From Bacteroidales bacterium (GTDB lineage: Bacteria > Bacteroidota > Bacteroidia > Bacteroidales > F082): a stretch of 64,000 nucleotides of DNA. Of the stretch, positions 1 through 64,000 are shown piece by piece. How positions within the stretch are numbered: the stretch's first letter is position 1; each line of letters opens with the position of its first letter. Location of the stretch: assembly GCA_021647205.1 (NCBI GenBank), contig JAKIVD010000001.1:186001-250000 (forward strand), read 5' to 3'. Below the pieces are notes generated by a model. It was not told the DNA's origin. It worked only from the letters and a program-made list of their open reading frames with translations, and ran no database searches. Made by a program: the position numbers and the translations under genes.

Positions 1-1623
1 CATGCTCCCCAAACTTTCCACGAAGCCCTGCAACATTACTGGTTTATCCATCTTGGGGTGGTTACCGAAGTCAATCCCTGGGACAGTTTCAATCCGGGCC
101 GGCTCGACCAGCATTTGTATCCTTTTTACAAAAGAGAATTGGAAGCCGGTACTTTGACAGAGGAAAGTGCCAAGGAATTGTTGCAGTCGTTTTGGATCAA
201 ATTCAACAACCACCCGGCCCCGCCGAAAATCGGGGTGACGGCAAAGGAGAGCAGTACTTACACAGATTTCTCACTGATTAATCTGGGCGGCGTAAAAGAA
301 GACGGTTCGGATGCGGTGAACGAACTTACTTTTGTGCTGCTGGATGTCATTGAAGAAATGCGTTTGCTTCAACCCAGTTCGATGATACAGGTGAGCAAAA
401 AGAACCCCGACCGCTTCATCAAACGCACGGCCCGCATCATCAAAACCGGATTTGGGCAGCCCTCGGTTTTTAATACCGATGCCATCATTCAGGAATTGCT
501 GTTCCAGGGAAAAAGCCTGGTAGATGCCCGCAACGGGGGTGCCAGTGGCTGTGTCGAGACCGGGGCTTTTGGCACGGAAAGTTACATCCTGACAGGTTAT
601 TTCAACCTGGTGAAGATTGCCGAACTGACACTGAACAATGGTGTCGACCCCCTTTCCGGAAAACAAATCGGATTACAAACCGGGAAACCGGAAAGTTTTC
701 AATCTTTTGAAGAATTGCTGGTCGCCTTCAAAAAACAACTCACCTATTTTGCCGGCATCAAAATAAAAGGCAGCAACATCATCGACCGGATTTGGGCCGG
801 GAACATTCCGGTTCCATTTCTCTCACTGCTTATCGACGATTGCATCGCCACGGCCAAAGATTACAATGATGGTGGTGCGCGCTACAATACCAGTTACATT
901 CAGGGTGTGGGACTGGGCAGCCTGACCGACATCCTCACTTCCATCAAATACAATGTTTTCGACAAGAAGAAGACAAAAATGAAGGAACTGCTCGAAGCCG
1001 TTCGTAAGAATTTTGAAGGGAAGGACGAAATGCGCAACAATTTATTGAACCAAACCCCCAAATACGGCAACGATGATGATTATGCCGATGAACAGGCCAC
1101 CCGCATTTTCGATATTTTTTACGATGCCGTCAATGGCAGGCCCAACACCAAAGGCGGGCATTTCCGAATTAATCTGTTGCCCACTACTTCGCACATTTAC
1201 TTTGGAAGCATGACCGGTGCAACACCCGATGGCCGCCTGGCGCACAAACCCCTGTCGGAAGGCATTTCACCCTTTCAGGGCGCCGACCGCAAAGGGCCTT
1301 CGGCAGTCATTAAATCAGCGGCCAGGATTGACCATTTGCGTACCGGTGGCACCTTGCTGAACCAAAAATTCAGCCCCGAAATCCTCGAAGACGAAAAAGG
1401 GCTGGATTCCCTGGTACATCTCATCAGGGCTTATTTCAGGATGGATGGCCACCACATCCAGTTCAATGTGGTTACGGCCAAAACCCTTCGCCATGCCAAA
1501 AAGCATCCCGAAGAACACAAAGACCTGATTGTGCGCGTGGCCGGTTACAGCGATTATTTCAACGACCTCGGTGACGAATTGCAGGACGAAATTATCCGCA
1601 GGACAGAGAATACGGCTTTTTAG
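1..1623 (+). CDS. hypD: Glycyl radical enzyme, likely trans-4-hydroxy-L-proline dehydratase (5' end outside window)
   Basis: The frame is open to the first base, so this is the C-terminal 540 codons of a gene starting upstream. It belongs to the pyruvate formate-lyase superfamily. The thiyl cysteine lies in GASGCVETG (Cys codon 550-552, Glu codon 556-558), and the glycyl-radical loop RVAGYSDYF is near the C terminus (Gly codon 1543-1545). One Cys followed by VE, rather than the adjacent Cys pair of true pyruvate formate-lyase, marks the eliminase/dehydratase branch. The partial N-terminal region (HYWFIHLGVVTEVNPWD) resembles hydroxyproline dehydratases, which dehydrate trans-4-hydroxyproline to pyrroline-5-carboxylate. 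The radical SAM activase these enzymes need is not seen in the window and could lie upstream. The superfamily is certain; the substrate is an inference, and glycerol or propanediol dehydratase remain possible. Confidence 0.72.
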   Translation, partial: HAPQTFHEALQHYWFIHLGVVTEVNPWDSFNPGRLDQHLYPFYKRELEAGTLTEESAKELLQSFWIKFNNHPAPPKIGVTAKESSTYTDFSLINLGGVKEDGSDAVNELTFVLLDVIEEMRLLQPSSMIQVSKKNPDRFIKRTARIIKTGFGQPSVFNTDAIIQELLFQGKSLVDARNGGASGCVETGAFGTESYILTGYFNLVKIAELTLNNGVDPLSGKQIGLQTGKPESFQSFEELLVAFKKQLTYFAGIKIKGSNIIDRIWAGNIPVPFLSLLIDDCIATAKDYNDGGARYNTSYIQGVGLGSLTDILTSIKYNVFDKKKTKMKELLEAVRKNFEGKDEMRNNLLNQTPKYGNDDDYADEQATRIFDIFYDAVNGRPNTKGGHFRINLLPTTSHIYFGSMTGATPDGRLAHKPLSEGISPFQGADRKGPSAVIKSAARIDHLRTGGTLLNQKFSPEILEDEKGLDSLVHLIRAYFRMDGHHIQFNVVTAKTLRHAKKHPEEHKDLIVRVAGYSDYFNDLGDELQDEIIRRTENTAF

Positions 1624-1647
1624 AAACCTCAGGCTGTTATTTCGTTA

Positions 1648-1681
1648 AGACCCGCCGGGTCTTTTTTAATCCGGCGGGTCT
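1648..1681 (+). terminator. Hairpin terminator after the glycyl radical enzyme
   Basis: An 11-bp perfect stem (AGACCCGCCGG pairing with CCGGCGGGTCT) encloses a T-rich loop, 27 bases after the stop codon. The 5' arm is itself part of a smaller palindrome followed by six T residues, so either fold could terminate transcription. Confidence 0.6.
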
Positions 1682-1812
1682 GGCCTGTGCATAACATTAC
1701 GTAAAAAACGTAACGTAAAATGCGTAATCCTTTTTAGCAAAAATGCTTTACTTTTATTCTCATTAACAAATTCGTGTTTTCATGCACTTCTGAAAAATGA
1801 AAAAGCCCTGCT

Positions 1813-3147
1813 ATGCTTGAAAAATTCTTTCAACTCAAAGCCAACAACACCCGTATTCAAACCGAAGTATTGGCCGGTATTACCACTTTCATTGCCGGGA
1901 TGTACATCATTATTGTCAACCCGGCCATTCTGGTTGATGCCGGCATTCCATACAGTGCCAGCCTGACGGCGACAGTTGTTTTGAGTGCGCTGACGACCAT
2001 TGGCATGGGCCTTTATGCCAAAAACCCCATCCTGATGGCGCCGGGAATGGGCATCAATGCCTATTTTACCTACACCGTGGTTCAGGTCATGGGGGTTGAT
2101 CCCCACATTGCTTTGGGTGCTATTTTCTGGTCGGGCATCGTTTTTATTTTGTTGTCGGTTTTTAACATCCGAACCCATATTATCCAGGCCATCCCCAAAA
2201 CCATCCGGATAGCCGGGGCTGTCGGCATTGGCTTGTTTATCGCGCTCATTGGTTTGGTGAATTCGGGTTTCATTGTTGCAAAGGCTCCCCTGACCGGCGT
2301 GGGTGAAATCAATGCCATGACAGCAACATTCTTGCTGGGACTGCTCATTAGCATTGTGTTGCTGGTGAAGAAATCCAAAGGGGCATTTATTATTGGAATT
2401 GTCATTACCACGCTTTTGGCCTGGCCCATTGGCCGTTGGTACGGCGATGCTTCGGCGGTAAACCACGGTCTAAAAACACTGATTAACTGGGACGGTTTTT
2501 ATGCAGCGCCCGATTTCAGTTGGTTTTTTAAAATGGAAATATTGAAGGCATTGAAATACACCTACATACCGGTAATATTTACCCTTTTGTTTGTGGATAT
2601 GTTCGACAGCATCACAACCTTTGTGGGTGTGGCCGAAGCGGGAAACCTGAAAGATAATAATGGCGATCCGAGAAACATCAAACAGTCGATGATTGTGGAC
2701 GGCTTTGCTACTTTTTTGGGAAGTATTTTCGGGACAAGTCCCGGTACGGCTTACATTGAGTCGGCAGCCGGTATTCACGAGGGCGGACGTACCGGGTTGA
2801 CAGCAGTTGTTGCAGGTTTGCTTTTTCTTCCATTCATGTTTTTCTCTCCCCTGGCTGAGTTGGTACCTTCCATTGCCACTGCCCCGGTTTTGGTTTTGGT
2901 GGGTGTTTTTATGGCCGGCCCGCTCAATAAAATCCAATGGCAAAACCTCGAAGAGGCCATTCCCGCTTTCCTGACTATTGTGCTGATTCCTTTAACTTAT
3001 TCACTTACACAGGGTTTGGTTTATGGTTTGTTGAGTTACACTTTAATCAAGCTGGTCAGGGGCAAAGCAAACGAAATTCCCGTTGGCCTGTACTTCATCG
3101 ATATTTCTGCTCTGTTGATGCTGGGGGTTGAATACGGGATAATTTGA
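1813..3147 (+). CDS. NCS2-family purine permease (AzgA/PbuG type)
   Basis: A 444-residue polytopic inner-membrane transporter of the nucleobase-cation symporter 2 family, AzgA-like branch, which takes up adenine, guanine or hypoxanthine with protons. Family signatures are visible: PGMGINAYF at residues 77-85, FVDMFDS at 260-266, and the conserved block GTSPGTAYIESAAG at 307-320 followed by IHEGGRTGL. Length and hydrophobic pattern fit the usual 12-14 membrane segments. It stands alone between two hairpins and so is probably monocistronic. The exact purine cannot be read from the sequence. Confidence 0.9.
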   Translation: MLEKFFQLKANNTRIQTEVLAGITTFIAGMYIIIVNPAILVDAGIPYSASLTATVVLSALTTIGMGLYAKNPILMAPGMGINAYFTYTVVQVMGVDPHIALGAIFWSGIVFILLSVFNIRTHIIQAIPKTIRIAGAVGIGLFIALIGLVNSGFIVAKAPLTGVGEINAMTATFLLGLLISIVLLVKKSKGAFIIGIVITTLLAWPIGRWYGDASAVNHGLKTLINWDGFYAAPDFSWFFKMEILKALKYTYIPVIFTLLFVDMFDSITTFVGVAEAGNLKDNNGDPRNIKQSMIVDGFATFLGSIFGTSPGTAYIESAAGIHEGGRTGLTAVVAGLLFLPFMFFSPLAELVPSIATAPVLVLVGVFMAGPLNKIQWQNLEEAIPAFLTIVLIPLTYSLTQGLVYGLLSYTLIKLVRGKANEIPVGLYFIDISALLMLGVEYGII

Positions 3148-3155
3148 CAAACTGT

Positions 3156-3214
3156 AAACCCGCTGAGTGGTCCCGCATCCACCCATCAGGTCAGCGCAGG
3201 CTCTCAGCGGGTTT
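3156..3214 (+). terminator. Terminator after the purine permease
   Basis: Twelve-base arms AAACCCGCTGAG (3156-3167) and CTCAGCGGGTTT (3203-3214) are perfectly complementary, and the 3' arm runs into a T tract. The loop of about 35 bases is long for an intrinsic terminator. Confidence 0.6.
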
Positions 3215-3220
3215 TTTTCA

Positions 3221-3231
3221 ACCCGGCGGGT
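3221..3231. repeat. Short GC-rich palindrome, inverse copy of one at 1650-1660
   Basis: ACCCGGCGGGT here is the reverse complement of ACCCGCCGGGT at 1650-1660; a one-mismatch copy is at 1669-1679. These bracket the permease gene and look like small REP-type palindromes. Confidence 0.45.
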
Positions 3232-3325
3232 CATAAGGAAATTCCCGGTCATTTCACGATGCTTCATTTTCCAATATTGGCACTAAACAACGCTTCCAGG
3301 TCCTTTGGACGCTGGAAGGTTGTTT

Positions 3326-4966
3326 TTATATCCCCTGCTTATTATTCGTATACTTTGTAATTAATGTTATCCGCAAATCCTGAAACATTTTTAAAACCGC
3401 ATTTTGCCGCTCGATGGTCAGGTCGGTAATGTACTTTTTGGCTTTTTTCGGACTTTTTTTGTAGAGGTCGGTAAAAGTTTTGTCCACTTCTTTTTGCTCA
3501 TCGAAGAAGGATTGTTCCATCGGATCACGAACAGCATGCAAATCTTTCACGGCATCCTGCCAGCGGAGGTAGAGCAGGTTGTCCACGAAGTCAACGGCCC
3601 AGCGCATGGAGTTTTCGTCGAACTTATTTTTGTCGTAGGTTTTGTAACATTCCGCCACATCGGTAATGCCGGCGTACATGGGTACGTAGGCGCTGGTAAA
3701 TGCATTGTCCACATAAAACCAGTAGATGCCGGCTACTTCACGGGGCAGGCCTTCGCGTAACTGGGCAATCATGCCGTACTCGCCACGGGCACGGGCCACA
3801 TTGCGGCGCCGGTTGATTTTAAGGAGTTTTCGTAATTCTTCAGTAGGGAAGGGTGTGGCCAGGGCAGAGCGAACCATTTGGCCTTCCTTATTCGGGAAAT
3901 ACCAGCCGGGGGCATTTTCCTTGTCGTAAATGGTTCCCGAAAAGGTGGAACGCTGGTAGGCCATCACATCCTGCACCGAGATTTTCTTCACGGGTTTTAC
4001 GCTGAAAGGATAAATGGACAGGGGTTCCACAAACTGCGTATATTGGTCATCGCCTTTGAAAGGGTCCGTTGTCCAGCGGTTGGGCAGGTTGGGCAAATCA
4101 GGAGAAAACGTAGCAAAAAACAGCCAAAAGCGGCTGGTGGCCCACTCACGGGGAACGGGCGCATAAACATCCTGCCAGATAAATGCTTTGCCACTTTCGG
4201 GATCAAACCAACCCCGTTCAATGGCTTCGCTTTTGTAATTAACGGAGGCCCTGAAATTTTCGGTATCATTGATGTCAATTTGCTTGATGATGCTCCAGTT
4301 GGGAATCATGGTAACCTCATCGTCGGGCAGGCGTTGTGCCGCCCAGATGGCACCGGGTTTGCCACTTTCGGGAGTCCAATCGTTGCCAACAGCAAATATT
4401 TCCAGCACCCACACCTCTTTGGTGTCGGCCAAAACCAGGGTTTCCGATTCGCCCACACAGGATGGCCGGAAACCATATTTTTCCATCAAAGCAGTGATGA
4501 GTTTCAAGGCCTCGCGGGCTGTTTTAGTACGCTGCAAGGCCAGAGCCTGGGCTTGCTCGACGGTCATGATTTGCTTGCAGATTTCCATATCGAGTTTCAG
4601 CTCATCGCGCATGCTGGTGGTGCTTTCGCCGATGGTGAGTTGCCACTCGTTCATTTGCGGATAGGCCGACTGGAAATAGCTGTAAGTTTCGCTCACTTGT
4701 GGAATCATCCCGAGCGTATCACCATAATCGCCCAAAGGCCTGCCCAGGTCAACCATGCCCCAGTAAACGGGCGTCATCGCCCCTTTGGCAAAATTTTGTC
4801 CGGGCATCACATGCACGCGGCAATCGGGGCCGGCATCGGTATGTGAAACGATAATGGAGCCATCGGCAGTGGCATTTTTTCCGGCGATGATTACCGTGCA
4901 GGCGTAGCTGTTAAAACTGTATGCATTAATCAATACAACAAAGAAAAAGAGGAGAATTTTTTTCAT
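3326..4966 (-). CDS. C69-family dipeptidase (Ntn hydrolase), exported
   Basis: Peptidase family C69/U34, N-terminal nucleophile hydrolases that cleave dipeptides. The start at 4966 is preferred because it begins directly with a signal peptide (MKKILLFFFVVLINAYSF) that ends just before Cys23. Cleavage there would expose the catalytic N-terminal cysteine of CTVIIAGKNATADGS, which is how this family is activated. The reading frame extends eight codons further upstream, but that would put charged residues ahead of the signal. The protein is 546 residues, within the family range, with the usual GMxxFG-less Bacteroidota body and a helical C terminus. It is likely periplasmic or outer-membrane associated. 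No operon partner is visible. Confidence 0.85.
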   Translation of the reverse strand: MKKILLFFFVVLINAYSFNSYACTVIIAGKNATADGSIIVSHTDAGPDCRVHVMPGQNFAKGAMTPVYWGMVDLGRPLGDYGDTLGMIPQVSETYSYFQSAYPQMNEWQLTIGESTTSMRDELKLDMEICKQIMTVEQAQALALQRTKTAREALKLITALMEKYGFRPSCVGESETLVLADTKEVWVLEIFAVGNDWTPESGKPGAIWAAQRLPDDEVTMIPNWSIIKQIDINDTENFRASVNYKSEAIERGWFDPESGKAFIWQDVYAPVPREWATSRFWLFFATFSPDLPNLPNRWTTDPFKGDDQYTQFVEPLSIYPFSVKPVKKISVQDVMAYQRSTFSGTIYDKENAPGWYFPNKEGQMVRSALATPFPTEELRKLLKINRRRNVARARGEYGMIAQLREGLPREVAGIYWFYVDNAFTSAYVPMYAGITDVAECYKTYDKNKFDENSMRWAVDFVDNLLYLRWQDAVKDLHAVRDPMEQSFFDEQKEVDKTFTDLYKKSPKKAKKYITDLTIERQNAVLKMFQDLRITLITKYTNNKQGI

Positions 4967-5134
4967 GATTCTTATTTTGAGGGTTTGCAAAAACGGATTG
5001 GTAAATTTAAAAATCTTTACAAGTCATCAGGGAAATATTTTCTGTTGACATATCAATCGGAAATAGAATTCGCTATTCACCGACCAGTCTCCTGCTTTCA
5101 CCGATTTGTCGTTTCCCACCTCAGCCCACCCCAT

Positions 5135-5142
5135 TACATTTG
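5135..5142 (+). promoter_or_regulatory. Bacteroidota -7 element TACATTTG
   Basis: TACATTTG matches the TAnnTTTG consensus. A TTTC at 5112-5115 lies 19 bases upstream as a weak -33 element. It sits 25 bases before the ATG at 5168 and supports that start over a longer upstream frame. Confidence 0.55.
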
Positions 5143-5167
5143 CCGCATAAAACAAAAAAACATCACA

Positions 5168-5581
5168 ATGGAAACCAAAAACACCAACCATAAAAGCACT
5201 GCCGGAATTATCCTGTTGGTCATCGGACTTGCTTTATTATTCAACAATTTCGACTGGATTCAGTTTCCGGTTAAACATTACATCTTTTCATGGAAAACCC
5301 TTTTGATCGGGATAGGAATTATCCTGATTGCTGCACGGGAGAAATATGTCGGTGGCGCCTTCATGATCGGCCTCGGACTTATTTTCTGGTCTCCCGAAAT
5401 CTTTAATTACCAATTTACATTGCATCAGATTTTCTGGCCTGCATTGCTGATTGTTTTCGGAAGCGTGTTGTTACTAAAAACCTTTGTCCCTTGCGACAGG
5501 GATCGTTTCAGAAGGAACAGGCATAAGGCCTGCGAAGCAGAAGTGGTCAGTTTTTCGGAGGTAAAGGAAGATAAAAAATAA
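5168..5581 (+). CDS. Small membrane protein with LiaF/DUF5668-like transmembrane region
   Basis: A 137-residue protein with about four hydrophobic segments separated by very short loops (for example GIILLVIGLALLFNN and LLIGIGIILIAAREK), followed by a charged, cysteine-containing tail. Glycine-rich paired helices with FW and NF residues are characteristic of the LiaI/LiaF-like transmembrane domain found in small Bacteroidota membrane proteins, often associated with envelope-stress regulation. The start at 5168 is chosen because a -7 promoter element lies just upstream at 5135-5142, inside what would otherwise be a longer frame. The molecular function is unknown. Confidence 0.65.
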   Translation: METKNTNHKSTAGIILLVIGLALLFNNFDWIQFPVKHYIFSWKTLLIGIGIILIAAREKYVGGAFMIGLGLIFWSPEIFNYQFTLHQIFWPALLIVFGSVLLLKTFVPCDRDRFRRNRHKACEAEVVSFSEVKEDKK

Positions 5582-5654
5582 TTCCTGAAAAGGGGCCAAG
5601 GTCGTGCGGAGCTGGTTCGTTCCCGGTAAATTACGGTTTATTGATCAAGCTCAG

Positions 5655-5684
5655 CAGTTTGTTACCAGCCAAAAGACACAGCCT
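5655..5684. repeat. Dispersed intergenic repeat, copy 1
   Basis: The 30 bases starting CAGTTTGTTACCAGCCAAAA match 10850-10879 with three differences. Both copies lie in non-coding gaps. Confidence 0.5.
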
Positions 5685-5908
5685 TTTCCCTCACATACAT
5701 GCCCACTGCTCCTCCCCCCTTGTTTCAGGTTTCGGGTTGTAAGCTGAAACATTCCATCCATTAATCGGCAAAGCCTAAGCCGGACAAGCCATAAAAGTTT
5801 AAGCGCAGGAGCTACTGGTACAGCACCGCTGAAATTGTCAAACCTGATGCCTGCATACTTTCTCCGTCCGAATTTCGTTAATGCGACAGCAACAGCACTA
5901 TTATTTTA

Positions 5909-5916
5909 TACTTTTG
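5909..5916 (+). promoter_or_regulatory. -7 element TACTTTTG that decides the start of the next gene
   Basis: This is a perfect TAnnTTTG match. Transcription would start near 5923, only about 11 bases before the GTG at 5934 and downstream of the in-frame ATG at 5835, which therefore cannot be the start from this promoter. Confidence 0.65.
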
Positions 5917-5933
5917 CACCAAAAGCGAAAAAC

Positions 5934-6677
5934 GTGACCGATAGTTTAGTAATTATCCCCACTTACAACGAAAAAGAGAACATCGAAAAAATCATCAGAA
6001 CGGTGTTTCAACTTAAGAAATCCTTCGATGTTTTGATTGTTGAAGACAACAGCCCTGACGGAACAGCCGACATTGTAAAGAGGCTGATAAAAGAATTTCC
6101 CGACCGCCTTTTTATTCACGAAAGAAAAGGGAAACTGGGACTGGGAACTGCCTATATCGCTGGTTTTAAATGGGCGCTGGAAAGGACTTACGGCTTCATC
6201 ACCGAAATGGATGCAGACTTTTCGCACAACCCCAACGACCTGGAGCGCCTCTACCATGCCACGGCCGTCGAAGGTGCCGATGCAGCAGTGGGCTCAAGGT
6301 ACATCAAAGGGGTAAATGTAGTCAACTGGCCCATGGGCAGGGTGCTCATGTCGTACTTTGCCTCTTCTTATGTACGCCTGGTTACCCGCATGCAGATAAT
6401 GGATACTACTGCCGGTTTTGTTTGCTGGACGAGAAAAGTGCTCGAAACCATCGACCTCGATAAAATCAAATTCGTGGGCTATGCTTTTCAAATCGAGATG
6501 AAGTATACTGCCGTCAAGCTTGGCTTTCATGTTGCCGAGGTCCCCATTATTTTTACCGACCGGACAGAAGGCACTTCCAAAATGAACAAGAGTATTTTCC
6601 GTGAAGCCATCTTTGGCGTAATGCAATTAAGGCTTCGGGGGATGATGGGGAAAATAAAACCCGTAAAATCATTGTAA
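5934..6677 (+). CDS. Polyprenol monophosphomannose synthase (DPM1-like GT2)
   Basis: A family 2 glycosyltransferase of 247 residues that transfers mannose (or another hexose) from a nucleotide sugar to polyprenyl phosphate on the cytoplasmic face of the membrane. The GT-A signatures are visible: IIPTYNEKENI at residues 7-17, VEDNSPDGT at 36-44 and the metal-binding DAD at 93-95 in EMDADFSHNP. The GTG start at 5934 places the family's usual N terminus (TDSLVIIPTYNE) directly at the beginning, and the promoter at 5909 requires it. The protein lacks the C-terminal membrane region of longer DPM/GtrB proteins. Dihydroorotase follows two bases after the stop codon, so the two are co-transcribed, an arrangement common in Bacteroidota. 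Confidence 0.86.
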   Translation: MTDSLVIIPTYNEKENIEKIIRTVFQLKKSFDVLIVEDNSPDGTADIVKRLIKEFPDRLFIHERKGKLGLGTAYIAGFKWALERTYGFITEMDADFSHNPNDLERLYHATAVEGADAAVGSRYIKGVNVVNWPMGRVLMSYFASSYVRLVTRMQIMDTTAGFVCWTRKVLETIDLDKIKFVGYAFQIEMKYTAVKLGFHVAEVPIIFTDRTEGTSKMNKSIFREAIFGVMQLRLRGMMGKIKPVKSL

Positions 6678-6679
6678 TC

Positions 6680-8050
6680 ATGGCATCTTCTCCGGGAAAG
6701 TTGGTGATCAAAGGCGCCTTAATCGTCAACGAAGGCCAAATCTTCAAAGGGGACGTTTTTGTGGAAGGACAAATTATTTCCGGGGTTGTTCCTTCCGGCA
6801 GCACGGAAAGTCGAATGAACCAAAGCGGTTACGAAACCATCCCCGCCGAAGGGCTGTACCTCCTCCCCGGGGTGATTGATGATCAGGTTCATTTTCGCGA
6901 ACCCGGACTGACTTACAAAGGCGATATTTATTCCGGGAGCCGTGCGGCAGTGGCAGGGGGCATCACCAGTTTTATGGAAATGCCGAACACCAACCCACCG
7001 GCACTTACCCAGGAACTACTGGAAGAAAAATACCAGCTCGCCTCCCAAAAGTCGCTGGCAAACTATTCCTTTTATATGGGTGCCTCCAACAACAACCTGG
7101 AAGAATTGTTGAAAACTGATCCGGCAAGTGTTTGTGGTATCAAAGTTTTTATGGGATCGTCCACCGGAAACATGCTGGTTGACGACGAACAGGTTTTAGA
7201 AGATATTTTTGCCAACGCACCTGCTTTGGTTGCGGTACATTGCGAAGATGAAGAAACAGTACAGGCCAACAACCGCGCATTTCTTGAAAAATATGGCGAA
7301 CAGGCACCAGTAACAATCCATCCGTTAATCCGTTCGGAAGATGCCTGTTATTTGTCTTCGTCCAGGGCTGTGAAACTGGCGAAAAAGCACAATACGCGCT
7401 TGCATGTTTTGCATTTGTCAACAGCCCGCGAAATGGAGTTGTTCGACAATACCCTCCCTTTGGCAGAGAAAAGAATTACGGCAGAAGTTTGTGTTCACCA
7501 CCTTTGGTTTTCAGATGCAGATTATCCGCAAAAGGGAAACCTCATCAAGTGGAACCCTGCGATAAAAACGCTGCATGACAGGAATGCCCTTCGCGAAGCA
7601 CTGCTCAATGACCGCATTGATGTTGTTGCCACCGACCACGCACCCCACACAATGGAGGAAAAAGAGCGTTCCTATTTTCGGGCACCTTCCGGGGGGCCGA
7701 TGGTCCAGCACTCGTTGCCTGCCATGCTCGAACTTTCAAAAGAAGGAATCATCCCACTGGAAAAAGTAGTCGGGAAAATGTGCCACAACCCCGCCATTTT
7801 GTTCCGGGTCCGAAAACGGGGCTTCATCCGCAAAGGCTTTTTTGCCGACCTGGTATTGGTGGACCTGAATGATTCGGTGGAAGTTAAAAAAGACAACATA
7901 TTGTACAAATGCGGATGGTCGCCCATGCAAGGCCTGACCTTTCATTCACGTGTAAAGCAAACTTTTGTGAACGGCCATCTGGTCTTTAACAACGGAATAT
8001 TTGATGAAAGTAAAAAAGGCAGGCGCTTACTGTTTGACCGTTGGAAATAA
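6680..8050 (+). CDS. pyrC: Dihydroorotase
   Basis: Dihydroorotase converts carbamoyl-aspartate to dihydroorotate in pyrimidine synthesis. The 456-residue amidohydrolase has the metal-site block DDQVHFREPG (residues 67-76), a lysine in GIKVFMGSSTGN that is the likely carboxylated metal bridge, and the late metal-site motif ATDHAPHT. The first metal histidine of the usual DxHxH signature is replaced by Gln69; from memory this variant is common in Bacteroidota dihydroorotases, but it should change metal binding. It starts two bases after the mannosyltransferase and is translationally linked to it. The alternative, allantoinase, is less likely given the overall sequence. Confidence 0.9.
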   Translation: MASSPGKLVIKGALIVNEGQIFKGDVFVEGQIISGVVPSGSTESRMNQSGYETIPAEGLYLLPGVIDDQVHFREPGLTYKGDIYSGSRAAVAGGITSFMEMPNTNPPALTQELLEEKYQLASQKSLANYSFYMGASNNNLEELLKTDPASVCGIKVFMGSSTGNMLVDDEQVLEDIFANAPALVAVHCEDEETVQANNRAFLEKYGEQAPVTIHPLIRSEDACYLSSSRAVKLAKKHNTRLHVLHLSTAREMELFDNTLPLAEKRITAEVCVHHLWFSDADYPQKGNLIKWNPAIKTLHDRNALREALLNDRIDVVATDHAPHTMEEKERSYFRAPSGGPMVQHSLPAMLELSKEGIIPLEKVVGKMCHNPAILFRVRKRGFIRKGFFADLVLVDLNDSVEVKKDNILYKCGWSPMQGLTFHSRVKQTFVNGHLVFNNGIFDESKKGRRLLFDRWK

Positions 8051-8123
8051 TGGCAAACCCGCATTTTAATGCCCGTAACTTGTTAATGACAGAACCGATA
8101 TAAATTTTAAATTGAAGATAGAA

Positions 8124-8594
8124 ATGAGAAAGATTGTTTTTGCAACCATGATTGCCGTACTGTTTACGGCCTGCAACACTGAGGGGGGAAAAAGCCCGCA
8201 AAAAGAGACCAGCGTACTCGGGGATAACGAAGTGGTAATGTCAACTTTTGCCAACGGGGTGGCCCAGGTTACCTGGGAATATGGCAATGTCGACGGAAAA
8301 AGGGTCCCGGTTTACCAAAGGGAATACAACGAAGACGGAACACTGTTTAAAGAAGGCCCCCTGAAAAACCAGCGGCGGGACGGCGCCTGGAAATCCTATT
8401 ACCGTGACGGTACTTTATGGAGCGAGCGCATTTATAAAAATGGTTTGGTAAATGGAAAGACGGTTACTTATTTCTCCAACGGAAAGAAGCGCTACGAAGG
8501 ATATTTCACGAATTCATCCAAAAGCGGTACCTGGAAATTCTGGAACGAAGAAGGCGAATTTGTCAAAGAAGTGGACATGGATAAAAAGGAATAA
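8124..8594 (+). CDS. MORN/YwqK-type repeat lipoprotein
   Basis: A 156-residue exported lipoprotein. The start at 8124 gives a short signal with lipobox LFTAC (Cys17); a TTG four codons upstream is possible but adds nothing. The mature part contains repeated toxin-antitoxin YwqK / MORN-like units, each reading roughly dGxW-x-Y-y-xG-x-L-x-G (RRDGAWKSYYRDGTL, YKNGLVNGKTVTYF, SGTWKFWNEEGE). In this family such units form a repetitive beta-hairpin stack. YwqK was named as an antitoxin in Bacillus, but lipid-anchored Bacteroidota relatives have no known toxin partner, and none is seen here. The function is unknown. Confidence 0.75.
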   Translation: MRKIVFATMIAVLFTACNTEGGKSPQKETSVLGDNEVVMSTFANGVAQVTWEYGNVDGKRVPVYQREYNEDGTLFKEGPLKNQRRDGAWKSYYRDGTLWSERIYKNGLVNGKTVTYFSNGKKRYEGYFTNSSKSGTWKFWNEEGEFVKEVDMDKKE

Positions 8595-8711
8595 CCCCCA
8601 GGGGGGTTTGAAGACAACCATTACTGCTATCAGAGGGGATTCCTGGCTGCGACAACTGTTTTTCAGGAAGCAAATGTTCCTTGCCCAATGAAACTAAAAT
8701 AACTTGATACC

Positions 8712-10283
8712 ATGCAAAACAAAGTCGATTTCCTCATTATCGGAACGGGAATGGCCGGTTTGATTTACGCCCTGAAAGTTGCCCCTCACGGGAAGGTCTG
8801 CCTGCTCTCCAAAACCTCAATCGACGACACGGCCACAAGCCATGCCCAGGGTGGGATAGCTGCCGTGATGTATTCGCCCGATAATTTTGAAAAACACATC
8901 TCTGATACCATTCGGGCAGGGGCCGGCCTGAATGACGAAGAAATTGTCAGGATCACGATTTTGGAATCAACAGAACGCATTCGTGAACTCATTGATTGGG
9001 GCACCCAATTCGACAAGGAAAAATCAGGGAAATATGCCCTGGCAAAAGAAGGCGGCCACTCCGAATTCCGCATCTTGCACCACAAGGACAATACCGGATT
9101 CGAGATACAGCGGGCACTCAGCAAGAAAGTGCAGCACCACCCGAATATCAAAGTGCTCGAAAACTACTTTTCCATCGACCTGATCACACAGCACCACCTA
9201 AATGAAGACGTCAGCCGGATACGCCGCGACATCAGCTGCTTTGGGGCGTATGCTTTCAATAAAGAAACCGGCGACATTAAAACCATCCTGGCGCGCACAA
9301 CCATGCTCGCTACGGGTGGCTTGGGCAATGTTTACCAAACAACAACCAACCCGGTTTTTGCCACCGGCGACGGCATCGCCATGGCCTACCGCGCAAAAGC
9401 ACGGGTGGAACATCTGGAATTTGTACAGTTTCACCCGACCTCGCTTTACAATCCCGGCGAAAAACCTTCTTTTCTGATTACAGAAGCCATGCGCGGCGCG
9501 GGAGCCATCCTGAAAACCAGAAAAGGTGTTCCCTTTATGGAAAAATATGACCGGCGAAAAGAGCTTGCACCCCGCGACATCGTGGCGCGTGCCATCGACA
9601 ACGAAATGAAACTTTCGGGTGATGAGTTTGTTTACCTTGATGCCCGAACCATCAGTAAAGAGGAAATACTGAACCACTTCCCGACAATTTATGCCAAATG
9701 CCTGAGCATCGGCCTCGACATTAGCAATGAAATGATTCCGGTTGTGCCGGCAGCCCATTATTCCTGTGGGGGGATTAAAACCGACAAAGACGGCCTGACA
9801 AGCATCAACAACCTGTATGCCTCCGGCGAAGTGGCCAGTACCGGTTTGCATGGTGCCAACCGGCTTGCCTCGAACTCATTACTCGAATCGGCGGTGTTCT
9901 CGCACCGTTCTGCCGAACATGCCATCGCTCATTTTAAAGAAAGCGAAATCGCCGGCTCCGTCCCGGAGTGGAATGCCGAAGGGACCATCATGAACGAAGA
10001 AATGATTTTAATCACCCAGTCGAAGAAAGAAGTACAGTCGATAATGAGCAACTACGTGGGGATTGTCCGTTCCAACTTGCGTTTAAACCGTGCCCTGAAC
10101 CGGCTGGAAATTATTTATCGTGAAACCGAAGATTTGTATAATAAATCTGTCATAACCGAGCCGATTTGTGAATTGCGCAACCTGATAAACGTGGCTTATC
10201 TAATCATTAAAATGGCCATGAACCGCAAAAAAAGTATCGGCCTGCATTACAATATTGATTACCCGGAAAAAACCAAAACTTAA
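8712..10283 (+). CDS. nadB: L-aspartate oxidase
   Basis: Flavoenzyme that oxidises L-aspartate to iminoaspartate, the first step of de novo NAD synthesis. The 523-residue protein starts with a Rossmann FAD motif (IIGTGMAGL, residues 9-17), followed by SHAQGGIAAVM and the substrate-site block VQFHPTSLYNPG. The FAD-binding end STGLHGANRLASNSLLE and a helical C-terminal domain complete the succinate dehydrogenase/NadB fold. It is a little shorter than some homologues but complete. The partner genes nadA and nadC are not in the window. The intergenic distance to the next gene is 36 bases, so both may be co-transcribed. Confidence 0.95.
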   Translation: MQNKVDFLIIGTGMAGLIYALKVAPHGKVCLLSKTSIDDTATSHAQGGIAAVMYSPDNFEKHISDTIRAGAGLNDEEIVRITILESTERIRELIDWGTQFDKEKSGKYALAKEGGHSEFRILHHKDNTGFEIQRALSKKVQHHPNIKVLENYFSIDLITQHHLNEDVSRIRRDISCFGAYAFNKETGDIKTILARTTMLATGGLGNVYQTTTNPVFATGDGIAMAYRAKARVEHLEFVQFHPTSLYNPGEKPSFLITEAMRGAGAILKTRKGVPFMEKYDRRKELAPRDIVARAIDNEMKLSGDEFVYLDARTISKEEILNHFPTIYAKCLSIGLDISNEMIPVVPAAHYSCGGIKTDKDGLTSINNLYASGEVASTGLHGANRLASNSLLESAVFSHRSAEHAIAHFKESEIAGSVPEWNAEGTIMNEEMILITQSKKEVQSIMSNYVGIVRSNLRLNRALNRLEIIYRETEDLYNKSVITEPICELRNLINVAYLIIKMAMNRKKSIGLHYNIDYPEKTKT

Positions 10284-10319
10284 CTTTTAGCGCATAACTT
10301 CAACCTGAAACCATCCGTC

Positions 10320-10832
10320 ATGGCCCTTATCAAATCAGTAAAAGGAATCGAACCCCGGTGGGGCAACAATTGTTTTATTGCCGATAACGCAACCCTCACG
10401 GGGGATGTAATCATGGGAAACGATTGTAGTGTTTGGTTTAATGCCGTTGTACGTGGCGATGTGCACTACATCCGCATCGGAAACAATGTCAACATCCAGG
10501 ATGGCGTTGTTATCCACTGTACTTACCGTAAGGCACCGGTCAATATTGGGAACAACGTGTCGATTGCCCATCGGGCTATTGTTCATGGTTGTATGATTCA
10601 GGACAATGTCCTGGTGGGGATGGGAGCTGTTTTAATGGATGGCGTGGTGGTTGAGAAGAACTCGGTAATTGCTGCTGGTGCTGTGGTTTCTAAAAATACA
10701 ATTGTCAAGTCGGGAAGTGTTTATGCCGGTGTTCCCGCAAAAAAAATAAAAGAAGTCGATACGTCCCTGCTCGAAGGCGAAATTCTGCGCATTTCAAATA
10801 ATTACAATATGTACGCCGGTTGGTATGACTGA
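10320..10832 (+). CDS. Gamma-carbonic anhydrase family protein (left-handed beta helix)
   Basis: A 170-residue hexapeptide-repeat protein of the gamma-carbonic anhydrase/YrdA/PaaY group. Repeats such as IGNNVNIQDGVVIH and IGNNVSIAHRAIVHG form a left-handed beta helix. The three zinc histidines of the family are present as His66, His84 and His89. Family members are trimeric cytoplasmic zinc enzymes. Many lack the acidic loop of the archaeal Cam enzyme, and their true reaction is unsettled, so carbonic anhydrase activity is a family-level guess. It is probably transcribed with nadB. Confidence 0.85.
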   Translation: MALIKSVKGIEPRWGNNCFIADNATLTGDVIMGNDCSVWFNAVVRGDVHYIRIGNNVNIQDGVVIHCTYRKAPVNIGNNVSIAHRAIVHGCMIQDNVLVGMGAVLMDGVVVEKNSVIAAGAVVSKNTIVKSGSVYAGVPAKKIKEVDTSLLEGEILRISNNYNMYAGWYD

Positions 10833-10849
10833 CAATTGGCGTAGGAAGA

Positions 10850-10879
10850 CAGTTTGTAACCAGCCAAAAGGCAAAGCCT
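10850..10879. repeat. Dispersed intergenic repeat, copy 2
   Basis: The 30 bases starting CAGTTTGTAACCAGCCAAAA differ at three positions from 5655-5684. This copy starts 18 bases after the gamma-carbonic anhydrase stop codon. Confidence 0.5.
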
Positions 10880-10945
10880 AAAGAAAATTACCACGCCCGC
10901 TGATTTCTATATTTTATTAAAAAAACAGCCTTTCCAAAAAAAGTA

Positions 10946-10953
10946 TATCTTTG
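10946..10953 (+). promoter_or_regulatory. -7 element TATCTTTG of the efflux operon
   Basis: A perfect TAnnTTTG match placed about 31 bases before the marR start. No clear -33 TTTG is visible at the usual distance. Confidence 0.6.
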
Positions 10954-10984
10954 CCGCCTTTTTAGTTGCAGATACAACCTTATA

Positions 10985-11434
10985 ATGGCGCAGCAGGCAG
11001 GAGATTTCTTTGGCCGGTGGATTGGCATCAGTGCACACAGGCTTTCGCACCTCATGACAAGAACCCTTCAGAAGAATGGTTTTGAGATGACACATGAACA
11101 GTTGGTGTTGTTGATGATCATTTCGCGGGAAAAAGGGATAAACCAAAAAGAACTGGCGAAAAAACTGGATCGGGACAAAACTTCCATCGCCCGCTCTATC
11201 AGCAAACTGGAAAGGGATCATAAAGTCGTTCGTATCCAGACAGCCGGCGACAAAAGAATCAATAATTTATACCTCACCAAAGAAGGGCTACAACTGCTGA
11301 GCAACATACGTCCTGTTGTTAAAATGGTAAGGGAACAATTGAAAAAGGGATTCTCGCCGCAAGAAATAGAATCGGTGGTTTCTTTCATGAAAAGGCTGAC
11401 CAAAAAAATAGTGGAACTGGAAAACAAGTTGTAG
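10985..11434 (+). CDS. MarR-family transcriptional regulator
   Basis: A 149-residue winged-helix DNA-binding protein. The MarR core is visible: a helix-turn-helix around INQKELAKKLDRDKTSIARS, followed by the wing (VVRIQTAGDKRINNLYLT) and C-terminal dimerisation helices. Such proteins usually repress an adjacent efflux operon and are released by small phenolic or hydrophobic compounds. Its position at the head of adaptor-RND-TolC genes, with 146 bases to the adaptor, suggests it controls that operon and itself. Confidence 0.9.
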   Translation: MAQQAGDFFGRWIGISAHRLSHLMTRTLQKNGFEMTHEQLVLLMIISREKGINQKELAKKLDRDKTSIARSISKLERDHKVVRIQTAGDKRINNLYLTKEGLQLLSNIRPVVKMVREQLKKGFSPQEIESVVSFMKRLTKKIVELENKL

Positions 11435-11580
11435 TTGCAACCAATAATGTTAATTGGAAAGCGGAAAATATTGGAAGACAAAAAAAATTGAAACCCGGCA
11501 CCAAAAGAACAGACACAGGCTTGCCATTTCAGTCCCCTTTTTTCCAAATCAAAAATACGTAATCATACAAAGGAAATAAA

Positions 11581-12717
11581 ATGACTGTAAGAAAAACATG
11601 GATTATTGCCATTCTTGTACTGGTGCTGGGGGGCTTTGGATACAAGTATATATCGGGACTGAAAAAGAGCCCGAAACGAAAAACAGAATCGCGTACTGTT
11701 GTGGCGCCGTTTCTCCTTGTGAAAAACAAAGCCCTGCCCCTGATTGTTGAAGCTTCGGGGCAACTGATTGCCAAAAACCGCATCGAAATTTATTCCGAAG
11801 TCAACGGGGTGCTCCAAAAAACAAAGAAAGACTTCCGGGCCGGTATGCCCTTTCGCAAAGGGGAATTGATGATCAGTGTGGACGCCACCGAACACACAGC
11901 CAATTTGTATGCCCAGCGCAGCGAATTCCAAAACCTGGTTACTTCCCTCTTGCCCGACCTGAAGCTGGAATTTCCCGAAGAAATCGAAAAGTGGGACAAC
12001 TACCTCAACAGCATCAGCATTGAAAAAAGTCTGCCACCCATACCGGAAACACATTCCAAAAAAGAGAAGTTCTTTGTTACGGGAAGAAAAGTGTACAGCA
12101 CTTATTACAATATTAAAAACCTTGAAGCACGACTGGAAAAGTATTCAATCAGGGCACCTTTTACGGGTATTGTTACACAGTCGAACATCAATCCCGGAGC
12201 TTTGGTGCGTACCGGACAAAAAATTGGCGTGTTCAGCAATACCGACCTGTTTGAACTGGAGCTCTCAGTAAAAGCTTCCGACGCTGCTTACGTAAAAGTA
12301 AACGACAAAGCAACAATCACCTCTTCGGACAAGGGGCAGCAGTGGACAGGGTTTGTTTCGCGCGTTAATGCAGCCATCGACCTGAATACCCAAACAGTCT
12401 CCGTATTTATTGAAACCAAAGGGGAGGGCATGAAAGAGGGGATGTTCCCGAATGCGCGTATCACTTGTGGAACGCATCAAAATGCGTACGAAATCCCAAG
12501 GAATTTACTGACGGAGAATGAGTTTATTTATACTATTTCCAATGACAGTACTATCGTAAGGACCCGAATCCGGCCCATCCGCTTTCTGGAGAAATCAGTC
12601 ATTGTAAAAGGCATTCCCGATCAGACGAAGGTCCTTGGAAAAAATATTCCGGGTATTTTTTCGGGGATGAAAGTCGTTCCAGTCCCAATGGACCAAGCCC
12701 GGGCAGAAACACTTTAG
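11581..12717 (+). CDS. RND efflux periplasmic adaptor (membrane fusion protein)
   Basis: HlyD/AcrA-type adaptor of 378 residues that links the inner-membrane RND pump to the outer-membrane channel. The N terminus carries a membrane anchor (residues about 6-22). The two halves of the barrel-sandwich (lipoyl) domain are visible: around IEIYSEVNGVLQ and around YSIRAPFTGIVTQ with the typical NPGALVRTGQ. A beta-barrel domain follows. Between the lipoyl halves the segment is less clearly a long coiled coil than in AcrA, containing prolines (SLPPIPETHS), so the tip region may be short or unusual. It lies directly upstream of the RND pump gene. Confidence 0.88.
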   Translation: MTVRKTWIIAILVLVLGGFGYKYISGLKKSPKRKTESRTVVAPFLLVKNKALPLIVEASGQLIAKNRIEIYSEVNGVLQKTKKDFRAGMPFRKGELMISVDATEHTANLYAQRSEFQNLVTSLLPDLKLEFPEEIEKWDNYLNSISIEKSLPPIPETHSKKEKFFVTGRKVYSTYYNIKNLEARLEKYSIRAPFTGIVTQSNINPGALVRTGQKIGVFSNTDLFELELSVKASDAAYVKVNDKATITSSDKGQQWTGFVSRVNAAIDLNTQTVSVFIETKGEGMKEGMFPNARITCGTHQNAYEIPRNLLTENEFIYTISNDSTIVRTRIRPIRFLEKSVIVKGIPDQTKVLGKNIPGIFSGMKVVPVPMDQARAETL

Positions 12718-12733
12718 GCATGAAAACGCCTTT

Positions 12734-12759
12734 GAACCGACGGGATAACCCGTCGGTTC
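12734..12759 (+). other. Perfect 11-bp intercistronic hairpin
   Basis: GAACCGACGGG (12734-12744), loop ATAA, CCCGTCGGTTC (12749-12759). There is no T tract after it, so it is unlikely to be a terminator. It may stabilise or process the mRNA between the adaptor and the pump, or be a REP-like element. Confidence 0.55.
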
Positions 12760-12794
12760 ACGCACGAGAATGATTATCGCAAGAATGTAAATAC

Positions 12795-15700
12795 ATGAAA
12801 AAAATAATTGCATACTTTATCAAATACCCGGTTGCGACCAATGTCTTCATCCTGGCTTTTGTGTTGTTTGGCAGCATTTCCATGCTCAGCCTGAAATCCT
12901 CCTTTTTTCCCTTAAACGAAAGCAGGGTCATCAGTATCCAGCTGGCGTATCCCGGTGCCTCGCCCGAAGAAATGGAAGAGGGTGTTGTCCTGAAAATCGA
13001 GGACAACCTGCGTGGGGTTACCGGTATCGAACGGGTAACTTCGGTTTCCTCGGAAAACACGGCAACCATTACCGTTGAGGTGTTCAAGGACTTTCAAACC
13101 GATTTGGTACTCGAAGATGTGAAAAATGCAGTCAACCGGATTAACTCTTTCCCCGTGGACATGGAACCCGCCGTCATTTTCAAAAACGAAATGCTCAACA
13201 AAGTGATTACTTTTTCCGTTAGTGCAGATAACATTTCGTTGAAATCGCTGAAACAAATTGGTCGGCAAATTGAAGACGATCTGCGTGGGATTCAAGGCAT
13301 TTCGAAAGTGGAATTATCGGGTTTCCCGGAGGAAGAAATCGAAATTGCCGTAGATGAAAATACCCTTCGTGCCTACAACCTCACCTTTGAAGAAGTGGCC
13401 AGCGCCGTTAAAAAGGCCAACCTCGATATTACCGGTGGAAAGATTAAAACCGAAAAAGAAGAATACCTCATCAGGGGGCGCTTTAAGCAGTATTTCGGCC
13501 ACGAGCTCAACAACATCATCATCCGTTCTGATATGAGCGGAAAAGTGATCCGCCTGATGGATATTGCGGTAGTGAACGACCGCTGGTCGGAGAACCCCAA
13601 CCGTATTGAAGTGGATGCCGAGCCTTCGGTGGAAATTGATGTCCAGACTACCAACAACGAAGATTTTTTGCAGGCAGCGGACAACATCAGGAAATACATC
13701 AGGACTTTTAATGAAAAAGAATCCGGTGTACATGCTGTTATCGTGCACGACAGGTCGGTCAACCTGATTGAAAGGCGGGCATTGCTTGTACAGAACGGAA
13801 CCATGGGCATGCTGCTGGTGCTCCTTTTCCTTTCACTCTTTCTTAACCCCCGCATGGCCTTTTGGGTGGCAGTGGGCTTGCCCATTTCCTTTTTCGGGAT
13901 GTTCATTCTGGCCGATATTTACGGGGTAACCATCAATGTCATTTCGCTTTTCGGGATGATAGTGGTTGTCGGTATTTTGGTGGATGACGGCATTGTAATT
14001 GCCGAAAACATCTATCACCACTACGAAAAGGGGAAAAACCCCATCCGTGCGGCCATCGACGGCACCATGGAAGTGTTGCCTGCCATTGTTTCGGCCATCA
14101 TCACCACCATCATTGCCTTCTCTACTTTCTTTTTTCTCGACGGGCGCATCGGCGACTACTTCGGCGAACTTGCTTTTGTGGTAATTGCCACGCTTGTAAT
14201 TTCGCTCATCGAAGCTATTATTATTTTGCCCTCCCACCTGGCGCACTCGAAAGCCCTGCGCGGCGAGCGGTCACAAAACAGGATCGTTCAATTTATGGAC
14301 AAAGTGATGTTTTGGATGCGCGATAAAACCTACGCACCCTTCCTTCGCTTTGCCCTGAACAACAAGGCGCTCATTTTCGCTGTTATTATTACCTTGTTTG
14401 TTTTAACGCTGGCTTCTTTCAAAGGCGGGATAATCCGGGGAACATTTTTTCCGTTCATCGAACGCGACAACATCAGCATTACGCTGAAGATGCCTTCAGG
14501 AAGCAACGAAATGATTACCGAAGCCTGGATTGACAAGATTGAGGCAGCTGCCTGGGAGGTGAATGAGGATATTAAAAAGGAGCGCGAAGACGGGCTTGGT
14601 GTGATTAAGCACATCGAGAAAAAAATCGGCCCCACAACTTCTGACGGCAGCCTGAACCTGATCCTGCTGGAAGGTGAAACAAGAAACATGGCCAGCTTTG
14701 TCATTGCCAATGCCATTGCCAAAAAAGCAGGCCCGGTGTTGGGAGCCGAGTCATTGTCTTATGGTGCCGGCGGTTCATTTGGCAAGCCGGTTTCGGTGGC
14801 TTTTCTGGGCAACAACCTCGAAGAACTTGAAGGCGCAAAAGCTGACCTAAAAGCCGAGTTGAACAAACTCAGTGCGCTCAAAGATGTGAACGACAACGAC
14901 AGGCTGGGCATTAAAGAGATTGATGTTAAGCTAAAAGACAAGGCCTACATGCTTGGCCTGACCCTGCAGGATGTGCTGGGGCAGATTCGCTCCGGATTCT
15001 TCGGGAGGGAAGTCCAGCGCCTGCAACGTGGCAGGGATGAAGTTAAAATCTGGGTGCGCTACAGCGAAGAGGGGCGCTCATCTATTACCAACCTTAGCGA
15101 AATGTTTATTTCGACTCCTTCAAAAGACCGTGTGCCTTTTGGAGAAATTGCCACTTATTCGATAAAGCGCGGTATCGTCTCCATCAACCACCTCGATGGC
15201 AAACGCCAAATTGTTGTTGATGCCGACCTTGTTGACGAAACCACTTCGGTAACTGACATCCTGGAGGATGTTCAGCAAAATATTGTTCCGGGAATCCTGG
15301 CTAAGTACCCGTCAGTTACAGCGCTCTTCGAGGGCCAGAACAGGGAAGCCCAAAAGACTTCCTCTTCGGCGGGCAGGGTACTGCCGGTTGTTTTTTTCCT
15401 GATTATTGCCATCATCACTTTTACATTTCGGTCGTTCGGGCAAACCATGCTTTTGTTTGTCCTTATTCCTTTCAGCCTGATTGGTGTTGCCTGGGGACAC
15501 TGGGCACACGGCATCCCGGTCAATATTCTTTCGATGCTGGGTGTTATTGCACTCATCGGAATATTGGTCAACGACGGCCTGGTGCTGGTCACTAAATTCA
15601 ACCTTTATTTAAAGGAAGGCATTCCGTTTAAAGAAGCTGTTTACCAGGCAGGTGTTTCCAGGTTCAGGGCTATTTTCCTCACCTCGGTAACAACCGTTGC

Positions 15701-15950
15701 CGGGCTTGCCCCCCTTATCCTTGAAAAAAGCATGCAGGCCCAGTTTCTAATCCCCATGGCAATTTCGGTGGCTTACGGAATTACCATGGCTACAGTACTT
15801 ACCCTTGTACTGTTACCGGTTTTACTGGTTTCGTTAAACAGTGCGAAACGATTCCTTCATTTCCTGTGGGAAGGCGAGTGGGCTGCCGCCGAACAATTTG
15901 AAACAGCCATACAAGAACTTAAATCTGAAAACGATGAATTCAATAAATAG
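12795..15950 (+). CDS. RND-family efflux pump permease (AcrB type)
   Basis: Inner-membrane proton-driven efflux transporter of 1051 residues, the usual RND length. It shows the family plan: first membrane helix near the N terminus (KYPVATNVFILAFVLF), a large periplasmic porter domain, a six-helix bundle starting near residue 330 with GILVDDGIVIAENIYHH (the aspartates of the proton relay), a second periplasmic loop, and a second bundle with IGILVNDGLVLVTKFN. The sequence fits the HAE-1/MdtC-like group. Substrates may be drugs, bile salts or hydrophobic compounds and cannot be told from the sequence. The last 17 bases overlap the start of the TolC gene. Confidence 0.93.
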   Translation: MKKIIAYFIKYPVATNVFILAFVLFGSISMLSLKSSFFPLNESRVISIQLAYPGASPEEMEEGVVLKIEDNLRGVTGIERVTSVSSENTATITVEVFKDFQTDLVLEDVKNAVNRINSFPVDMEPAVIFKNEMLNKVITFSVSADNISLKSLKQIGRQIEDDLRGIQGISKVELSGFPEEEIEIAVDENTLRAYNLTFEEVASAVKKANLDITGGKIKTEKEEYLIRGRFKQYFGHELNNIIIRSDMSGKVIRLMDIAVVNDRWSENPNRIEVDAEPSVEIDVQTTNNEDFLQAADNIRKYIRTFNEKESGVHAVIVHDRSVNLIERRALLVQNGTMGMLLVLLFLSLFLNPRMAFWVAVGLPISFFGMFILADIYGVTINVISLFGMIVVVGILVDDGIVIAENIYHHYEKGKNPIRAAIDGTMEVLPAIVSAIITTIIAFSTFFFLDGRIGDYFGELAFVVIATLVISLIEAIIILPSHLAHSKALRGERSQNRIVQFMDKVMFWMRDKTYAPFLRFALNNKALIFAVIITLFVLTLASFKGGIIRGTFFPFIERDNISITLKMPSGSNEMITEAWIDKIEAAAWEVNEDIKKEREDGLGVIKHIEKKIGPTTSDGSLNLILLEGETRNMASFVIANAIAKKAGPVLGAESLSYGAGGSFGKPVSVAFLGNNLEELEGAKADLKAELNKLSALKDVNDNDRLGIKEIDVKLKDKAYMLGLTLQDVLGQIRSGFFGREVQRLQRGRDEVKIWVRYSEEGRSSITNLSEMFISTPSKDRVPFGEIATYSIKRGIVSINHLDGKRQIVVDADLVDETTSVTDILEDVQQNIVPGILAKYPSVTALFEGQNREAQKTSSSAGRVLPVVFFLIIAIITFTFRSFGQTMLLFVLIPFSLIGVAWGHWAHGIPVNILSMLGVIALIGILVNDGLVLVTKFNLYLKEGIPFKEAVYQAGVSRFRAIFLTSVTTVAGLAPLILEKSMQAQFLIPMAISVAYGITMATVLTLVLLPVLLVSLNSAKRFLHFLWEGEWAAAEQFETAIQELKSENDEFNK

Positions 15951-17259
15951 GGTTTTGATTATCCTGTTCATGATTGCTGCTTTCCCGGCAGTGGGACAGT
16001 CTGTACCTGATTCTGTCCTGTCATTGCCAAAAGCTGTGCAAATTACCATGCAGCGGAATTATGACATCCGGATTGCAAAAAACAACATCCGGATTGCCGA
16101 AAACAATGCCGGTGTTTTGAATACTGGATACCTTCCCCAGCTCGTTGGTAGTGCTGGCGGAACATACAACAAAAATAATTCGGACCTGACGTTTTTTACC
16201 GGGGATAAAGTCTCCCGTGAAGGGGCTGTCTCAAAAACCTACAACGCTGCACTGGGCTTGAACTACCGTTTATTTGACGGCATGAACCGTCACTATAACA
16301 ACAAAGTGTTGAAAGCCGATTACAGCCTTTCGGAACTACAGGCCAGGGCAGTTATTGAAAATACACTTATCGCACTTGTCCGTTCGTATTACGAAGTGGC
16401 CAACCTGAGCGCACGCATCGAAAATATTAAGCGGACAATCAATATTTCGAACATTCGGTACAACTACGTCAAAGACCAGTATTTTTATGGGCAAGCCACC
16501 GAGCTTGATTTGCTCAATTCGGAAGTCGATTTAAACAATGACAGCATTAATTTTATCAACACCAGGCGCGAACTCGAACTGGCTGAAAACAACCTGAATG
16601 TCATTTTAAGCCTGGAAATGGACACCCCGTTCCGAGTAGATACCCTGGTAAACTACGCGGTGGGTATTGAAAAGGAATTAATGTTGGAAAGCGCACTCAA
16701 CCGCAATGTAGATTACCTGATTGCACAGCAGAACAAAAACATATCTGACCTGCTGATTAAACAAAGCAAATCGGGTTACATACCTACGCTCGACATTAAT
16801 GGAAATTATGGCGTTTCAGGATTGAACAGTGATCTGGGCAATCTGCTGGCACAACAAAGCACAGGATTCACTACAGGCATTACCTTAAACTGGAATCTTT
16901 TTGACGGGGGAAGGACACGGACCAACGAACTGAATGCCCGTATTGCCCTTGAGAACTCGAACCAACAACTTGCGCAGTCGAAAACGGAACTGGAAAGGCA
17001 GATCTCAGACGCGTATTCGAACTATTCCAATGCCCTGTTTGTACTGAGGGCTGAAGAAAAGAACAAACAGACCAATCGCATGAACCTTTCGAGATCGGGA
17101 GAAATGTTCCGACTGGGGCAAATCTCTTCCATCGACTTCAGGAAGGCGCAGGTTGACCTGGAAGATTCCATCAACCGCTACAACGAAGCCTTGTATTTTG
17201 CTAAAATTGCCGAACTGGAGCTGATGAAACTGGCAGGCTTGTTTTTAGATGAACTTTAA
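15934..17259 (+). CDS. TolC-family outer-membrane efflux protein
   Basis: Outer-membrane channel of 441 residues completing the tripartite pump. The ATG at 15934 is chosen because it starts a clear signal peptide (INRVLIILFMIAAFPAVGQ) and overlaps the pump gene by only 17 bases, indicating translational coupling; an upstream in-frame start would lie deep in the pump gene. Two related OEP repeats are seen, each with long coiled-coil helices (around residues 95-200 and 300-420) and short beta strands. The FDG motif (YRLFDG and WNLFDGG) appears in both halves, as is typical for TolC. Confidence 0.9.
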   Translation: MNSINRVLIILFMIAAFPAVGQSVPDSVLSLPKAVQITMQRNYDIRIAKNNIRIAENNAGVLNTGYLPQLVGSAGGTYNKNNSDLTFFTGDKVSREGAVSKTYNAALGLNYRLFDGMNRHYNNKVLKADYSLSELQARAVIENTLIALVRSYYEVANLSARIENIKRTINISNIRYNYVKDQYFYGQATELDLLNSEVDLNNDSINFINTRRELELAENNLNVILSLEMDTPFRVDTLVNYAVGIEKELMLESALNRNVDYLIAQQNKNISDLLIKQSKSGYIPTLDINGNYGVSGLNSDLGNLLAQQSTGFTTGITLNWNLFDGGRTRTNELNARIALENSNQQLAQSKTELERQISDAYSNYSNALFVLRAEEKNKQTNRMNLSRSGEMFRLGQISSIDFRKAQVDLEDSINRYNEALYFAKIAELELMKLAGLFLDEL

Positions 17260-17644
17260 TCGCTGAATCAGTCGAGCAAAAGGCCCTGTTCTACCATTAT
17301 TATTATTTCCCTGCTGGCTGATACTGTGTTCTATACGTATTGAGCAATCATTTTATTTGGAATAAATTCAAATAAACCCCGGTTTTTACTTGCTATTTTA
17401 ATTCTTTGTAGTATTTTTGCAGCTAGTTTTCAGATCCTGACCAATCTAAAACCGGAGTATTTAATATACCATAGTAACCAAAACCTTTGTATTGCATTAC
17501 GCTTGTCATTGCGGGCGGGCAACAAATCGTTTAGCTGTTGTCCCTGCTGAGATGAGTATTTAGGCGCTGCGAAGGTTTAATTATATATACACAACGTTCT
17601 TTGTTTTTGATTTTGACCAATCTATAAAACTAACTTTATTTATC
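17260..17644. other. 385-base intergenic region with long leader
   Basis: No gene. A -7 element at 17412-17419 gives a leader of about 220 bases. GACCAATCTA occurs at 17439-17448 and again at 17615-17624. An imperfect hairpin (17517-17544, GGGCAACA against TGTTGTCCC) lies between them. No known riboswitch was recognised. Confidence 0.4.
17412..17419 (+). promoter_or_regulatory. -7 element TATTTTTG
   Basis: A TAnnTTTG match, the only one seen upstream of the T9SS repeat protein, implying a leader of about 220 bases. Confidence 0.45.
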
Positions 17645-20041
17645 ATGAAAAAATTTACAGTGTTACTGCTGATGCTGTTCGCATTGAGCAGTTTTCTAAA
17701 TGCCACTACTTTTACTTCTGCCGGTAGTGGCGATTGGAGTGACGGTACTACCTGGGATCAGGGTTCGGTACCTGGTTCTAATGATGACGTTGTTATTCTG
17801 CCGGGGCATACAATTGCCCTTGACCAGGATGATAAAGTCAGGAACTTAACTATTCAATCCGGTGGTGAGCTAATCGGAAACAAGAAAATAGAGCTCAAAG
17901 ACGACCTTCTTGTATACGGGTATATGGAGGTAAAAGAAATAATAAAAGCCGACAATATCGAAGTTGCAGTTGGCGGTACATTAAAGGTGACCGACAAAAT
18001 TGCAGAGATTAAGGATGACCTTGTTGTTTATGGGTACATGGAAGTTGGAAAGATAGAAAAAGTTGACAACATTAATGTTGCTGCAGGAGCCACCCTGAAA
18101 GTAACCGACAAACTCGAAGAGGTTAAAAACACGCTGACAGTTAGTGGCCTAATGGAGGTCAAAGAAATTGCCGATGTCAAGCATATTGATGTAAAACTTG
18201 GGGGAACACTGACGATAACAGATGCCGGCAAAGAACTGGAGATTCAAAAGAACGGAACATTAAATGTTAGCGGAACCCTGAATGTTGGTAAACTGAAGAT
18301 AAACGACAAAGCAACCTCGGTTACCATTGACGGAACGCTTACCGTAAGCGATAAGCTGACAAACAAAAAAGTGTCAATAACTGGTTTGGGCGAAGTTTCT
18401 GCCAACGAGTATAAAGATTTTAATGGAAACCCGGGTTCCCTTTTCGGAGACGGAAACCCTACCAATGGCGTTACCTATTACGGTGCCCCGCATTGGAAAG
18501 AAGGCCTGAGCAGTACTGACTGGAACCTGTCGGCCAACTGGGAAACCGGTAATGTCCCTTCAGCTACGATAAGTGCCGTGATCAGGAATACAACAGGCTC
18601 CTCACCCATAATTTCAACAACGGGCAACAACGCAAAGTCCCTCATTATAGAATCTGGCTCCCTTACTATTGAAGCCGGGGCAGAGCTGACAGTTGCAGAA
18701 GATGTTATCAACACGGTGGGTAATGCAGGACTCATTATCCAGTCTGACAATACCGGTTCAGGCTCATTGATTTTCGCATCGGGAACACCCGCTGCAACTG
18801 TGCAGTGTTATGTGGATGCAGGGGCATGGCACCAGGTGTCTTCAGCTACTGATGCAACCAATACCAGCGATTTTTATGAGACCGGCAATGATTCCTGGTT
18901 AGTGAACCATACGGAATCAACCAATGCTTGGACATACATCATTAACACAGATTCCGCATTAAGCCAGAACCAGGGCTTTGATTATTGGGTAACTACGGCA
19001 CGTACTGTTGCCTTTACCGGAAACCTGACAGCAACGGACCAGAGTCCTTCACTGGCATACAGTGGCAGCGCTTCTACGCAGGGCTGGAACCTTTTGGGCA
19101 ACCCTTTTTCTTCCGCCATCGACTGGGATGCAGGAAGTTGGGGAACCAATATTTCGGGAACAGTTTATATCTGGGATGCTGCTTTTAACGGTGGCGACTA
19201 CAGAACCTGGAACGGGGCTACCGGTGATCTGACTGATGGTATTATCCCATCAGGGCAAGGATTTTTTGTGCAGGCCACATCAGCAGGCAGCTTTACCATC
19301 CCGGAAGCAGCCAGAATTCATAGTGCACAGTCGTTTTATAAGTCGGCAAACGATAGCGAACCGACACAATATGTACGTATCCAACTGGATGGAAACGGTT
19401 ACGGAAATACGGTTTATGTAGGATTTCCGGAAAATGGAACAGATGGCTTTGACTACAAAGGCGACGCCACAAAACTGTATTCTTCAACAGAATCACCACA
19501 AATATTTGTTGTTGAAAATGAAAAAGAATTGTGCATCAACGCCAATGCACCGTTGACAGTAAACGGAAAAACAGTCCCCTTATACCTTGTACAGGTTATT
19601 GAGGGCGATTATACCCTGACAATTTCGGACCTTGAGCAGTTGCCCGGTGCAGCTGTTTTGCTCGAAGACCTGAAAACAGGAGTTACACACGACTTTAACC
19701 AATCGGCCCAGTACAGTTTTACGGCTTCTCCGGACGACAACCCTGCTCGTTTCAACCTGCATTTTACCGGTACCCCCAATGGAATCGGCGATGATTATGA
19801 AATGGGGTCCGGGATTAACATCTATGCCAGCCAAAAGACGATTTACATCCGCTCCACTGACGAAGTAGCAAATCAGCCGGGTATGGTTTACGTTTACGAT
19901 TTAATGGGCAGAATGATTGCACAAAAAGATTTACAAAAAGGTGAATTGATTCAACTTACTGTAAACCTGAACAACAGCTACGCAATTGTTAAGGTGGTGA
20001 AAGAAGGCAAGATTAAAACCGGAAAGGTATTTATTAAATAG
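17645..20041 (+). CDS. T9SS-secreted repeat protein
   Basis: A 798-residue exported protein of unknown function. It has a signal peptide (residues 1-20) and a GDWSDGTTW module like those at the start of Bacteroidota surface beta-helix proteins. Three tandem 38-residue beta-rich repeats follow (residues 83-196), then further degenerate G-x-L-x-V repeats. A second WNLSANWETGNVP module lies near residue 297. The C terminus (MVYVYDLMGRMIAQKDL, ending in TGKVFIK) is a type A T9SS sorting domain, so the protein is probably carried across the outer membrane and anchored or released. A small PID-CTERM-like gene follows by 79 bases and may share the transcript. It may be an adhesin or matrix protein; no enzyme motif is seen. 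Confidence 0.8.
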   Translation: MKKFTVLLLMLFALSSFLNATTFTSAGSGDWSDGTTWDQGSVPGSNDDVVILPGHTIALDQDDKVRNLTIQSGGELIGNKKIELKDDLLVYGYMEVKEIIKADNIEVAVGGTLKVTDKIAEIKDDLVVYGYMEVGKIEKVDNINVAAGATLKVTDKLEEVKNTLTVSGLMEVKEIADVKHIDVKLGGTLTITDAGKELEIQKNGTLNVSGTLNVGKLKINDKATSVTIDGTLTVSDKLTNKKVSITGLGEVSANEYKDFNGNPGSLFGDGNPTNGVTYYGAPHWKEGLSSTDWNLSANWETGNVPSATISAVIRNTTGSSPIISTTGNNAKSLIIESGSLTIEAGAELTVAEDVINTVGNAGLIIQSDNTGSGSLIFASGTPAATVQCYVDAGAWHQVSSATDATNTSDFYETGNDSWLVNHTESTNAWTYIINTDSALSQNQGFDYWVTTARTVAFTGNLTATDQSPSLAYSGSASTQGWNLLGNPFSSAIDWDAGSWGTNISGTVYIWDAAFNGGDYRTWNGATGDLTDGIIPSGQGFFVQATSAGSFTIPEAARIHSAQSFYKSANDSEPTQYVRIQLDGNGYGNTVYVGFPENGTDGFDYKGDATKLYSSTESPQIFVVENEKELCINANAPLTVNGKTVPLYLVQVIEGDYTLTISDLEQLPGAAVLLEDLKTGVTHDFNQSAQYSFTASPDDNPARFNLHFTGTPNGIGDDYEMGSGINIYASQKTIYIRSTDEVANQPGMVYVYDLMGRMIAQKDLQKGELIQLTVNLNNSYAIVKVVKEGKIKTGKVFIK
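17891..18232 (+). repeat. Three tandem 114-bp repeats encoding 38 residues each
   Basis: Units 17891-18004, 18005-18118 and 18119-18232. Each encodes E-x-K-(D/N)-x-L-x-V-x-G-(Y/L)-M-E-V and ends with L-(K/T)-(V/I)-T-D. Units 1 and 2 are the closest; unit 3 has diverged. Confidence 0.75.
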
Positions 20042-20120
20042 TTCGGGGCAAGGTTTTCCAAACGGAATGACCGCTATTGAATTAATCGAATAAAAAAAAC
20101 AGAATTTAAATATAAAAGGC

Positions 20121-20372
20121 ATGAAAAGGATAATAAATAATTTGCTCAAAGCTTTTGCGATACTCTTGTTGGCAGGAACTACTTATACTGTATCGGCCCA
20201 ACCACCTCCACCTCCCGGCGGTGCCGGCGGTGCCGGCGGAAGCCAGGGGGATAAACTGGGGGGGAATGCCCCTGTTGGTGGAGGAATGCTCATTTTGCTG
20301 GGCCTGGGCCTGGCATACGGAGGGAAAAAACTGTACGATTTACGTGAGGAAACAAAGGGGGAGATCATTTAG
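20121..20372 (+). CDS. Small PID-CTERM-like exported protein
   Basis: An 83-residue protein: signal peptide (to about residue 27, ending VSAQ), five prolines, a Gly/Ala-rich stretch, then APVGGGMLILLGLGLAYGGK and a basic KKLYDLRE tail. A hydrophobic segment preceded by a small-residue motif and followed by basic residues is the plan of protein-sorting C-termini. The sequence resembles the Bacteroidota PID-CTERM class (PIDGG-type), with PVGGG in place of PIDGG. These tiny proteins are often found beside large surface proteins, as here. Function and processing enzyme are unknown, and no exosortase-like gene is in the window. Confidence 0.6.
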   Translation: MKRIINNLLKAFAILLLAGTTYTVSAQPPPPPGGAGGAGGSQGDKLGGNAPVGGGMLILLGLGLAYGGKKLYDLREETKGEII

Positions 20373-20435
20373 TGTCTCCCGATGAGTTCTGCTCCCCGGG
20401 CCCTTTCTGGCTGAAAGAAACCCATACCTAGAATT

Positions 20436-20467
20436 AAAAAGGCTGAGTGTTACCACTCGGCCTTTTT
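20436..20467 (+). terminator. Intrinsic terminator after the PID-CTERM-like gene
   Basis: A 14-bp stem (AAAAAGGCTGAGTG with CACTCGGCCTTTTT, one G-T pair), 4-base loop and T-rich tail. Confidence 0.8.
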
Positions 20468-20657
20468 TCTTGACTGATACCCGATTACGAATCAAACTGT
20501 TCCCTTGGGTTCATTTCAATCCCAAAGGTGCTTTCAAAGTATTTTATACATACAATTGATAACAACAAGTAAAAGAAACCTTTTCCCGGAAGTTCGGGGA
20601 ATGGCACCTGGCTTTGGAATTTATCAGGGAAAAGATAAAGCGCGAAGACAAAGCCAA

Positions 20658-20686
20658 AAAAAACCCGCTTTGTCAGCGGGTTTTTT
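20658..20686 (-). terminator. Terminator of the skp/bamA cluster, bidirectional
   Basis: AAACCCGCT (20661-20669) pairs with AGCGGGTTT (20675-20683), with A and T tracts on both sides. It lies 19 bases past the stop of the last minus-strand gene. Confidence 0.8.
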
Positions 20687-20704
20687 GTGTATAAAAGATT
20701 TTCT

Positions 20705-21223
20705 CTATTTGATTCCCAGCTTGGTTTTCACCAGGGGAAGGATATTGTCACCATTCTCATAAAAAACAATGGCGCCGGTTCCCACATCAAAAACATAGTT
20801 GTAATTGTTCTCCCTGCTCACATCGTCAATGGCTTTTTTCACCCTTTCGATCAAGGGGTTAAACAAGTCCTGCTGCTTGTCCTGCATGTCCTGGTCGGCA
20901 GAAGCCTGAAAAGCCTGAATTCGTTGCTGAAGGTCTGTAATTTCTTTTTCTTTTGTTTGCCTGATTAAATCCGACATGGTTGCAACATTTTCCTGATACT
21001 TCTGCAATTTGGTCTGGTATTCCATGGCCATGGTGTTCATTTGTTCATCCAGATAATTCGCGTAGTTTTTTAACTCCTGCTGTAAGGAATCTGTTTCGGG
21101 CATTAATGAAAGAATCTCATTCGAGTCGATATAACCTAATTTCAGCCCTTGCTGGCTGTAACCAAAGGCAGTAAAAACTACGACGAAAGAGAAAAGTGCA
21201 ATTGCTTTTGTAAACGATTTCAT
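20705..21223 (-). CDS. skp: OmpH/Skp-family periplasmic chaperone (second copy)
   Basis: A 172-residue exported protein with a signal peptide (to about residue 24), a start motif LGYIDSNEILSLMPE, a long coiled-coil hairpin (residues about 45-125) and the closing NYNYVFDVGTGAIVFY strand. This is the Skp/OmpH fold, a trimeric jellyfish-shaped chaperone that holds unfolded outer-membrane proteins for BamA. It is the second of two skp-like genes downstream of bamA. A -7 element directly upstream suggests it also has its own promoter. Confidence 0.9.
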   Translation of the reverse strand: MKSFTKAIALFSFVVVFTAFGYSQQGLKLGYIDSNEILSLMPETDSLQQELKNYANYLDEQMNTMAMEYQTKLQKYQENVATMSDLIRQTKEKEITDLQQRIQAFQASADQDMQDKQQDLFNPLIERVKKAIDDVSRENNYNYVFDVGTGAIVFYENGDNILPLVKTKLGIK

Positions 21224-21270
21224 TTTTATTTCAATAAGGTGATTAATAATGATTTAAGTTATTTGGAGCG

Positions 21271-21278
21271 CAAAAGTA
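21271..21278 (-). promoter_or_regulatory. -7 element TACTTTTG (minus strand) for the second skp
   Basis: CAAAAGTA on the plus strand, a perfect match on the minus strand, about 48 bases before the start at 21223. Confidence 0.6.
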
Positions 21279-21415
21279 AGAAAAAATTAACTCCACCGGC
21301 TTTTTCGGCAATTCATTTCAAAAAGAATTAAGAAAGATTAACGCTTTCAGCAGATTGTCGGATGGTTAGGGTATTTCGTACTTGCACAATCCATATTCAG
21401 GATTATACAAGGGGG

Positions 21416-21985
21416 TTAGTTTTTCCGTTTTCTGTTCTCAAGCTTCACGGTTTGCATCACATTGCCCACTTCATCAAGCACATCGTCACTGATGTCGTAT
21501 TTTGGGTTTCCGTACAATAAGGTCATCCCGCCGGCTTTGTCGAAAACGAAAGCAAAATTCCGCGTAGTGGCAATAGTTTCGATGGCGTTGAACACTTTTT
21601 CCTGGATGGGCTGAACCAACTCTTGTCTTTTTTTGAACAAATCGCCTTCCGGCCCAAAATACTTCCGCTGCAAATCTTTTACGTTTTTTTCTTTTGCCAC
21701 GATGGCATCTTCGCGTTTTCGTTTTACATCGTCGGGAAGCAACACTGCTTCGGCCTGGTAATTTTTGTACAGTTCTTCGACTTCGGCATAAGCCTCTTCT
21801 ATTTCTTTTTGCCATTTTGATGAAATACCGTTCAACTCTTCCTGCGCATCCTGGAATTCGGGGATGTTGTCGAGGATGTATTCCGTATCCACGTATGCAT
21901 ATTTTTGTCCATAAGCTGCTGGGGTAACAGCCAGTGACAGCAGAACCACTACTGCACCTAAGGTAATTTTTATCCTGTTTTTCAT
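21416..21985 (-). CDS. skp: OmpH/Skp-family periplasmic chaperone (first copy)
   Basis: A 189-residue protein with signal peptide (ending AAYGQ), AYVDTEYILDNIPE as the first strand, a highly charged coiled-coil body with many Glu/Lys, and AFVFDKAGGMTLLYG near the end. It lies 57 bases after bamA and is probably in the same transcript. It is more distant from the second copy than a recent duplicate would be. Tandem skp genes beside bamA are usual in Bacteroidota. Confidence 0.9.
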   Translation of the reverse strand: MKNRIKITLGAVVVLLSLAVTPAAYGQKYAYVDTEYILDNIPEFQDAQEELNGISSKWQKEIEEAYAEVEELYKNYQAEAVLLPDDVKRKREDAIVAKEKNVKDLQRKYFGPEGDLFKKRQELVQPIQEKVFNAIETIATTRNFAFVFDKAGGMTLLYGNPKYDISDDVLDEVGNVMQTVKLENRKRKN

Positions 21986-22042
21986 GATGAGGTTTTATTA
22001 GTTTAAGCGAATGTAATTCAAATATCTTGCCAAAAACGTCCC

Positions 22043-24697
22043 TTAATCCAGCGATTGGTTCAATGAGAAGTGGAAATGGCTTCCTGAGGCAGAAGGGTTT
22101 CCGGGAACATCGTCAAAGCCATAAGCCCAGTCAAGCCCAAGCATGCCAAACATTGGCAGAAAGACCCTGACACCCACTCCGGCAGAACGGTACAAATTAA
22201 AAGGGTCGAATTTTTGCGATGCCAACCACGAGTTACCAGCTTCAACAAAGGCAAGGCCAAAAATTGTTGAACTGGGGTTAAGCGACAAGGGGTAACGGAT
22301 TTCCAGCGTATTCCTGGTAAAAACCGTTCCACCAACAGCAACGTTTACATTATTCCTGGGGCGGTAGTAAGCAACAATCGATTCGTTGGTGTAACCCCGC
22401 ATACCAATGATTTCGCGTCCGTCAAAGTTGTTGTAGCCCGAAAGGCCGTCACCTCCAAGATAAAAACGTTCAAAGGGTGTTGTTCCCAGCTCCGAATTGT
22501 AATTTCCCAGGAACCCAAAACGGAAACGGGCAGCAAACACAAGTTTCTCCGCCAATTCAAAATACCAATAGGCTTTTACCTTTATCTTGTAATACTCGAT
22601 CCACTTGTACCTATCGTCAGGATCAAGGTCGGCATAATTCACATTGTTAAACAAGGAGTAGGGAAGTGTAAATTCCCCGTCGATCGATATATCGGAACCC
22701 CTTCGCGGAAAAATAGGCTGATCAATGGAAGACCTGCCCAGAATAATGTTGTAATTGATGTTGTTAAACCTTCCTGTACCCGAACCGACGGGAAAGATGG
22801 TTGCATAATTCTGCAAATTATAAAACTGGAAATTAACACCCTGGTACAAGGTAAAGAAGTCGTCGGGCCAGGTCAGCCGTTTGCCCAGGCCGATTGTAAC
22901 CCCATCGGTAGCAAACTTGCTCCGGTTTGTATCGGACTTCGGCAGGCCGTTGGTATAAATGGAATGGAAATAGGAAACTGAAAGGGCGTTTGGTTTTTTA
23001 CCTCCCAGCCAGGGTTCGGTAAATGAAGCACTCCAACTCATGTAACCCAGGCCATAAGTCTGAAACCTGAGTGACAATTTCTGTCCGTCGCCCGAAGGTA
23101 CCGGCCTCCATGCTTCCTTATTAAAGAAGTTCTTGAAGGAGAAATTGTTAAAGCTCAACCCCAGTGTCCCCATGATTCGGCCGTAACCCCACCCGCCTGA
23201 CAATTCAATCTGGTCGGCAGAGGTTTCTTCAACGCCCCACTCAATGTCAACCGTCCCTTCAGAAGGATTGGGGTTTACATTCGGGGTAATGGTCTGCGCG
23301 TCGAAATACCGTAAGTTGGCCAGTTCGCGCTGCGTTCTGATAATGTTGCTCCTGCTGAAAAGCTGGCCTGGTTTTGTACGCAACTCCCTGATGACAACAT
23401 GGTCGTTTGTTTTTGTATTTCCCTTGACGGTAACTTTATCAATACGCGCCTGTTTCCCTTCAAATATCCTGATTTCCAAATCAATGGAGTCATTCTCAAC
23501 ATAAACCTCGACCGGATTGGCATTAAAGAAAAGGTAGCCGTTGTCCATATAAAGCGAGCTGATGTCGAGCCCCGTGGGGTTGTACTGAATGTTGGTTTCT
23601 ATGAGTTCTTTGTTATAAACGTCCCCTTTTTTAATCCCCAGAACTGTATTTAAAAATGCAGAAGTATAAATGGTGTTGCCAACCCAGCTAATATTTCGGA
23701 AATAGTATTTATGCCCTTCTTCAATGGTGATGTCGACAGCAATGGTTGATTTGTCGATGGAGTAAACCGAATCGGAAATGATGTGGGCATCGCGGTAGCC
23801 CTTTTTGTTGTATTTGGCAATGATAAGGTTCAGGTCGTCTTTGTAATTCGATTCGATGTACTTAGAACCTTTGAATATTTTCAGCTTGTAGTTGTCGGTC
23901 CAGTAATTTAAAAAGTCATCCCTGAATTTTTTAAATTTCAGTGCAAGCACATCCACAGAAAGGTCAACAACAAGTGGCCCCAGGGGGTTGAGCGGATTGA
24001 AGAAGCCTTTTTGTTTGGTTTCTTTCATGGCATTTTTCACCGACTCATCGCTCAATTCGGTATTCCCGATAATGTTGATGTAGGCAATCTTGACCTTTTT
24101 GTTTTTCTTGATATTGATGACAAGCTCCTCAAAATTATCGTGTGTTTTATCAGGCTTTTCCTCCAGTTTTACCTCCGTGTTCAGGTAACCTTTTTCAAAA
24201 TAATGCCTTTTGATGATATTGATGGTACGGATCATTAAATGGTCTGTAACAACATCGCCACGCGTCAGGTTGATAAGGTCGCGGATATCATCGGCTTCGG
24301 ATTTTCTGATTCCACTGAAAGAGAACCTCGCCAGGCGGGGCCTTTCTCTCAGGTTCAGGTTGATAAAAATACTGTTTCCGATAAACTTTGATGCCGTAAT
24401 ACTAATGTTGTCGAAGAGTCCCTGTTCCCACAGCAAACGAATTGCACCCGAAATATCGTCACCTGGGACTTTGATTTTTTTTCCCACCTCGAGCCCCGAC
24501 AGCATGATGATTACATTTTTGTCAAGGAATTCGACACCATTCACTTCAATACCACCAACAATGTATTCTGATGGTCGTTCGTAGTCAATTTTCGACAAAT
24601 CGCTGCCCACATCAATTTGTGCCCTGATGAAAACCGGAACAAACAGGAATGCAATGAGCAACCATACCAAAATCTTTCTTCCTTTCATTCCTTTCAT
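22043..24697 (-). CDS. bamA: Outer-membrane protein assembly factor BamA
   Basis: An 884-residue Omp85 protein, the core of the machine that inserts beta-barrel proteins in the outer membrane. The signal peptide covers about the first 26 residues; the ATG at 24697 or the second Met three codons later could be the start. The N-terminal half contains about five POTRA domains with typical GNTxxxDxxV-type turns (VKGNTKTNDHVVIRELRTKPG). The C-terminal half is the barrel, including the GGDGLSGYNNFDGREIIGMRGY region around the lid-lock/RGF-like motif and a FHFSLNQSLD end. It is 9 bases downstream of uppS. Confidence 0.95.
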   Translation of the reverse strand: MKGMKGRKILVWLLIAFLFVPVFIRAQIDVGSDLSKIDYERPSEYIVGGIEVNGVEFLDKNVIIMLSGLEVGKKIKVPGDDISGAIRLLWEQGLFDNISITASKFIGNSIFINLNLRERPRLARFSFSGIRKSEADDIRDLINLTRGDVVTDHLMIRTINIIKRHYFEKGYLNTEVKLEEKPDKTHDNFEELVINIKKNKKVKIAYINIIGNTELSDESVKNAMKETKQKGFFNPLNPLGPLVVDLSVDVLALKFKKFRDDFLNYWTDNYKLKIFKGSKYIESNYKDDLNLIIAKYNKKGYRDAHIISDSVYSIDKSTIAVDITIEEGHKYYFRNISWVGNTIYTSAFLNTVLGIKKGDVYNKELIETNIQYNPTGLDISSLYMDNGYLFFNANPVEVYVENDSIDLEIRIFEGKQARIDKVTVKGNTKTNDHVVIRELRTKPGQLFSRSNIIRTQRELANLRYFDAQTITPNVNPNPSEGTVDIEWGVEETSADQIELSGGWGYGRIMGTLGLSFNNFSFKNFFNKEAWRPVPSGDGQKLSLRFQTYGLGYMSWSASFTEPWLGGKKPNALSVSYFHSIYTNGLPKSDTNRSKFATDGVTIGLGKRLTWPDDFFTLYQGVNFQFYNLQNYATIFPVGSGTGRFNNINYNIILGRSSIDQPIFPRRGSDISIDGEFTLPYSLFNNVNYADLDPDDRYKWIEYYKIKVKAYWYFELAEKLVFAARFRFGFLGNYNSELGTTPFERFYLGGDGLSGYNNFDGREIIGMRGYTNESIVAYYRPRNNVNVAVGGTVFTRNTLEIRYPLSLNPSSTIFGLAFVEAGNSWLASQKFDPFNLYRSAGVGVRVFLPMFGMLGLDWAYGFDDVPGNPSASGSHFHFSLNQSLD

Positions 24698-24706
24698 TGG
24701 GTCTGA

Positions 24707-25447
24707 CTAACTTTTAATTTGCTCACTGGTTAAACCAAATCTTCTTTCCCTTTCCTGAAAATCGACGATGGCTTCATAGAATTCTTCTTTGCCAAACTCG
24801 GGCCACAGCTTTTCAGTAAAAAACAGCTCTGCATACGCAATTTGCCACAAAAGGAAGTTGCTGACCCTTTGTTCCCCGCTCGTCCTGATGAGCAGTTCCG
24901 GATCTGGAAGGCCGGCGGTATCCAGGAAAGAGGAAAAGCTCTTTTCCGTAATCTTTTCTGTTTTGCGGAACTGCCCGCTGTCTATCATTTTCCGGATTGC
25001 TTCAAGAATCTCTTTTCTTGAGCTGTAACTTAGGGCAAGTGTAAGCACCATTCTTTTGTTGTGCGAGGTGCGCTCAATTGCTTCCATGAGTTTTTTGCTG
25101 TTCAACTCCGGCATGCTTTGAATATCGCCAATGGCGTTTAGGCTGATTTTGTTTTTGTTCAGGGTCACAATTTCCTTCTCGATGGTTTCAACAAAAAGGG
25201 TCATTAGCGCATCAACTTCTGTTTTGGGCCGCTTCCAGTTTTCGGTGGAAAAAGTATAGAGCGTAAGGTACTTCACCCCTAATTCGGCGGCAGCTTCAGC
25301 TACTTCCCTTACTGATTCGACACCCTGATAATGCCCAAAAACACGATCGTAGCCATGTTTCCTTGCCCAGCGCCCGTTGCCATCCATAATAATGGCAACG
25401 TGCGTTGGCAGTTTTTCCACGTTGATCTTGTCTTTGAAACTCATCAA
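24707..25447 (-). CDS. uppS: Isoprenyl transferase (undecaprenyl diphosphate synthase)
   Basis: A 246-residue cis-prenyltransferase that makes the undecaprenyl carrier lipid for peptidoglycan and surface polysaccharides. The catalytic aspartate lies in AIIMDGNGRWARKHG (start near residue 18), followed by GHYQGVESVREV, YLTLYTFSTENWKRP and the C-terminal DPELLIRTSGEQRVSNFLLWQ. The gene overlaps nothing and sits 7 bases after the DUF6089 gene, within the envelope operon. Confidence 0.95.
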   Translation of the reverse strand: MMSFKDKINVEKLPTHVAIIMDGNGRWARKHGYDRVFGHYQGVESVREVAEAAAELGVKYLTLYTFSTENWKRPKTEVDALMTLFVETIEKEIVTLNKNKISLNAIGDIQSMPELNSKKLMEAIERTSHNKRMVLTLALSYSSRKEILEAIRKMIDSGQFRKTEKITEKSFSSFLDTAGLPDPELLIRTSGEQRVSNFLLWQIAYAELFFTEKLWPEFGKEEFYEAIVDFQERERRFGLTSEQIKS

Positions 25448-25454
25448 TACTATA

Positions 25455-26129
25455 TTAAAAACCCAGGTTATTACATTTGTGTTTATTCTGTAAAATAAAC
25501 TTATAGGTCAGGGTGACTCCCGTAAAATTGTACCAATCCCAGGTTGCTGTTTTATCGCTGTCGCCGGTGCTGATTCCATTTTGGTACTCAGTGGCATTTA
25601 CACCGTCGAGGTAATCAGAAAAAGTTTTGCGCATCCCCCACTCAAAACCCAGGCCCAGACGTTCTGAGATACTGTATTTTAAGCCAAACCCAAAGGGGAT
25701 GGAAATCCCGCTGTTCAGGTCAGAAAAGTAATAGGCTACACCGCCGAAAATAAATGGCGTGAAGAAACTTTTCTTGCTGCCGGTAAAATAATCCCACCAG
25801 TTAAACTCCCCGACAAAGGAAATATCGTTAACGGCCGAAGAAAAGCTGTAATCTTGCGGGACAATGCGAGCGGGTTGTGGATCAACCCCTTTAATCGTGC
25901 CCCTTGAATAAGAAAATTTGAGGGCAGTCCGGTTATTAATGTTGTAGCGGGCAAGTACACCGTAAGCCAACTGGCTGTTTACAAAAGGAATTGCCGGGTT
26001 CATTTCGCCCAGATAATAAGAGCCGCCACCAAAAAGACCAACCTCAAGTGTTTTCTGCGCGTGAAGCGCTAACGAGAACATCATTAAAATAAAACCGGAA
26101 AACAGGACTTTTAGATACTTTCTTTTCAT
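25455..26129 (-). CDS. DUF6089-family outer-membrane beta-barrel protein
   Basis: A 224-residue exported protein with a signal peptide (residues 1-24, LHAQ) and alternating amphipathic strands typical of a small beta-barrel (GGGSYYLGEMNP, YSISERLGLGFEWGMRKTF). The composition and its position between nadK and uppS-bamA match the DUF6089 family of Bacteroidota. No function has been established for the family; the gene order suggests envelope assembly or an outer-membrane structural role. Confidence 0.8.
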   Translation of the reverse strand: MKRKYLKVLFSGFILMMFSLALHAQKTLEVGLFGGGSYYLGEMNPAIPFVNSQLAYGVLARYNINNRTALKFSYSRGTIKGVDPQPARIVPQDYSFSSAVNDISFVGEFNWWDYFTGSKKSFFTPFIFGGVAYYFSDLNSGISIPFGFGLKYSISERLGLGFEWGMRKTFSDYLDGVNATEYQNGISTGDSDKTATWDWYNFTGVTLTYKFILQNKHKCNNLGF

Positions 26130-26166
26130 TCTTTCTGTTCAGTTTCAATTTCTCTTTTCAGGGCGG

Positions 26167-26174
26167 CAAAAGTA
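26167..26174 (-). promoter_or_regulatory. -7 element TACTTTTG (minus strand) for the envelope operon
   Basis: CAAAAGTA on the plus strand, 38 bases before the DUF6089 start. It probably drives DUF6089-uppS-bamA-skp. Confidence 0.65.
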
Positions 26175-26249
26175 TTACTTTTTCGTGGATTTTTTTTTGT
26201 CAGAAATAGTGCGCCAAAATTCTTATTATCAGTTACTCTTACATTATTG

Positions 26250-27128
26250 TCAATTTCTGTTATCGACACCCCACAACAACTTGTCCCTGATGGTGGAGAA
26301 GAAATCTTTGTTGTTCATCTGCACGAGGTTCATGCGAAAGTCACAACGTTTCACAATTAATTCATCATCTTTGTTAATCGCAGAATGACGCGAATCAAGG
26401 GTGAGCAAGTATTTCTCTTCCCGGCCTTCAATCCGTATCTTTATTTTGCTGCTGTCCTGAATAACGATGGGTCGTACCGTTAAATTGTGTGAAGCAATGG
26501 GGGCGATCACAAAATTACGGGAACCTGGTGTCAGGATTGGGCCGCCCACACTCAGTGAGTAGGCAGTGGAGCCAGTGGGAGTGGCAACAATCAGCCCGTC
26601 GCCCCAGTAAGAATTCAGGAAGCGGTCGTCAATGTATACGTGTACCACAATCAACGAAGTGGTGTTGTTCCGGTAAATAGTCAGGTCGTTTAGGCCGTAA
26701 TTTAGCTCGCCAAAAATCCCTTTGGGTTCCTCCAGGCTCAGCATTGTCCTTTTATCAATACTATATTCCTTCCTGAAAATACTTGCAACCGCTTGCCGGA
26801 TTTCAATTTTTGAGACGTCAGATAAAAATCCCAGGCGCCCCAGGTTAATGCCGAGAATGGGAATGCCCGACGACCGCACGAAAGGGATGGTGTCGAGCAG
26901 GGTGCCGTCGCCCCCAATAGAAAAAAGCATATCAGCCTGCTTCACAAGTTCTGTGTGGGAGGTGAAAAACCGAAGCTGACCGGGAAAATTAACCGCGCCC
27001 GCAATTTTTTCAAAATAAGGTTTGTAAATCAGCAGGGAGGCCTGCTTCGCAACAAGTTCGTTGACGAGCAGCTGAATGTAATCGCAGTGATCAGGAGTAT
27101 ATTCTTTTCCAAACAGGGCAACTTCCAT
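26250..27128 (-). CDS. nadK: NAD kinase
   Basis: A 292-residue ATP-NAD kinase that makes NADP. The diagnostic GGDGTLLDTI motif follows FSIG near residue 76, then INLGRLGFLSD and the NE/D-type NAD site (LNYGLNDLTIYRN) and PTGSTAYSLSVGGPI. Length and motifs are complete. A near-consensus -7 element (TACTTTAG, plus-strand 27153-27160) lies 25 bases upstream. The gap of 120 bases to the DUF6089 gene contains that gene's own promoter, so the two transcription units are separate. Confidence 0.95.
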   Translation of the reverse strand: MEVALFGKEYTPDHCDYIQLLVNELVAKQASLLIYKPYFEKIAGAVNFPGQLRFFTSHTELVKQADMLFSIGGDGTLLDTIPFVRSSGIPILGINLGRLGFLSDVSKIEIRQAVASIFRKEYSIDKRTMLSLEEPKGIFGELNYGLNDLTIYRNNTTSLIVVHVYIDDRFLNSYWGDGLIVATPTGSTAYSLSVGGPILTPGSRNFVIAPIASHNLTVRPIVIQDSSKIKIRIEGREEKYLLTLDSRHSAINKDDELIVKRCDFRMNLVQMNNKDFFSTIRDKLLWGVDNRN

Positions 27129-27579
27129 AAAACGGCTAATTATTCAGCAAAGCTAAAGTAAAAAATCGTCTGACAATTAAAATGGCCCGCTCAATACACC
27201 CGGCTTGACAATTCTTAACTTTTTTTAACGCCAGGGCCGGAGTTCATCCGTAAACAAGTATTCATTTTTGCACGCAACGGGCCAATCATTCCCGGCACCG
27301 CTAGCATGATGACCCTCAGGCGAAAAACCGGCCAACGCAAAACCGAACTTCTGACGGCTTTTTCACTGCCGATTTTGGTGTGGGTGTATTCGTCCCCAAC
27401 AAGACTGGGTATTAGAGGGTCGCGACTTTTATCATCCGGTTATTGACACGGTCACTATAAAATAGAAACGGGGGATGAAAAAAGAAAAAACAGCCGGGGG
27501 ATTCTTTTCTTTATTTTTTCCAACAAAAAAGCCCCCAAAAAAAGTATGGGAGCTTCATAAAGTAGCGGGAACAAACTTC
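27129..27579. other. 451-base intergenic region
   Basis: No gene is seen in most of this stretch. It contains the near-consensus nadK -7 element at 27153-27160 and the terminator of the gene to the right (27525-27554). An open frame at 27475-27903 is antisense to a real gene and is rejected. Confidence 0.5.
27525..27554 (-). terminator. Intrinsic terminator of the small exported protein
   Basis: On the minus strand, AGCTCCCA and TGGGGGCT form an 8-bp stem with one T-G pair, followed by six T residues, 25 bases after the stop codon. Confidence 0.65.
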
Positions 27580-28041
27580 TTATTGTTCCATCAATGGGAT
27601 TTCCAGCGCCAGTTGTGCATTAATCAGCGCCCATACTTTGTTTTCGACCTGGAAGTAGCGGACCACTTTTTTGCCGGGCAACACTTTCTGGAATTTTTTG
27701 AAATACAATTTCTTCAACTTCGACAGCTCATCCACATTCTTCATGCTGTTGTTCCACAATTCAAGGGCTTTTTCGTCAGTCATGGTATCAAAGTTATCAG
27801 CATAATCCATAATTGTGTTGTACACTTTGGTATTGATTACATACTGTTTTTCGTTGTACTCGTTGTACAACGGCCAGAATATTTTGCTTTCTGCTTCTGT
27901 TAAATCCATGGCATCGGCAACCAGCACTTTTTTCTCGGTTTTGAGCGCGGCCCGTTCAACTTCCATGTAGTCGTGTGCGTTTTGCGCCATCATGGCGCTT
28001 GCAAAAAACACAATTGATAATCCTAAAATGATTTTCTTCAT
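27580..28041 (-). CDS. Small exported helical protein (Spy/CpxP-like)
   Basis: A 153-residue protein with a clear signal peptide beginning at the chosen start (MKKIILGLSIVFFASAMMAQ) and an all-helical charged mature part. The LTEAESKIFWPLYNEY stretch recalls LTxxQ/Spy-CpxP-type helical periplasmic proteins widespread in Bacteroidota, which bind envelope proteins or metals. The 19 extra codons of the longer frame overlap the -7 promoter (28071-28078) and are rejected. Family membership is tentative and the function unknown. Confidence 0.6.
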   Translation of the reverse strand: MKKIILGLSIVFFASAMMAQNAHDYMEVERAALKTEKKVLVADAMDLTEAESKIFWPLYNEYNEKQYVINTKVYNTIMDYADNFDTMTDEKALELWNNSMKNVDELSKLKKLYFKKFQKVLPGKKVVRYFQVENKVWALINAQLALEIPLMEQ

Positions 28042-28070
28042 CTCTAATTGTTTAGTTAAAAAGTGAATGG

Positions 28071-28078
28071 CAAAAGTA
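28071..28078 (-). promoter_or_regulatory. -7 element TACTTTTG (minus strand)
   Basis: CAAAAGTA on the plus strand. The predicted transcript start lies about 23 bases before the ATG at 28041, which fixes that start. Confidence 0.65.
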
Positions 28079-28178
28079 ATACATTTAGAACGTTTCAAAA
28101 TTACCGGGGGGGCCGAATATGTTAAAAATTCAAAATTCAGGGATGATAATTATGTGTCAGGATAAGCAGACGAAATAT

Positions 28179-28186
28179 TATCTTTG
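28179..28186 (+). promoter_or_regulatory. -7 element TATCTTTG of lysS
   Basis: A perfect TAnnTTTG match lying inside the 5' part of a longer frame. It forces lysS to start at 28203 or 28209, about 10 bases after the likely transcript start. Confidence 0.65.
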
Positions 28187-28202
28187 TCAAAATTTTTTAT
28201 CA

Positions 28203-29942
28203 ATGGGTATGCAATGGAGTGAACAGGAACAGGTCAGGCGTAACGCACTTAAAGAAATGAAGGCCTTGGGGATTAACCCTTACCCGCAGGCAGAGTACAA
28301 AGTGAATGCTTATGCGGAAGAAATTCACCAGCAGTTTCCAAAGGACAACAGTTTGTTTCAGGAAGTCAGCCTGGCCGGCCGGATCATGAGCCGCCGGATT
28401 ATGGGCGCCGCTTCTTTTACCGAGCTGATGGATTCTACCGGGAGGGTACAACTTTATTTTAAACGGGATGAAATCTGCCCGGGTGAAGACAAAAGCATGT
28501 ACAATACGGTGTTTAAGCGCCTGCTTGATATCGGTGATTTCATCGGTGTTACCGGATACGTTTTTGTGACCAGGATGGGCGAATTGACAGTGCATGTGAA
28601 ATCATTTACCGTTTTGTCAAAATCCCTTCGGCCCCTGCCCATTGTTAAAGAAAAGGACGGCAGGGTTTATGATGCTTTTTCTGATCCCGACCAGCGTTAC
28701 CGCCAGCGGTATGTTGATTTGATCGTCAACGAAGGCGTGAAAAATACATTTGTACAACGTGCCCGGGTCATCCGCTCCATGCGCGACTTTTTAAATAACA
28801 AGGGTTATCTGGAGGTTGAAACACCGATTTTACAACCCATCCCCGGTGGTGCTGCCGCAAGGCCTTTTGTTACGCATCACAACGCCCTCGACATGCCGCT
28901 TTACCTGCGCATTGCCAACGAACTGTATTTAAAGCGACTGATTGTAGGTGGTTACGAGGGGGTATTCGAATTTGCCAAAGATTTCCGTAACGAAGGGATG
29001 GACCGTTTCCACAATCCCGAATTTACGCAAATGGAGATTTATGTGGCCTACAAAGATTATTTCTGGATGATGGAAATGACGGAGCAGATGGTGGAAAAAA
29101 TTGCGCTCGACCTGCATGGCACCACCAAAGTTCAGGTAGGCGAAAATGTGATTGACTTTAAAGCCCCTTTCCGCCGGCTTTCTATTTTGGATGCCATTGA
29201 AGAACACACCGGAATTGATGTGAGCAAAATGGATGTGGGACAATTGACAGCCACTTGTAAAAAACTGGGGCTGGAAACCGACCCCTCGATGGGCAAGGGA
29301 AAACTGATTGACGAAATTTTTGGGGAGAAATGTGAACCCCATTTTATCCAGCCCGTTTTTATTACCGATTACCCGGTCGAGATGTCACCACTTTGCAAGC
29401 GCCACCGCGACAACCCCGAACTGACAGAGCGTTTTGAATTGATGGCCAACGGCAAAGAACTGGCCAATGCCTATTCCGAACTGAACGACCCCATCGACCA
29501 GCGGGAACGGTTTGAGGAGCAGGCAAAACTGGCCGAAAAAGGGGATGATGAAGCCATGTGGATCGACCAGGATTTTTTGCGCGCACTGGAATATGGCATG
29601 CCGCCCACTTCGGGCATGGGGATTGGCATTGACCGCCTTGTGATGATGTTGACCAACCAGCATTCCATACAGGAAGTGTTGTTTTTCCCGCAAATGCGGC
29701 CCGAAGCGGCGAAGAAAACTTTTACTTCTGAAGATTTTCAAAAGGCAGGTATCCCTGCTTCCTGGGCGGAGCATTTAATTCCTGCAGGTTTTACCAGCCT
29801 TGATTCGCTGAATGACGCAAAACCGGCCGTTATCCAGCAAAAGCTGAATGGCTACCGCAAAAAAAACAAACTGGATATCCCTGCTGTTCAAATGGGCGAA
29901 ATTGAGGGGTGGCTGGAAAAACCGGGACAGGATATTTTGTAA
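28203..29942 (+). CDS. lysS: Lysyl-tRNA synthetase, class II
   Basis: A 579-residue class II synthetase that charges tRNA-Lys. The N-terminal OB-fold anticodon-binding domain (SLAGRIMSRRIMGAASF) is followed by class II motif 2 (FRNEGMDRFHNPEFTQMEIY) and motif 3 (SGMGIGIDRLVMM). A C-terminal extension of about 60 residues after FFPQMRPE is usual in Bacteroidota LysS. The start is set to 28203 (MGMQWSEQEQVRR), because the promoter at 28179 excludes the 28 upstream codons. A second ATG two codons later is also possible. Confidence 0.95.
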   Translation: MGMQWSEQEQVRRNALKEMKALGINPYPQAEYKVNAYAEEIHQQFPKDNSLFQEVSLAGRIMSRRIMGAASFTELMDSTGRVQLYFKRDEICPGEDKSMYNTVFKRLLDIGDFIGVTGYVFVTRMGELTVHVKSFTVLSKSLRPLPIVKEKDGRVYDAFSDPDQRYRQRYVDLIVNEGVKNTFVQRARVIRSMRDFLNNKGYLEVETPILQPIPGGAAARPFVTHHNALDMPLYLRIANELYLKRLIVGGYEGVFEFAKDFRNEGMDRFHNPEFTQMEIYVAYKDYFWMMEMTEQMVEKIALDLHGTTKVQVGENVIDFKAPFRRLSILDAIEEHTGIDVSKMDVGQLTATCKKLGLETDPSMGKGKLIDEIFGEKCEPHFIQPVFITDYPVEMSPLCKRHRDNPELTERFELMANGKELANAYSELNDPIDQRERFEEQAKLAEKGDDEAMWIDQDFLRALEYGMPPTSGMGIGIDRLVMMLTNQHSIQEVLFFPQMRPEAAKKTFTSEDFQKAGIPASWAEHLIPAGFTSLDSLNDAKPAVIQQKLNGYRKKNKLDIPAVQMGEIEGWLEKPGQDIL

Positions 29943-30071
29943 AAGTTTACACACGGACGATTAAAACAGGGGGGGCAAAAGGAACAAGTATTTCCCTTTT
30001 CGAAAGATTGGATTCGGCTGCTGCTTTTTCATCGATAAACAAAAGCAAGCTGTAAATCATTTTAATTGTAC

Positions 30072-30079
30072 TATCTTTG
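30072..30079 (+). promoter_or_regulatory. -7 element TATCTTTG of tatA
   Basis: A perfect match 25 bases before the tatA start, indicating that tatA is transcribed separately from lysS. Confidence 0.6.
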
Positions 30080-30104
30080 TTGCATAAACAGTAAATGAAA
30101 AATT

Positions 30105-30338
30105 ATGACTTCGATATTCATTAACGGGCAGGAAGTGTTGGTTCAGACAGCCGGTTTCTTAGGTGGCTGGGAAATAGTGGCCATTGTAGTGGTAGTTCTT
30201 TTGTTGTTCGGTGGCCGGAAAATTCCTGAACTGATGAAGGGCCTCGGCAAAGGGGTGAAAGAATTTAAGGAAGGCATTGCCGAAGGCGACGAGGATGGCA
30301 CAGCAAGCGGCCAGAAGACAAAAACTGACGATAAATAG
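30105..30338 (+). CDS. tatA: Twin-arginine translocase subunit TatA/TatE
   Basis: A 77-residue protein with a single membrane helix (residues about 21-35), the FGGRKIPEL hinge (35-43) and an amphipathic helix ([13 protein letters not shown]) before a charged tail. This is the TatA pore-forming subunit, which moves folded proteins across the inner membrane. tatC is not in the window. Candidate substrates in the window include NapA (NRREFVK), NapG (SRRDALK) and the Rieske protein (DRRDALK). The N-terminal segment before the helix is longer than usual (about 20 residues). Confidence 0.9.
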
Positions 30339-30349
30339 GCAATATTTTC

Positions 30350-31786
30350 TTAATCACCAATGAGGTGCTTGTATTGTTCCGCCCGCTCAAGTATCTCGTT
30401 CACAAACTTGTAGGTTTCTTCCCCTCTTAAATAGCCGTAGTAAACAGCGGTGTCGTGATAAAATTCTTTATCCGATAAATTCAAGATAAAATGATCGACG
30501 TTACCGGTCCATTTATTGGGGTTCATCCCATATTTCCGGGCCAGTCTGCGGCCATCAAAAACATGCCCGATTCCGGCATTGTAGGAAGCAAGAACAAATT
30601 TCATCCGCTCGGCTGAATCAGCAATCTCAGCGGGCAACTGCCTGTCAAGGTATTTCAGGTACCTGGCCCCGGCCGTAATTTGTTGATCAGGGCTGGCAGT
30701 CGTGTCCAGGCCATATTTTTCAAGTGTTACCGGCATCATTTGCATCAGTCCGTATGCGCCGACCCAGGACCTGACTTTTGGTTTGAACTCCGATTCCTGG
30801 TAAATCAGTGATGCCAGGACGCGCCAGTCCCATCCGATAATGGTACTGGCTTTTTTTATTTCTTCATCGTAGGGAGAAAGCCGGCCACCGCTAAATGAGT
30901 TGTACTGACTTTTGGCAATACGGCGCGCCCTGATATTCTCGAAATACTTATTATATAGCAAGCGCGACAGCAAAGTTCTCTTAAAGCCGGCAAACCACTG
31001 GTTGATGGTGTCTGTCAATGCCGTTTGGCCCTTTTTGGTTGCCCAGGCAATTTTCTGCGGAAAACTGATGGGTGTTTTCACATCAATATTCGGATAATAC
31101 CTGGTATTTACCAGGCCTATGTATTTATCTGTTACCGTAAAGTCAATTTCACCCTGTGCAACAGCAGCAATAAGTTCTTCGGTGTCCTTGTCTTCTTCCA
31201 TTACATAAATGGTATCCGCAATTTCGTCTGACAGTGTGTTCAGCCGCTGGACATAAATACTTCCTTTTTGCACGTAAATTGTTTTCCCGGCCAAATCAAT
31301 CTGGTTTCTAATCAGGTACGCCTCAATCTCGTCAGCCGTCTTCATCTGCTGCCAGCCATCCGGTTTTCGTTGAACCAGCATTTGCCGTGTCGTTAAAATA
31401 GGGGTGGTAAACTCGAGTGTACGCATGCGGTTGGTGGTTACCGTCAGCCCCATGGCAATCAGGTCAATCTCACCATTGTTAAGCATCTCAACACTTTTGT
31501 CAATATCTTTTACAATGATGAGTTCCAGTGCAACACCGAGGTGGCTTGTGAGGTTTTGCAGCAGTTCATACTGGTAACCAATGGGTTCTCCGCGGTAAAT
31601 CAGGTAACTGACGGAGCCGTAATCGGTGGCCGCCCTGAGCTTCTTCCGAAACAGGATGCTGTCGAGTGTGCTGCGACGGTTTTGAACCAGCTTGTCTTTA
31701 GTTTGGTGCTGTTTCTTTGAAGCCCCTGACCCACAGGAAGTAATCACCAGCAACAATACGATTAAGCCTGTTAAACTTCGGAGCAT
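30350..31786 (-). CDS. mltF: MltF-type membrane-bound lytic transglycosylase lipoprotein
   Basis: A 478-residue lipoprotein (lipobox VITSC, Cys18) with two domains. The N-terminal half is a periplasmic amino-acid-binding-protein-like domain (residues about 50-280, with VSYLIYRGEPIGYQYELL). The C-terminal half is an SLT lytic transglycosylase whose catalytic Glu lies in IYQESEF (about residue 329), with GAYGLMQMMP and ASYNAGIGHVFDGR. Such proteins cut peptidoglycan to give anhydromuropeptides. The gene is convergent with tatA, with only 11 bases between the stops. A TACTTTGG-like -7 element lies at 31805-31812. Confidence 0.9.
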   Translation of the reverse strand: MLRSLTGLIVLLLVITSCGSGASKKQHQTKDKLVQNRRSTLDSILFRKKLRAATDYGSVSYLIYRGEPIGYQYELLQNLTSHLGVALELIIVKDIDKSVEMLNNGEIDLIAMGLTVTTNRMRTLEFTTPILTTRQMLVQRKPDGWQQMKTADEIEAYLIRNQIDLAGKTIYVQKGSIYVQRLNTLSDEIADTIYVMEEDKDTEELIAAVAQGEIDFTVTDKYIGLVNTRYYPNIDVKTPISFPQKIAWATKKGQTALTDTINQWFAGFKRTLLSRLLYNKYFENIRARRIAKSQYNSFSGGRLSPYDEEIKKASTIIGWDWRVLASLIYQESEFKPKVRSWVGAYGLMQMMPVTLEKYGLDTTASPDQQITAGARYLKYLDRQLPAEIADSAERMKFVLASYNAGIGHVFDGRRLARKYGMNPNKWTGNVDHFILNLSDKEFYHDTAVYYGYLRGEETYKFVNEILERAEQYKHLIGD

Positions 31787-32324
31787 AATGTTTGTTTAGG
31801 TTGGCCAAAGTATAAAAAAAAGCGGACGTACTGATTCGCGATTCCAAGCATCAGGCATTTGGTTACCGGAAACCTGCTGCATTTCTGATTGCCTCATTCC
31901 TCAAACTGCCAGATGGTTCAAGATTTTATGTCGGAAAAAAGATACTTATCCTTCGGCCCCCGATTGGCTGGAAGAAATCAACAATCAATTAGACCCGGAC
32001 TCCTGCTGGCCTTGATACAAAATGCATTTGTACCAAGCCTCCTATTATGATATTCCGCGCATTTGGCGGCTTGAAAAACAAGCGGCTTTTAAGAACGAAA
32101 CAAACCATCATTACGGTAAATCCCGTAGGCATTTACGTTAAATCCTCTATTCCCGAGCCCTTTGTTCCGTACTAATTTTGTCGCTGTAATTGTTGTTACA
32201 TACATCAGGGCACCAAACCCATTGATAAATATTCACAGCGTCTTCCCGTGCTTATCACCTTATTGCTTTGAGGTTAACAACAATTATGCTGCGGGAGGCG
32301 CTGTGTATTTTAAGCATCAGGAAA
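31787..32324. other. 538-base gap without a confident gene
   Basis: No convincing coding sequence is seen. It holds the divergent promoters: a -7-like element for mltF at 31805-31812 and TAATTTTG at 32173-32180 for the propeller genes. A TTTG at 32161 is too close to be a -33 element. Fragments of a decayed gene are possible but could not be identified. Confidence 0.45.
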
Positions 32325-33470
32325 ATGAAACGCTTTCTATTTTTACTTCTCATTCTGGCAACAGCTCCAACGCTTATCAAATCGCAGACTGCCGACATAG
32401 ATTATGAACGGATAAAAATCGGTGATGCAAAACACATGGTTTCCGGGCTGGCACTTTCACCCAATAGGGAAACACTGGCCATTTCACCCACCCAAAGCTT
32501 CCCGTTTTATTTATTCGATTGGAAAAACGAGAAGCTGCTCAATGAGTTTAATGTAGGGAACTGGTATGCGGGGTCAGCCATTAATTATTCAGCAGAAGGA
32601 AATTATATTGTGCTCAATCAACTGAAATACCTCGATTTTTCTGTGAACAAGGACCGGGAAGTTGACTTTGAAATTGTAGATGCAAAGACAGGAAAACGGG
32701 TAAAAAGATTTGAAGCCCGTCATGCTGTTGCCATTACCCCCGACGAAAAATATGTGCTTGCCTTAAGTGGTGAAGAAGTGAGTTTCTGGAATTTGGCTTC
32801 GAAGAAAAAAGACAAGTCTTTTAAGGTTGAAAAAGCAAGCAATGGAATTGCCATCAGCCCCGACGGAAAATGGATTGCTGTTTCCCACAAGCTTTACGAA
32901 AAAGATGCCAGGCAAATGCCGAACCTGAAACGCGATAAAAAAACCATGAAGCATGCGCTCAAATACAAGCAGCAGATTTCGGTTTTTGATGCTTCAACCT
33001 TTAAGAAGTTGTACACGGTGAACGAGCTTTACGACATTATTTATAAACTTTCTTTCAGTGACGACGGTCAGTTTCTCATGTGCCTTCATATCCCGCATAC
33101 AAAAGCGCAAAGCAGTCCGACGGGAAGGCAAATGTATGTGAATGTAATTGACATGAACACACAGCAGCCCGTAAGAAGGGGCTTTGTTTCGACAGCCAGC
33201 TACGAGCCCGACTTTAAACTGAGCCATGACCAAAAACTTTTCGGGATTGTTTCCAGGTCGAACAAATTTCTGGAACTGCATATTTACGATTTTGAAACCA
33301 AGAAAATGCTGTACCGCTTTCAGCAATCCTACCGCTTGTTTGAAAAAAATGAAGGGGGGATGTTAGTGGCCGATTCCAGGTTGACTTTTGTCTTTTTGCC
33401 CGATAACAAGTCGGTACTGATGACCATGGGCAACCACCTTGTAAAATGGAATTTCGAACCTAAAAAATAG
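32325..33470 (+). CDS. Exported WD40-like beta-propeller protein
   Basis: A 381-residue protein starting at 32325 with a signal peptide (MKRFLFLLLILATAPTLIKS); the longer upstream frame has no signal and is rejected. The mature part shows propeller blades with S/T-P-D/N-x-x-x-L-A/x-S repeats (ALSPNRETLAIS, AITPDEKYVLAL, AISPDGKWIAVS, SFSDDGQFLMCL), typical of WD40-like periplasmic or surface proteins. No enzymatic motif is present. The stop is followed after 4 bases by the next gene, so it opens a three-gene unit of exported proteins. The function is unknown. Confidence 0.7.
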   Translation: MKRFLFLLLILATAPTLIKSQTADIDYERIKIGDAKHMVSGLALSPNRETLAISPTQSFPFYLFDWKNEKLLNEFNVGNWYAGSAINYSAEGNYIVLNQLKYLDFSVNKDREVDFEIVDAKTGKRVKRFEARHAVAITPDEKYVLALSGEEVSFWNLASKKKDKSFKVEKASNGIAISPDGKWIAVSHKLYEKDARQMPNLKRDKKTMKHALKYKQQISVFDASTFKKLYTVNELYDIIYKLSFSDDGQFLMCLHIPHTKAQSSPTGRQMYVNVIDMNTQQPVRRGFVSTASYEPDFKLSHDQKLFGIVSRSNKFLELHIYDFETKKMLYRFQQSYRLFEKNEGGMLVADSRLTFVFLPDNKSVLMTMGNHLVKWNFEPKK

Positions 33471-33474
33471 AAAC

Positions 33475-33837
33475 ATGAGAATTATTGTTGTAATGATTGC
33501 CGTAATACTGGCCGGTTTTACTCTGCCCGAAAAGAAGCCCCTGATTGAATCCAAAGAAAAAGTGAAAGCCACTGCCATAAAAGAATTCAACCAGTCGATG
33601 ACAGACCCCGAAGGGGAACTTCATCTTTTTGGCGTGGAGAACAACATCAAAGGTGAATATCATTTTAAAGTTACCCTGGGAGACAGGGGAAAGGTCATTT
33701 CCGTATTTGTCATCAGCCGAAAGGGCGCGGATATCCCCTCCCAAAACAAAGTAAAAGATGCGGTAAAAGCCTTCCGATTTCATTTTAAACTGCCCAAAAA
33801 CAAAGACTACAGTTTCGAACATACTTTCAAATTTTAA
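33475..33837 (+). CDS. Small exported protein of unknown function
   Basis: A 120-residue protein with a short N-terminal hydrophobic segment (IIVVMIAVILAGFTL) acting as signal or anchor, then a charged mature part rich in Lys and Phe with TLGDRGKVISVFVISRKG. No recognisable family. It lies 4 bases after the propeller gene and 24 before the PQQ-like propeller, suggesting a shared function. Confidence 0.65.
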   Translation: MRIIVVMIAVILAGFTLPEKKPLIESKEKVKATAIKEFNQSMTDPEGELHLFGVENNIKGEYHFKVTLGDRGKVISVFVISRKGADIPSQNKVKDAVKAFRFHFKLPKNKDYSFEHTFKF

Positions 33838-33861
33838 TTCAATAACCTTAAAGCTAATCTT

Positions 33862-35502
33862 ATGAAAAAATTACTCTTGATTGTTTTGGCCGTCACCTTC
33901 GGTTTTGCCGGAATGAGCCAAAAAGAAATGTCAACGGTCTGGTCAAAAGACATGGGGATTAAATACACTTATCACGGAACGGGGCTCGAAGAAACCGACT
34001 ACAGCTATGTTGCCGACGCCAAACAAATGGCGGTTTTCAGCAACAAAGACGGGAGCATCTATTGGACAAAAACCTTTAAAGAAATTGCGCCCAACATTAA
34101 AAAGATTGACGAACTGGTGCCTTTCTGGGAATCGAACATCATTTTTCTTTTTGACCGAAAAGCCGGAAAAGACCAGATTGCCTGTATCGATTTAACCAAT
34201 GGCAAATTGCTCTGGACAACCGACAAATACCAAAAAGTAACTGCCGATATGATTGTTTATATCGAAGAAGACCACGGTTTTGCCATCTCCTTAAAGAAAG
34301 AACTGGTTTACATCAAAGCGCACACAGGTGAGGAGATTTGGTCAACATCAAAATTTTCCGGAGTTGTGGGTAAATATGTTTACAATCCTGATGACCAAAC
34401 CCTGACGATGGTGAATTTTATTCCCAGTGGTATTGTGGCCTTCTTTACCGGCTTTAAAAACCAGATAGCCAGAATTAACATGAAAACCGGTGAAGTTGTT
34501 TGGGAAAATACATACATCGGCAGGGCCGACAAGAAGGTTGTGACGGGGGACTTTATTTATGATCTTGAATTGAATGATGATAAAGTCATTCTTAGTTTGG
34601 CCGGTATCCAGGTTTACGATTACAATACCGGGGCCACTTTATGGTCGGCTGCTTTTGATTATACACCATCGGTAGTAAAGCCACCAAAGGGTGTAACACG
34701 CTGGGGGGTTTATGGTGCAGTTGCCGACCCGGTTATTGTTGGCGATGATATTTATGTACTGGATATGACGGATAAAAAAAACCAGTACATCAAGAAATAT
34801 GATTATCACACCGGTAAATTACTCTGGACATCCAAAGAAATTAAGGGGGCCAAAGCCATTCCCGGAATGACGGTGGTGGGAGATGTGGTAGCCATTCAGG
34901 TGGGTGGTGCCGTGGAGGTACAATACGTACAAAAAGTAGTAACACAGTACTATACGTTTTATTACCGGGTTGTGACTTATAGCGGGGTGAAACCTTATGG
35001 CGTGCAGGCTTTTAATACGAGCGATGGTTCAAAAAGGTGGGACAGTGAGCGCTTTAAAAAAGGGATCACAAATGCCATTGCCGTGGGCAACAGCCATATT
35101 GTTTGCAGCGGAAAATCACTGTATTCGATTGATATTGAAACCGGAAACGATAATTACGAAGTGCCGGTTTCCAAAGGTGGTGTTGGCCTGGCACAAATGA
35201 TTCTGCCCTACGGCGACAACACAATCGTTGTGGTTGGCGAAAAGGGGCTGTCAACTTTTAATGCAAGCGATGGCTCATTGATCAAAAAATCACCGTTCAA
35301 AAAATCCACCCTGTCGGGACAAATTGGCGATATTGTTTTGATGAAAACGGACAAAGCTGATTTTGCCGTTTACGATCTGTCAACCATGGATTATACGATG
35401 TACGATGCCCGCAAAGGCGCACAAACCTGGCTGGAGCGCGAAGATGCCAAATACGTTTATGTATATGAGAAAAAGACAGTTACCAAGCTTTCGACACATT
35501 AA
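33862..35502 (+). CDS. PQQ-binding-like beta-propeller protein, exported
   Basis: A 546-residue protein with a signal peptide (residues 1-19) and repeated blades with the PQQ/YVTN-like pattern D-x-x-T/N-G-x-x-x-W (LTNGKLLWTT, AHTGEEIWSTS, MKTGEVVWENT, YNTGATLWSAA, YHTGKLLWTS). This is the propeller of PQQ-dependent dehydrogenase-like or BamB-like scaffolds. The metal and cofactor residues of true quinoproteins are not evident, so an assembly or binding role is more likely. It ends a three-gene unit with a terminator-like hairpin after it. Confidence 0.75.
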   Translation: MKKLLLIVLAVTFGFAGMSQKEMSTVWSKDMGIKYTYHGTGLEETDYSYVADAKQMAVFSNKDGSIYWTKTFKEIAPNIKKIDELVPFWESNIIFLFDRKAGKDQIACIDLTNGKLLWTTDKYQKVTADMIVYIEEDHGFAISLKKELVYIKAHTGEEIWSTSKFSGVVGKYVYNPDDQTLTMVNFIPSGIVAFFTGFKNQIARINMKTGEVVWENTYIGRADKKVVTGDFIYDLELNDDKVILSLAGIQVYDYNTGATLWSAAFDYTPSVVKPPKGVTRWGVYGAVADPVIVGDDIYVLDMTDKKNQYIKKYDYHTGKLLWTSKEIKGAKAIPGMTVVGDVVAIQVGGAVEVQYVQKVVTQYYTFYYRVVTYSGVKPYGVQAFNTSDGSKRWDSERFKKGITNAIAVGNSHIVCSGKSLYSIDIETGNDNYEVPVSKGGVGLAQMILPYGDNTIVVVGEKGLSTFNASDGSLIKKSPFKKSTLSGQIGDIVLMKTDKADFAVYDLSTMDYTMYDARKGAQTWLEREDAKYVYVYEKKTVTKLSTH

Positions 35503-35538
35503 GGCAGTATATTTCGGATAGTCGGAATCCGGCAATTT

Positions 35539-35590
35539 ACCCCCCCTTTTCTTTCCGCTGACGGAGATATAAAGGGGGTTTCTCATTTTT
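35539..35590 (+). terminator. Hairpin terminator after the propeller genes
   Basis: CCCCCTTT (35542-35549) pairs with AAAGGGGG (35571-35578), with an inner TCCG/CGGA stem, and is followed by a T-rich tail. Confidence 0.6.
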
Positions 35591-35641
35591 ATTAAAAAGC
35601 CTGCTTGCACCCCGGCTTCTTCTACCCGCCGGTGATTTTTG

Positions 35642-35649
35642 TACTTTTG
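35642..35649 (+). promoter_or_regulatory. -7 element TACTTTTG of fbp
   Basis: A perfect match 32 bases before the ATG at 35681. It overlaps the 5' end of a longer frame and rejects it. Confidence 0.65.
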
Positions 35650-35680
35650 CGCGGTTCTAATTCATACCCAAAACCTCAGG

Positions 35681-37663
35681 ATGGAAAAATTCAACGACAA
35701 ACTTTACGCCAGCAAAGACCTGGAAAAACAAATCAAATACCTGAACTTACTTTCAGATAAATTCCCAAATGTCCAATCTGCCAGTTCAGAAGTCATTAAC
35801 TTATCGGCCATTTTAAACCTGCCCAAAGGGACAGAGCATTTTTTAACCGACATCCACGGCGAATACGAAACTTTCAGCCATGTGCTGGCCAACGCCTCCG
35901 GCGTGGTCAAACGGAAAATTGACGATGTTTTTGGCAAGACTTTGCGGCAAAAAGAAAAAAACGCCCTGGCTACATTGATTTACTATCCGAAAGAAAAACT
36001 GGGCTACATCCTTAAAAACGAAGAAGACCCCAACGAATGGTTTGCCATCACACTACAAAGACTGGCGCAGGTGGCCCGTGCGGCTGCCTCAAAATACACC
36101 CGCTCCAAGGTCAGGAAAGCCATGCCAAAGGACTTTGCCTACATTATTGACGAACTGCTGAACGAGAGTGGCGAAGACAAAGAAGAATATTTCGAGGCCA
36201 TCCTCAACACCATTATTAATATCGACCGGGCGGAATCTTTCATCATAGCCATTTGTAAATTCATCCAGCGCCTGCTGATTGACCGCTTGCACATCATCGG
36301 CGATATTTTCGACCGTGGGCCTTATGCTGACAAAGTGATGGACCGGCTGATAGATTATCATTCGGTTGACATCCAGTGGGGAAACCACGACATCATCTGG
36401 ATGGGGGCCGCTTCGGGAAACCTGGCGCTAATCGCCAATGTCATCCGTATTTCGCTGCGCTACAACAACCTCGACACCCTGGAAGATGCTTACGGAATCA
36501 ATATGCTTCCGCTGGCCACTTTTGCCATGGAACAATACAAAAACGATCCCTGCGAACGTTTTCTGCCCAAAGCCGACATCGAAGGCAAAGAACTGGAAAT
36601 GCTCAAACAAATGCACAAGGCCATCGCTGTGATCCAGCTGAAGCTTGAAGGACAGACGGTCCAGCGCAACCCGCACTTTAATATGGACGACCGTCTGCTG
36701 CTGGACAAAGTTGACCTGAAAAAAGGAGTGCTTACCATCGATGGCACAAAACATGAACTGCTCGATAAAAACTTTCCGACAATCAACAGCACCGACCCGC
36801 ACAAACTCTCCAAAGGTGAACAAGAGGTCATGGACAAGCTCAGGGCCAGTTTCAGGAACAGCAAACGCCTGCAACAGCACATCGAGTTTTTGTACACCAA
36901 TGGCAGCATGTACCTCACCTACAATTCAAACTTGTTGTACCACGGTTGCATCCCCCTGAATGCCAAAGGGGAGTTTGAGCACTTTGAAATCGAAGGAAAA
37001 TCCTATAAAGGAAAAGAACTGTGCGACCATTTTGAGCGTGTTGCACGTAAAGGCTACTATCATCGCTACACTTCGCACGGTAATGACAACCTGCTCGATT
37101 ACAGTTGGTATTTGTGGTGCGGCCCGCTTTCCCCCCTGTTTGGGAAACAGCGGATGACAACCTTCGAAAGGTATTTTGTGGCCGACAAAACCACACACAC
37201 CGAAGAACGCAACCCCTACTATTCGCTGGCCTTTAAGGAAGAAAAATATTGCAACCTGATCCTGAAAGAATTCGGGCTTGAACCAAAACACTCCCACATT
37301 GTGAACGGGCATGTCCCCGTGAAAGTAAAAAAAGGGGAAAGCCCCATTAAAGCAAATGGCAAGCTGTTTGTCATTGATGGAGGCATGTCCATTCCCTACC
37401 AGGCGGTTACCGGTGTTTCGGGCTACACGCTTATTTACAATTCGTTCGGGCTTGTGCTGGTGGAACACAAAGCTTTCGACTCAAAACAAACGGCCATCGA
37501 AAAAGAAAAAGATATTATCTCGAACCGTATTTTTATCGAGACCAATGCCAACAGGAAAAGGGTGAACGACACCGATGTGGGCAAAGAAATACAAGGCCAG
37601 ATTGACGACCTGAAAATGCTGCTGGCCGCATACAGAAAAGGAGTGATTAAAGAGCGGATGTAA
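35681..37663 (+). CDS. fbp: Fructose-1,6-bisphosphatase class III
   Basis: A 660-residue calcineurin-type phosphatase of the Bacteroidota/Firmicutes class III group, dephosphorylating fructose-1,6-bisphosphate in gluconeogenesis. Metallophosphatase motifs are visible: TDIHGEYE (residues 56-63), GDIFDRGP (about 206-213), WGNHDIIWMGA (about 231-241) and NGHVPVKVKKGESP near the end. The length is characteristic of this class and much longer than the class I enzyme. The start at 35681 follows the promoter at 35642. It is followed by an aspartate kinase 126 bases downstream. Confidence 0.95.
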   Translation: MEKFNDKLYASKDLEKQIKYLNLLSDKFPNVQSASSEVINLSAILNLPKGTEHFLTDIHGEYETFSHVLANASGVVKRKIDDVFGKTLRQKEKNALATLIYYPKEKLGYILKNEEDPNEWFAITLQRLAQVARAAASKYTRSKVRKAMPKDFAYIIDELLNESGEDKEEYFEAILNTIINIDRAESFIIAICKFIQRLLIDRLHIIGDIFDRGPYADKVMDRLIDYHSVDIQWGNHDIIWMGAASGNLALIANVIRISLRYNNLDTLEDAYGINMLPLATFAMEQYKNDPCERFLPKADIEGKELEMLKQMHKAIAVIQLKLEGQTVQRNPHFNMDDRLLLDKVDLKKGVLTIDGTKHELLDKNFPTINSTDPHKLSKGEQEVMDKLRASFRNSKRLQQHIEFLYTNGSMYLTYNSNLLYHGCIPLNAKGEFEHFEIEGKSYKGKELCDHFERVARKGYYHRYTSHGNDNLLDYSWYLWCGPLSPLFGKQRMTTFERYFVADKTTHTEERNPYYSLAFKEEKYCNLILKEFGLEPKHSHIVNGHVPVKVKKGESPIKANGKLFVIDGGMSIPYQAVTGVSGYTLIYNSFGLVLVEHKAFDSKQTAIEKEKDIISNRIFIETNANRKRVNDTDVGKEIQGQIDDLKMLLAAYRKGVIKERM

Positions 37664-37789
37664 TTTGGGACTTATAAACGTGAGACCTTCCGGCGTGCGT
37701 AGCCCCTGGAAGAGCCGAAATTAGAACCGGAAAACATGTGACAGAATATTCTTTGAACCTAAACTCAAACCAAAACCCCCATATCAACA

Positions 37790-39073
37790 ATGACAAAAAT
37801 CTTTAAATTCGGTGGTGCGCTGATGAAAGATGCGGCCGGTATTGAAAAAGTCGCTGCTATTGTGGGGGATTTTAACTGCGAACCCTTGGTGGTGGTGGTG
37901 TCGGCATTGGGAAAAACCACCAACAGGCTGGAGGAATTATTGGCACTTTCGTTCCGAAACAAAACCCCTGAACTGCAAATGGCCTTCTTCCGTTTAAAGC
38001 AGTTTCATCTTGAGATTGCGCAAAGATTATTGCCGGAAAATGCACGACAATTGAACCTCGAACTTGAAAATGAGTTTGTTAGTTTGTGGGATGCTCTCCA
38101 TGAGCAGTACAGGGACAAATATGCTGCTTACGACAGCATCGTGGGTTTTGGCGAAGATTTTTCGGGAATTGTTCTCCGGTGCTACCTGCAACATAGGGGA
38201 ATCGGCTTGCAGCGCATCAGCGCGCGCAAACTGATTGTAACCAACAGCAACCACACCGATGCCGCCATCAACTGGGAGTTAACGGAAAATGCCATCCGAA
38301 GCAAGGTGCTCCCTGTCCTTGAAAACAACAAAGTATTATTAACCCAGGGATTTACCGGAGCGGATGAAACCGGTCAACCCACTACCCTGGGCAGGGAAGG
38401 GTCAGATTTTACGGCTGCTGTTTTTGCCCATGTTTTGCAAGCGGCAGAGGTAAGCATCTGGAAAGACGTTCCGGGACTGATGAACTGCGATCCGTGGCGT
38501 TTTGAGCAAGCTGTCAAATTGCCGCAGATTTCTTACCACGAAGCCATCGAACTTGCCTTTTATGGTGCGTCTGTCATCCATCCCAAAACCATTCAGCCAT
38601 TGCAACTGAAAAACATCCCGCTTAAAGTCAGGTCGTTTCACCATCCGGAAAGTACACCTTCGCTCATCACGAACGACACTTCCCACGACAGTGAGGTACA
38701 TAAAATCATCGTAAAAGACAAACAGGTTTTGCTCAGTATCGGTTCGAGAAAGCTGTCGTTTATCGCCGAAGAAAACCTGACCGGGATTTTCAGGGCTTTC
38801 AGTAAAAATAAAATCCACATCAACCTGATGCAGAATTCGGCAGTCAGCTTTTCGGTTTGTTTCAACGAGGACAAGGACAAACTGGAAGCCCTGATGACCG
38901 GCTTAAAAGACGATTACCAGCTGAAGTACAATACCGGCCTTCAATTAATTACCATCCGGCATTACACCGACGAACTCATCGAAACACACACTATCGGTAA
39001 AGAAATATTTCTCGAGCAAAAAAGCCGGGCAACGGTGCAATTGCTTGTGAGAGACAAAAAAATCGGCGAATAA
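37790..39073 (+). CDS. Aspartate kinase (monofunctional, ACT-domain)
   Basis: A 427-residue kinase catalysing the first step of lysine, threonine and methionine synthesis. Aspartokinase features are present: KFGGALMKD at the N terminus, LTQGFTGADETGQPTTLGREGSDFTAA (the catalytic and substrate region), KDVPGLMNCDPW, and ISYHEAIELAFYGASVIHPKT. A C-terminal ACT region follows (SRKLSFIAEENLTGIF). The N-terminal signature is unusual: the normal KFGG(T/S)SV is KFGGALM here, missing the conserved serine, so activity should be checked. Homoserine dehydrogenase is not fused. Confidence 0.85.
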   Translation: MTKIFKFGGALMKDAAGIEKVAAIVGDFNCEPLVVVVSALGKTTNRLEELLALSFRNKTPELQMAFFRLKQFHLEIAQRLLPENARQLNLELENEFVSLWDALHEQYRDKYAAYDSIVGFGEDFSGIVLRCYLQHRGIGLQRISARKLIVTNSNHTDAAINWELTENAIRSKVLPVLENNKVLLTQGFTGADETGQPTTLGREGSDFTAAVFAHVLQAAEVSIWKDVPGLMNCDPWRFEQAVKLPQISYHEAIELAFYGASVIHPKTIQPLQLKNIPLKVRSFHHPESTPSLITNDTSHDSEVHKIIVKDKQVLLSIGSRKLSFIAEENLTGIFRAFSKNKIHINLMQNSAVSFSVCFNEDKDKLEALMTGLKDDYQLKYNTGLQLITIRHYTDELIETHTIGKEIFLEQKSRATVQLLVRDKKIGE

Positions 39074-39161
39074 CCGAATAGTTTTACACTTTGAGAACAT
39101 GATTTATGTCATTTTAACAGCTGTTTAACAGCTAACTAATACTCGTTATTCTTTTTTAAAG

Positions 39162-39169
39162 TAGTTTTG
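39162..39169 (+). promoter_or_regulatory. -7 element TAGTTTTG of the exopolysaccharide locus
   Basis: A TAnnTTTG match with a leader of about 78 bases to the GTG start at 39254. It is the only such match seen upstream of the six-gene cluster. Confidence 0.55.
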
Positions 39170-39253
39170 CAGCCGCTTTGAAAAAACCTTTTTTTCTATT
39201 TCTTTCCGCTACCGGAAATAAATTGTAGATTTAGTTTGTCAAATACTTAAACC

Positions 39254-40777
39254 GTGAAAATAACAAGACTAAACACCTTTTTAGTAACAGCTATGCTTGT
39301 TGTTCTGTTGTCCAGTATGTCCAATATCGTTGCCCAGGAAACCGATACCCTGAGGTGGGCCGAGGCACTGAACTCAGTACATAAATACAACAAATCCGTC
39401 AAACTCCTTCAGCCATATTACAACAACCACAGCAGTGATTTGTACGCGGGATGGCTCTATGCCGGGGCACTGCACAAGGCCAGGAAGTTTAATAAATCGC
39501 AGGAAATATACTCCAGAATGCTCAGGATGTTTCCCGAAAATGATGACCTGAAACTGGATTTTGCCAACAAACTCGCAGAGGCCGGCGCATTCGACGAAGC
39601 TGCAAATCAATTGAGTGAGATGAGTGATTCGCTACCGGAGGAGTATGTATTTGCCGTTCAGAAAACAAGAGCTAAAATATTTTTCTGGCAGGGCGAATAC
39701 GATAAGGCACTGGCCGGGATTGAGCAGGCATTGACCATGTACAGCAACGACCCGGAAACAATTAACCTGAAAAAAGACATCGACTTTGCCCGCAGTAACT
39801 GGTTGATTGTTGATGCGAAATACTCTGAAGATGATCAACCGTTAAAAATAATAACACCCTCTGTCGAAACCATATTTTATCATAACACAAAATTATCGGG
39901 GGGGGTGAACTTGAGTTCGCCTGTTTTTTCCAGAACAAACGGACTTTATTCAAGTCAGTGGCTGAACGGTTTTGTCCAGCTGCAGTTTTTGCGCCCGAAA
40001 ATTGGCATCAGGTTAAATGCAGGGGCGATAAAATTCCCTTCGTTTGATTATGACTGGACAGCGGCCCTGCATATCGATAAAACACTGTTGAAGCACATGA
40101 AACTCGGCTTAGTTGCAGAACGGAAACCTTATCTTGCAACCGAAGCAGCCATCGACAAGAAAGTGATGCAGACCGCATTTAGCGCTTATCTGCAATGGAG
40201 CAACCCGAATGGCTGGATGGGAACGGCCTCTTATGACCTTAACAGTTTCCCTGATTTTGACAACAAGTATTTTACCGTAAGTGCCTGGCTGGTAACACCC
40301 GAGCTAAAGGCATCGGTCTTTCGCTTCAGGATTGGTTATGGGTTTAATTACAGCGATAGCGATAAAGACACCTTTGTCGCCAAAGAGTCCTTGGCTGACA
40401 TTCTGGATAACTGGGACAGCACAACAGTAGTAGATGGCGTTTACGATCCGTTTTTCTCGCCCAATGAGCAAGCGGTCCATTCTGCCATCCTGATGATCTC
40501 GATACTGCCAACGAAAGATTTAAACATATCATTAAATACAAATTACGGTTTTCTGGCTACCGCAAAAACCCCCTATCTGTTTCTCAGTAAGAAAAACAGC
40601 GGAAAGGTTTATATTGACAGGAAGTTCTACGACGACAGCTATCACCCGATACAAATTGATGGCAAAATCTCCTATCAGATATCTGCTACGTTTGGTATTA
40701 CCGGATATTATACTTATCAGCGAACAAACTTTTATGCAATCAATTTATTTGGCTTAACAGCAATACTCCATTTTTAG
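39254..40777 (+). CDS. TPR / outer-membrane beta-barrel exopolysaccharide exporter
   Basis: A 507-residue protein with a GTG start, a signal peptide (to about residue 28, IVAQ), about four TPR-like helical hairpins (residues 40-170, for example LYAGWLYAGALHKARKFNKSQ and DKALAGIEQALTMYSNDPETI) and a C-terminal beta-barrel ending in aromatic GLTAILHF. TPR plus outer-membrane barrel is the plan of BcsC, PgaA and AlgK/AlgE-type exporters, which carry a nascent polysaccharide across the periplasm and outer membrane. The next gene, a membrane GT2 synthase, begins at the very next base, so the two are tightly coupled. The exact family is not recognised. Confidence 0.75.
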   Translation: MKITRLNTFLVTAMLVVLLSSMSNIVAQETDTLRWAEALNSVHKYNKSVKLLQPYYNNHSSDLYAGWLYAGALHKARKFNKSQEIYSRMLRMFPENDDLKLDFANKLAEAGAFDEAANQLSEMSDSLPEEYVFAVQKTRAKIFFWQGEYDKALAGIEQALTMYSNDPETINLKKDIDFARSNWLIVDAKYSEDDQPLKIITPSVETIFYHNTKLSGGVNLSSPVFSRTNGLYSSQWLNGFVQLQFLRPKIGIRLNAGAIKFPSFDYDWTAALHIDKTLLKHMKLGLVAERKPYLATEAAIDKKVMQTAFSAYLQWSNPNGWMGTASYDLNSFPDFDNKYFTVSAWLVTPELKASVFRFRIGYGFNYSDSDKDTFVAKESLADILDNWDSTTVVDGVYDPFFSPNEQAVHSAILMISILPTKDLNISLNTNYGFLATAKTPYLFLSKKNSGKVYIDRKFYDDSYHPIQIDGKISYQISATFGITGYYTYQRTNFYAINLFGLTAILHF

Positions 40778-42388
40778 ATGAACCAACCGTCTTCGAAAAA
40801 TATGTGGCAGTTCCGTCAGTCGCGGGATATAAACAATATCGACAGGTTTGTTTTGCTGATACTATTCTTCGGGGGAATAATAAGTATTGCTATCCTGGCA
40901 GAATGGTGGTTTCGTGGGGAACACATTGTTAATTTTCCATTGTTTGTGATCTTGAGCACTTTTTTTTGGTATGGGATATTTCGCATTATTTTGATCTGGA
41001 TTAACTACCTCAGGATAAAAAAACCGGAAAGCGTCCCGGCGCCAAAAGAAGGTTTAAGCGTCGCCATTTTCACAACCAGCGCGCCCGGCGAACCGGTATC
41101 CATGTTTGAGAAAACCCTCGCCGCACTCAAAAATGTAACTTACCCGCACACCACTTACTTGCTTGACAGCACACAGGATCAGGCCTTTGTTGATGTGGCG
41201 GAAAAACATGGTGCCGTTTACCTCGATTTAAGCAACCTCCCCGGCGCAAAAGCCGGAAAGGTAAATAAGGCACTGGAACTTACTGATGAAGAGTTTATCT
41301 TAATACTGGACCCCGATCATATTGCATTCCCCAATTTCCTCGACCAAACACTTGGTTTTTTCGAAGACGGGAAAGTAGGCTTTGTCCAGGTTTCACAAGG
41401 ATATTACAACCAGTACCGATCGTTTACTGCGGCAGGTGCTGCGGAGCAAACCTACACTTTTTACGGCCCCACCCAAATGGGGTTGTTTGGTTACGAAAGC
41501 AGTGTGGCCATCGGTGCCAATTGTACGTTCAGAAGAAAAGCCCTCGAAAGCATTGGCGGGCATGCAGTGGCCCTTGCCGAGGACCTCGTTACCTCAATGC
41601 GCATCCACGCTGCCGGGTGGAAATCTGTTTATAATCCGGTAATCGTAAACCGGGGCCTGGTGCCGGAAGAATTTGGCTCATTTGCCAAACAACAACTAAA
41701 ATGGTCGCGCGGGGTGTTTGAAGTGCTGTTTGTGGAGCTGCCAAAACTTTTTAAAAAGTTTACTTTCTGGCAAAAGTTTTCTTACAGCGCCATTGCTTTT
41801 TATTACCTGACGGGAATGATGACCTTGTTTTTTATCCTCATTCCCCCACTTTACTTTTTTACAGGGATAATACCCGCCAATATGGATTTCACGGAATTTC
41901 TTATCAGGGGATCGAATGTCGCCTTCATTGCCTTGCTTGTTTACCTGTACGTTCAAAAGTTTTTAGTCCACCCTGAAACAGAAAGAGGGTTTCACTGGCG
42001 TGGGATGATACTTAAATACTCCCTCTGGCCGGTGTATTTTCTTGGCTTTGTGCTGGCACTGCTCAATTACAAAATCCCGTACATCCCAACAGCGAAAAAA
42101 GCCGTTATCGGAAGTGTAACACCTTTTGCACGCCCGCTTATCTGGTACAATATCTTATTTTTAATTTCAGTTGTCATGGTATTTATCGACAGGAGGTACT
42201 TTGTTCCGGAAAGCGAATTGATTTTTACTTCAACAAGAACATGGGGGATGCTGGGGTTTTCGATGTTGGCATTTATTCAATCGATGGGCGGTATATTTGC
42301 TGCCTGGGGAGCCATGCGCCTGAAAGAAGAAAACCCCTGGGAAAAAATTGACGTTAACCATATTATCACAAAAAAAACTAAAAAATGA
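40778..42388 (+). CDS. Membrane GT2 polysaccharide synthase (cellulose synthase-like)
   Basis: A 536-residue inner-membrane processive glycosyltransferase. Two N-terminal membrane helices (about 22-42 and 50-75) precede a GT-A catalytic domain, followed by about five to six membrane helices. Catalytic motifs: Asp130 in LLDSTQD, DPD at 178-180, AED at 267-269 (TED position), and QQLKW at 305-309 (QxxRW position with Lys replacing Arg). There is no C-terminal PilZ domain, so direct cyclic-di-GMP activation is not expected. The preceding gene likely exports its product. Its stop overlaps the next gene's ATG by 4 bases. The sugar is unknown. Confidence 0.82.
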   Translation: MNQPSSKNMWQFRQSRDINNIDRFVLLILFFGGIISIAILAEWWFRGEHIVNFPLFVILSTFFWYGIFRIILIWINYLRIKKPESVPAPKEGLSVAIFTTSAPGEPVSMFEKTLAALKNVTYPHTTYLLDSTQDQAFVDVAEKHGAVYLDLSNLPGAKAGKVNKALELTDEEFILILDPDHIAFPNFLDQTLGFFEDGKVGFVQVSQGYYNQYRSFTAAGAAEQTYTFYGPTQMGLFGYESSVAIGANCTFRRKALESIGGHAVALAEDLVTSMRIHAAGWKSVYNPVIVNRGLVPEEFGSFAKQQLKWSRGVFEVLFVELPKLFKKFTFWQKFSYSAIAFYYLTGMMTLFFILIPPLYFFTGIIPANMDFTEFLIRGSNVAFIALLVYLYVQKFLVHPETERGFHWRGMILKYSLWPVYFLGFVLALLNYKIPYIPTAKKAVIGSVTPFARPLIWYNILFLISVVMVFIDRRYFVPESELIFTSTRTWGMLGFSMLAFIQSMGGIFAAWGAMRLKEENPWEKIDVNHIITKKTKK

Positions 42389-43167
42389 AAACATTGCTTT
42401 TAGCCGGGGGCTTTGGCACACGCCTTAGCGAAGAAACGGAAAGTAAACCCAAACCAATGATCACAATCGGTGGTAAACCCATCTTGTGGCACATCATGAA
42501 ATTATATGCACATTACGGTCATACGGAATTCGTTGTATTACTGGGTTACAAAGGGTATGCAATAAAAGAGTATTTTTTAAATTACTTTTACCACCAGAGT
42601 GATTTAACCATAGACATTGGAGCGAACAGCGTCGAAATCCTCAACAACAAATCAGAGGCCTGGAAGATTACTTTGCTCGACACAGGCCTGCACACAATGA
42701 CCGGTGGCCGGATTTTACGGGCAAAAAAAGTGGTTGGAAATGAGCCATTCATGCTCACCTATGGGGATGGTGTTGGTAATGTAGATATTAAAGAACTACT
42801 CGATTTCCATAAAAACCATGGGAAATCGCTCACCATGACAGCCGTTCAGCCAGAAGGCAGGTTCGGTGGTGTCGGCTTTGCCAAAGACGACATGAAAGTG
42901 GAACATTTTATGGAAAAGCCGGTAGGCGACGGGGGCTGGATAAATGCCGGTTTCTTTGTTTGCGAGCCCAAAGTTTTTGATTACATCAAAGATGGCGACA
43001 GTACGGTTTTTGAACGCGCGCCACTGGAAAACCTTGCCCAAAACGGAGAATTATATGCTTTTAAACATGGCGGTTTCTGGAAACCGATGGATACCCTGAG
43101 GGACAATGTACAACTAAACCAAATGTGGGAAGAAAAGAAGGCTTTATGGAAGATATGGAAAGATTAG
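42385..43167 (+). CDS. rfbF: Glucose-1-phosphate cytidylyltransferase
   Basis: A 260-residue nucleotidyltransferase making CDP-glucose from CTP and glucose-1-phosphate. The nucleotide loop LLLAGGFGTRLSEET (residues 4-18) is followed by KPKPMITIGGKPILWHIM. LTYGDGVGNVDIKELLDFHK provides the catalytic acidic residues, and WINAGFFVCEPKVF completes the family pattern. CDP-glucose is the entry to CDP-deoxysugars. The start overlaps the synthase stop (ATGA). It is followed by an rfbG whose start lies inside its 3' end. Confidence 0.93.
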   Translation: MKTLLLAGGFGTRLSEETESKPKPMITIGGKPILWHIMKLYAHYGHTEFVVLLGYKGYAIKEYFLNYFYHQSDLTIDIGANSVEILNNKSEAWKITLLDTGLHTMTGGRILRAKKVVGNEPFMLTYGDGVGNVDIKELLDFHKNHGKSLTMTAVQPEGRFGGVGFAKDDMKVEHFMEKPVGDGGWINAGFFVCEPKVFDYIKDGDSTVFERAPLENLAQNGELYAFKHGGFWKPMDTLRDNVQLNQMWEEKKALWKIWKD

Positions 43168-44261
43168 GTTCGCTTTTTGGCGGAATTTACAAAGGCAGGA
43201 AAGTACTGCTTACAGGGCACACCGGCTTTAAAGGGTCGTGGCTGGGTTTGTGGTTGAAAATGATGGGCGCCGATGTTTACGGTTATGCCCTCGAACCGGT
43301 GAGCAACCCCAGTCACTACGGCTTGTTACATTCCGAAATGGAGGAGCTGAAGGCTGACCTGCGGGATTTGGACAAGCTGAAAGCCTTTGTGAACAGGGTG
43401 CAGCCCGAAATTGTTTTTCACCTCGCCGCACAGGCGCTAGTACGTGCATCTTACGATGATCCTGTCGGGACGATTTCAACAAATGTCATGGGCACACTCC
43501 ACGTTTTTGAAGCCTGCCGGGCTACGGATTCGGTCAAAACAATCATCAACGTAACCAGCGATAAATGCTATGAAAATGAGGACTGGATCTGGGGTTACCG
43601 CGAAAACGACCGGATGGGTGGCTACGACCCTTACAGCGCTTCGAAAGGCATGTCGGAATTGCTGACAGCCTCTTATCGAAATTCCTATTTCAATTTAAAG
43701 GAGTACGGCAAATCGCATCATGTCCTGCTGGGAAGTGTTCGTGCCGGAAATGTCATTGGCGGTGGCGACTGGGCACAGGACAGGTTGATCCCCGATATGG
43801 TTAAAGCGGCCGGCTCGGGTTCGGTTGTTGAAATCCGGAACCCAATGGCCACCCGCCCGTGGCAGCACGTTCTGGAGCCACTGAGCGGATACCTGATGTT
43901 GGGCTGGAAATTACTGGAAGGTAAAAAAGAATTCGCCGACGGATGGAACTTCGGCCCGGAGATGGGCAGCAACTTGTCCGTCGGAGAGATTACCACCCTT
44001 TCAAAAAATGTTTGGGATGCCATTAAAATTTCAATTGGCAACAACAAGTCGGAACACCACGAAGCCAACCTGCTGATGCTCGATTGCTCCAAAGCAAATA
44101 AAATACTGAAGTGGAAACCCGTCTGGAAAATTGAGGTTACCATTCAAAAAACCATCGGATGGTACATGGCTTACTATAACGAAAACAAGCTGAATACCGT
44201 GGCAGACATACTGGTTTTTATCGAAGATGCAAAAACATTAAAAATGCAATGGGCAGGATAG
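43146..44261 (+). CDS. rfbG: CDP-glucose 4,6-dehydratase
   Basis: A 371-residue extended short-chain dehydrogenase that turns CDP-glucose into CDP-4-keto-6-deoxyglucose. The NAD motif TGHTGFKGSWLGLWL lies near residue 24; NVTSDKCYENEDW and YDPYSASKGMSE carry the catalytic Thr/Ser and the Tyr-x-x-x-Lys pair. The start is ambiguous: 43146 (overlapping rfbF by 22 bases) fits the family N terminus and has AAGAAGG upstream; 43155 is an alternative and 43125 is too long. The product feeds the following epimerase/reductase. Confidence 0.93.
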   Translation: MEDMERLGSLFGGIYKGRKVLLTGHTGFKGSWLGLWLKMMGADVYGYALEPVSNPSHYGLLHSEMEELKADLRDLDKLKAFVNRVQPEIVFHLAAQALVRASYDDPVGTISTNVMGTLHVFEACRATDSVKTIINVTSDKCYENEDWIWGYRENDRMGGYDPYSASKGMSELLTASYRNSYFNLKEYGKSHHVLLGSVRAGNVIGGGDWAQDRLIPDMVKAAGSGSVVEIRNPMATRPWQHVLEPLSGYLMLGWKLLEGKKEFADGWNFGPEMGSNLSVGEITTLSKNVWDAIKISIGNNKSEHHEANLLMLDCSKANKILKWKPVWKIEVTIQKTIGWYMAYYNENKLNTVADILVFIEDAKTLKMQWAG

Positions 44262-45154
44262 ACTTAAAAGGGACCAGGATCCTGGTAACGGGAGGGAACG
44301 GTTATCTCGGATCGCATCTCGTGTCGGAACTAAAAAAAGAGCAGGCCAGAGTTTTTGTGATGGACAAAGCAAAGATATCTGCTGCTGACGCCTTCAATGT
44401 AGACATTACCAATCGGGATGAAGTAAAACAGGCCATTCAAAAAATCCATCCGGAAGTAGTGTTTCACCTTGCTGCGTCGTTAAACAGGGAAAGAAACTTC
44501 GACCGTTTCGACCAAACGAACAATGTGAACCACAATGGTACATTGAACCTTTTGTTGGCGTTAAAAGGCATTCCTTACCGTAATTTTATTTTTACCAGCA
44601 CCAGCGAAATTTACGGGAGTAACCAGGCACCATTCCATGAGGGACAAATCCCAAGGCCGGCTTCACCCTATTCGTTGACAAAATTGTATGCCGAGAACCT
44701 GATCAGCAATTTTAGCAGCATCTACAATAAAAGGTTTACGATACTCCGCCTGTTTAATTTCTTTGGAAGAAATATGCCTGCCGGATTTTTTATCCCGCAA
44801 ATGATGAAAGCACTAAAAAACGAGGCCGTTTTTGAAATGACGGAAGGTGAACAAAAAAGGGATTTCCTGTATGTGGATGATGTGGTACGGGCAATGATTT
44901 TGAGCGCCGGTTGCGAGGCCGGGCTGAATGAGGTTTTCAATGTTTGCAGCGGCAATGCCGTTTCATTAAAACAACTGGCAACGGAAATGAACAGAAAACT
45001 GCACAGCGGTTGTGAGATAAAATTTGGCGCCCTACCCTACCGCGAAAATGAAGTGTGGGACATGGTGGGCGACAACACCAAAATTAAAAATGCCTTTGGG
45101 TTTACAGTTCAGTACAAGCTGAAAGAAGCGATTGACAAACTAATCGGCAATTAA
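44249..45154 (+). CDS. NAD-dependent epimerase/reductase acting on a CDP-deoxysugar
   Basis: A 301-residue extended SDR. The N-terminal NAD(P) motif is VTGGNGYLGSHLV (about residues 13-25), the Tyr-x-x-x-Lys pair lies in PYSLTKLYAEN, and the Ser/Thr in FTSTSEIYG. It resembles RfbJ-type CDP-abequose synthases and other reductases/epimerases that finish CDP-deoxyhexoses. It overlaps rfbG by 13 bases. Because no dehydrase pair (ddhC/ddhD, rfbH) is present, a 3,6-dideoxy sugar is unlikely unless encoded elsewhere; the product is more likely a CDP-6-deoxyhexose. The exact stereochemistry is unknown. Confidence 0.75.
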   Translation: MGRIDLKGTRILVTGGNGYLGSHLVSELKKEQARVFVMDKAKISAADAFNVDITNRDEVKQAIQKIHPEVVFHLAASLNRERNFDRFDQTNNVNHNGTLNLLLALKGIPYRNFIFTSTSEIYGSNQAPFHEGQIPRPASPYSLTKLYAENLISNFSSIYNKRFTILRLFNFFGRNMPAGFFIPQMMKALKNEAVFEMTEGEQKRDFLYVDDVVRAMILSAGCEAGLNEVFNVCSGNAVSLKQLATEMNRKLHSGCEIKFGALPYRENEVWDMVGDNTKIKNAFGFTVQYKLKEAIDKLIGN

Positions 45155-45220
45155 CCTGTAAATAAAACATAAACAATTATTCATCTGTATAATGAGGATT
45201 AAGAATCATAATTCAGCACC

Positions 45221-46426
45221 ATGAAATCGCAAACAGTTAACCGACTTCTTTTTATGGCCGTGGCACTGGTAATCGGCTTGTTCCTGGTATTTCTATTGTC
45301 CATAGCCGGGAATAAATCGAAAGGTCCTGTGCAAAGTACGATTGACCGGATTGCCAAAGAGGTTATTGCCCTGGAAGAGGAATATATCTTAAAACAACGC
45401 AGCCACCAGCGAAGGGAAAAACTTGCCGGCTTTGAGGCACTCACTCATGACATCCAAACGCTTAAAAATCCAAAAATTATACTTCTCGGGGCATCTGACA
45501 ATGTCACCAAAGAATCGTTTGAAACAATTATTGACCTGGAAGATTCCTTAAAAACAACCTTCCAGCTTATTCATATTTATAACGCGTGGGGTAGTAAGCA
45601 GGAACATAAATTCCCTGAATTGTCTGTCGAAACCATCCTTAAGCTGGGCTCGGTCCCGGTAATTACCTGGGAGCCCTGGCTGAGTGCTTTTAGTGAAGAA
45701 GAATTTCCGGGCATCCCCGTCCCGGAAAAAAGGGACAAAGGGGGGCTGATTGCCATTGCAAACGGGACGTATGACAAATACATAACTAAATGGGCCATCG
45801 CTGCAAAAAACATCGGGAAACCCATCTTTATCAGGCTGGCACACGAAATGAACGACCCTTACCGCTACCCATGGGGGCCACAGAACAATTCGCCCGAAGA
45901 CTTTAAAAAAGCCTGGGTACATATTCATACTGTTTTTGACAGCGTGGGGGCCGGCAATATCATCTGGGTTTGGGCGCCTCACCCTTCTTACAAATATTTT
46001 AGTGTTTACTATCCCGGCGATGAATATGTGGACTTCGTGGGTGTGGGTGTCCTGAATTTTGGAACTGCTGTTACCTGGAGTAAATGGTGGACGTTCGACC
46101 AATTATTTGGAAGTCAGTATGAAAAACTGAACGAATTTCAAAAACCAATAATGATTACGGAATTCGGATCACTCAATGTAGGGGGCGACAGGCCCAAATG
46201 GTTTGCAGACGCGCTAAAAGGCATGGCCGAAAAATATACAACGGTAAAATCTGTATTGTTTTTCCACTATCCTGCCGACAACACGATTACCAACAAAACG
46301 GTGAGCTGGTATTTTATTGATGACAAAGAAACCAAAGCCGCTATTATTAAACAGATTGGGTTGTGGCCCGATTCCATTAAGTACACTGCTGTACCGCCCG
46401 GCGACTTCAACATAAAGAACCCCTGA
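45221..46426 (+). CDS. GH26-like glycoside hydrolase, membrane anchored or exported
   Basis: A 401-residue protein with an N-terminal hydrophobic anchor (residues 10-28) and a helical linker (to about 75). The TIM-barrel hydrolase domain has candidate acid/base Glu209 (RLAHEMNDPYRYPWG) and nucleophile Glu314 (PIMITEFGS), with IIWVWAPHPSY between them. The pattern fits family GH26 (beta-mannanases and beta-1,3- or mixed-linkage glucanases). Being last in a synthase cluster, it probably trims or clears the polymer, like BcsZ in cellulose synthesis. If its specificity could be measured it would reveal the polymer's linkage. Confidence 0.75.
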   Translation: MKSQTVNRLLFMAVALVIGLFLVFLLSIAGNKSKGPVQSTIDRIAKEVIALEEEYILKQRSHQRREKLAGFEALTHDIQTLKNPKIILLGASDNVTKESFETIIDLEDSLKTTFQLIHIYNAWGSKQEHKFPELSVETILKLGSVPVITWEPWLSAFSEEEFPGIPVPEKRDKGGLIAIANGTYDKYITKWAIAAKNIGKPIFIRLAHEMNDPYRYPWGPQNNSPEDFKKAWVHIHTVFDSVGAGNIIWVWAPHPSYKYFSVYYPGDEYVDFVGVGVLNFGTAVTWSKWWTFDQLFGSQYEKLNEFQKPIMITEFGSLNVGGDRPKWFADALKGMAEKYTTVKSVLFFHYPADNTITNKTVSWYFIDDKETKAAIIKQIGLWPDSIKYTAVPPGDFNIKNP

Positions 46427-46532
46427 CACTTGTTTTTAGGGTCTGCTGATTTTCTTTCCGGCTAAATTAACCAAAAGCACGGGCCTGACGTGTAGAAATC
46501 GTTTTGATAAAATTTTCTGGGAGCTTACACTA

Positions 46533-46883
46533 TCAAAACTTCCCTTTCAAATCGCCACCATAATTGATGTCGCGGATTTTTGCATCGGGGTCGTTCAGCC
46601 AGTCGGGGACGTTGTCCTTGGTTTTCTCGAGTTTTTCGCGCTCCGTTTCCAGTTCATCTTCGCTGTAAGCGAAAGCCATTTCGGCCGAAACAACATGGGG
46701 GATGGTTTGCATGTTTTTCAGTTTGCTGATTTCTTCACCGGTATCTTTTCCCTCGATGGTCACGATAATGCGCCCTTTTTCATCATGGATATGATATTCG
46801 CAATCGGGCGAAGCTTTGACTGCTGCAAGAACCGAATCAAGGTGTTCGGGCCTGGTTTGGATAATGATGCTGCTGAGGTTCAT
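46533..46883 (-). CDS. napD: Periplasmic nitrate reductase chaperone NapD
   Basis: A 116-residue ferredoxin-fold protein that binds the Tat signal of NapA and helps its maturation. The start at 46883 gives the family N terminus (MNLSSIIIQTRPEHLDSV); 50 upstream codons in the same frame run into the intron boundary region and are rejected. CEYHIHDEKGRIIVTIEG and ISKLKNMQTIPHVVSAEM are typical NapD. The C terminus is somewhat extended by an acidic and basic tail. It lies about 3.2 kb away from the rest of the nap genes because of an inserted segment. Expression may now depend on a different promoter. Confidence 0.88.
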   Translation of the reverse strand: MNLSSIIIQTRPEHLDSVLAAVKASPDCEYHIHDEKGRIIVTIEGKDTGEEISKLKNMQTIPHVVSAEMAFAYSEDELETEREKLEKTKDNVPDWLNDPDAKIRDINYGGDLKGKF

Positions 46884-47045
46884 GCTTGTTGTTTTTTGTT
46901 GCGAATCCTCCCAAGGTGGACAGGTGCGCGAATAAATAATACTAAAATCACTTTTTTCTTTCTTGTTGGTGTCACCACCAATACTTGTTTTCGTTTTAAC
47001 GGTTGGGCGTCGAGTAGGCAAGGGGAGTTTCACCCCGAGCCTCTC

Positions 47046-47090
47046 ATCCCGAAGCTTCGGGATGCTTGAAAGTCTCCCCTCACACGGCTC
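47046..47090 (-). other. Broken domain V with palindrome in place of its 3' arm
   Basis: The first arm of the ribozyme's catalytic domain V is intact (minus strand GAGCCGTGTGAGGGGAGAC). The expected second arm (about CACGGTTC) is missing; in its place stands ATCCCGAAGCTTCGGGAT (47046-47063), a perfect 18-base palindrome. This should abolish splicing. Confidence 0.55.
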
Positions 47091-47116
47091 TTGTTATACA
47101 AATCTACGACAAAACA

Positions 47117-47920
47117 TCAAGAATATCCAACCTGCCAGTGATAAAACAGGTAAGGGTATTGACCCTTTACCCTTTCTAACCACCTGTAAGCTCGATTTAG
47201 ACTTGTCTTGTACCGTTTATATCCAAGGAACAGTTTTCCTGTTTTCTTTGATTTGGCCGTTCGCGCTTGAAAAGAATAACCCAGAAAATCAAATTTGACT
47301 GTTGGGTATTTATCTTTTCTACGATAATCACGGCAGTAAACGATTTTCGTCTTTTCCGGATGTAGTTCCAGTCCTGCCGATTTCATTCGTGACCTGATTG
47401 CATTAAGTGTCCGTTCTGCGTGGACTTTGTTTTTACAATGAACTATTACATCGTCAGCATATCGTGTAAAGTTCGCTGTCCCGTCAGTTTTCTCCAACCA
47501 TTTGTCAAATGCGTAATGTAGAAAAAGGTTTGACAACAGCGGACTTATTACCCCGCCTTGTGGCGTCCCTTTCCCTTGCTTTTGGATTAGTTCTCCTGAC
47601 TTTGTCAAAACTGGCATTTCCAACCATCGTTGTATATAAAGACGTACCCAGTTTTCTGGTACATGCTTCTCTACGGCTAACATCAGCTTTGCGTGGTCAA
47701 TATTGTCAAAGAACCCTTTTATGTCCAAATCTGTTACCCAGTCGGTTTTCCAACAGTTTTCCCGTACAGACGCCAATGCCTGATGCGCACTTTTGTTGGC
47801 CCTTACCTTCTTATAAGCCTCCCATACCATTTGTCGGCTTATCGGTATTGATTTTGTCTCATTCCATAAATCCATCTCTTTTATCCTTACCTGACTATGC
47901 TCTTGGCATAGCCTTTTCAT
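47117..47920 (-). pseudogene. ltrA: Group II intron reverse transcriptase with two in-frame deletions
   Basis: A 267-residue remnant of a protein normally around 420-450 residues. The N terminus (MVWEAYKKVRANK), the core (TDLDIKGFFDNIDHAKLM, GTPQGGVISPLLSNLFLH, RYADDVIVHC) and the C-terminal end (RAYRWLERVKGQYPYLFYHW) are recognisable. Fingers motifs are lost where VRANK joins SAHQAL, and the thumb and maturase X region is lost where KLFLGY joins KRYKTSLN. Both junctions keep the frame and fall at short repeats (NK and Y/K codons). The YADD active site is intact but the protein is very unlikely to be functional. Confidence 0.8.
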
Positions 47921-47935
47921 AGACGCTCAGCACCA

Positions 47936-47950
47936 TCCGCCTAAGGCGGA
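47936..47950. repeat. Short palindrome TCCGCCTAAGGCGGA
   Basis: A 15-base palindrome (7-bp stem, single-base centre) inside the intron's shortened 5' part. It is similar in kind, but not in sequence, to the palindrome in domain V. Confidence 0.5.
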
Positions 47951-48221
47951 CAGCACCTCTGTGTGGTTTGAAGCCCTCTCCTGCAAGACGACTCCGGTGG
48001 GTCATCAGCATTAGCCTGATTCCACCATCTCAATTACAGCATGCAGTAGAAATATTTTGCCGACTACTGCTTCTCGGCACACTATGAATAGTAGCCGATT
48101 TTAAAGCACTTACCTTTCAATTTATAACTAAACTTTACACAAAGATATGACCTTTGAATTTAGCACTAAAACCGCTATTATTTTTATACAGTGTTACCTG
48201 CTGGCTATTCTTCATTTTAGT

Positions 48222-48851
48222 CTATTCCTTAATTATTATAATTTTCGGTTTTTCATTAAACTTATATGATTTCAATCCTACATAAGTCAAATAGAAAAGA
48301 CCTAAAAAGGCTACAATTATTACTAATTTTCTTTTGTTGTACGGTGGTGGCGGAACATCACATATTCCACCTGGACAATTATATGTTTTCCATTTGAGTT
48401 TTTTGTATAGAAGACAACCCAAGCAAATTCCAAATACAGATTCAACAAACATTAAAAACAAACACAGCCAACAAATCCCGAGTCTAACGGGTGTGATAAC
48501 ATCAAAAATAATGTAATAGGTCATTATTACCCCTAAAATCATTCCTAATAGCCAAGCAAATCTTTTAGGTTTTGCTTCTACCCAATCAGGTTGTTGATTG
48601 CTAACTACTAAACCACCTATAAGCATATATGGGGCATACTTTGGATTTATTAGAACTCTTACAAAAAATTCTAAAATAAATGTTATTGAAAAGAGTTCTG
48701 CCCAAAATATAGTTCTATAAAGATGAACAGAGAAAAGACTTAAAAGACCAAGCAAAAACATTATTCCTGCACTTGCACGAGCATCTCTTTCATTAATTAC
48801 TTTGTAGTCATAACCATCTATCTTTTCGCCAAAATTTAAGAAAAGTCCCAT
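48222..48851 (-). CDS. DUF4395-type membrane protein
   Basis: A 209-residue membrane protein with about five hydrophobic segments. The LINPKYAPYMLIGGLVV, WVEAKPKRFAWLLG and CWLCLFLMFVESVFGICLGC motifs match the DUF4395 family, which often accompanies thiol/metal-handling genes. Several cysteines (CWLC, GICLGC and CPGGIC near residue 166) could handle thiols or metals. The C-terminal extension beyond residue 155 is unusual. It is last in a minus-strand AT-rich operon (gap to the HMA gene is 3 bases). The function is unknown. Confidence 0.65.
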   Translation of the reverse strand: MGLFLNFGEKIDGYDYKVINERDARASAGIMFLLGLLSLFSVHLYRTIFWAELFSITFILEFFVRVLINPKYAPYMLIGGLVVSNQQPDWVEAKPKRFAWLLGMILGVIMTYYIIFDVITPVRLGICWLCLFLMFVESVFGICLGCLLYKKLKWKTYNCPGGICDVPPPPYNKRKLVIIVAFLGLFYLTYVGLKSYKFNEKPKIIIIKE

Positions 48852-48854
48852 AAG

Positions 48855-49184
48855 CTATTCATTGAAAGGCTTATAGCCCGATTCTATAATGGTTTCTGTA
48901 ATTGTGTTAATGTCTGTTTTAGTTGAATCAAACTCTATTATGGCTTCCTTTTCAGTATGTGAGGCTTTAACACTTACAACTCCTTTAATTTTTGAAATAT
49001 TTTCTTCAAGTGTAACTTCACAGCCTACGCAAGTCATTCCATTTACTCCAATTTTTTCTCTAACTATATCAGATTCTTTAACAACAATTACTTTTTCAGA
49101 TTTCTTATCTGATGATGAGCAAGATGTTATGATAGAAACATTAATTACAGTTAGTAAAACAATTAATATGTTTTTGAATTTCAT
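48855..49184 (-). CDS. HMA-domain lipoprotein (MerP/CopZ-like)
   Basis: A 109-residue exported lipoprotein (lipobox ITSC, Cys22) with one heavy-metal-associated domain whose metal-binding loop is GMTCVGCE (Cys52, Cys55). HMA domains bind soft ions such as Cu(I), Hg(II) or Zn. Being lipid-anchored, it would bind the metal in the periplasm, like MerP does for mercury. It is AT-rich like its neighbours and lies 24 bases after the thioredoxin-like gene. The metal is unknown. Confidence 0.8.
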   Translation of the reverse strand: MKFKNILIVLLTVINVSIITSCSSSDKKSEKVIVVKESDIVREKIGVNGMTCVGCEVTLEENISKIKGVVSVKASHTEKEAIIEFDSTKTDINTITETIIESGYKPFNE

Positions 49185-49208
49185 TTTGATACTTTTTAAG
49201 GTTAATAA

Positions 49209-49475
49209 TTAGCAACTACCGATTCCTGCATTGACTAAATCGTCTTTTGTAATTTCTGCATTTTTACAACAATCAATTAGTTTTCCATTAACTGCAATAG
49301 CAGGAAGTCTTTTTACTCCATATTCTTTCATTTTAGTAATCCCGTCTGTGTTCCCCTTTTCGGATAAGTTGTGAATAGTTATTTCACAGTTTTCACAAGC
49401 GGTTTCTTTAACCAATGCCACAACAGGTTCACATACCGGGCATCCTGCAGTAAAAACTTCTATTTGTCGTTTCAT
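49209..49475 (-). CDS. Small cysteine-rich thioredoxin-like protein
   Basis: An 88-residue thioredoxin/glutaredoxin-fold protein without a signal peptide. The active site is CPVC (Cys12-Cys15), with a second CENC (Cys27-Cys30), a Cys-Cys pair near residue 69 and a C-terminal Cys; seven in all. The cis-proline lies in KRLPAIAV. It may deliver electrons or carry metal in the cytoplasm. The first gene downstream of the candidate CsoR operator, it is probably repressed by the gene before it. Confidence 0.75.
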   Translation of the reverse strand: MKRQIEVFTAGCPVCEPVVALVKETACENCEITIHNLSEKGNTDGITKMKEYGVKRLPAIAVNGKLIDCCKNAEITKDDLVNAGIGSC

Positions 49476-49504
49476 CTTATTTTGAGATTAATTTAATAAT
49501 GGAA

Positions 49505-49538
49505 CAAAGATGAGAACAAGAGGTAGGGGGTGACCAAA
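49505..49538 (-). promoter_or_regulatory. Candidate promoter and CsoR-type operator of the metal/thiol operon
   Basis: On the minus strand a near-consensus -7 element CATCTTTG (plus-strand 49505-49512) lies 22 bases from a -33-like TTTG (49535-49538). Between them is GGTAGGGGGTGACC (49522-49535), a G-tract flanked by GGT/ACC as in many CsoR/RcnR/FrmR-family operators. It lies between the regulator and the thioredoxin-like gene. Confidence 0.5.
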
Positions 49539-49544
49539 TATTTT

Positions 49545-49931
49545 TTAATCTTTTTTTTCGTTGAAGTCTTTTAGTCGGTTTTCAATAGTTTGGATTTCCT
49601 TGAGTTTGTTTGTCAATTCGGATAATTCCAAATTTGGAAACTCTTTTTTCAAGTATTCAATTTTTTCTTCATTCCCACAATTTCCCGGACAAGAATCAAC
49701 CGCTTTAACAATTCCGATTGCAAGTGCTTTTCGATAAACTTCATCTAAAAGCAAATAATGTGCTTTTTGGATTCCTTTGTCAATGGATTTGAATTGGATA
49801 TTTATTTGCTCAGGGTCTTTTCCTTCATCCAACATTTTCACAATTCCATTAATTTGTCCGCTCAGAGTTTTCAGTCTGGTTTTTATATCTGAAACAAGGT
49901 CTGTTGGAAGTTTTGAATTTTCTTTATTCAT
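49545..49931 (-). CDS. CsoR/FrmR-family transcriptional repressor, atypical
   Basis: A 128-residue all-helical DUF156 repressor. The DNA-binding start (IKTRLKTLSGQINGIVKML) and central helix (LLLDEVYRKALAIGIVKAV) are clear. By eye alignment the three canonical copper ligands of CsoR (Cys36, His61, Cys65) correspond to Pro40, Val65 and Ala69 here, so all are missing. A CPGNC pair (Cys81, Cys85) and an acidic helix follow. The inducer is therefore probably not sensed like copper in CsoR; it could be another metal or a reactive thiol. It probably regulates the three following genes and itself. Confidence 0.75.
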   Translation of the reverse strand: MNKENSKLPTDLVSDIKTRLKTLSGQINGIVKMLDEGKDPEQINIQFKSIDKGIQKAHYLLLDEVYRKALAIGIVKAVDSCPGNCGNEEKIEYLKKEFPNLELSELTNKLKEIQTIENRLKDFNEKKD

Positions 49932-50065
49932 TCTCTGTCGGTTTTTTTGCTTACAAGTGACTTCCGGTTAACAGGACAACAACCAAAGCATTGGGCACTG
50001 GATAAAAAATAATTGTGCACCTGTCAGCCTTAGGAAGATTCGTTGTATCTTTTTCCGGTTCAAAA

Positions 50066-51025
50066 CTATTCAATCTTCCAAATCATCAAATACTGATCGT
50101 CGCCGGCCGAAACAAAATTATGGTTATCTGCAAAAGCCATTTTGGTGACCACACTTTTGTGGCCTGATAAGATAAATTTATCCTTGCGGGTGATGGTGTT
50201 AAAAATACAAATATTATTGTCTTCAGTAGCCGAATAAGCGCCAATTAATCCGTCCCCTTGCAAACCGACAGAATAAACCAAAAAATCTTTTTGCAAATAA
50301 TAATTGTCGTTGGTAATTGTATTGTAAATACCAACTCTCCGGTCCTGACCTGCCGTGATAACGATGCCGTTTTGAGACACAATCTGGTAAATATTATCGA
50401 CATTAATTCCCGGAAAATTATTTTTTATTCGACAATTATTGAGGTCGATTTCATGTACAATGCCACTCTCGTCTGCCGTAAAAACAAATTGTTTCTCGGC
50501 TGTTAGGGAGAAATCAGAAAAAGTATAGGGAGAGATGCTCAATTCACAAATACGTTGTTTTTGGGCAACATCAAACAAAACAAGGTCATTACTCATCAAG
50601 CCCAATAACAGGGTATTCGGGTTAACCCACCTGGCTTTTTTCACCATCATCTTATCCTTTTCAGCATTAAATATGTCATCCCACTGGCCGTTTTCATAAA
50701 TGGAAACATTTCGGAAACCATGGTTTCCCTGAGTGACCACCAGCAATTTCCCCAAAGTTTTATCAATGGAATAGACTTTTGTTGGCACAACATCACCCAT
50801 AAAATCTTTCATCGGGGGCAGTTGGATAAAACCTGTTTGTTTACCAGACTGAATATTATAGGTTTCAATTGTACCGGCATCGGTTGACAGCGTGACTTGT
50901 GCGCCTTCCATAAAAAAATCAGTAATAGCTCCGGAAGTTTTGATTTTGAGGGAGGGATGGATTTCCTGAGCCGGGAGTGTAATAAATGAAAGACAAAATA
51001 AAATACTTAAAATAACCTTCATCAT
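50066..51025 (-). CDS. napL: Exported beta-propeller, NapL-like
   Basis: A 319-residue protein starting at 51025 or 51022 with a signal peptide (KVILSILFCLSFITLPAQ); the longer frame is rejected. The mature part has about seven WD40-like blades, the last ending SAGDDQYLMIWK. Its place directly after napB and before napD matches NapL, a periplasmic propeller of unknown role in epsilonproteobacterial nap operons. The identification rests on context and fold; sequence similarity to NapL could not be checked. Confidence 0.55.
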   Translation of the reverse strand: MMKVILSILFCLSFITLPAQEIHPSLKIKTSGAITDFFMEGAQVTLSTDAGTIETYNIQSGKQTGFIQLPPMKDFMGDVVPTKVYSIDKTLGKLLVVTQGNHGFRNVSIYENGQWDDIFNAEKDKMMVKKARWVNPNTLLLGLMSNDLVLFDVAQKQRICELSISPYTFSDFSLTAEKQFVFTADESGIVHEIDLNNCRIKNNFPGINVDNIYQIVSQNGIVITAGQDRRVGIYNTITNDNYYLQKDFLVYSVGLQGDGLIGAYSATEDNNICIFNTITRKDKFILSGHKSVVTKMAFADNHNFVSAGDDQYLMIWKIE

Positions 51026-51215
51026 TGCGAAATTTTCTTCACTAACCGGCGCGCGGATTTTCCGCGTACAATAACCTGCAATCTGCCAGAATTGCACTAT
51101 TTATACTTATCTGACATCAATCAAAAACAGGAAATATTTTACTAAAATTGCAGGAGTGTGGTACGCAAAAAATTCGCGCACCAGCAGATGTTTACAAAGT
51201 TATCAAACAGGAGGC

Positions 51216-51797
51216 TTACCGCACTCCTTCACCCATTTTGTCTTTCAGGTTCGATTTCGATTTGCCATTGCTCTGCCGGTAATCGGGATCGAAATTATTG
51301 GGAATGTCAACCGTTACCTCGGCCTGTGGAACATGGCACTGCGAGCAGTTGAACATGGCGCCGTTAAAATGCCCGAGGTCTTTTTCAACCACCTCGCCCT
51401 CCATGGCGTCCACACGGTATTTACCGTCTTCTTCCACCACAACAGGACGGTAGCTGGTAAAGTGTGTTTTGGGCAATGGCGTTGCTTTAAATTCGGGAGC
51501 TTTGTCGGGCATGTGGCAACGCAGGCATTTGTTATCTTCCACTTTTATGGGAAGAAATCCACCAACCCGGTGCGGTATTAATGGTGGTGCGTTTTCGTAC
51601 GACCGGTCGATTGTTTTGCTTTCGCCACTCCTGATTTTAGTATACTCGGGCATGTCGGTCAAGACGGATTCATCGCCCATTATTAAAGCATCCGACATAT
51701 CGATGTCTTCGTCGGCAATGTATTTTTCACTATTGTTATTGCCACATCCGGCAAGCAACAAACTAAAAATTACTGCACAAATCCACATTTTATTCAT
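51216..51797 (-). CDS. napB: Periplasmic nitrate reductase diheme cytochrome NapB
   Basis: A 193-residue c-type cytochrome passing electrons to NapA. Two heme sites are visible: CLRCH (Cys91) and CSQCH (Cys141). PPLIPHR (71-77) supplies a likely distal histidine, and THFTSYRPVV another. It has a lipobox (LLAGC, Cys18), so unlike soluble NapB it may be lipid-anchored. It is 12 bases after napH in the nap operon. Confidence 0.92.
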   Translation of the reverse strand: MNKMWICAVIFSLLLAGCGNNNSEKYIADEDIDMSDALIMGDESVLTDMPEYTKIRSGESKTIDRSYENAPPLIPHRVGGFLPIKVEDNKCLRCHMPDKAPEFKATPLPKTHFTSYRPVVVEEDGKYRVDAMEGEVVEKDLGHFNGAMFNCSQCHVPQAEVTVDIPNNFDPDYRQSNGKSKSNLKDKMGEGVR

Positions 51798-51809
51798 TAT
51801 TGTACCCTC

Positions 51810-52616
51810 CTAAATTTTAGTATTATAAATTGAAAATTTTAAAGCATTGTCTTCACAAACTTCGATGCAGCGCCCGCAATTGCTGCATTCATTTTTAATA
51901 AACCCTGAATGTTTTCCAACAATATGCAACACTTGTTCTTCGTGGCAAACGCCAAAACATTTCATACACATACTGCATTTGTTAACATCGTGTTTTACTT
52001 TGATTAAGGCAAAGCGGCTTGTAGCCGAGTAAAAAGCGCCCAAAGGGCAGAGGTGGCCGCACCAACCGTATTCAACAACCAGCAGGTCGAACAGGAACAA
52101 AGCAATAATTACTGCCCAACCCATACCGAAACCGAAAATAATCCCACGATGCAACAGGGTAATCGGATTTATTATTTCGAAAGCTGCCACACCAACTATG
52201 GGTGATAAAACGATTCCCAGTCCCAACACCCAATACCGGGTTTTTCTACTGATTGAAAAGAAGTTTTCCTTACTCGTTATTTTCCACTTCTTCCTCAGGT
52301 AAGTTGCCAGATCGGTAATCATATTCACCGGGCACACCCAACTGCAGAAACTTCTTCCGGCAATCAAAGCATAAAATAAAAGAACGATAATACCACCGAC
52401 AATCGCATCGGTACTCATGACAAACCCTGCAGCAAATGTTTGCAAAACCGCGTGTGGGTCGGCCAGGTAAAATGTTTCAAAAACGTAAGCTGAACTATAA
52501 TTTCCCATCAGGAATTTCCATCCCCACCAATTGGCACCGCCAAATAAAACCAGCAGCCCAATTTGTACTGTTCTTCTTAATATGATGTACCTGTTTCTCC
52601 AAATAATTCTACTCAT
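51810..52616 (-). CDS. napH: Quinol dehydrogenase ferredoxin subunit NapH
   Basis: A 268-residue inner-membrane iron-sulfur protein. Four membrane helices and cytoplasmic/periplasmic cysteine motifs (CSWVCPVN, CGHLCPLGAF) precede two ferredoxin clusters (CSMCMKCFGVC, CSNCGRCIEVC). With NapG it oxidises menaquinol and feeds NapB, replacing NapC, which is absent. The start at 52616 overlaps napG's stop by 8 bases; eight extra upstream codons are possible but place Met and Cys before the conserved start. Confidence 0.93.
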   Translation of the reverse strand: MSRIIWRNRYIILRRTVQIGLLVLFGGANWWGWKFLMGNYSSAYVFETFYLADPHAVLQTFAAGFVMSTDAIVGGIIVLLFYALIAGRSFCSWVCPVNMITDLATYLRKKWKITSKENFFSISRKTRYWVLGLGIVLSPIVGVAAFEIINPITLLHRGIIFGFGMGWAVIIALFLFDLLVVEYGWCGHLCPLGAFYSATSRFALIKVKHDVNKCSMCMKCFGVCHEEQVLHIVGKHSGFIKNECSNCGRCIEVCEDNALKFSIYNTKI

Positions 52617-53415
52617 CATCAAGCAGGTATTCCCAATCATTTAATTCATCTTCCGGAGAAGATTTTTTGGTTTGCGCCTCTTTCATATTTTTCAAACGCT
52701 CCTCATCAGCTTCGTCCCATCCTTTGATGTAATGCGCACCCACCCTGCCGGTTGCCACCGTCCGGGGGAGTACAAAAATCGCTGCTTTCTCGGTAACACA
52801 GGCATGCTCGCACAAGCCGCAGCCGGTACAAACATCACGATGGACCACTGGTTTTAAGAAGGCATGCTTCCCTGTCCGTTCGTTGCGTTTAAATTCCAGT
52901 GTAATGGCTTCGCCAAGCAAAGGACAAGCCCGGTAGCAGGCATCGCATTGAATGCCCCAATAGGCCAGGCAGGCTTCCTGATCGAGCATGGCAACACCCA
53001 TTTTTGCTTTATTGATGTCGGGCTTTTCCGTTTGTACGCCATCAATTTGTTTTGCGATATTTTTAAGATCAAGCGCACCACTTGGGCATACCGGAACACA
53101 AGGGACATCGGTGCACATATAGCAGGGAATCAACCTTGGTTTGAAAAAAGGTGTGCCCATGGCTGTGTGATCGTCTAAAGTGGCCAACTGTAAAGTATCG
53201 TACGGGCAGGCTTCAACACAAGTACCACAACGGATGCAGGCTTTTACAAAAAGTTCTTCCTTAATTGCAGCCGGAGGCCTCAGGGTTAATTCCGAAGCTT
53301 TTAACCTGATGGCTGCCGAGCCCCAGGCAGCGCCACCCAAACCCAGTAGCCCTGCCCCCCGGAACATGGTTTTCAGGGCATCTCTTCTGGAGTTCATATT
53401 TTGTGTGTCAGCCAT
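52609..53415 (-). CDS. napG: Ferredoxin-type protein NapG
   Basis: A 268-residue polyferredoxin exported by Tat (SRRDALKTMFRGAGLLGLGG). Four [4Fe-4S] cysteine groups are visible: CIRCGTCVEACP, CYMCTDVPCVPVCP, CDACYRACP and CTGCGLCEHAC. It forms the quinol-oxidising unit with NapH on the periplasmic face. It lies 14 bases after napA. Confidence 0.94.
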   Translation of the reverse strand: MADTQNMNSRRDALKTMFRGAGLLGLGGAAWGSAAIRLKASELTLRPPAAIKEELFVKACIRCGTCVEACPYDTLQLATLDDHTAMGTPFFKPRLIPCYMCTDVPCVPVCPSGALDLKNIAKQIDGVQTEKPDINKAKMGVAMLDQEACLAYWGIQCDACYRACPLLGEAITLEFKRNERTGKHAFLKPVVHRDVCTGCGLCEHACVTEKAAIFVLPRTVATGRVGAHYIKGWDEADEERLKNMKEAQTKKSSPEDELNDWEYLLDDE

Positions 53416-53429
53416 CTTGATCGATTGAC

Positions 53430-56222
53430 TTAAGCTTTGCTAATTTTAACGGCGCACTTTTTAAAATCCGTTTGTTTTGAAATGGGATCGGTTGCGTCAA
53501 GGCAAACCTTGTTAATCAGCACTTTTTCATCAAACCAGGGCACATAAATCATTCCTCTCGGCATACGATTTCTGCCTCGTGTTTCCACATGTGCTTTCAC
53601 TTTTCCACGCCTCGAATCGATCCAAATCAAATCACCCTGCTGCAAATTGTATTTCACGGCATCATCGGGATGCATATAACAAAGTGCCTCGGGGACAGCC
53701 CTGTAAAGTTCGGGAACCCGCATCGTCATTGTGCCACTATGCCAGTGTTCCAGCACTCGTCCGGTGCTCAACCACAAAGGATAATCTTTATCGGGCATCT
53801 CGGGCGGGTCCATATAAGGCCTGAAGAATATTTTGGCTTTGTTGGTCAGGTCAACTTTCCCGGCAGATTTATCGATTCCCTGCAAATTACCTTTGCCAAT
53901 CTTTTTTAAAGCTTTACCATAAAAAGCAAATTCGCCTGTATCGGCTTTTCTGGCATAAGGATCGTATTTCGAATTGAAACGCCACTGTGTTTCTTTCCCG
54001 TCGACTACCGGCCATTTCAGTCCACGCACTTTGTGGTAGGTATCAAAATCGGCATAGTCGTGGGCATGTCCTTCACCAAAGGAGCGGTATTCTTCCCAGA
54101 GGTATTTATGAACAAAAAAGCCATAACCTTTCCATTCTTCACCATTCGTGCCCAGGATGGTCCGTCCGTCGCCTTCAACTTCCGTATTGTGAAAACCTTC
54201 GCCAATCGGGTCGGGCCAGGTGTACGATTTGGCTTCTTTATTGGCAAACAATACATCGAACAAAGTATCTTCGGGAGTGTAGCCCATTTTTTTGGCTTCG
54301 GGCAGCACATCGGGCAAACCACCGGCAATGCCGGGAATGTTTTTCGCCCCCCAAACATCTTTTAGTTTAAACCTTTTGGCAATTTCCATGTACTGCCAAA
54401 GGTCGGGCATGGCATCGCCCACCGGAACAACCTGTTGTTTCCAGTGCTGCGTCCTTCGTTCGGCATTGCCGTAAGCGCCCCATTTTTCGTAAATCATGGC
54501 AACAGGCAAAACAAGGTCGGCAACTTTAGCCGATACGCCCGGATAGCTGTCGGAGACCACGATAAAATTATCCATTTTACGCGCTGTTTTCAGCCAGTGA
54601 TTGGCATTGGCCGTACCCATAAACGGGTTACAAACATTTACCCAGGCAAACTTAATTTTGCCATCCTCCAGGTCGCGGAATATCTTCATGATATGCGCAC
54701 CCGGTTTTGGGTTTAAGGTTTGAGAAGGAATTTTCCATAGTTTTTCAGAAACTTCGCGGTGCTTGGCATTGGCCACCACCATATCGGCCGGAAGCCGGTG
54801 AGAAAATGTCCCTACCTCGCGGGCGGTTCCGCAGGCAGAGGGTTGTCCGGTGAGGCTGAAGGCACCGTTTCCGGGTTTGGCTTGCTTGCCTAACAGGAAA
54901 TGAACCATATAAGCCTGCTCGTTTACCCAAACACCGCGTGTGTGCTGGTTCATGCCCATCGTCCAGAAAGAAACCACTTTCCTGTTTTTTTCCATATAGA
55001 GGCTGGCAAGCAGTTTCAGTTTTACTTTGAAAGAGGCCAGGTCTTCGTCGGCATTGCCTTTGGCCAGACCAGCCACAAAGTTAAGGGTGTAGGGTTCAAG
55101 GCCTTTTTTAAACTCTTCAAAAGAAATGGCCCAATGCCCTTTGGGGGTATCCCGGTGCTTCATTTCCATGGTATCACCTTCTTTAAAACCCAGGTAACCC
55201 AGTGTTACCGCTTCTTCTTTGGAGATTTTTTTGGAAACCTCTTTTTTCACGGTCTGTCTTTCCAAATCGGTAAAGCCGGGATGGTCCGGTGTGCGCATGC
55301 CATATCCGGTATCGACAAATCCGGTGGCAAATTGCATGTATTTATCAATGAATTCCTGATCCATCGACCCGGGATTGTTGTAAACAATTTCGCGGGCGAT
55401 GTAATTCCAGATGGCCAGATCGGTATGCGGTTTAAAAATAAGTTCGACATCAGCCAGGTCGGAACAGCGGTTGGTGTAGGTAGACAAGTTGATGATTTTA
55501 ACCCGTTTTGGATCGGACAGTTTCCTATCGGTTACCCTCGACCAAAGTACGGGATGCATCTCGGCCATGTTGGCACCCCAGGTTACTACGGTATCGGTTA
55601 GTTCGATGTCGTCGTAACAACCGGCCGGTTCGTCAATACCAAAAGTCTGGATAAAACCGCCCACAGCCGAAGCCATACAATGGCGTGCATTGGGGTCGAT
55701 ATTGTTTGAGCGGAAACCGGCTTTCATCAGTTTTGCCATGGCATAGCCTTCCTGGACGGTGTATTGGCCAGACCCGAAAACGCCAATGCCGGTGGGGCCT
55801 AATTCATCCAGGCTGCGCCGCATTTGTTTTTCCATTTCGTCGTAGGCAACTTTCCACGAAACAGGTTTAAACTTACCATTTTTACTGAATTTACCATCTT
55901 CGCCAAGCCGCATCAGGGGCTGTTTCAGACGGTCGGCGCCGTACATAATTTTGGCATTGAAATAGCCTTTTATACAATTTAAACCCCGGTTTACCGGCGC
56001 AGCGGGGTCTCCTTTAACGGCAACAATTTTTTCATTTTTTGTGGCTACCATAATGCCGCAACCTGTGCCACAAAACCGGCAAACGGCCTTGTCCCAGCGC
56101 CAATTACCCTCTGATTTTTCGGGTGTGGCTGCCAGCATTTTTTTTGGTAAAGAAATTCCTATGGCTGTAGCTGCGGCGGCAACGGCAGTGGTTTTTACGA
56201 ATTCTCTTCTGTTTATACCCAT
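53430..56222 (-). CDS. napA: Periplasmic nitrate reductase catalytic subunit NapA
   Basis: A 930-residue molybdopterin enzyme reducing nitrate to nitrite. It carries a Tat signal ([11 protein letters not shown]), a [4Fe-4S] motif with Cys48, 51, 55 and 83, and the Mo-ligand Cys182 in [12 protein letters not shown]. The length (930 rather than about 830 residues) and NapGH partners match the epsilonproteobacterial NapA type. Chaperone NapD is present 6.5 kb away. A strong hairpin lies in the 110-base gap before this gene. Confidence 0.95.
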
Positions 56223-56277
56223 GATATTATTTCTTATTGGAAAAGAGGAATGAAAAACAATTCTTTAAATAACAAAG

Positions 56278-56315
56278 GCAAACTATGATTTGAATATCTT
56301 CAAATCATAGTTTGC
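56278..56315 (-). other. Perfect 17-bp hairpin between the octaheme gene and napA
   Basis: GCAAACTATGATTTGAA (56278-56294) and its exact complement (56299-56315) enclose a 4-base loop. The minus-strand transcript continues with CTTTGTTATTT, not a clean U tract, so it may be a partial terminator, mRNA stabiliser or processing site. Confidence 0.6.
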
Positions 56316-56332
56316 AAAAAACTGCACAATAT

Positions 56333-57859
56333 TTATTGTGAGTATCTCTTGCGAAATTCGGCTGAAGCGGCTTTTCTCCTGGCCACTTCTTCCGGATCTG
56401 ACTTACCGATGAACCATTTGTGCATTTCACTGTTCAGGATATCGTCGAGCAATTTGGCAACACGGTCTGCCTGTGCCGATTTGCCATGCTTTTTGCCTTC
56501 AGCAATTAACTCTTGAACTTCGGGAACCATCTCCATATAAAACCTGTCGGCAACTTCAAAATTACCATGCCATTGTGTATAATCGGGTCCCATCATCGAA
56601 GCACCCATCCGGGCACGGCGGCCTTCGTGGTGCCATAAGAAGAAATAGGTCCACTCGATTTTATCATCGAAAGGAATTGGCGTAATCAGGCCTTCTTTTT
56701 TCAATAATTTCATTAATGCCAAAGCTGGTTTGCCAAACTTATCGTTGTATAAATTAACCATATTGTCATATTGCTTGTAAAAATTCTCAACATATATTTT
56801 AGTATGACATTGGTAACACACATTCTTCATGCCTTTTCTTCTTTGTTCCCAGGTAAGGAAATCTTCGGGCAATGGTTTTCCCTGCGCTTCGTATTTGGCC
56901 AGTTCGGCGGCATCAATTTTTTCAGAAACTTTGGGACGCAATGTCCAGCTGATTCTGTCGCCAACATCGTGGGTGACAGGCTGATCTGGCGTAGCGCTCA
57001 TGTGGCAGGTAGCACAGGTTGGTGCAGCTGAATAATCCTGACCAACAATCCAGGGCTGTGCATCAAGGTTCATGTCTTCGCGGTGTGCGCGGAAGTTGAT
57101 ACCATGCTTTGATTCGTTATAGATTTCCAACTGCGGATGGTCTGGCCCCATGTGGCATTTGCCGCAATTCTCGGGCTGACGAACCTGAGCAATTGAAAAA
57201 TGGTGCCTGTTGTGACACGCTGAGCAGGATCCTTTTGATCCATCCAGATTGATGCGTCCCATACCTGTATTTGGCCAGGTTTTAGGATCAAGCATCAGAA
57301 TACCCAAATCGTTGTACTTAGGGTCCCCGTTCTCATCGGTCTGGAACTGGACTCTTGATCCATGACATTGCCAGCAGCCTGATGCGGCGGCAGGATTAGC
57401 ATCATCCATAAAAGCCGCATGACCTTCCACTACTTCTGCCAACACATTATCCAGCGACCCCATTATCATTCCTGCATCAGCATGGTGGCTGTTTGTAAAT
57501 TGCTCGGCTTCTTCGGCATGGCACTTGGCACAGTCATTAGGGGTTACGATAGTAGCAATAAACTGCCCTTCGTGCTCATAACCGTCAACATCACCTTTTT
57601 GGGCCTGGTGACATTCAAGACAACCCACACCCACCTCGGCATGTTTACTGTCCTTCCATTGTTCAACAATAACTTTTCCGACACCCTTTTCGCCGTGGCA
57701 GCTTACGCAGTGCCTTGTTCCCTCGTCAATAATAGGCGCGGCTTTATAATCGGGCATTGCATGCTGTACCTCTTTCCAGAGCGCCATGAGTAAGATTATC
57801 AGGAATACCACACTTAGCACACCGATAATGGTTCTTTTTGTATTTAAACTTGTTGCCAT
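56333..57859 (-). CDS. Octaheme hydroxylamine oxidoreductase-family cytochrome c
   Basis: A 508-residue c-type cytochrome with eight CxxCH heme sites (Cys51, 80, 110, 162, 212, 232, 282 and 348) and the HAO-family segment MGPDYTQWHG (423-432). Unlike soluble HAO, the N terminus has an apparently uncleaved membrane anchor (residues 11-27), giving a membrane-bound periplasmic enzyme. HAO-family members oxidise hydroxylamine or, in epsilonproteobacteria, reduce nitrite or hydroxylamine. Placed between cytochrome b and napA, a reductive role on nitrite is plausible. Whether the tyrosine that cross-links to heme P460 in oxidative HAO is present could not be aligned. Confidence 0.8.
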   Translation of the reverse strand: MATSLNTKRTIIGVLSVVFLIILLMALWKEVQHAMPDYKAAPIIDEGTRHCVSCHGEKGVGKVIVEQWKDSKHAEVGVGCLECHQAQKGDVDGYEHEGQFIATIVTPNDCAKCHAEEAEQFTNSHHADAGMIMGSLDNVLAEVVEGHAAFMDDANPAAASGCWQCHGSRVQFQTDENGDPKYNDLGILMLDPKTWPNTGMGRINLDGSKGSCSACHNRHHFSIAQVRQPENCGKCHMGPDHPQLEIYNESKHGINFRAHREDMNLDAQPWIVGQDYSAAPTCATCHMSATPDQPVTHDVGDRISWTLRPKVSEKIDAAELAKYEAQGKPLPEDFLTWEQRRKGMKNVCYQCHTKIYVENFYKQYDNMVNLYNDKFGKPALALMKLLKKEGLITPIPFDDKIEWTYFFLWHHEGRRARMGASMMGPDYTQWHGNFEVADRFYMEMVPEVQELIAEGKKHGKSAQADRVAKLLDDILNSEMHKWFIGKSDPEEVARRKAASAEFRKRYSQ

Positions 57860-57902
57860 TTTTTATAAGTTTTAGGTTATTTATTTTTTCTTTTGAATGA
57901 AT

Positions 57903-58946
57903 TTAATGTCCGAAGGTTTCCCAGACCGTGAATACAATGATGGTTAGCATTCCCAAAACGCCAATCCAGAATCCTACTTCTCTGTCCGGGAAAACTTTAT
58001 CGAGGAATTTATCGATAAAAGGCCAGAAGAAAAGTAAGCCGAGAAAGACCATTGGTCCCAAAACGCCAACCAGCAGGTTTGTGATTTTCAGCCAGCGGAA
58101 AACCGCAAAGAAATACCACTCGGGCTTGATGTGCAAGGGTGTTACATTCGGGTTGGCGGGGTCGCCAAGCTGAACCGGGAATAATAATGAAAGCGTCAAC
58201 AGCAGTATCATGATTATGGATACCATAATCAACTCGGTAAATACATGGTCGGGCCAGAGAGGGAAGGTTTTCTTTTCCAAATTTTCGTCTCCTTTGAACT
58301 TAAGTTCGGTTACACCATGCGCCCTGATGAGGTAAACATGAATGCCAACTGCCATAACCAATAAAAGGGGTAACAAAACAATATGAAAAAGGTAGAACCT
58401 TGTTAAGGTGTTCTGACCAATCTCACTGCCACCCCGCATAAAATCGGCAATCCATCCGCCAATAAAAGGGGTAGCGCCGGCAATACCGGTTCCAACCTTC
58501 ATTGCCCAGTACGACATTTGTTCGTAAACAAGTGAGTAACCTGTAAATCCAAACATCAAAGTGAGCAGGAACAAAACAACACCAAACATCCAGTTGATGT
58601 CTCGTGGAGCCTGGTACGAGCGTGTAAAAAATACGCGCATCATGTGCAATATTAAGGAAGCAATCATGATGTTGGAAGACCAGCGATGAATACTCCTGAT
58701 CAGCCAGCCATAATCGGCAGTGTAGGTAATGTAGGCAATACTGTCGTAGGCTCGTGCGGTATCGGGCACATAATAAAAAACGAGCATGATACCGGTTATT
58801 ACCTGCACGGTGAACATATACAGCGGTGTTCCCCCCAAAGCCCACCACCATCGTTTCAGGTGGTTTGGGATGGGTTCGGCGGTTAATTCTATCAGGGCAT
58901 CCTGATCAACCGGGAATGATTGTTTAAGCCAAGTTCCTAGTCCCAT
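57903..58946 (-). CDS. Cytochrome b6-like subunit of a bc-type quinol complex
   Basis: A 347-residue membrane protein with two b-heme histidine pairs, His87/His101 and His188/His203. The second pair's 14-residue spacing matches cytochrome b6 rather than mitochondrial cytochrome b. The C-terminal part, like subunit IV, carries the Qo motif KPEWYFFAV, so N and C halves are fused. With the Rieske protein two bases upstream it would form a minimal quinol-oxidising complex. No cytochrome c1/f gene is seen; the octaheme protein downstream could be the electron acceptor. Confidence 0.88.
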   Translation of the reverse strand: MGLGTWLKQSFPVDQDALIELTAEPIPNHLKRWWWALGGTPLYMFTVQVITGIMLVFYYVPDTARAYDSIAYITYTADYGWLIRSIHRWSSNIMIASLILHMMRVFFTRSYQAPRDINWMFGVVLFLLTLMFGFTGYSLVYEQMSYWAMKVGTGIAGATPFIGGWIADFMRGGSEIGQNTLTRFYLFHIVLLPLLLVMAVGIHVYLIRAHGVTELKFKGDENLEKKTFPLWPDHVFTELIMVSIIMILLLTLSLLFPVQLGDPANPNVTPLHIKPEWYFFAVFRWLKITNLLVGVLGPMVFLGLLFFWPFIDKFLDKVFPDREVGFWIGVLGMLTIIVFTVWETFGH

Positions 58947-58948
58947 AA

Positions 58949-59383
58949 TTAACCCTCCGCATCTTTAAAGAAAATAAAAACGTTTTCGCCCTCAATTTCT
59001 GTATGATAGGTTTGCAAGGGTGTGGGCGGGGGACCGGCAAGCACATTACCGTTTTTGTCGAAGCGGCCCTGGTGACAGGGGCAATAAAATTCCTGGTTGT
59101 CTTTTTGCCAGTAAACGGTACAGCCCAAATGTGTACATACAGTGGACATGGCCTTGACTTCCCGTTCACCGGTGCGTACAAGGACGAGGTCTTTTCCACG
59201 CAAATCGGTAATCTTGCGGGAGGCGTTAATGGGCAATTCATTCAGGTGCATGGTGAAAATCCTTCGGGTTACATCGCGCTTTTTTGGTGTTATAAAGCGG
59301 AAACCCATCGCCGTTATTCCGGCAAATGCACCACCCAATGGAATGAATGCCAACATGTTTTTTAATGCGTCTCTTCTGTCCAT
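58949..59383 (-). CDS. Rieske [2Fe-2S] protein
   Basis: A 144-residue protein with the cluster motifs CTHLGC (residues 83-88) and CPCHQG (101-106). A Tat-like N terminus (DRRDALKNMLAFIPL) serves as membrane anchor and export signal. It is the electron-transfer subunit of the bc-type complex whose cytochrome b gene follows after 2 bases. The GPPPTPLQTY segment is the usual Pro loop. Confidence 0.93.
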   Translation of the reverse strand: MDRRDALKNMLAFIPLGGAFAGITAMGFRFITPKKRDVTRRIFTMHLNELPINASRKITDLRGKDLVLVRTGEREVKAMSTVCTHLGCTVYWQKDNQEFYCPCHQGRFDKNGNVLAGPPPTPLQTYHTEIEGENVFIFFKDAEG

Positions 59384-59401
59384 ATAATTGTTGTTATTGG
59401 T

Positions 59402-60736
59402 TTATTCCTTACTGAAAAAAGCAGGTTTAAAAGTAAGCATGACCCACGCCCAGTTGTTGGTATTGTTGTTAAAGCCGCCACCTGGATTGTCAGGATATTT
59501 TAAAGCCTGCATGGTTTCGGTAGCAAACATTTGAGAATAGCCCCCCTGAATGTTTACACTTTTCGACAATGCATATTTTACCACAAAATCAATCTCGGTA
59601 CCGAGTCCGCTGCTGTAATCTTTCCATACCGGAACAGCTCTGTCAGGGGCACTGATGTCTGCAGAAACTGTTGCTGCCGACATAAAATAGTGCGGGATGA
59701 GTGCGAAGCTCCATTTATTAACTGCAAATTTAAGTGGGAGAAAGATGTCGATTAAGCCAACATTTGCAACGTGGTTTCCTACATAAAAATAGTCCATCCA
59801 GCCGTTAAACTTGTGGTTGGTTCCATAAAAAGGTGTAAACGATTTGTCTTTTTTTCCACTCACCCCCCTGTCCTTTGTATCGGTTCCCGACAAGTACTCC
59901 ATTCCCAGTCCGAAAGCGAAGCCTTTAATTAGATGCAGGGAAACATCACCTCCAAAATATATTGCCGACAGTTCGTTGTTTGCTTTGTTTTTTCCCCCCT
60001 GGTAATAAGATGCCACATTAAATTTCACTTTATCCCCTTTAAATGTGTACCTGCCACCGATTGTCTGGCTGTATGCAATGCTTTCGTCGTAGATGGTGTC
60101 ATTGCTGTTCGAATCGTAAGCCAAACCGTTATTTAAGAACAAAATGCTCAAGCCTGATTTACCAAATTTGCCGTGATAGTACAACCATTGGATGGCTTTG
60201 TAGTTTTTATTGGTATAATCCACCCTTGTAACAGATGGCCGCATCGCATTGATTGCAAAACCGGCATCAAGAATCTGGTTATCGCCAAAAAAGAATTTGA
60301 AAACGGCTGCATCGTGGCTACGTGCCTGCTGTGCCCAACCTACGTTCCCGAAGATGCGGTGGTCATCATAAATGATTTCCATCCGTCCTACTTTTAAGCT
60401 CAAAATTTTTGCAAGCTTTAACTGTGCCCAGGCTTCATGAACAGAAACGCCGTTGGCATCACTTCGGTTCAATTGGTTCACATCACCCCAAACCCTGACA
60501 TCCTGAAGGCTGATGTAAGCTTTAAAGGTCTGGTTGCTGAAAAAACCGTTTAATCGTGTACGTTGCGAAACAAAACTTGCTGCATTTGCATCGTTGGGAA
60601 AAAGGGTCCAAAAACCATGACGGTACTCGTAGCGTGGTCTTACCTCACCAGTTATTTTTACTGTTTGGGCGATCATGTCGCCTGCGATTGCAATGAAAAA
60701 CCCCGTGAACAAAAGGGAAAATAAAAATCTTTTCAT
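59402..60736 (-). CDS. Alginate-export-type outer-membrane porin
   Basis: A 444-residue exported protein (signal peptide to about residue 23, MIAQ) with alternating barrel strands. The start TGEVRPRYEYRHGFW and VSQRTRLNGFFSNQTFKAY are typical of the alginate-export (AlgE-like) porin family. It heads the nitrate operon, so a role in passing nitrate or nitrite across the outer membrane is reasonable, but inferred. It lies 18 bases before the Rieske gene. Confidence 0.75.
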   Translation of the reverse strand: MKRFLFSLLFTGFFIAIAGDMIAQTVKITGEVRPRYEYRHGFWTLFPNDANAASFVSQRTRLNGFFSNQTFKAYISLQDVRVWGDVNQLNRSDANGVSVHEAWAQLKLAKILSLKVGRMEIIYDDHRIFGNVGWAQQARSHDAAVFKFFFGDNQILDAGFAINAMRPSVTRVDYTNKNYKAIQWLYYHGKFGKSGLSILFLNNGLAYDSNSNDTIYDESIAYSQTIGGRYTFKGDKVKFNVASYYQGGKNKANNELSAIYFGGDVSLHLIKGFAFGLGMEYLSGTDTKDRGVSGKKDKSFTPFYGTNHKFNGWMDYFYVGNHVANVGLIDIFLPLKFAVNKWSFALIPHYFMSAATVSADISAPDRAVPVWKDYSSGLGTEIDFVVKYALSKSVNIQGGYSQMFATETMQALKYPDNPGGGFNNNTNNWAWVMLTFKPAFFSKE

Positions 60737-60757
60737 AATTTAATGGATTACATTTAA

Positions 60758-60798
60758 GAATTTAAGAATTCGATTTCTGAAAATAACATTCAAAATTA
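60758..60798 (-). promoter_or_regulatory. Candidate promoter and operator of the nap operon
   Basis: On the minus strand TAATTTTG (60791-60798) matches the -7 consensus, giving a start near 60784. GAATTTAAGAATTC (60758-60771), an inverted repeat of GAATT spaced by 4, lies between that start and the ATG at 60736, a plausible repressor site for the upstream Rrf2 protein. Confidence 0.5.
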
Positions 60799-60909
60799 AC
60801 AACTATTTAACAAAAAGTGTTAAAAAAGATGGAGATTAGAAAGATTTAGAGGGATTCTAAATTAAGGCTGCGAAAAGCCGTGCTTAGGCCACCTGCTGTT
60901 GTTAAGGGA

Positions 60910-61308
60910 TTATAAGTAATCCTGAAGGGTGTTTGCTTTCAGGTGGTTAACAAACTCAGCCGTTATTTCTTTTACTATGTTTTCTCTGATACATTTATCA
61001 AACGGACAGATATGTGCATCTTGATGACATTCACCCTGTTCCAACTCACCATCAATAGATCGGTAAATATCATATATCAAAATTTCGGATGGTTTCTTTT
61101 TCAACATAAATCCACCGGTGGGACCGCGAAACGATTTTAGAATACCATCTTTGACAAGCCGCTGCAAGACTTTACCGATATTATGTTTTGAAGAACCAAT
61201 TTTTTCAGAAAGCTGAATGGCGTTCATCGGCTTATCGGATTTTGCGATAAGAATAGAGGAGTGTATCCCAATAGAAGCGGCATCTGAAAAATTTATAACT
61301 CTCGGCAT
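60910..61308 (-). CDS. Rrf2-family regulator with three-cysteine cluster site (NsrR/IscR-like)
   Basis: A 132-residue winged-helix regulator. The helix-turn-helix (AIQLSEKIGSSKHNIGKVLQ) is followed by the wing (RGPTGGFML). Cys94, Cys101 and Cys106 (CHQDAHICPFDKC) match the [Fe-S]-binding loop of Rrf2 sensors, with a PFDKC close to NsrR. NsrR-type proteins sense nitric oxide and control nitrogen-oxide genes, which fits its place directly upstream of the nap/octaheme operon. Which stimulus it senses is inferred. Confidence 0.85.
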   Translation of the reverse strand: MPRVINFSDAASIGIHSSILIAKSDKPMNAIQLSEKIGSSKHNIGKVLQRLVKDGILKSFRGPTGGFMLKKKPSEILIYDIYRSIDGELEQGECHQDAHICPFDKCIRENIVKEITAEFVNHLKANTLQDYL

Positions 61309-61524
61309 CTTGCTTAACTTTTATTATTGGCAATATTACATATTTTAAGCATTTCTTTTCTGAAATAGTTTGGAATTTTTTGTTTGGGAAGAAAGCCCTG
61401 CTTCATAAACTGCCGGAAACCGGAAAGATGAGTTTGGAAGTTTAAATGAAGTGCTCTTTTTTTTCATTCAGTAAAAAGAAGAGGTTCATAAGAGCAGAAA
61501 TGATTTTATATTCCTATAAAAATC

Positions 61525-63498
61525 CTATTGCACAACGAGTTTCCGTCCGGCACTTGCTTTCCCGTTTGAGATTTGCAGAAAATACAAACCGGGACGAAGG
61601 CTGCCGATGTCAATGGTTTGGGAAGTATTGTTGCTTCCGGGTTGTAAATAGGACTTATAAACCAGCCGTCCCGACATTGAGAATACTTTTGCTTCCATTC
61701 CCCCTGGAAAACGCTGTGCAAACTGAACCCTGACTTTGTCTTTGGCAGGATTGGGTACTATCAAGAAGTCGTAAGGGTTGTTCTCCTGAACATTGAGAAT
61801 CAATACGTCAATCACATTGGAAGTGTCGGAAGAGCAGGTGTTGATGGTGACAATGTCGTAGTACCTGCCGTCGGTAACGGCTGTGTAAACCTGCTGGTTG
61901 GCGCCTTCGATGGCTGTGTCGTCGAGGTACCACTGGTTGCCGAGGGCGATATTGGAACGCAACTCGTCGCTATCCTGCGTGATGGTTGGCGTTTCGGGGA
62001 CGGGATACTTTTCCACCACGGCCGAACCGGAGCTTGTCCCTGTGCAGTTTGCGTCTTCCACCTCGAGCAATACGTAGGTGCCCGAGTCGGAAACATGCAG
62101 CAGATAGGGCGTGCTGTCGATGCCCGTAACCTGCCAGGTTGTGTTGCCGTTGGAATAAATGATGTCCCAGTCTGCTGTGCCGGTCAGGTCAACGGTCAGT
62201 GCGGTGGAGTCGTCACCGCAGAGCGTGTCTCCGCCCGAGATGGCCGCCGTCGGCAGTGCGTGTACCGTCAATTCGGTATCACCATTTGCGGTGGTAAACC
62301 CGTCGTCAACTTCAACATGGTAAAGGGTGGAGGTGTCGGGTGACACCAGGGGATTTTCTTCTTCAGAGCTCCAGGGCGGGTTACCGGCAGGGGTGGAGGT
62401 CCACGAATAGGTGTAGTCACCCGACCCGCCACCGGCATTGGCAAAAAGTTGCGCCGTATCGCCATTGCAGTTTTCATCGGGCGCTGCCACCGGATTTACA
62501 CTCAATGGCCCGCCGGAAACACTTACCTGCACATCGTCGGTGTTCTGACAGGATGTGGAGTCGTCCGTCACCTCCACCTCAAAATAGTTGGAAGTCGTAA
62601 GGGTGACCGTCTGCGGATTTTGCACGTTGGGGTCTTCAAGTAGTTCGGGCGGTGTCCAGTAGTAGCTGTAACTTCCCGGGCCACCAAATGCAGCATGCAG
62701 GGTGGTGCTGGTTCCGTATGGGATGATGGTATCGTTTCCGGCCTCAGCAACGGGAAGGGTGTTAACGCTTACAGCCAGCTGTACCGAAGAGCCGGTGTCG
62801 CAGGGATTGGCACCAGCCACCGTAACCAGACCCGAAACGGCCGTATCAGAATAATTGACTGTGATGGCATTGGTGTTCTGTCCGCCGGCGATGGTGGCAC
62901 CGGAAGGCACCGTCCAGAGGTAGGAAGTGGCATTGGGAATGGTATCCGTACTATAGAACACGCCCGGCGATGCCTGGCAAACGACGCTGTCGCCTGTAAT
63001 GTAAGCCGGTGCGCCGATGGCCCCGCAAACGTAGCCGTTGATGTAAAAATCTTCGGTTGGCAGGTCATTCAGTACATCGTAGTTGGCATCGGCATACTCG
63101 CAGGAACCACCGTCATCATACCAGGCAAGGGTGGTCGTGCCTGAAATATAGGTAAACTCGATGTCCATAATAGAACTGCCATCAGGCAGGGAAATACCGG
63201 CGCCGAACCAACCCATCAACAGCCGGTGGAAGCCGTTTCCAAGGTTGTTGTCATTAATAATAAACCAGCCAGGAATACCCGGGTTTTGCGATCCCTGCAC
63301 AAAATTCAGCACCGAATAGTCGTAGTCAAGGGTCAGCGAAATGGCGCCGATGTTGTTAAATCCGGTGACGGTGATGGGGACAATAAGGGAGCCCGTGTCG
63401 GGTTCGTTAATCGTTACAGCTGTGGTAATCGGTGCATCTTGTCCGTAAAAAGTGCTAATGGCGCAAAAAATGAGAGCCGAAAGAAAAAGTACCCGCAT
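61525..63498 (-). CDS. T9SS-sorted surface protein with cohesin-like and PKD/Ig-like repeats
   Basis: A 657-residue protein starting at 63498 with a signal peptide (RVLFLSALIFCAISTFYG); ten extra codons upstream are possible. The mature N terminus resembles a cohesin or Big domain (ISLTLDYDYSVLNFVQ), followed by PKD-like/SprB-type domains with repeated YxWTxP and tTLTVxxL patterns, and cysteine-containing Ig-like repeats. The C terminus (NNPYDFLIVPNPAKDKVRV, ending SAGRKLVVQ) is a type A T9SS sorting domain. It is probably a large adhesin or matrix protein on the cell surface. No enzymatic site is seen. Confidence 0.8.
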   Translation of the reverse strand: MRVLFLSALIFCAISTFYGQDAPITTAVTINEPDTGSLIVPITVTGFNNIGAISLTLDYDYSVLNFVQGSQNPGIPGWFIINDNNLGNGFHRLLMGWFGAGISLPDGSSIMDIEFTYISGTTTLAWYDDGGSCEYADANYDVLNDLPTEDFYINGYVCGAIGAPAYITGDSVVCQASPGVFYSTDTIPNATSYLWTVPSGATIAGGQNTNAITVNYSDTAVSGLVTVAGANPCDTGSSVQLAVSVNTLPVAEAGNDTIIPYGTSTTLHAAFGGPGSYSYYWTPPELLEDPNVQNPQTVTLTTSNYFEVEVTDDSTSCQNTDDVQVSVSGGPLSVNPVAAPDENCNGDTAQLFANAGGGSGDYTYSWTSTPAGNPPWSSEEENPLVSPDTSTLYHVEVDDGFTTANGDTELTVHALPTAAISGGDTLCGDDSTALTVDLTGTADWDIIYSNGNTTWQVTGIDSTPYLLHVSDSGTYVLLEVEDANCTGTSSGSAVVEKYPVPETPTITQDSDELRSNIALGNQWYLDDTAIEGANQQVYTAVTDGRYYDIVTINTCSSDTSNVIDVLILNVQENNPYDFLIVPNPAKDKVRVQFAQRFPGGMEAKVFSMSGRLVYKSYLQPGSNNTSQTIDIGSLRPGLYFLQISNGKASAGRKLVVQ

Positions 63499-63737
63499 AA
63501 AATTGTTTAAGCTGTTAAAGTTTACCATAAACCATTACAAAAAAAAAGAATCACCAAGCTTTAATAAGAGGGAACCTGCTGTTTTAAAGCGTTTCAAACT
63601 CAAAAAACCTACGCCCCGGAAAATCATGGGGCGCAGGGTGCTGTAAATATTTTGAGAGATTTTCAATTGGTTCCATTGTTAATTTACAGCATATATTTAT
63701 TGTGTTTATTAATCCTGCTTAAACTAATAATCGCTTA

Positions 63738-64000
63738 TCAGGGCCCAATACCTACCACTTTCACATCTGTCTCGATGAAAAGGTTTGCGTTGTCGCCTAC
63801 TTTCAACTTGTAAAAAGTAAGCGTGTCGGGCGGTGGTGTAAAGGTGTAATTAACAGTTGGCCAATCTGTATCGCTTACCAGATTGGTAACCATTGTGTTT
63901 CGGGTAGCCGTTGTAGCTTCAATAAAATCACCGGCTCCTCCTGTCGTACCTTTAATTCCAATAGAAGCCCCTTCGTTGGTGTTGTGCGTACCGGCTGCAG
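63738..64000 (-). CDS. C-terminal end of an exported-looking protein (5' end outside window)
   Basis: An open minus-strand frame entering from the right edge ends at the stop 63738-63740 and gives 86 residues (GASIGIKGTTGGAG, DWPTVNYTFTPPP, ending VKVVGIGP). The Thr/Gly/Pro-rich pattern suggests a surface protein like those of Bacteroidota. No T9SS sorting motif is visible in this last part, and no family was recognised. Confidence 0.5.
   Translation of the reverse strand, partial: AAGTHNTNEGASIGIKGTTGGAGDFIEATTATRNTMVTNLVSDTDWPTVNYTFTPPPDTLTFYKLKVGDNANLFIETDVKVVGIGP

Follow-up and report, generated by a model that had tools for sequence, protein, structure and literature searches.

A nap gene cluster with a putatively anchored octaheme cytochrome c and a Rieske/cytochrome b pair in a Bacteroidales bacterium: a putative menaquinol:nitrite oxidoreductase

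In a 64,000-nucleotide stretch of the genome of a probably marine Bacteroidales bacterium (contig JAKIVD010000001.1, positions 186,001-250,000; referred to here as the window), periplasmic nitrate reductase (nap) genes share a cluster with genes for a Rieske protein, a cytochrome b and an octaheme c-type cytochrome (OCC). On balance, we favour the reading that this cluster serves nitrate-to-ammonium respiration, in which Nap would make nitrite and a Rieske/cytochrome b/OCC complex would reduce it with menaquinol, mainly to ammonium. A more specific proposal, which we hold more tentatively and with slightly more doubt than belief, is that the OCC not only serves as terminal nitrite reductase but is also the cytochrome c subunit of a bc complex. 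The anchored OCC, the Rieske protein and cytochrome b would then form a three-subunit proton-translocating menaquinol:nitrite oxidoreductase, a unit that occurs under nine phylum-level labels; the anchor would be gained when an OCC joins the complex and, after loss of the complex, would decay into a signal peptide or lipobox.

The eight genes listed in the preliminary description were confirmed as open reading frames at the positions given there, all on the - strand. They begin with an outer-membrane porin of the Alginate_exp type (59402..60736; Pfam Alginate_exp 46 bits), followed by a Rieske protein with an N-terminal anchor and the motifs CTHLGC and CPCHQGRF (58949..59383; Pfam 57.8 bits), a cytochrome b that joins a b6-like N part and a C part in one chain, as assigned by profile matches (57903..58946), and the OCC, a putative nitrite reductase (56333..57859; eight CxxCH motifs; Pfam Multi-haem_cyto 85.6 bits). 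Behind these lie napA (53430..56222; NCBIfam NapA 1423 bits, cut-off 904), whose product carries a Tat-like signal (Pfam TAT_signal 22.1 bits, just under the 22.7 cut-off), napG (52609..53415; NCBIfam NapG 356 bits, cut-off 269), napH (51810..52640; NCBIfam NapH 347 bits, cut-off 234) and napB (51216..51797). The napB product has two CxxCH motifs and, by eye, a lipobox; it matches Pfam NapB at 93 bits and scores 44 bits, under the cut-off, with the NCBIfam model. Intergenic gaps from the porin gene to napB are short (18, 2, 43, 110, 14, -32 and 12 bases). The cluster is longer than previously described, and its additional genes are also on the - strand: an Rrf2-family regulator gene (60910..61308; Pfam Rrf2 80 bits) precedes the porin gene by 173 bases, while a WD40 protein gene that is napL by position (50066..51097; PF00400 33 bits; a Met start at 51025 is more likely) and a napD chaperone gene (46533..46883; PF03927 87 bits) lie downstream. 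The last two are separated because a metal/reverse-transcriptase island of approximately 3 kb, encoding a CsoR-type repressor, a thioredoxin, an HMA protein, a DUF4395 protein and a reverse-transcriptase fragment, sits between them. Protein clustering placed a napD-like ORF directly after napL in six relatives.

Membership of the OCC in the HAO superfamily, as first suggested, was borne out by its eight CxxCH motifs, its profile matches (356 bits to Ignicoccus 4qo5; 128-142 bits to HAO and 6h5l) and its fold. The structure model (pLDDT 86.6) has 4qo5 as its best fold match, and Foldseek returned 4qo5, 6h5l, HAO and HDH chains at E ≤ 5.5e-8, with no other fold below 0.001. No solved ONR entry is among the eight sequence matches (E ≤ 1e-5) or 11 fold matches (E ≤ 0.001), a miss that does not amount to a different fold. 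When the phylogenetic check against HAO was made, the OCC fell outside the HAO group, separated from HAO-type enzymes by a branch with a support of 100 (in a rapidly built tree that has long branches and does not include HDH). The catalytic Asp-His pair, D240-H241, which we take to be equivalent to HAO D267-H268, is kept in the OCCs (D240 in 101 and H241 in 100 of 102 aligned rows). At the position of the cross-link tyrosine (N. europaea Y467), which is Tyr in HAO, 6t5e and Ruegeria HAO, the window OCC has Q429, and Tyr is found in 0/102 OCC rows; Y427, two residues earlier, aligns with HAO W465, and the alignment may be shifted here. HAO Tyr334 is replaced by Arg in 92 of the 102 rows. The earlier notion of an "HAO" working in reverse is therefore not quite right, as the OCC has no cross-link tyrosine and stands apart from enzymes of the HAO type. 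It is probably a nitrite reductase.

The claim that a bc-type pair lies directly upstream of the OCC gene also held, as its cytochrome b has the PEWY motif and the full set of four haem-b histidines. H87/H101, H188/H203 and KPEW are invariant in all nine aligned cytochrome b proteins, and the best solved-structure match is cytochrome b6 (188 bits). The window Rieske protein has the CTHxGC and CxCH motifs of the bc type. Compared with the canonical Rieske motif, which has a Ser in CPCHxS and a Tyr, none of 20 aligned proteins has the Ser (Gly in 19, Ala in 1) and all 20 have Phe in the Tyr place. A separate cytochrome c1/f gene was not found at the module: there is no CxxCH frame of at least 60 aa from 2.6 kb before to 0.9 kb after the window OCC. 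The same scan (frames of at least 60 aa, same stretch) found no other c-type frame at 25 of 27 loci with the pair; it covers the surroundings of the module, so that a distant gene is possible, and at L118 just 277 bases were available before the OCC. The two exceptions, L048 and L100, have one CxxCH frame each, upstream of the Rieske gene. The window pair is not the genome's only bc-type cytochrome b, as a second Rieske gene with a cytochrome b/11-CxxCH fusion was found at G000:C2.

In the structure model, residues 5-34 of the OCC (57758..57847, - strand) form an N-terminal helix that is a putative uncleaved membrane anchor. An anchor was scored in 26 of 27 OCCs with an adjacent Rieske/cytochrome b pair and in 12/60 without it (Fisher 6e-12), the remaining 48/60 having a cleavable signal or lipobox. 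Scoring used a home-made rule, not SignalP, and some of the 12 anchored OCCs without the pair are failures of this crude rule. The 102 rows comprised 27 with the pair, 61 without and 14 with unknown upstream sequence, which were excluded; the anchor and tree count is 87 rows because L053 (seven CxxCH) and L079 (four) were dropped from the tree. Some assignments were made by hand: L106, L111 and L118 were placed in the group with the pair, as one match in each was truncated, overlapping or weak, L128, L129 and L131 in the group without it, and L126 among the unknown. L123 (pair on the opposite strand) and L112 (pair approximately 5 kb away) were counted as without. Across the tree there were seven independent pairs for contrast, with four to six in the same direction and none opposite, a borderline result (median p 0.0625, range 0.031-0.125). 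In the three close relatives G001, G003 and G052, the porin gene is followed by the OCC gene without an intervening pair, and the region of the anchor reads as a signal or lipobox. Conversely, L120 has the pair, yet its OCC was scored as having a signal. The anchor is not specific to the pair, because L137, L138 and L141, which are without the pair and come from a distant Bacteroidota clade, seem to have true anchors. The association of anchor and pair, together with the absence of other c-type frames, fits an OCC that replaces cytochrome c1/f as a subunit.

The scan of a genome collection for OCCs covered the best 80 matches. A Rieske/cytochrome b pair lies immediately upstream of the OCC gene in 18 of 80 named loci, or in 20 once L106 and L118 are added, under nine phylum-level labels, and NapA follows the OCC in nine of the 20. 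The full order Rrf2-porin-Rieske-cytochrome b-OCC-napAGHB-napL was found in five related loci (L045, L124, L125, L127 and L130, of which L045 and L130 are near-copies) and is divided between two contigs in G017 (L126 and L160). At L044 and L046 the Rieske-cytochrome b-OCC genes are not followed by nap, and at L128, L129 and L131 the porin and OCC genes have no pair between them. Porins of the same cluster are encoded near the OCC gene at 15 loci, counting the window; some of these are in MAGs of Zixibacteria, Myxococcota and Planctomycetota. The WD40/napL cluster has seven members, all five or six genes after the OCC and adjoining napB or one ORF on. A search of viral contigs found nothing.

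As previously claimed for this locus, there is no sign of nrfA: none was found by profile search of the genome, which is 98.5% complete. Apart from the OCC, PF02335 matched only multiheme proteins of 567 and 759 aa (27 and 21 bits over 132 and 48 of 438 positions), both of which we count as over the low Pfam cut-off of 24.1; a true nrfA scores 576-605 bits in 22 of the 24 relatives that have one, and neither protein was taken to be a hidden nrfA. The suggested genome search for nirK and nirS gave no nirK over the cut-off and no convincing nirS. The best nirK match (55 bits, cut-off 296) is, by eye, a 578-aa multicopper-oxidase-like protein, and the nirS match (PF02239, 28.6 bits), which passes the Pfam cut-off, is a 413-aa protein that lacks CxxCH and matches beta-propeller models better. 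A nosZ match (27 bits against a cut-off of 625, in one clade's model) near an aa3 oxidase gene presumably reflects a CuA domain, and hcp had no match in the genome profile search. The reported lack of napC is correct for the cluster, although the genome encodes a NapC/NirT-domain protein of 498 aa at another place. Among 61 genomes, nrfA accompanies the OCC in 1/10 OCC genomes (G017, which has both the operon and nrfA) and is present in 23/51 without an OCC; this avoidance is not significant at 0.05 (Fisher p 0.07; 0.05 within the family).

We propose that the NapGH menaquinol dehydrogenase feeds NapAB, which would reduce nitrate to nitrite in the periplasm. The Rieske protein, the one-chain cytochrome b and the OCC would form a three-subunit bc-type complex that oxidises menaquinol by a Q-cycle, with electrons passing directly from the Rieske centre to the OCC and on to nitrite, giving mainly ammonium. 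The N-terminal helix of the OCC would tether it to the membrane, and the OCC would occupy the position filled by cytochrome c1/f in ordinary complexes. Gene content, cofactor motifs and fold are consistent with this scheme; we infer the path of the electrons, the product, the formation of a complex, the kind of quinone and regulation by the Rrf2 protein. NrfAH would perform the same task, the periplasmic reduction of nitrite to ammonium with electrons from quinol, using a pentaheme enzyme and a NapC-type donor rather than a Q-cycle complex; nrfA was not found in the window genome. With the OCC in the c1/f place of a Q-cycle complex, the reduction of nitrite would be linked to proton translocation, which is not the case with NrfAH.

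The product might instead be NO. It is conceivable, though unlikely, that the cluster belongs to a truncated denitrification without NirS or NirK, with a one-electron reduction of nitrite to NO by the OCC and a cNor set elsewhere making N2O. A norC/B/Q/D-like set is present at G000:C37 (391 bits to the PDB cNorB), nirS and nirK lack convincing matches, an Rrf2 regulator lies upstream, and a Kuenenia relative, HAOr, is described as making NO at a low rate (PMC12485887). However, a cNor-like gene (at least 290 bits) occurs in 4/10 OCC genomes compared with 8/51 others (Fisher p 0.10), the operon-bearing drafts G018, G026 and G030 (92-94% completeness) gave none at E ≤ 1e-40, and nosZ did not reach the cut-off of the one clade's model used. 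We think it quite improbable that the OCC serves mainly to relay electrons from the bc pair through NapB to NapA, so that the complex would drive nitrate rather than nitrite reduction. The OCC gene does adjoin napA and, to go by the title of Garg 2018, cited in PMC6896113, a Qcr complex reportedly feeds Nap in an epsilonproteobacterium, but 11 of the 20 Rieske-cytochrome b-OCC loci (including L044 and L046) lack NapA within the stretch that was retrieved, the catalytic Asp-His is retained, and NapGH is already there as quinol donor to NapA. The Nitrospira pair and OCC are also described in an assimilatory nitrite cluster.

Reduction of a sulfur compound or other acceptor, with nap an incidental neighbour, would agree with the sulfur role proposed for vent-clade HAO-family proteins (PMC9213671). 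The nap linkage in nine of the 20 Rieske/cytochrome b loci, a plasmid relative that adjoins norR and an NO reductase gene, and the contexts described for Nitrospira and C. abyssi make this very improbable. Least probable is hydroxylamine oxidation, with the bc pair completing a hydroxylamine:quinone module: superfamily and fold would allow it, but the absence of Tyr from the cross-link position in 102/102 OCC rows and the linkage to napA argue against it.

This arrangement was first put forward as a new respiratory one. It is not new, because a Rieske/cytochrome b beside an OCC has already been described in Nitrospira and Kuenenia, and also in Caldithrix abyssi, where nap is present as well. 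As described, C. abyssi has adjacent nap, Rieske, cytochrome b and HAO-family octaheme "eHao" genes, has no nrfA or napC, and converts nitrate to ammonium in culture (Kublanov 2017, PMC5317091); compared by description, it differs in having napM and no napB, whereas the window has napB, napL, napD, a porin and an Rrf2 regulator. In Nitrospira, the octaheme nitrite reductase lies beside a two-gene Rieske/cytochrome b (petBC), a proposed link between nitrite reduction and the quinone pool (PMC6606698, PMC5767232, PMC6311188, PMC12342949), and both are highly expressed (PMC6606698). That OCC, likened to ours by description, has an assimilatory context (glnA, amtB), and a quarter of the ONR genomes are described as having NapC instead of the pair, as we see in other phyla. 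Kuenenia R/b-3 (Kuste4569-4574) has a b6-like cytochrome b, a Rieske protein and an HAO-like OCC, Kuste4574, which co-migrates with its Rieske/cytochrome b complex (PMC12954380, PMC12485887); AlphaFold3 gave no reasonable model of the complex with Kuste4574 (PMC12954380), the activity of which is described as unproven (PMC12485887). In contrast to its six genes, which include a separate multiheme cytochrome at the cytochrome f place and an NAD(P) oxidoreductase, the window module has three, with no other c-type gene. In Nitrospina gracilis, an octaheme protein is the sole putative cytochrome c by a bc-like operon, an arrangement also stated for Kuenenia and Methylomirabilis; the available text mentions no nap and does not state the kind of octaheme protein (PMC3578206). 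The Ignicoccus hospitalis OCC (4qo5), the best match in sequence and fold, likewise has no cross-link Tyr at the aligned place, but is archaeal, has Val for the His after the catalytic Asp and shares 26% identity in the fold alignment. Our search of the literature, which was non-exhaustive and covered few subscription papers, found no description of the arrangement in Bacteroidota. The window locus is a new and informative example of an arrangement known from few other bacteria, to which we add the anchor/pair association of OCCs and the lack of other c-type frames at most pair loci.

If the proposal is correct, nitrite ammonification here could conserve more energy than via NrfAH because electrons go through a Q-cycle complex, and genomes that are recorded as unable to reduce nitrite because they have no nrfA, nirS or nirK could still complete the pathway. 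An anchored OCC would be a simple sequence mark of the complex-bound form, and the OCC would offer a small system for testing electron transfer from Rieske/cytochrome b to a multiheme reductase.

The view of the cluster as a single operon is complicated by a perfect 17-bp hairpin with a 4-nt loop and a T-rich tail in the OCC-napA gap (56278..56315, - strand; fold z -5.6). Inverted repeats, mostly imperfect, were found in this gap in 6/6 relatives examined (for which there was no shuffle control); the operon may therefore conceal an internal expression step. The Rrf2 regulator is a candidate NO or nitrite sensor, with three Cys that by eye may form an Fe-S site. Its identity as NsrR is an inference because the NsrR profile score (38 bits) is below the cut-off of 182. 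An Rrf2 gene occupies the same place in L045, L124, L125, L127, L129 and L130.

On the minus strand, the genes of the cluster are ordered Rrf2 regulator, porin, Rieske protein (58949-59383), cytochrome b (57903-58946), OCC (the octaheme cytochrome c, a putative nitrite reductase of the HAO superfamily; 56333-57859), napA, napG, napH, napB, a WD40 protein that occupies the napL position, an island of approximately 3 kb with metal-related and reverse transcriptase genes, and napD. C22, the contig holding the window, is part of a 3.53 Mb draft genome that is 98.5% complete. Because the gaps from porin to napB are short (-32 to 110 bases) and the same order recurs in five other loci (L045, L124, L125, L127 and L130), co-transcription of the cluster is likely. 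The order is nonetheless variable: nap is absent behind OCC in L044 and L046, and the Rieske and cytochrome b genes are absent before OCC in L128, L129 and L131. The 110-base gap between OCC and napA contains a perfect 17-bp hairpin that has a T-rich tail. Inverted repeats also occur in this gap in six relatives, two of which are near-copies; their arms are 9-20 nt long, and the repeats are mostly imperfect, have drifted in sequence and were identified without a shuffle control. The OCC and nap parts may therefore be expressed differently. The island between napL and napD (47117-49931) encodes a reverse transcriptase fragment, a DUF4395 protein, an HMA-domain protein, a thioredoxin-like protein and a CsoR-type repressor; six relatives lack this island between napL and their napD-like ORF.

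OCC contains eight CxxCH motifs. A 15-row OCC profile scored 356 bits on the Ignicoccus OCC (4qo5), compared to scores of 78-142 bits for seven chains of HAO type. Fold comparison of an AlphaFold2 model (36 rows, mean pLDDT 86.6) likewise placed 4qo5 first (TM 0.66), followed by 6h5l, HAO and HDH chains, with no other fold at E < 0.001. The preliminary description spoke of an HAO-family protein to be compared with known HAO by phylogeny; in a 107-row quick tree (with long branches and an outgroup root), OCC falls among OCCs of Bacteroidota, KSB1 and one Spirochaete, apart from HAO and two anammox HAO-type enzymes. The catalytic Asp-His of HAO is retained (D240 in 101 and H241 in 100 of the 102 OCC rows of the 107-row alignment). 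The position of the HAO cross-link Tyr is Gln in the window OCC and Q, H, W, T and A in 51, 43, 6, 1 and 1 of these rows; that of HAO Tyr334 is Arg in 92/102, and a His common to HAO-type rows is replaced by Met (M422) in all 102. OCC likely works in the reductive direction, because the absence of the cross-link Tyr is mentioned for a nitrite-reducing HAO relative (title of Ferousi 2021, via PMC12485887) and is taken in C. abyssi as an argument for nitrite reduction (PMC5317091).

The cytochrome b is a single chain with a b6-like N-terminal part and a subunit IV-like C-terminal part. A Q-cycle is possible, since H87/H101, H188/H203 and KPEW do not vary among the nine chains aligned. The Cys ligand of the additional haem in b6f is replaced by Ala in the window protein. 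Relative to the canonical Rieske motif, CPCHGSxY, both Ser and Tyr are missing in 20/20 aligned proteins. This Tyr/Ser pair tunes the potential (PMC12954380, in part), and the lack of both would be expected in a low-potential menaquinol chain. A second bc-type locus occurs on contig C2 of the same genome (L158, 5866-8994), where a Rieske gene (CPCHGS) precedes one for a 907-aa cytochrome b with a fused region of 11 CxxCH motifs.

At 25 of 27 loci with the Rieske and cytochrome b genes, no CxxCH frame of ≥60 aa that might encode a separate cytochrome c1 or f was found in the 2.6 kb before or 0.9 kb after OCC (L118 had just 277 bases before OCC); L048 and L100 have such a frame, upstream of the Rieske gene. 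OCCs with these genes upstream share a conserved hydrophobic N-terminal helix (MsLntKRxIIxxLSfxFL...) in which no cleavage site is evident, while those without them mostly carry a cleavable signal. By one fixed home-made rule, 26/27 OCCs with the two genes were scored as anchored versus 12/60 without (Fisher 6e-12). Presence of the two genes upstream requires at least 8 changes on the OCC tree, and of seven independent pairs on starred branches 4-6 agree with this association and none runs counter to it (median p 0.0625, range 0.031-0.125). Counter-cases are L137, L138 and L141, which appear anchored without the genes upstream, and L120, scored as signal despite them. In three relatives (G001, G003 and G052), porin is followed by OCC with neither gene between, and the helix is still recognisable although scored as signal or lipobox. 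Most simply, the helix would hold OCC on the Rieske/cytochrome b core, where OCC would stand in for cytochrome c1 or f. In the Kuenenia complex, all subunits co-migrate, and no reasonable AlphaFold3 model was obtained with its OCC (PMC12954380, in part).

The cluster was at first regarded as a new respiratory arrangement. This is too strong, since according to the available excerpts the pieces and their joining are already published for C. abyssi (PMC5317091), Nitrospira (PMC6606698, PMC5767232, PMC6311188, PMC12342949) and Kuenenia R/b-3 (PMC12954380, PMC12485887), and in Nitrospina an octaheme protein adjoins a bc-like operon (PMC3578206). In the portions of the literature searched, no description was found of a Bacteroidota cluster that has this arrangement together with napAGHBLD, porin and Rrf2, or of an association of the OCC anchor with the Rieske/cytochrome b genes.

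A single scan of the species-genome collection gave at least 586 pattern matches, at least 568 of which were relatives; the 80 best of these were retained. By OCC identity, the nearest relatives with names among these 80 are MAGs with Bacteroidales, Chlorobiota and Bacteroidota labels, which makes Bacteroidota a reasonable, inferred placement of the genome. The Rieske and cytochrome b genes immediately precede OCC on the same strand in 18 (20 counting L106 and L118, with one gene weak or cut), labelled Bacteroidota (one as Chlorobiota), KSB1, Nitrospinota, Acidobacteriota, Spirochaetota, Planctomycetota, Myxococcota, Gemmatimonadota and UBP7. Of these 20 loci, 9 have NapA after OCC, and 11 of the 60 others have it within the fetched stretch. 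An OCC relative (E ≤ 1e-8) is present in 34/395 genomes sampled from the phylum. Because other OCCs have other quinol partners, with a NapC/NirT cytochrome adjoining OCC in six gammaproteobacterial and two plasmid loci and an NrfD-type protein near it in twelve (one representative tested of each), OCC resembles a reductase whose quinol modules can be exchanged; similarly, an excerpt notes petBC or NapC as the quinol module of the Nitrospira OCC (PMC12342949). Eight gammaproteobacterial loci (L055, L058, L071, L073, L075, L076, L083 and L084) contain two adjacent OCC-like frames, either tandem genes or one interrupted gene. On Desulfosarcina ovata plasmid Do28_1, typed as mobilizable, an OCC occurs with NapC/NirT, norR and NO reductase genes (L152, 5389-11749), a possible nitrite/NO island.

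The absence of nrfA reported in the preliminary description extends to the genome: in the 98.5% complete draft, searches found no nrfA or hcp, no nirK or nosZ over the cut-off and no convincing nirS. In a relatives set of 61 genomes, OCC (10 genomes) and nrfA (24) co-occur only in G017 (L126, L160), which suggests that they replace each other (p 0.07 over all 61, not significant; 0.05 within the family). NO as a mandatory OCC product would suit the norC, norB, norQ and norD-like genes found in a row on contig C37 (L157, 3282-7731; NorB matches PDB 3o0r with 391 bits). However, cNor-like genes occur in just 4/10 OCC genomes and in 8/51 others, so this is less likely, and ammonium is considerably more probable than NO as the product. 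Contig C35 of this genome carries a multiheme cluster (L156, 7259-14086) encoding a 498-aa NapC-domain protein with 6 CxxCH motifs, proteins of 314 aa (7 CxxCH), 933 aa (19 CxxCH) and 163 aa (4 CxxCH), and a 202-aa membrane protein judged b-type by eye.
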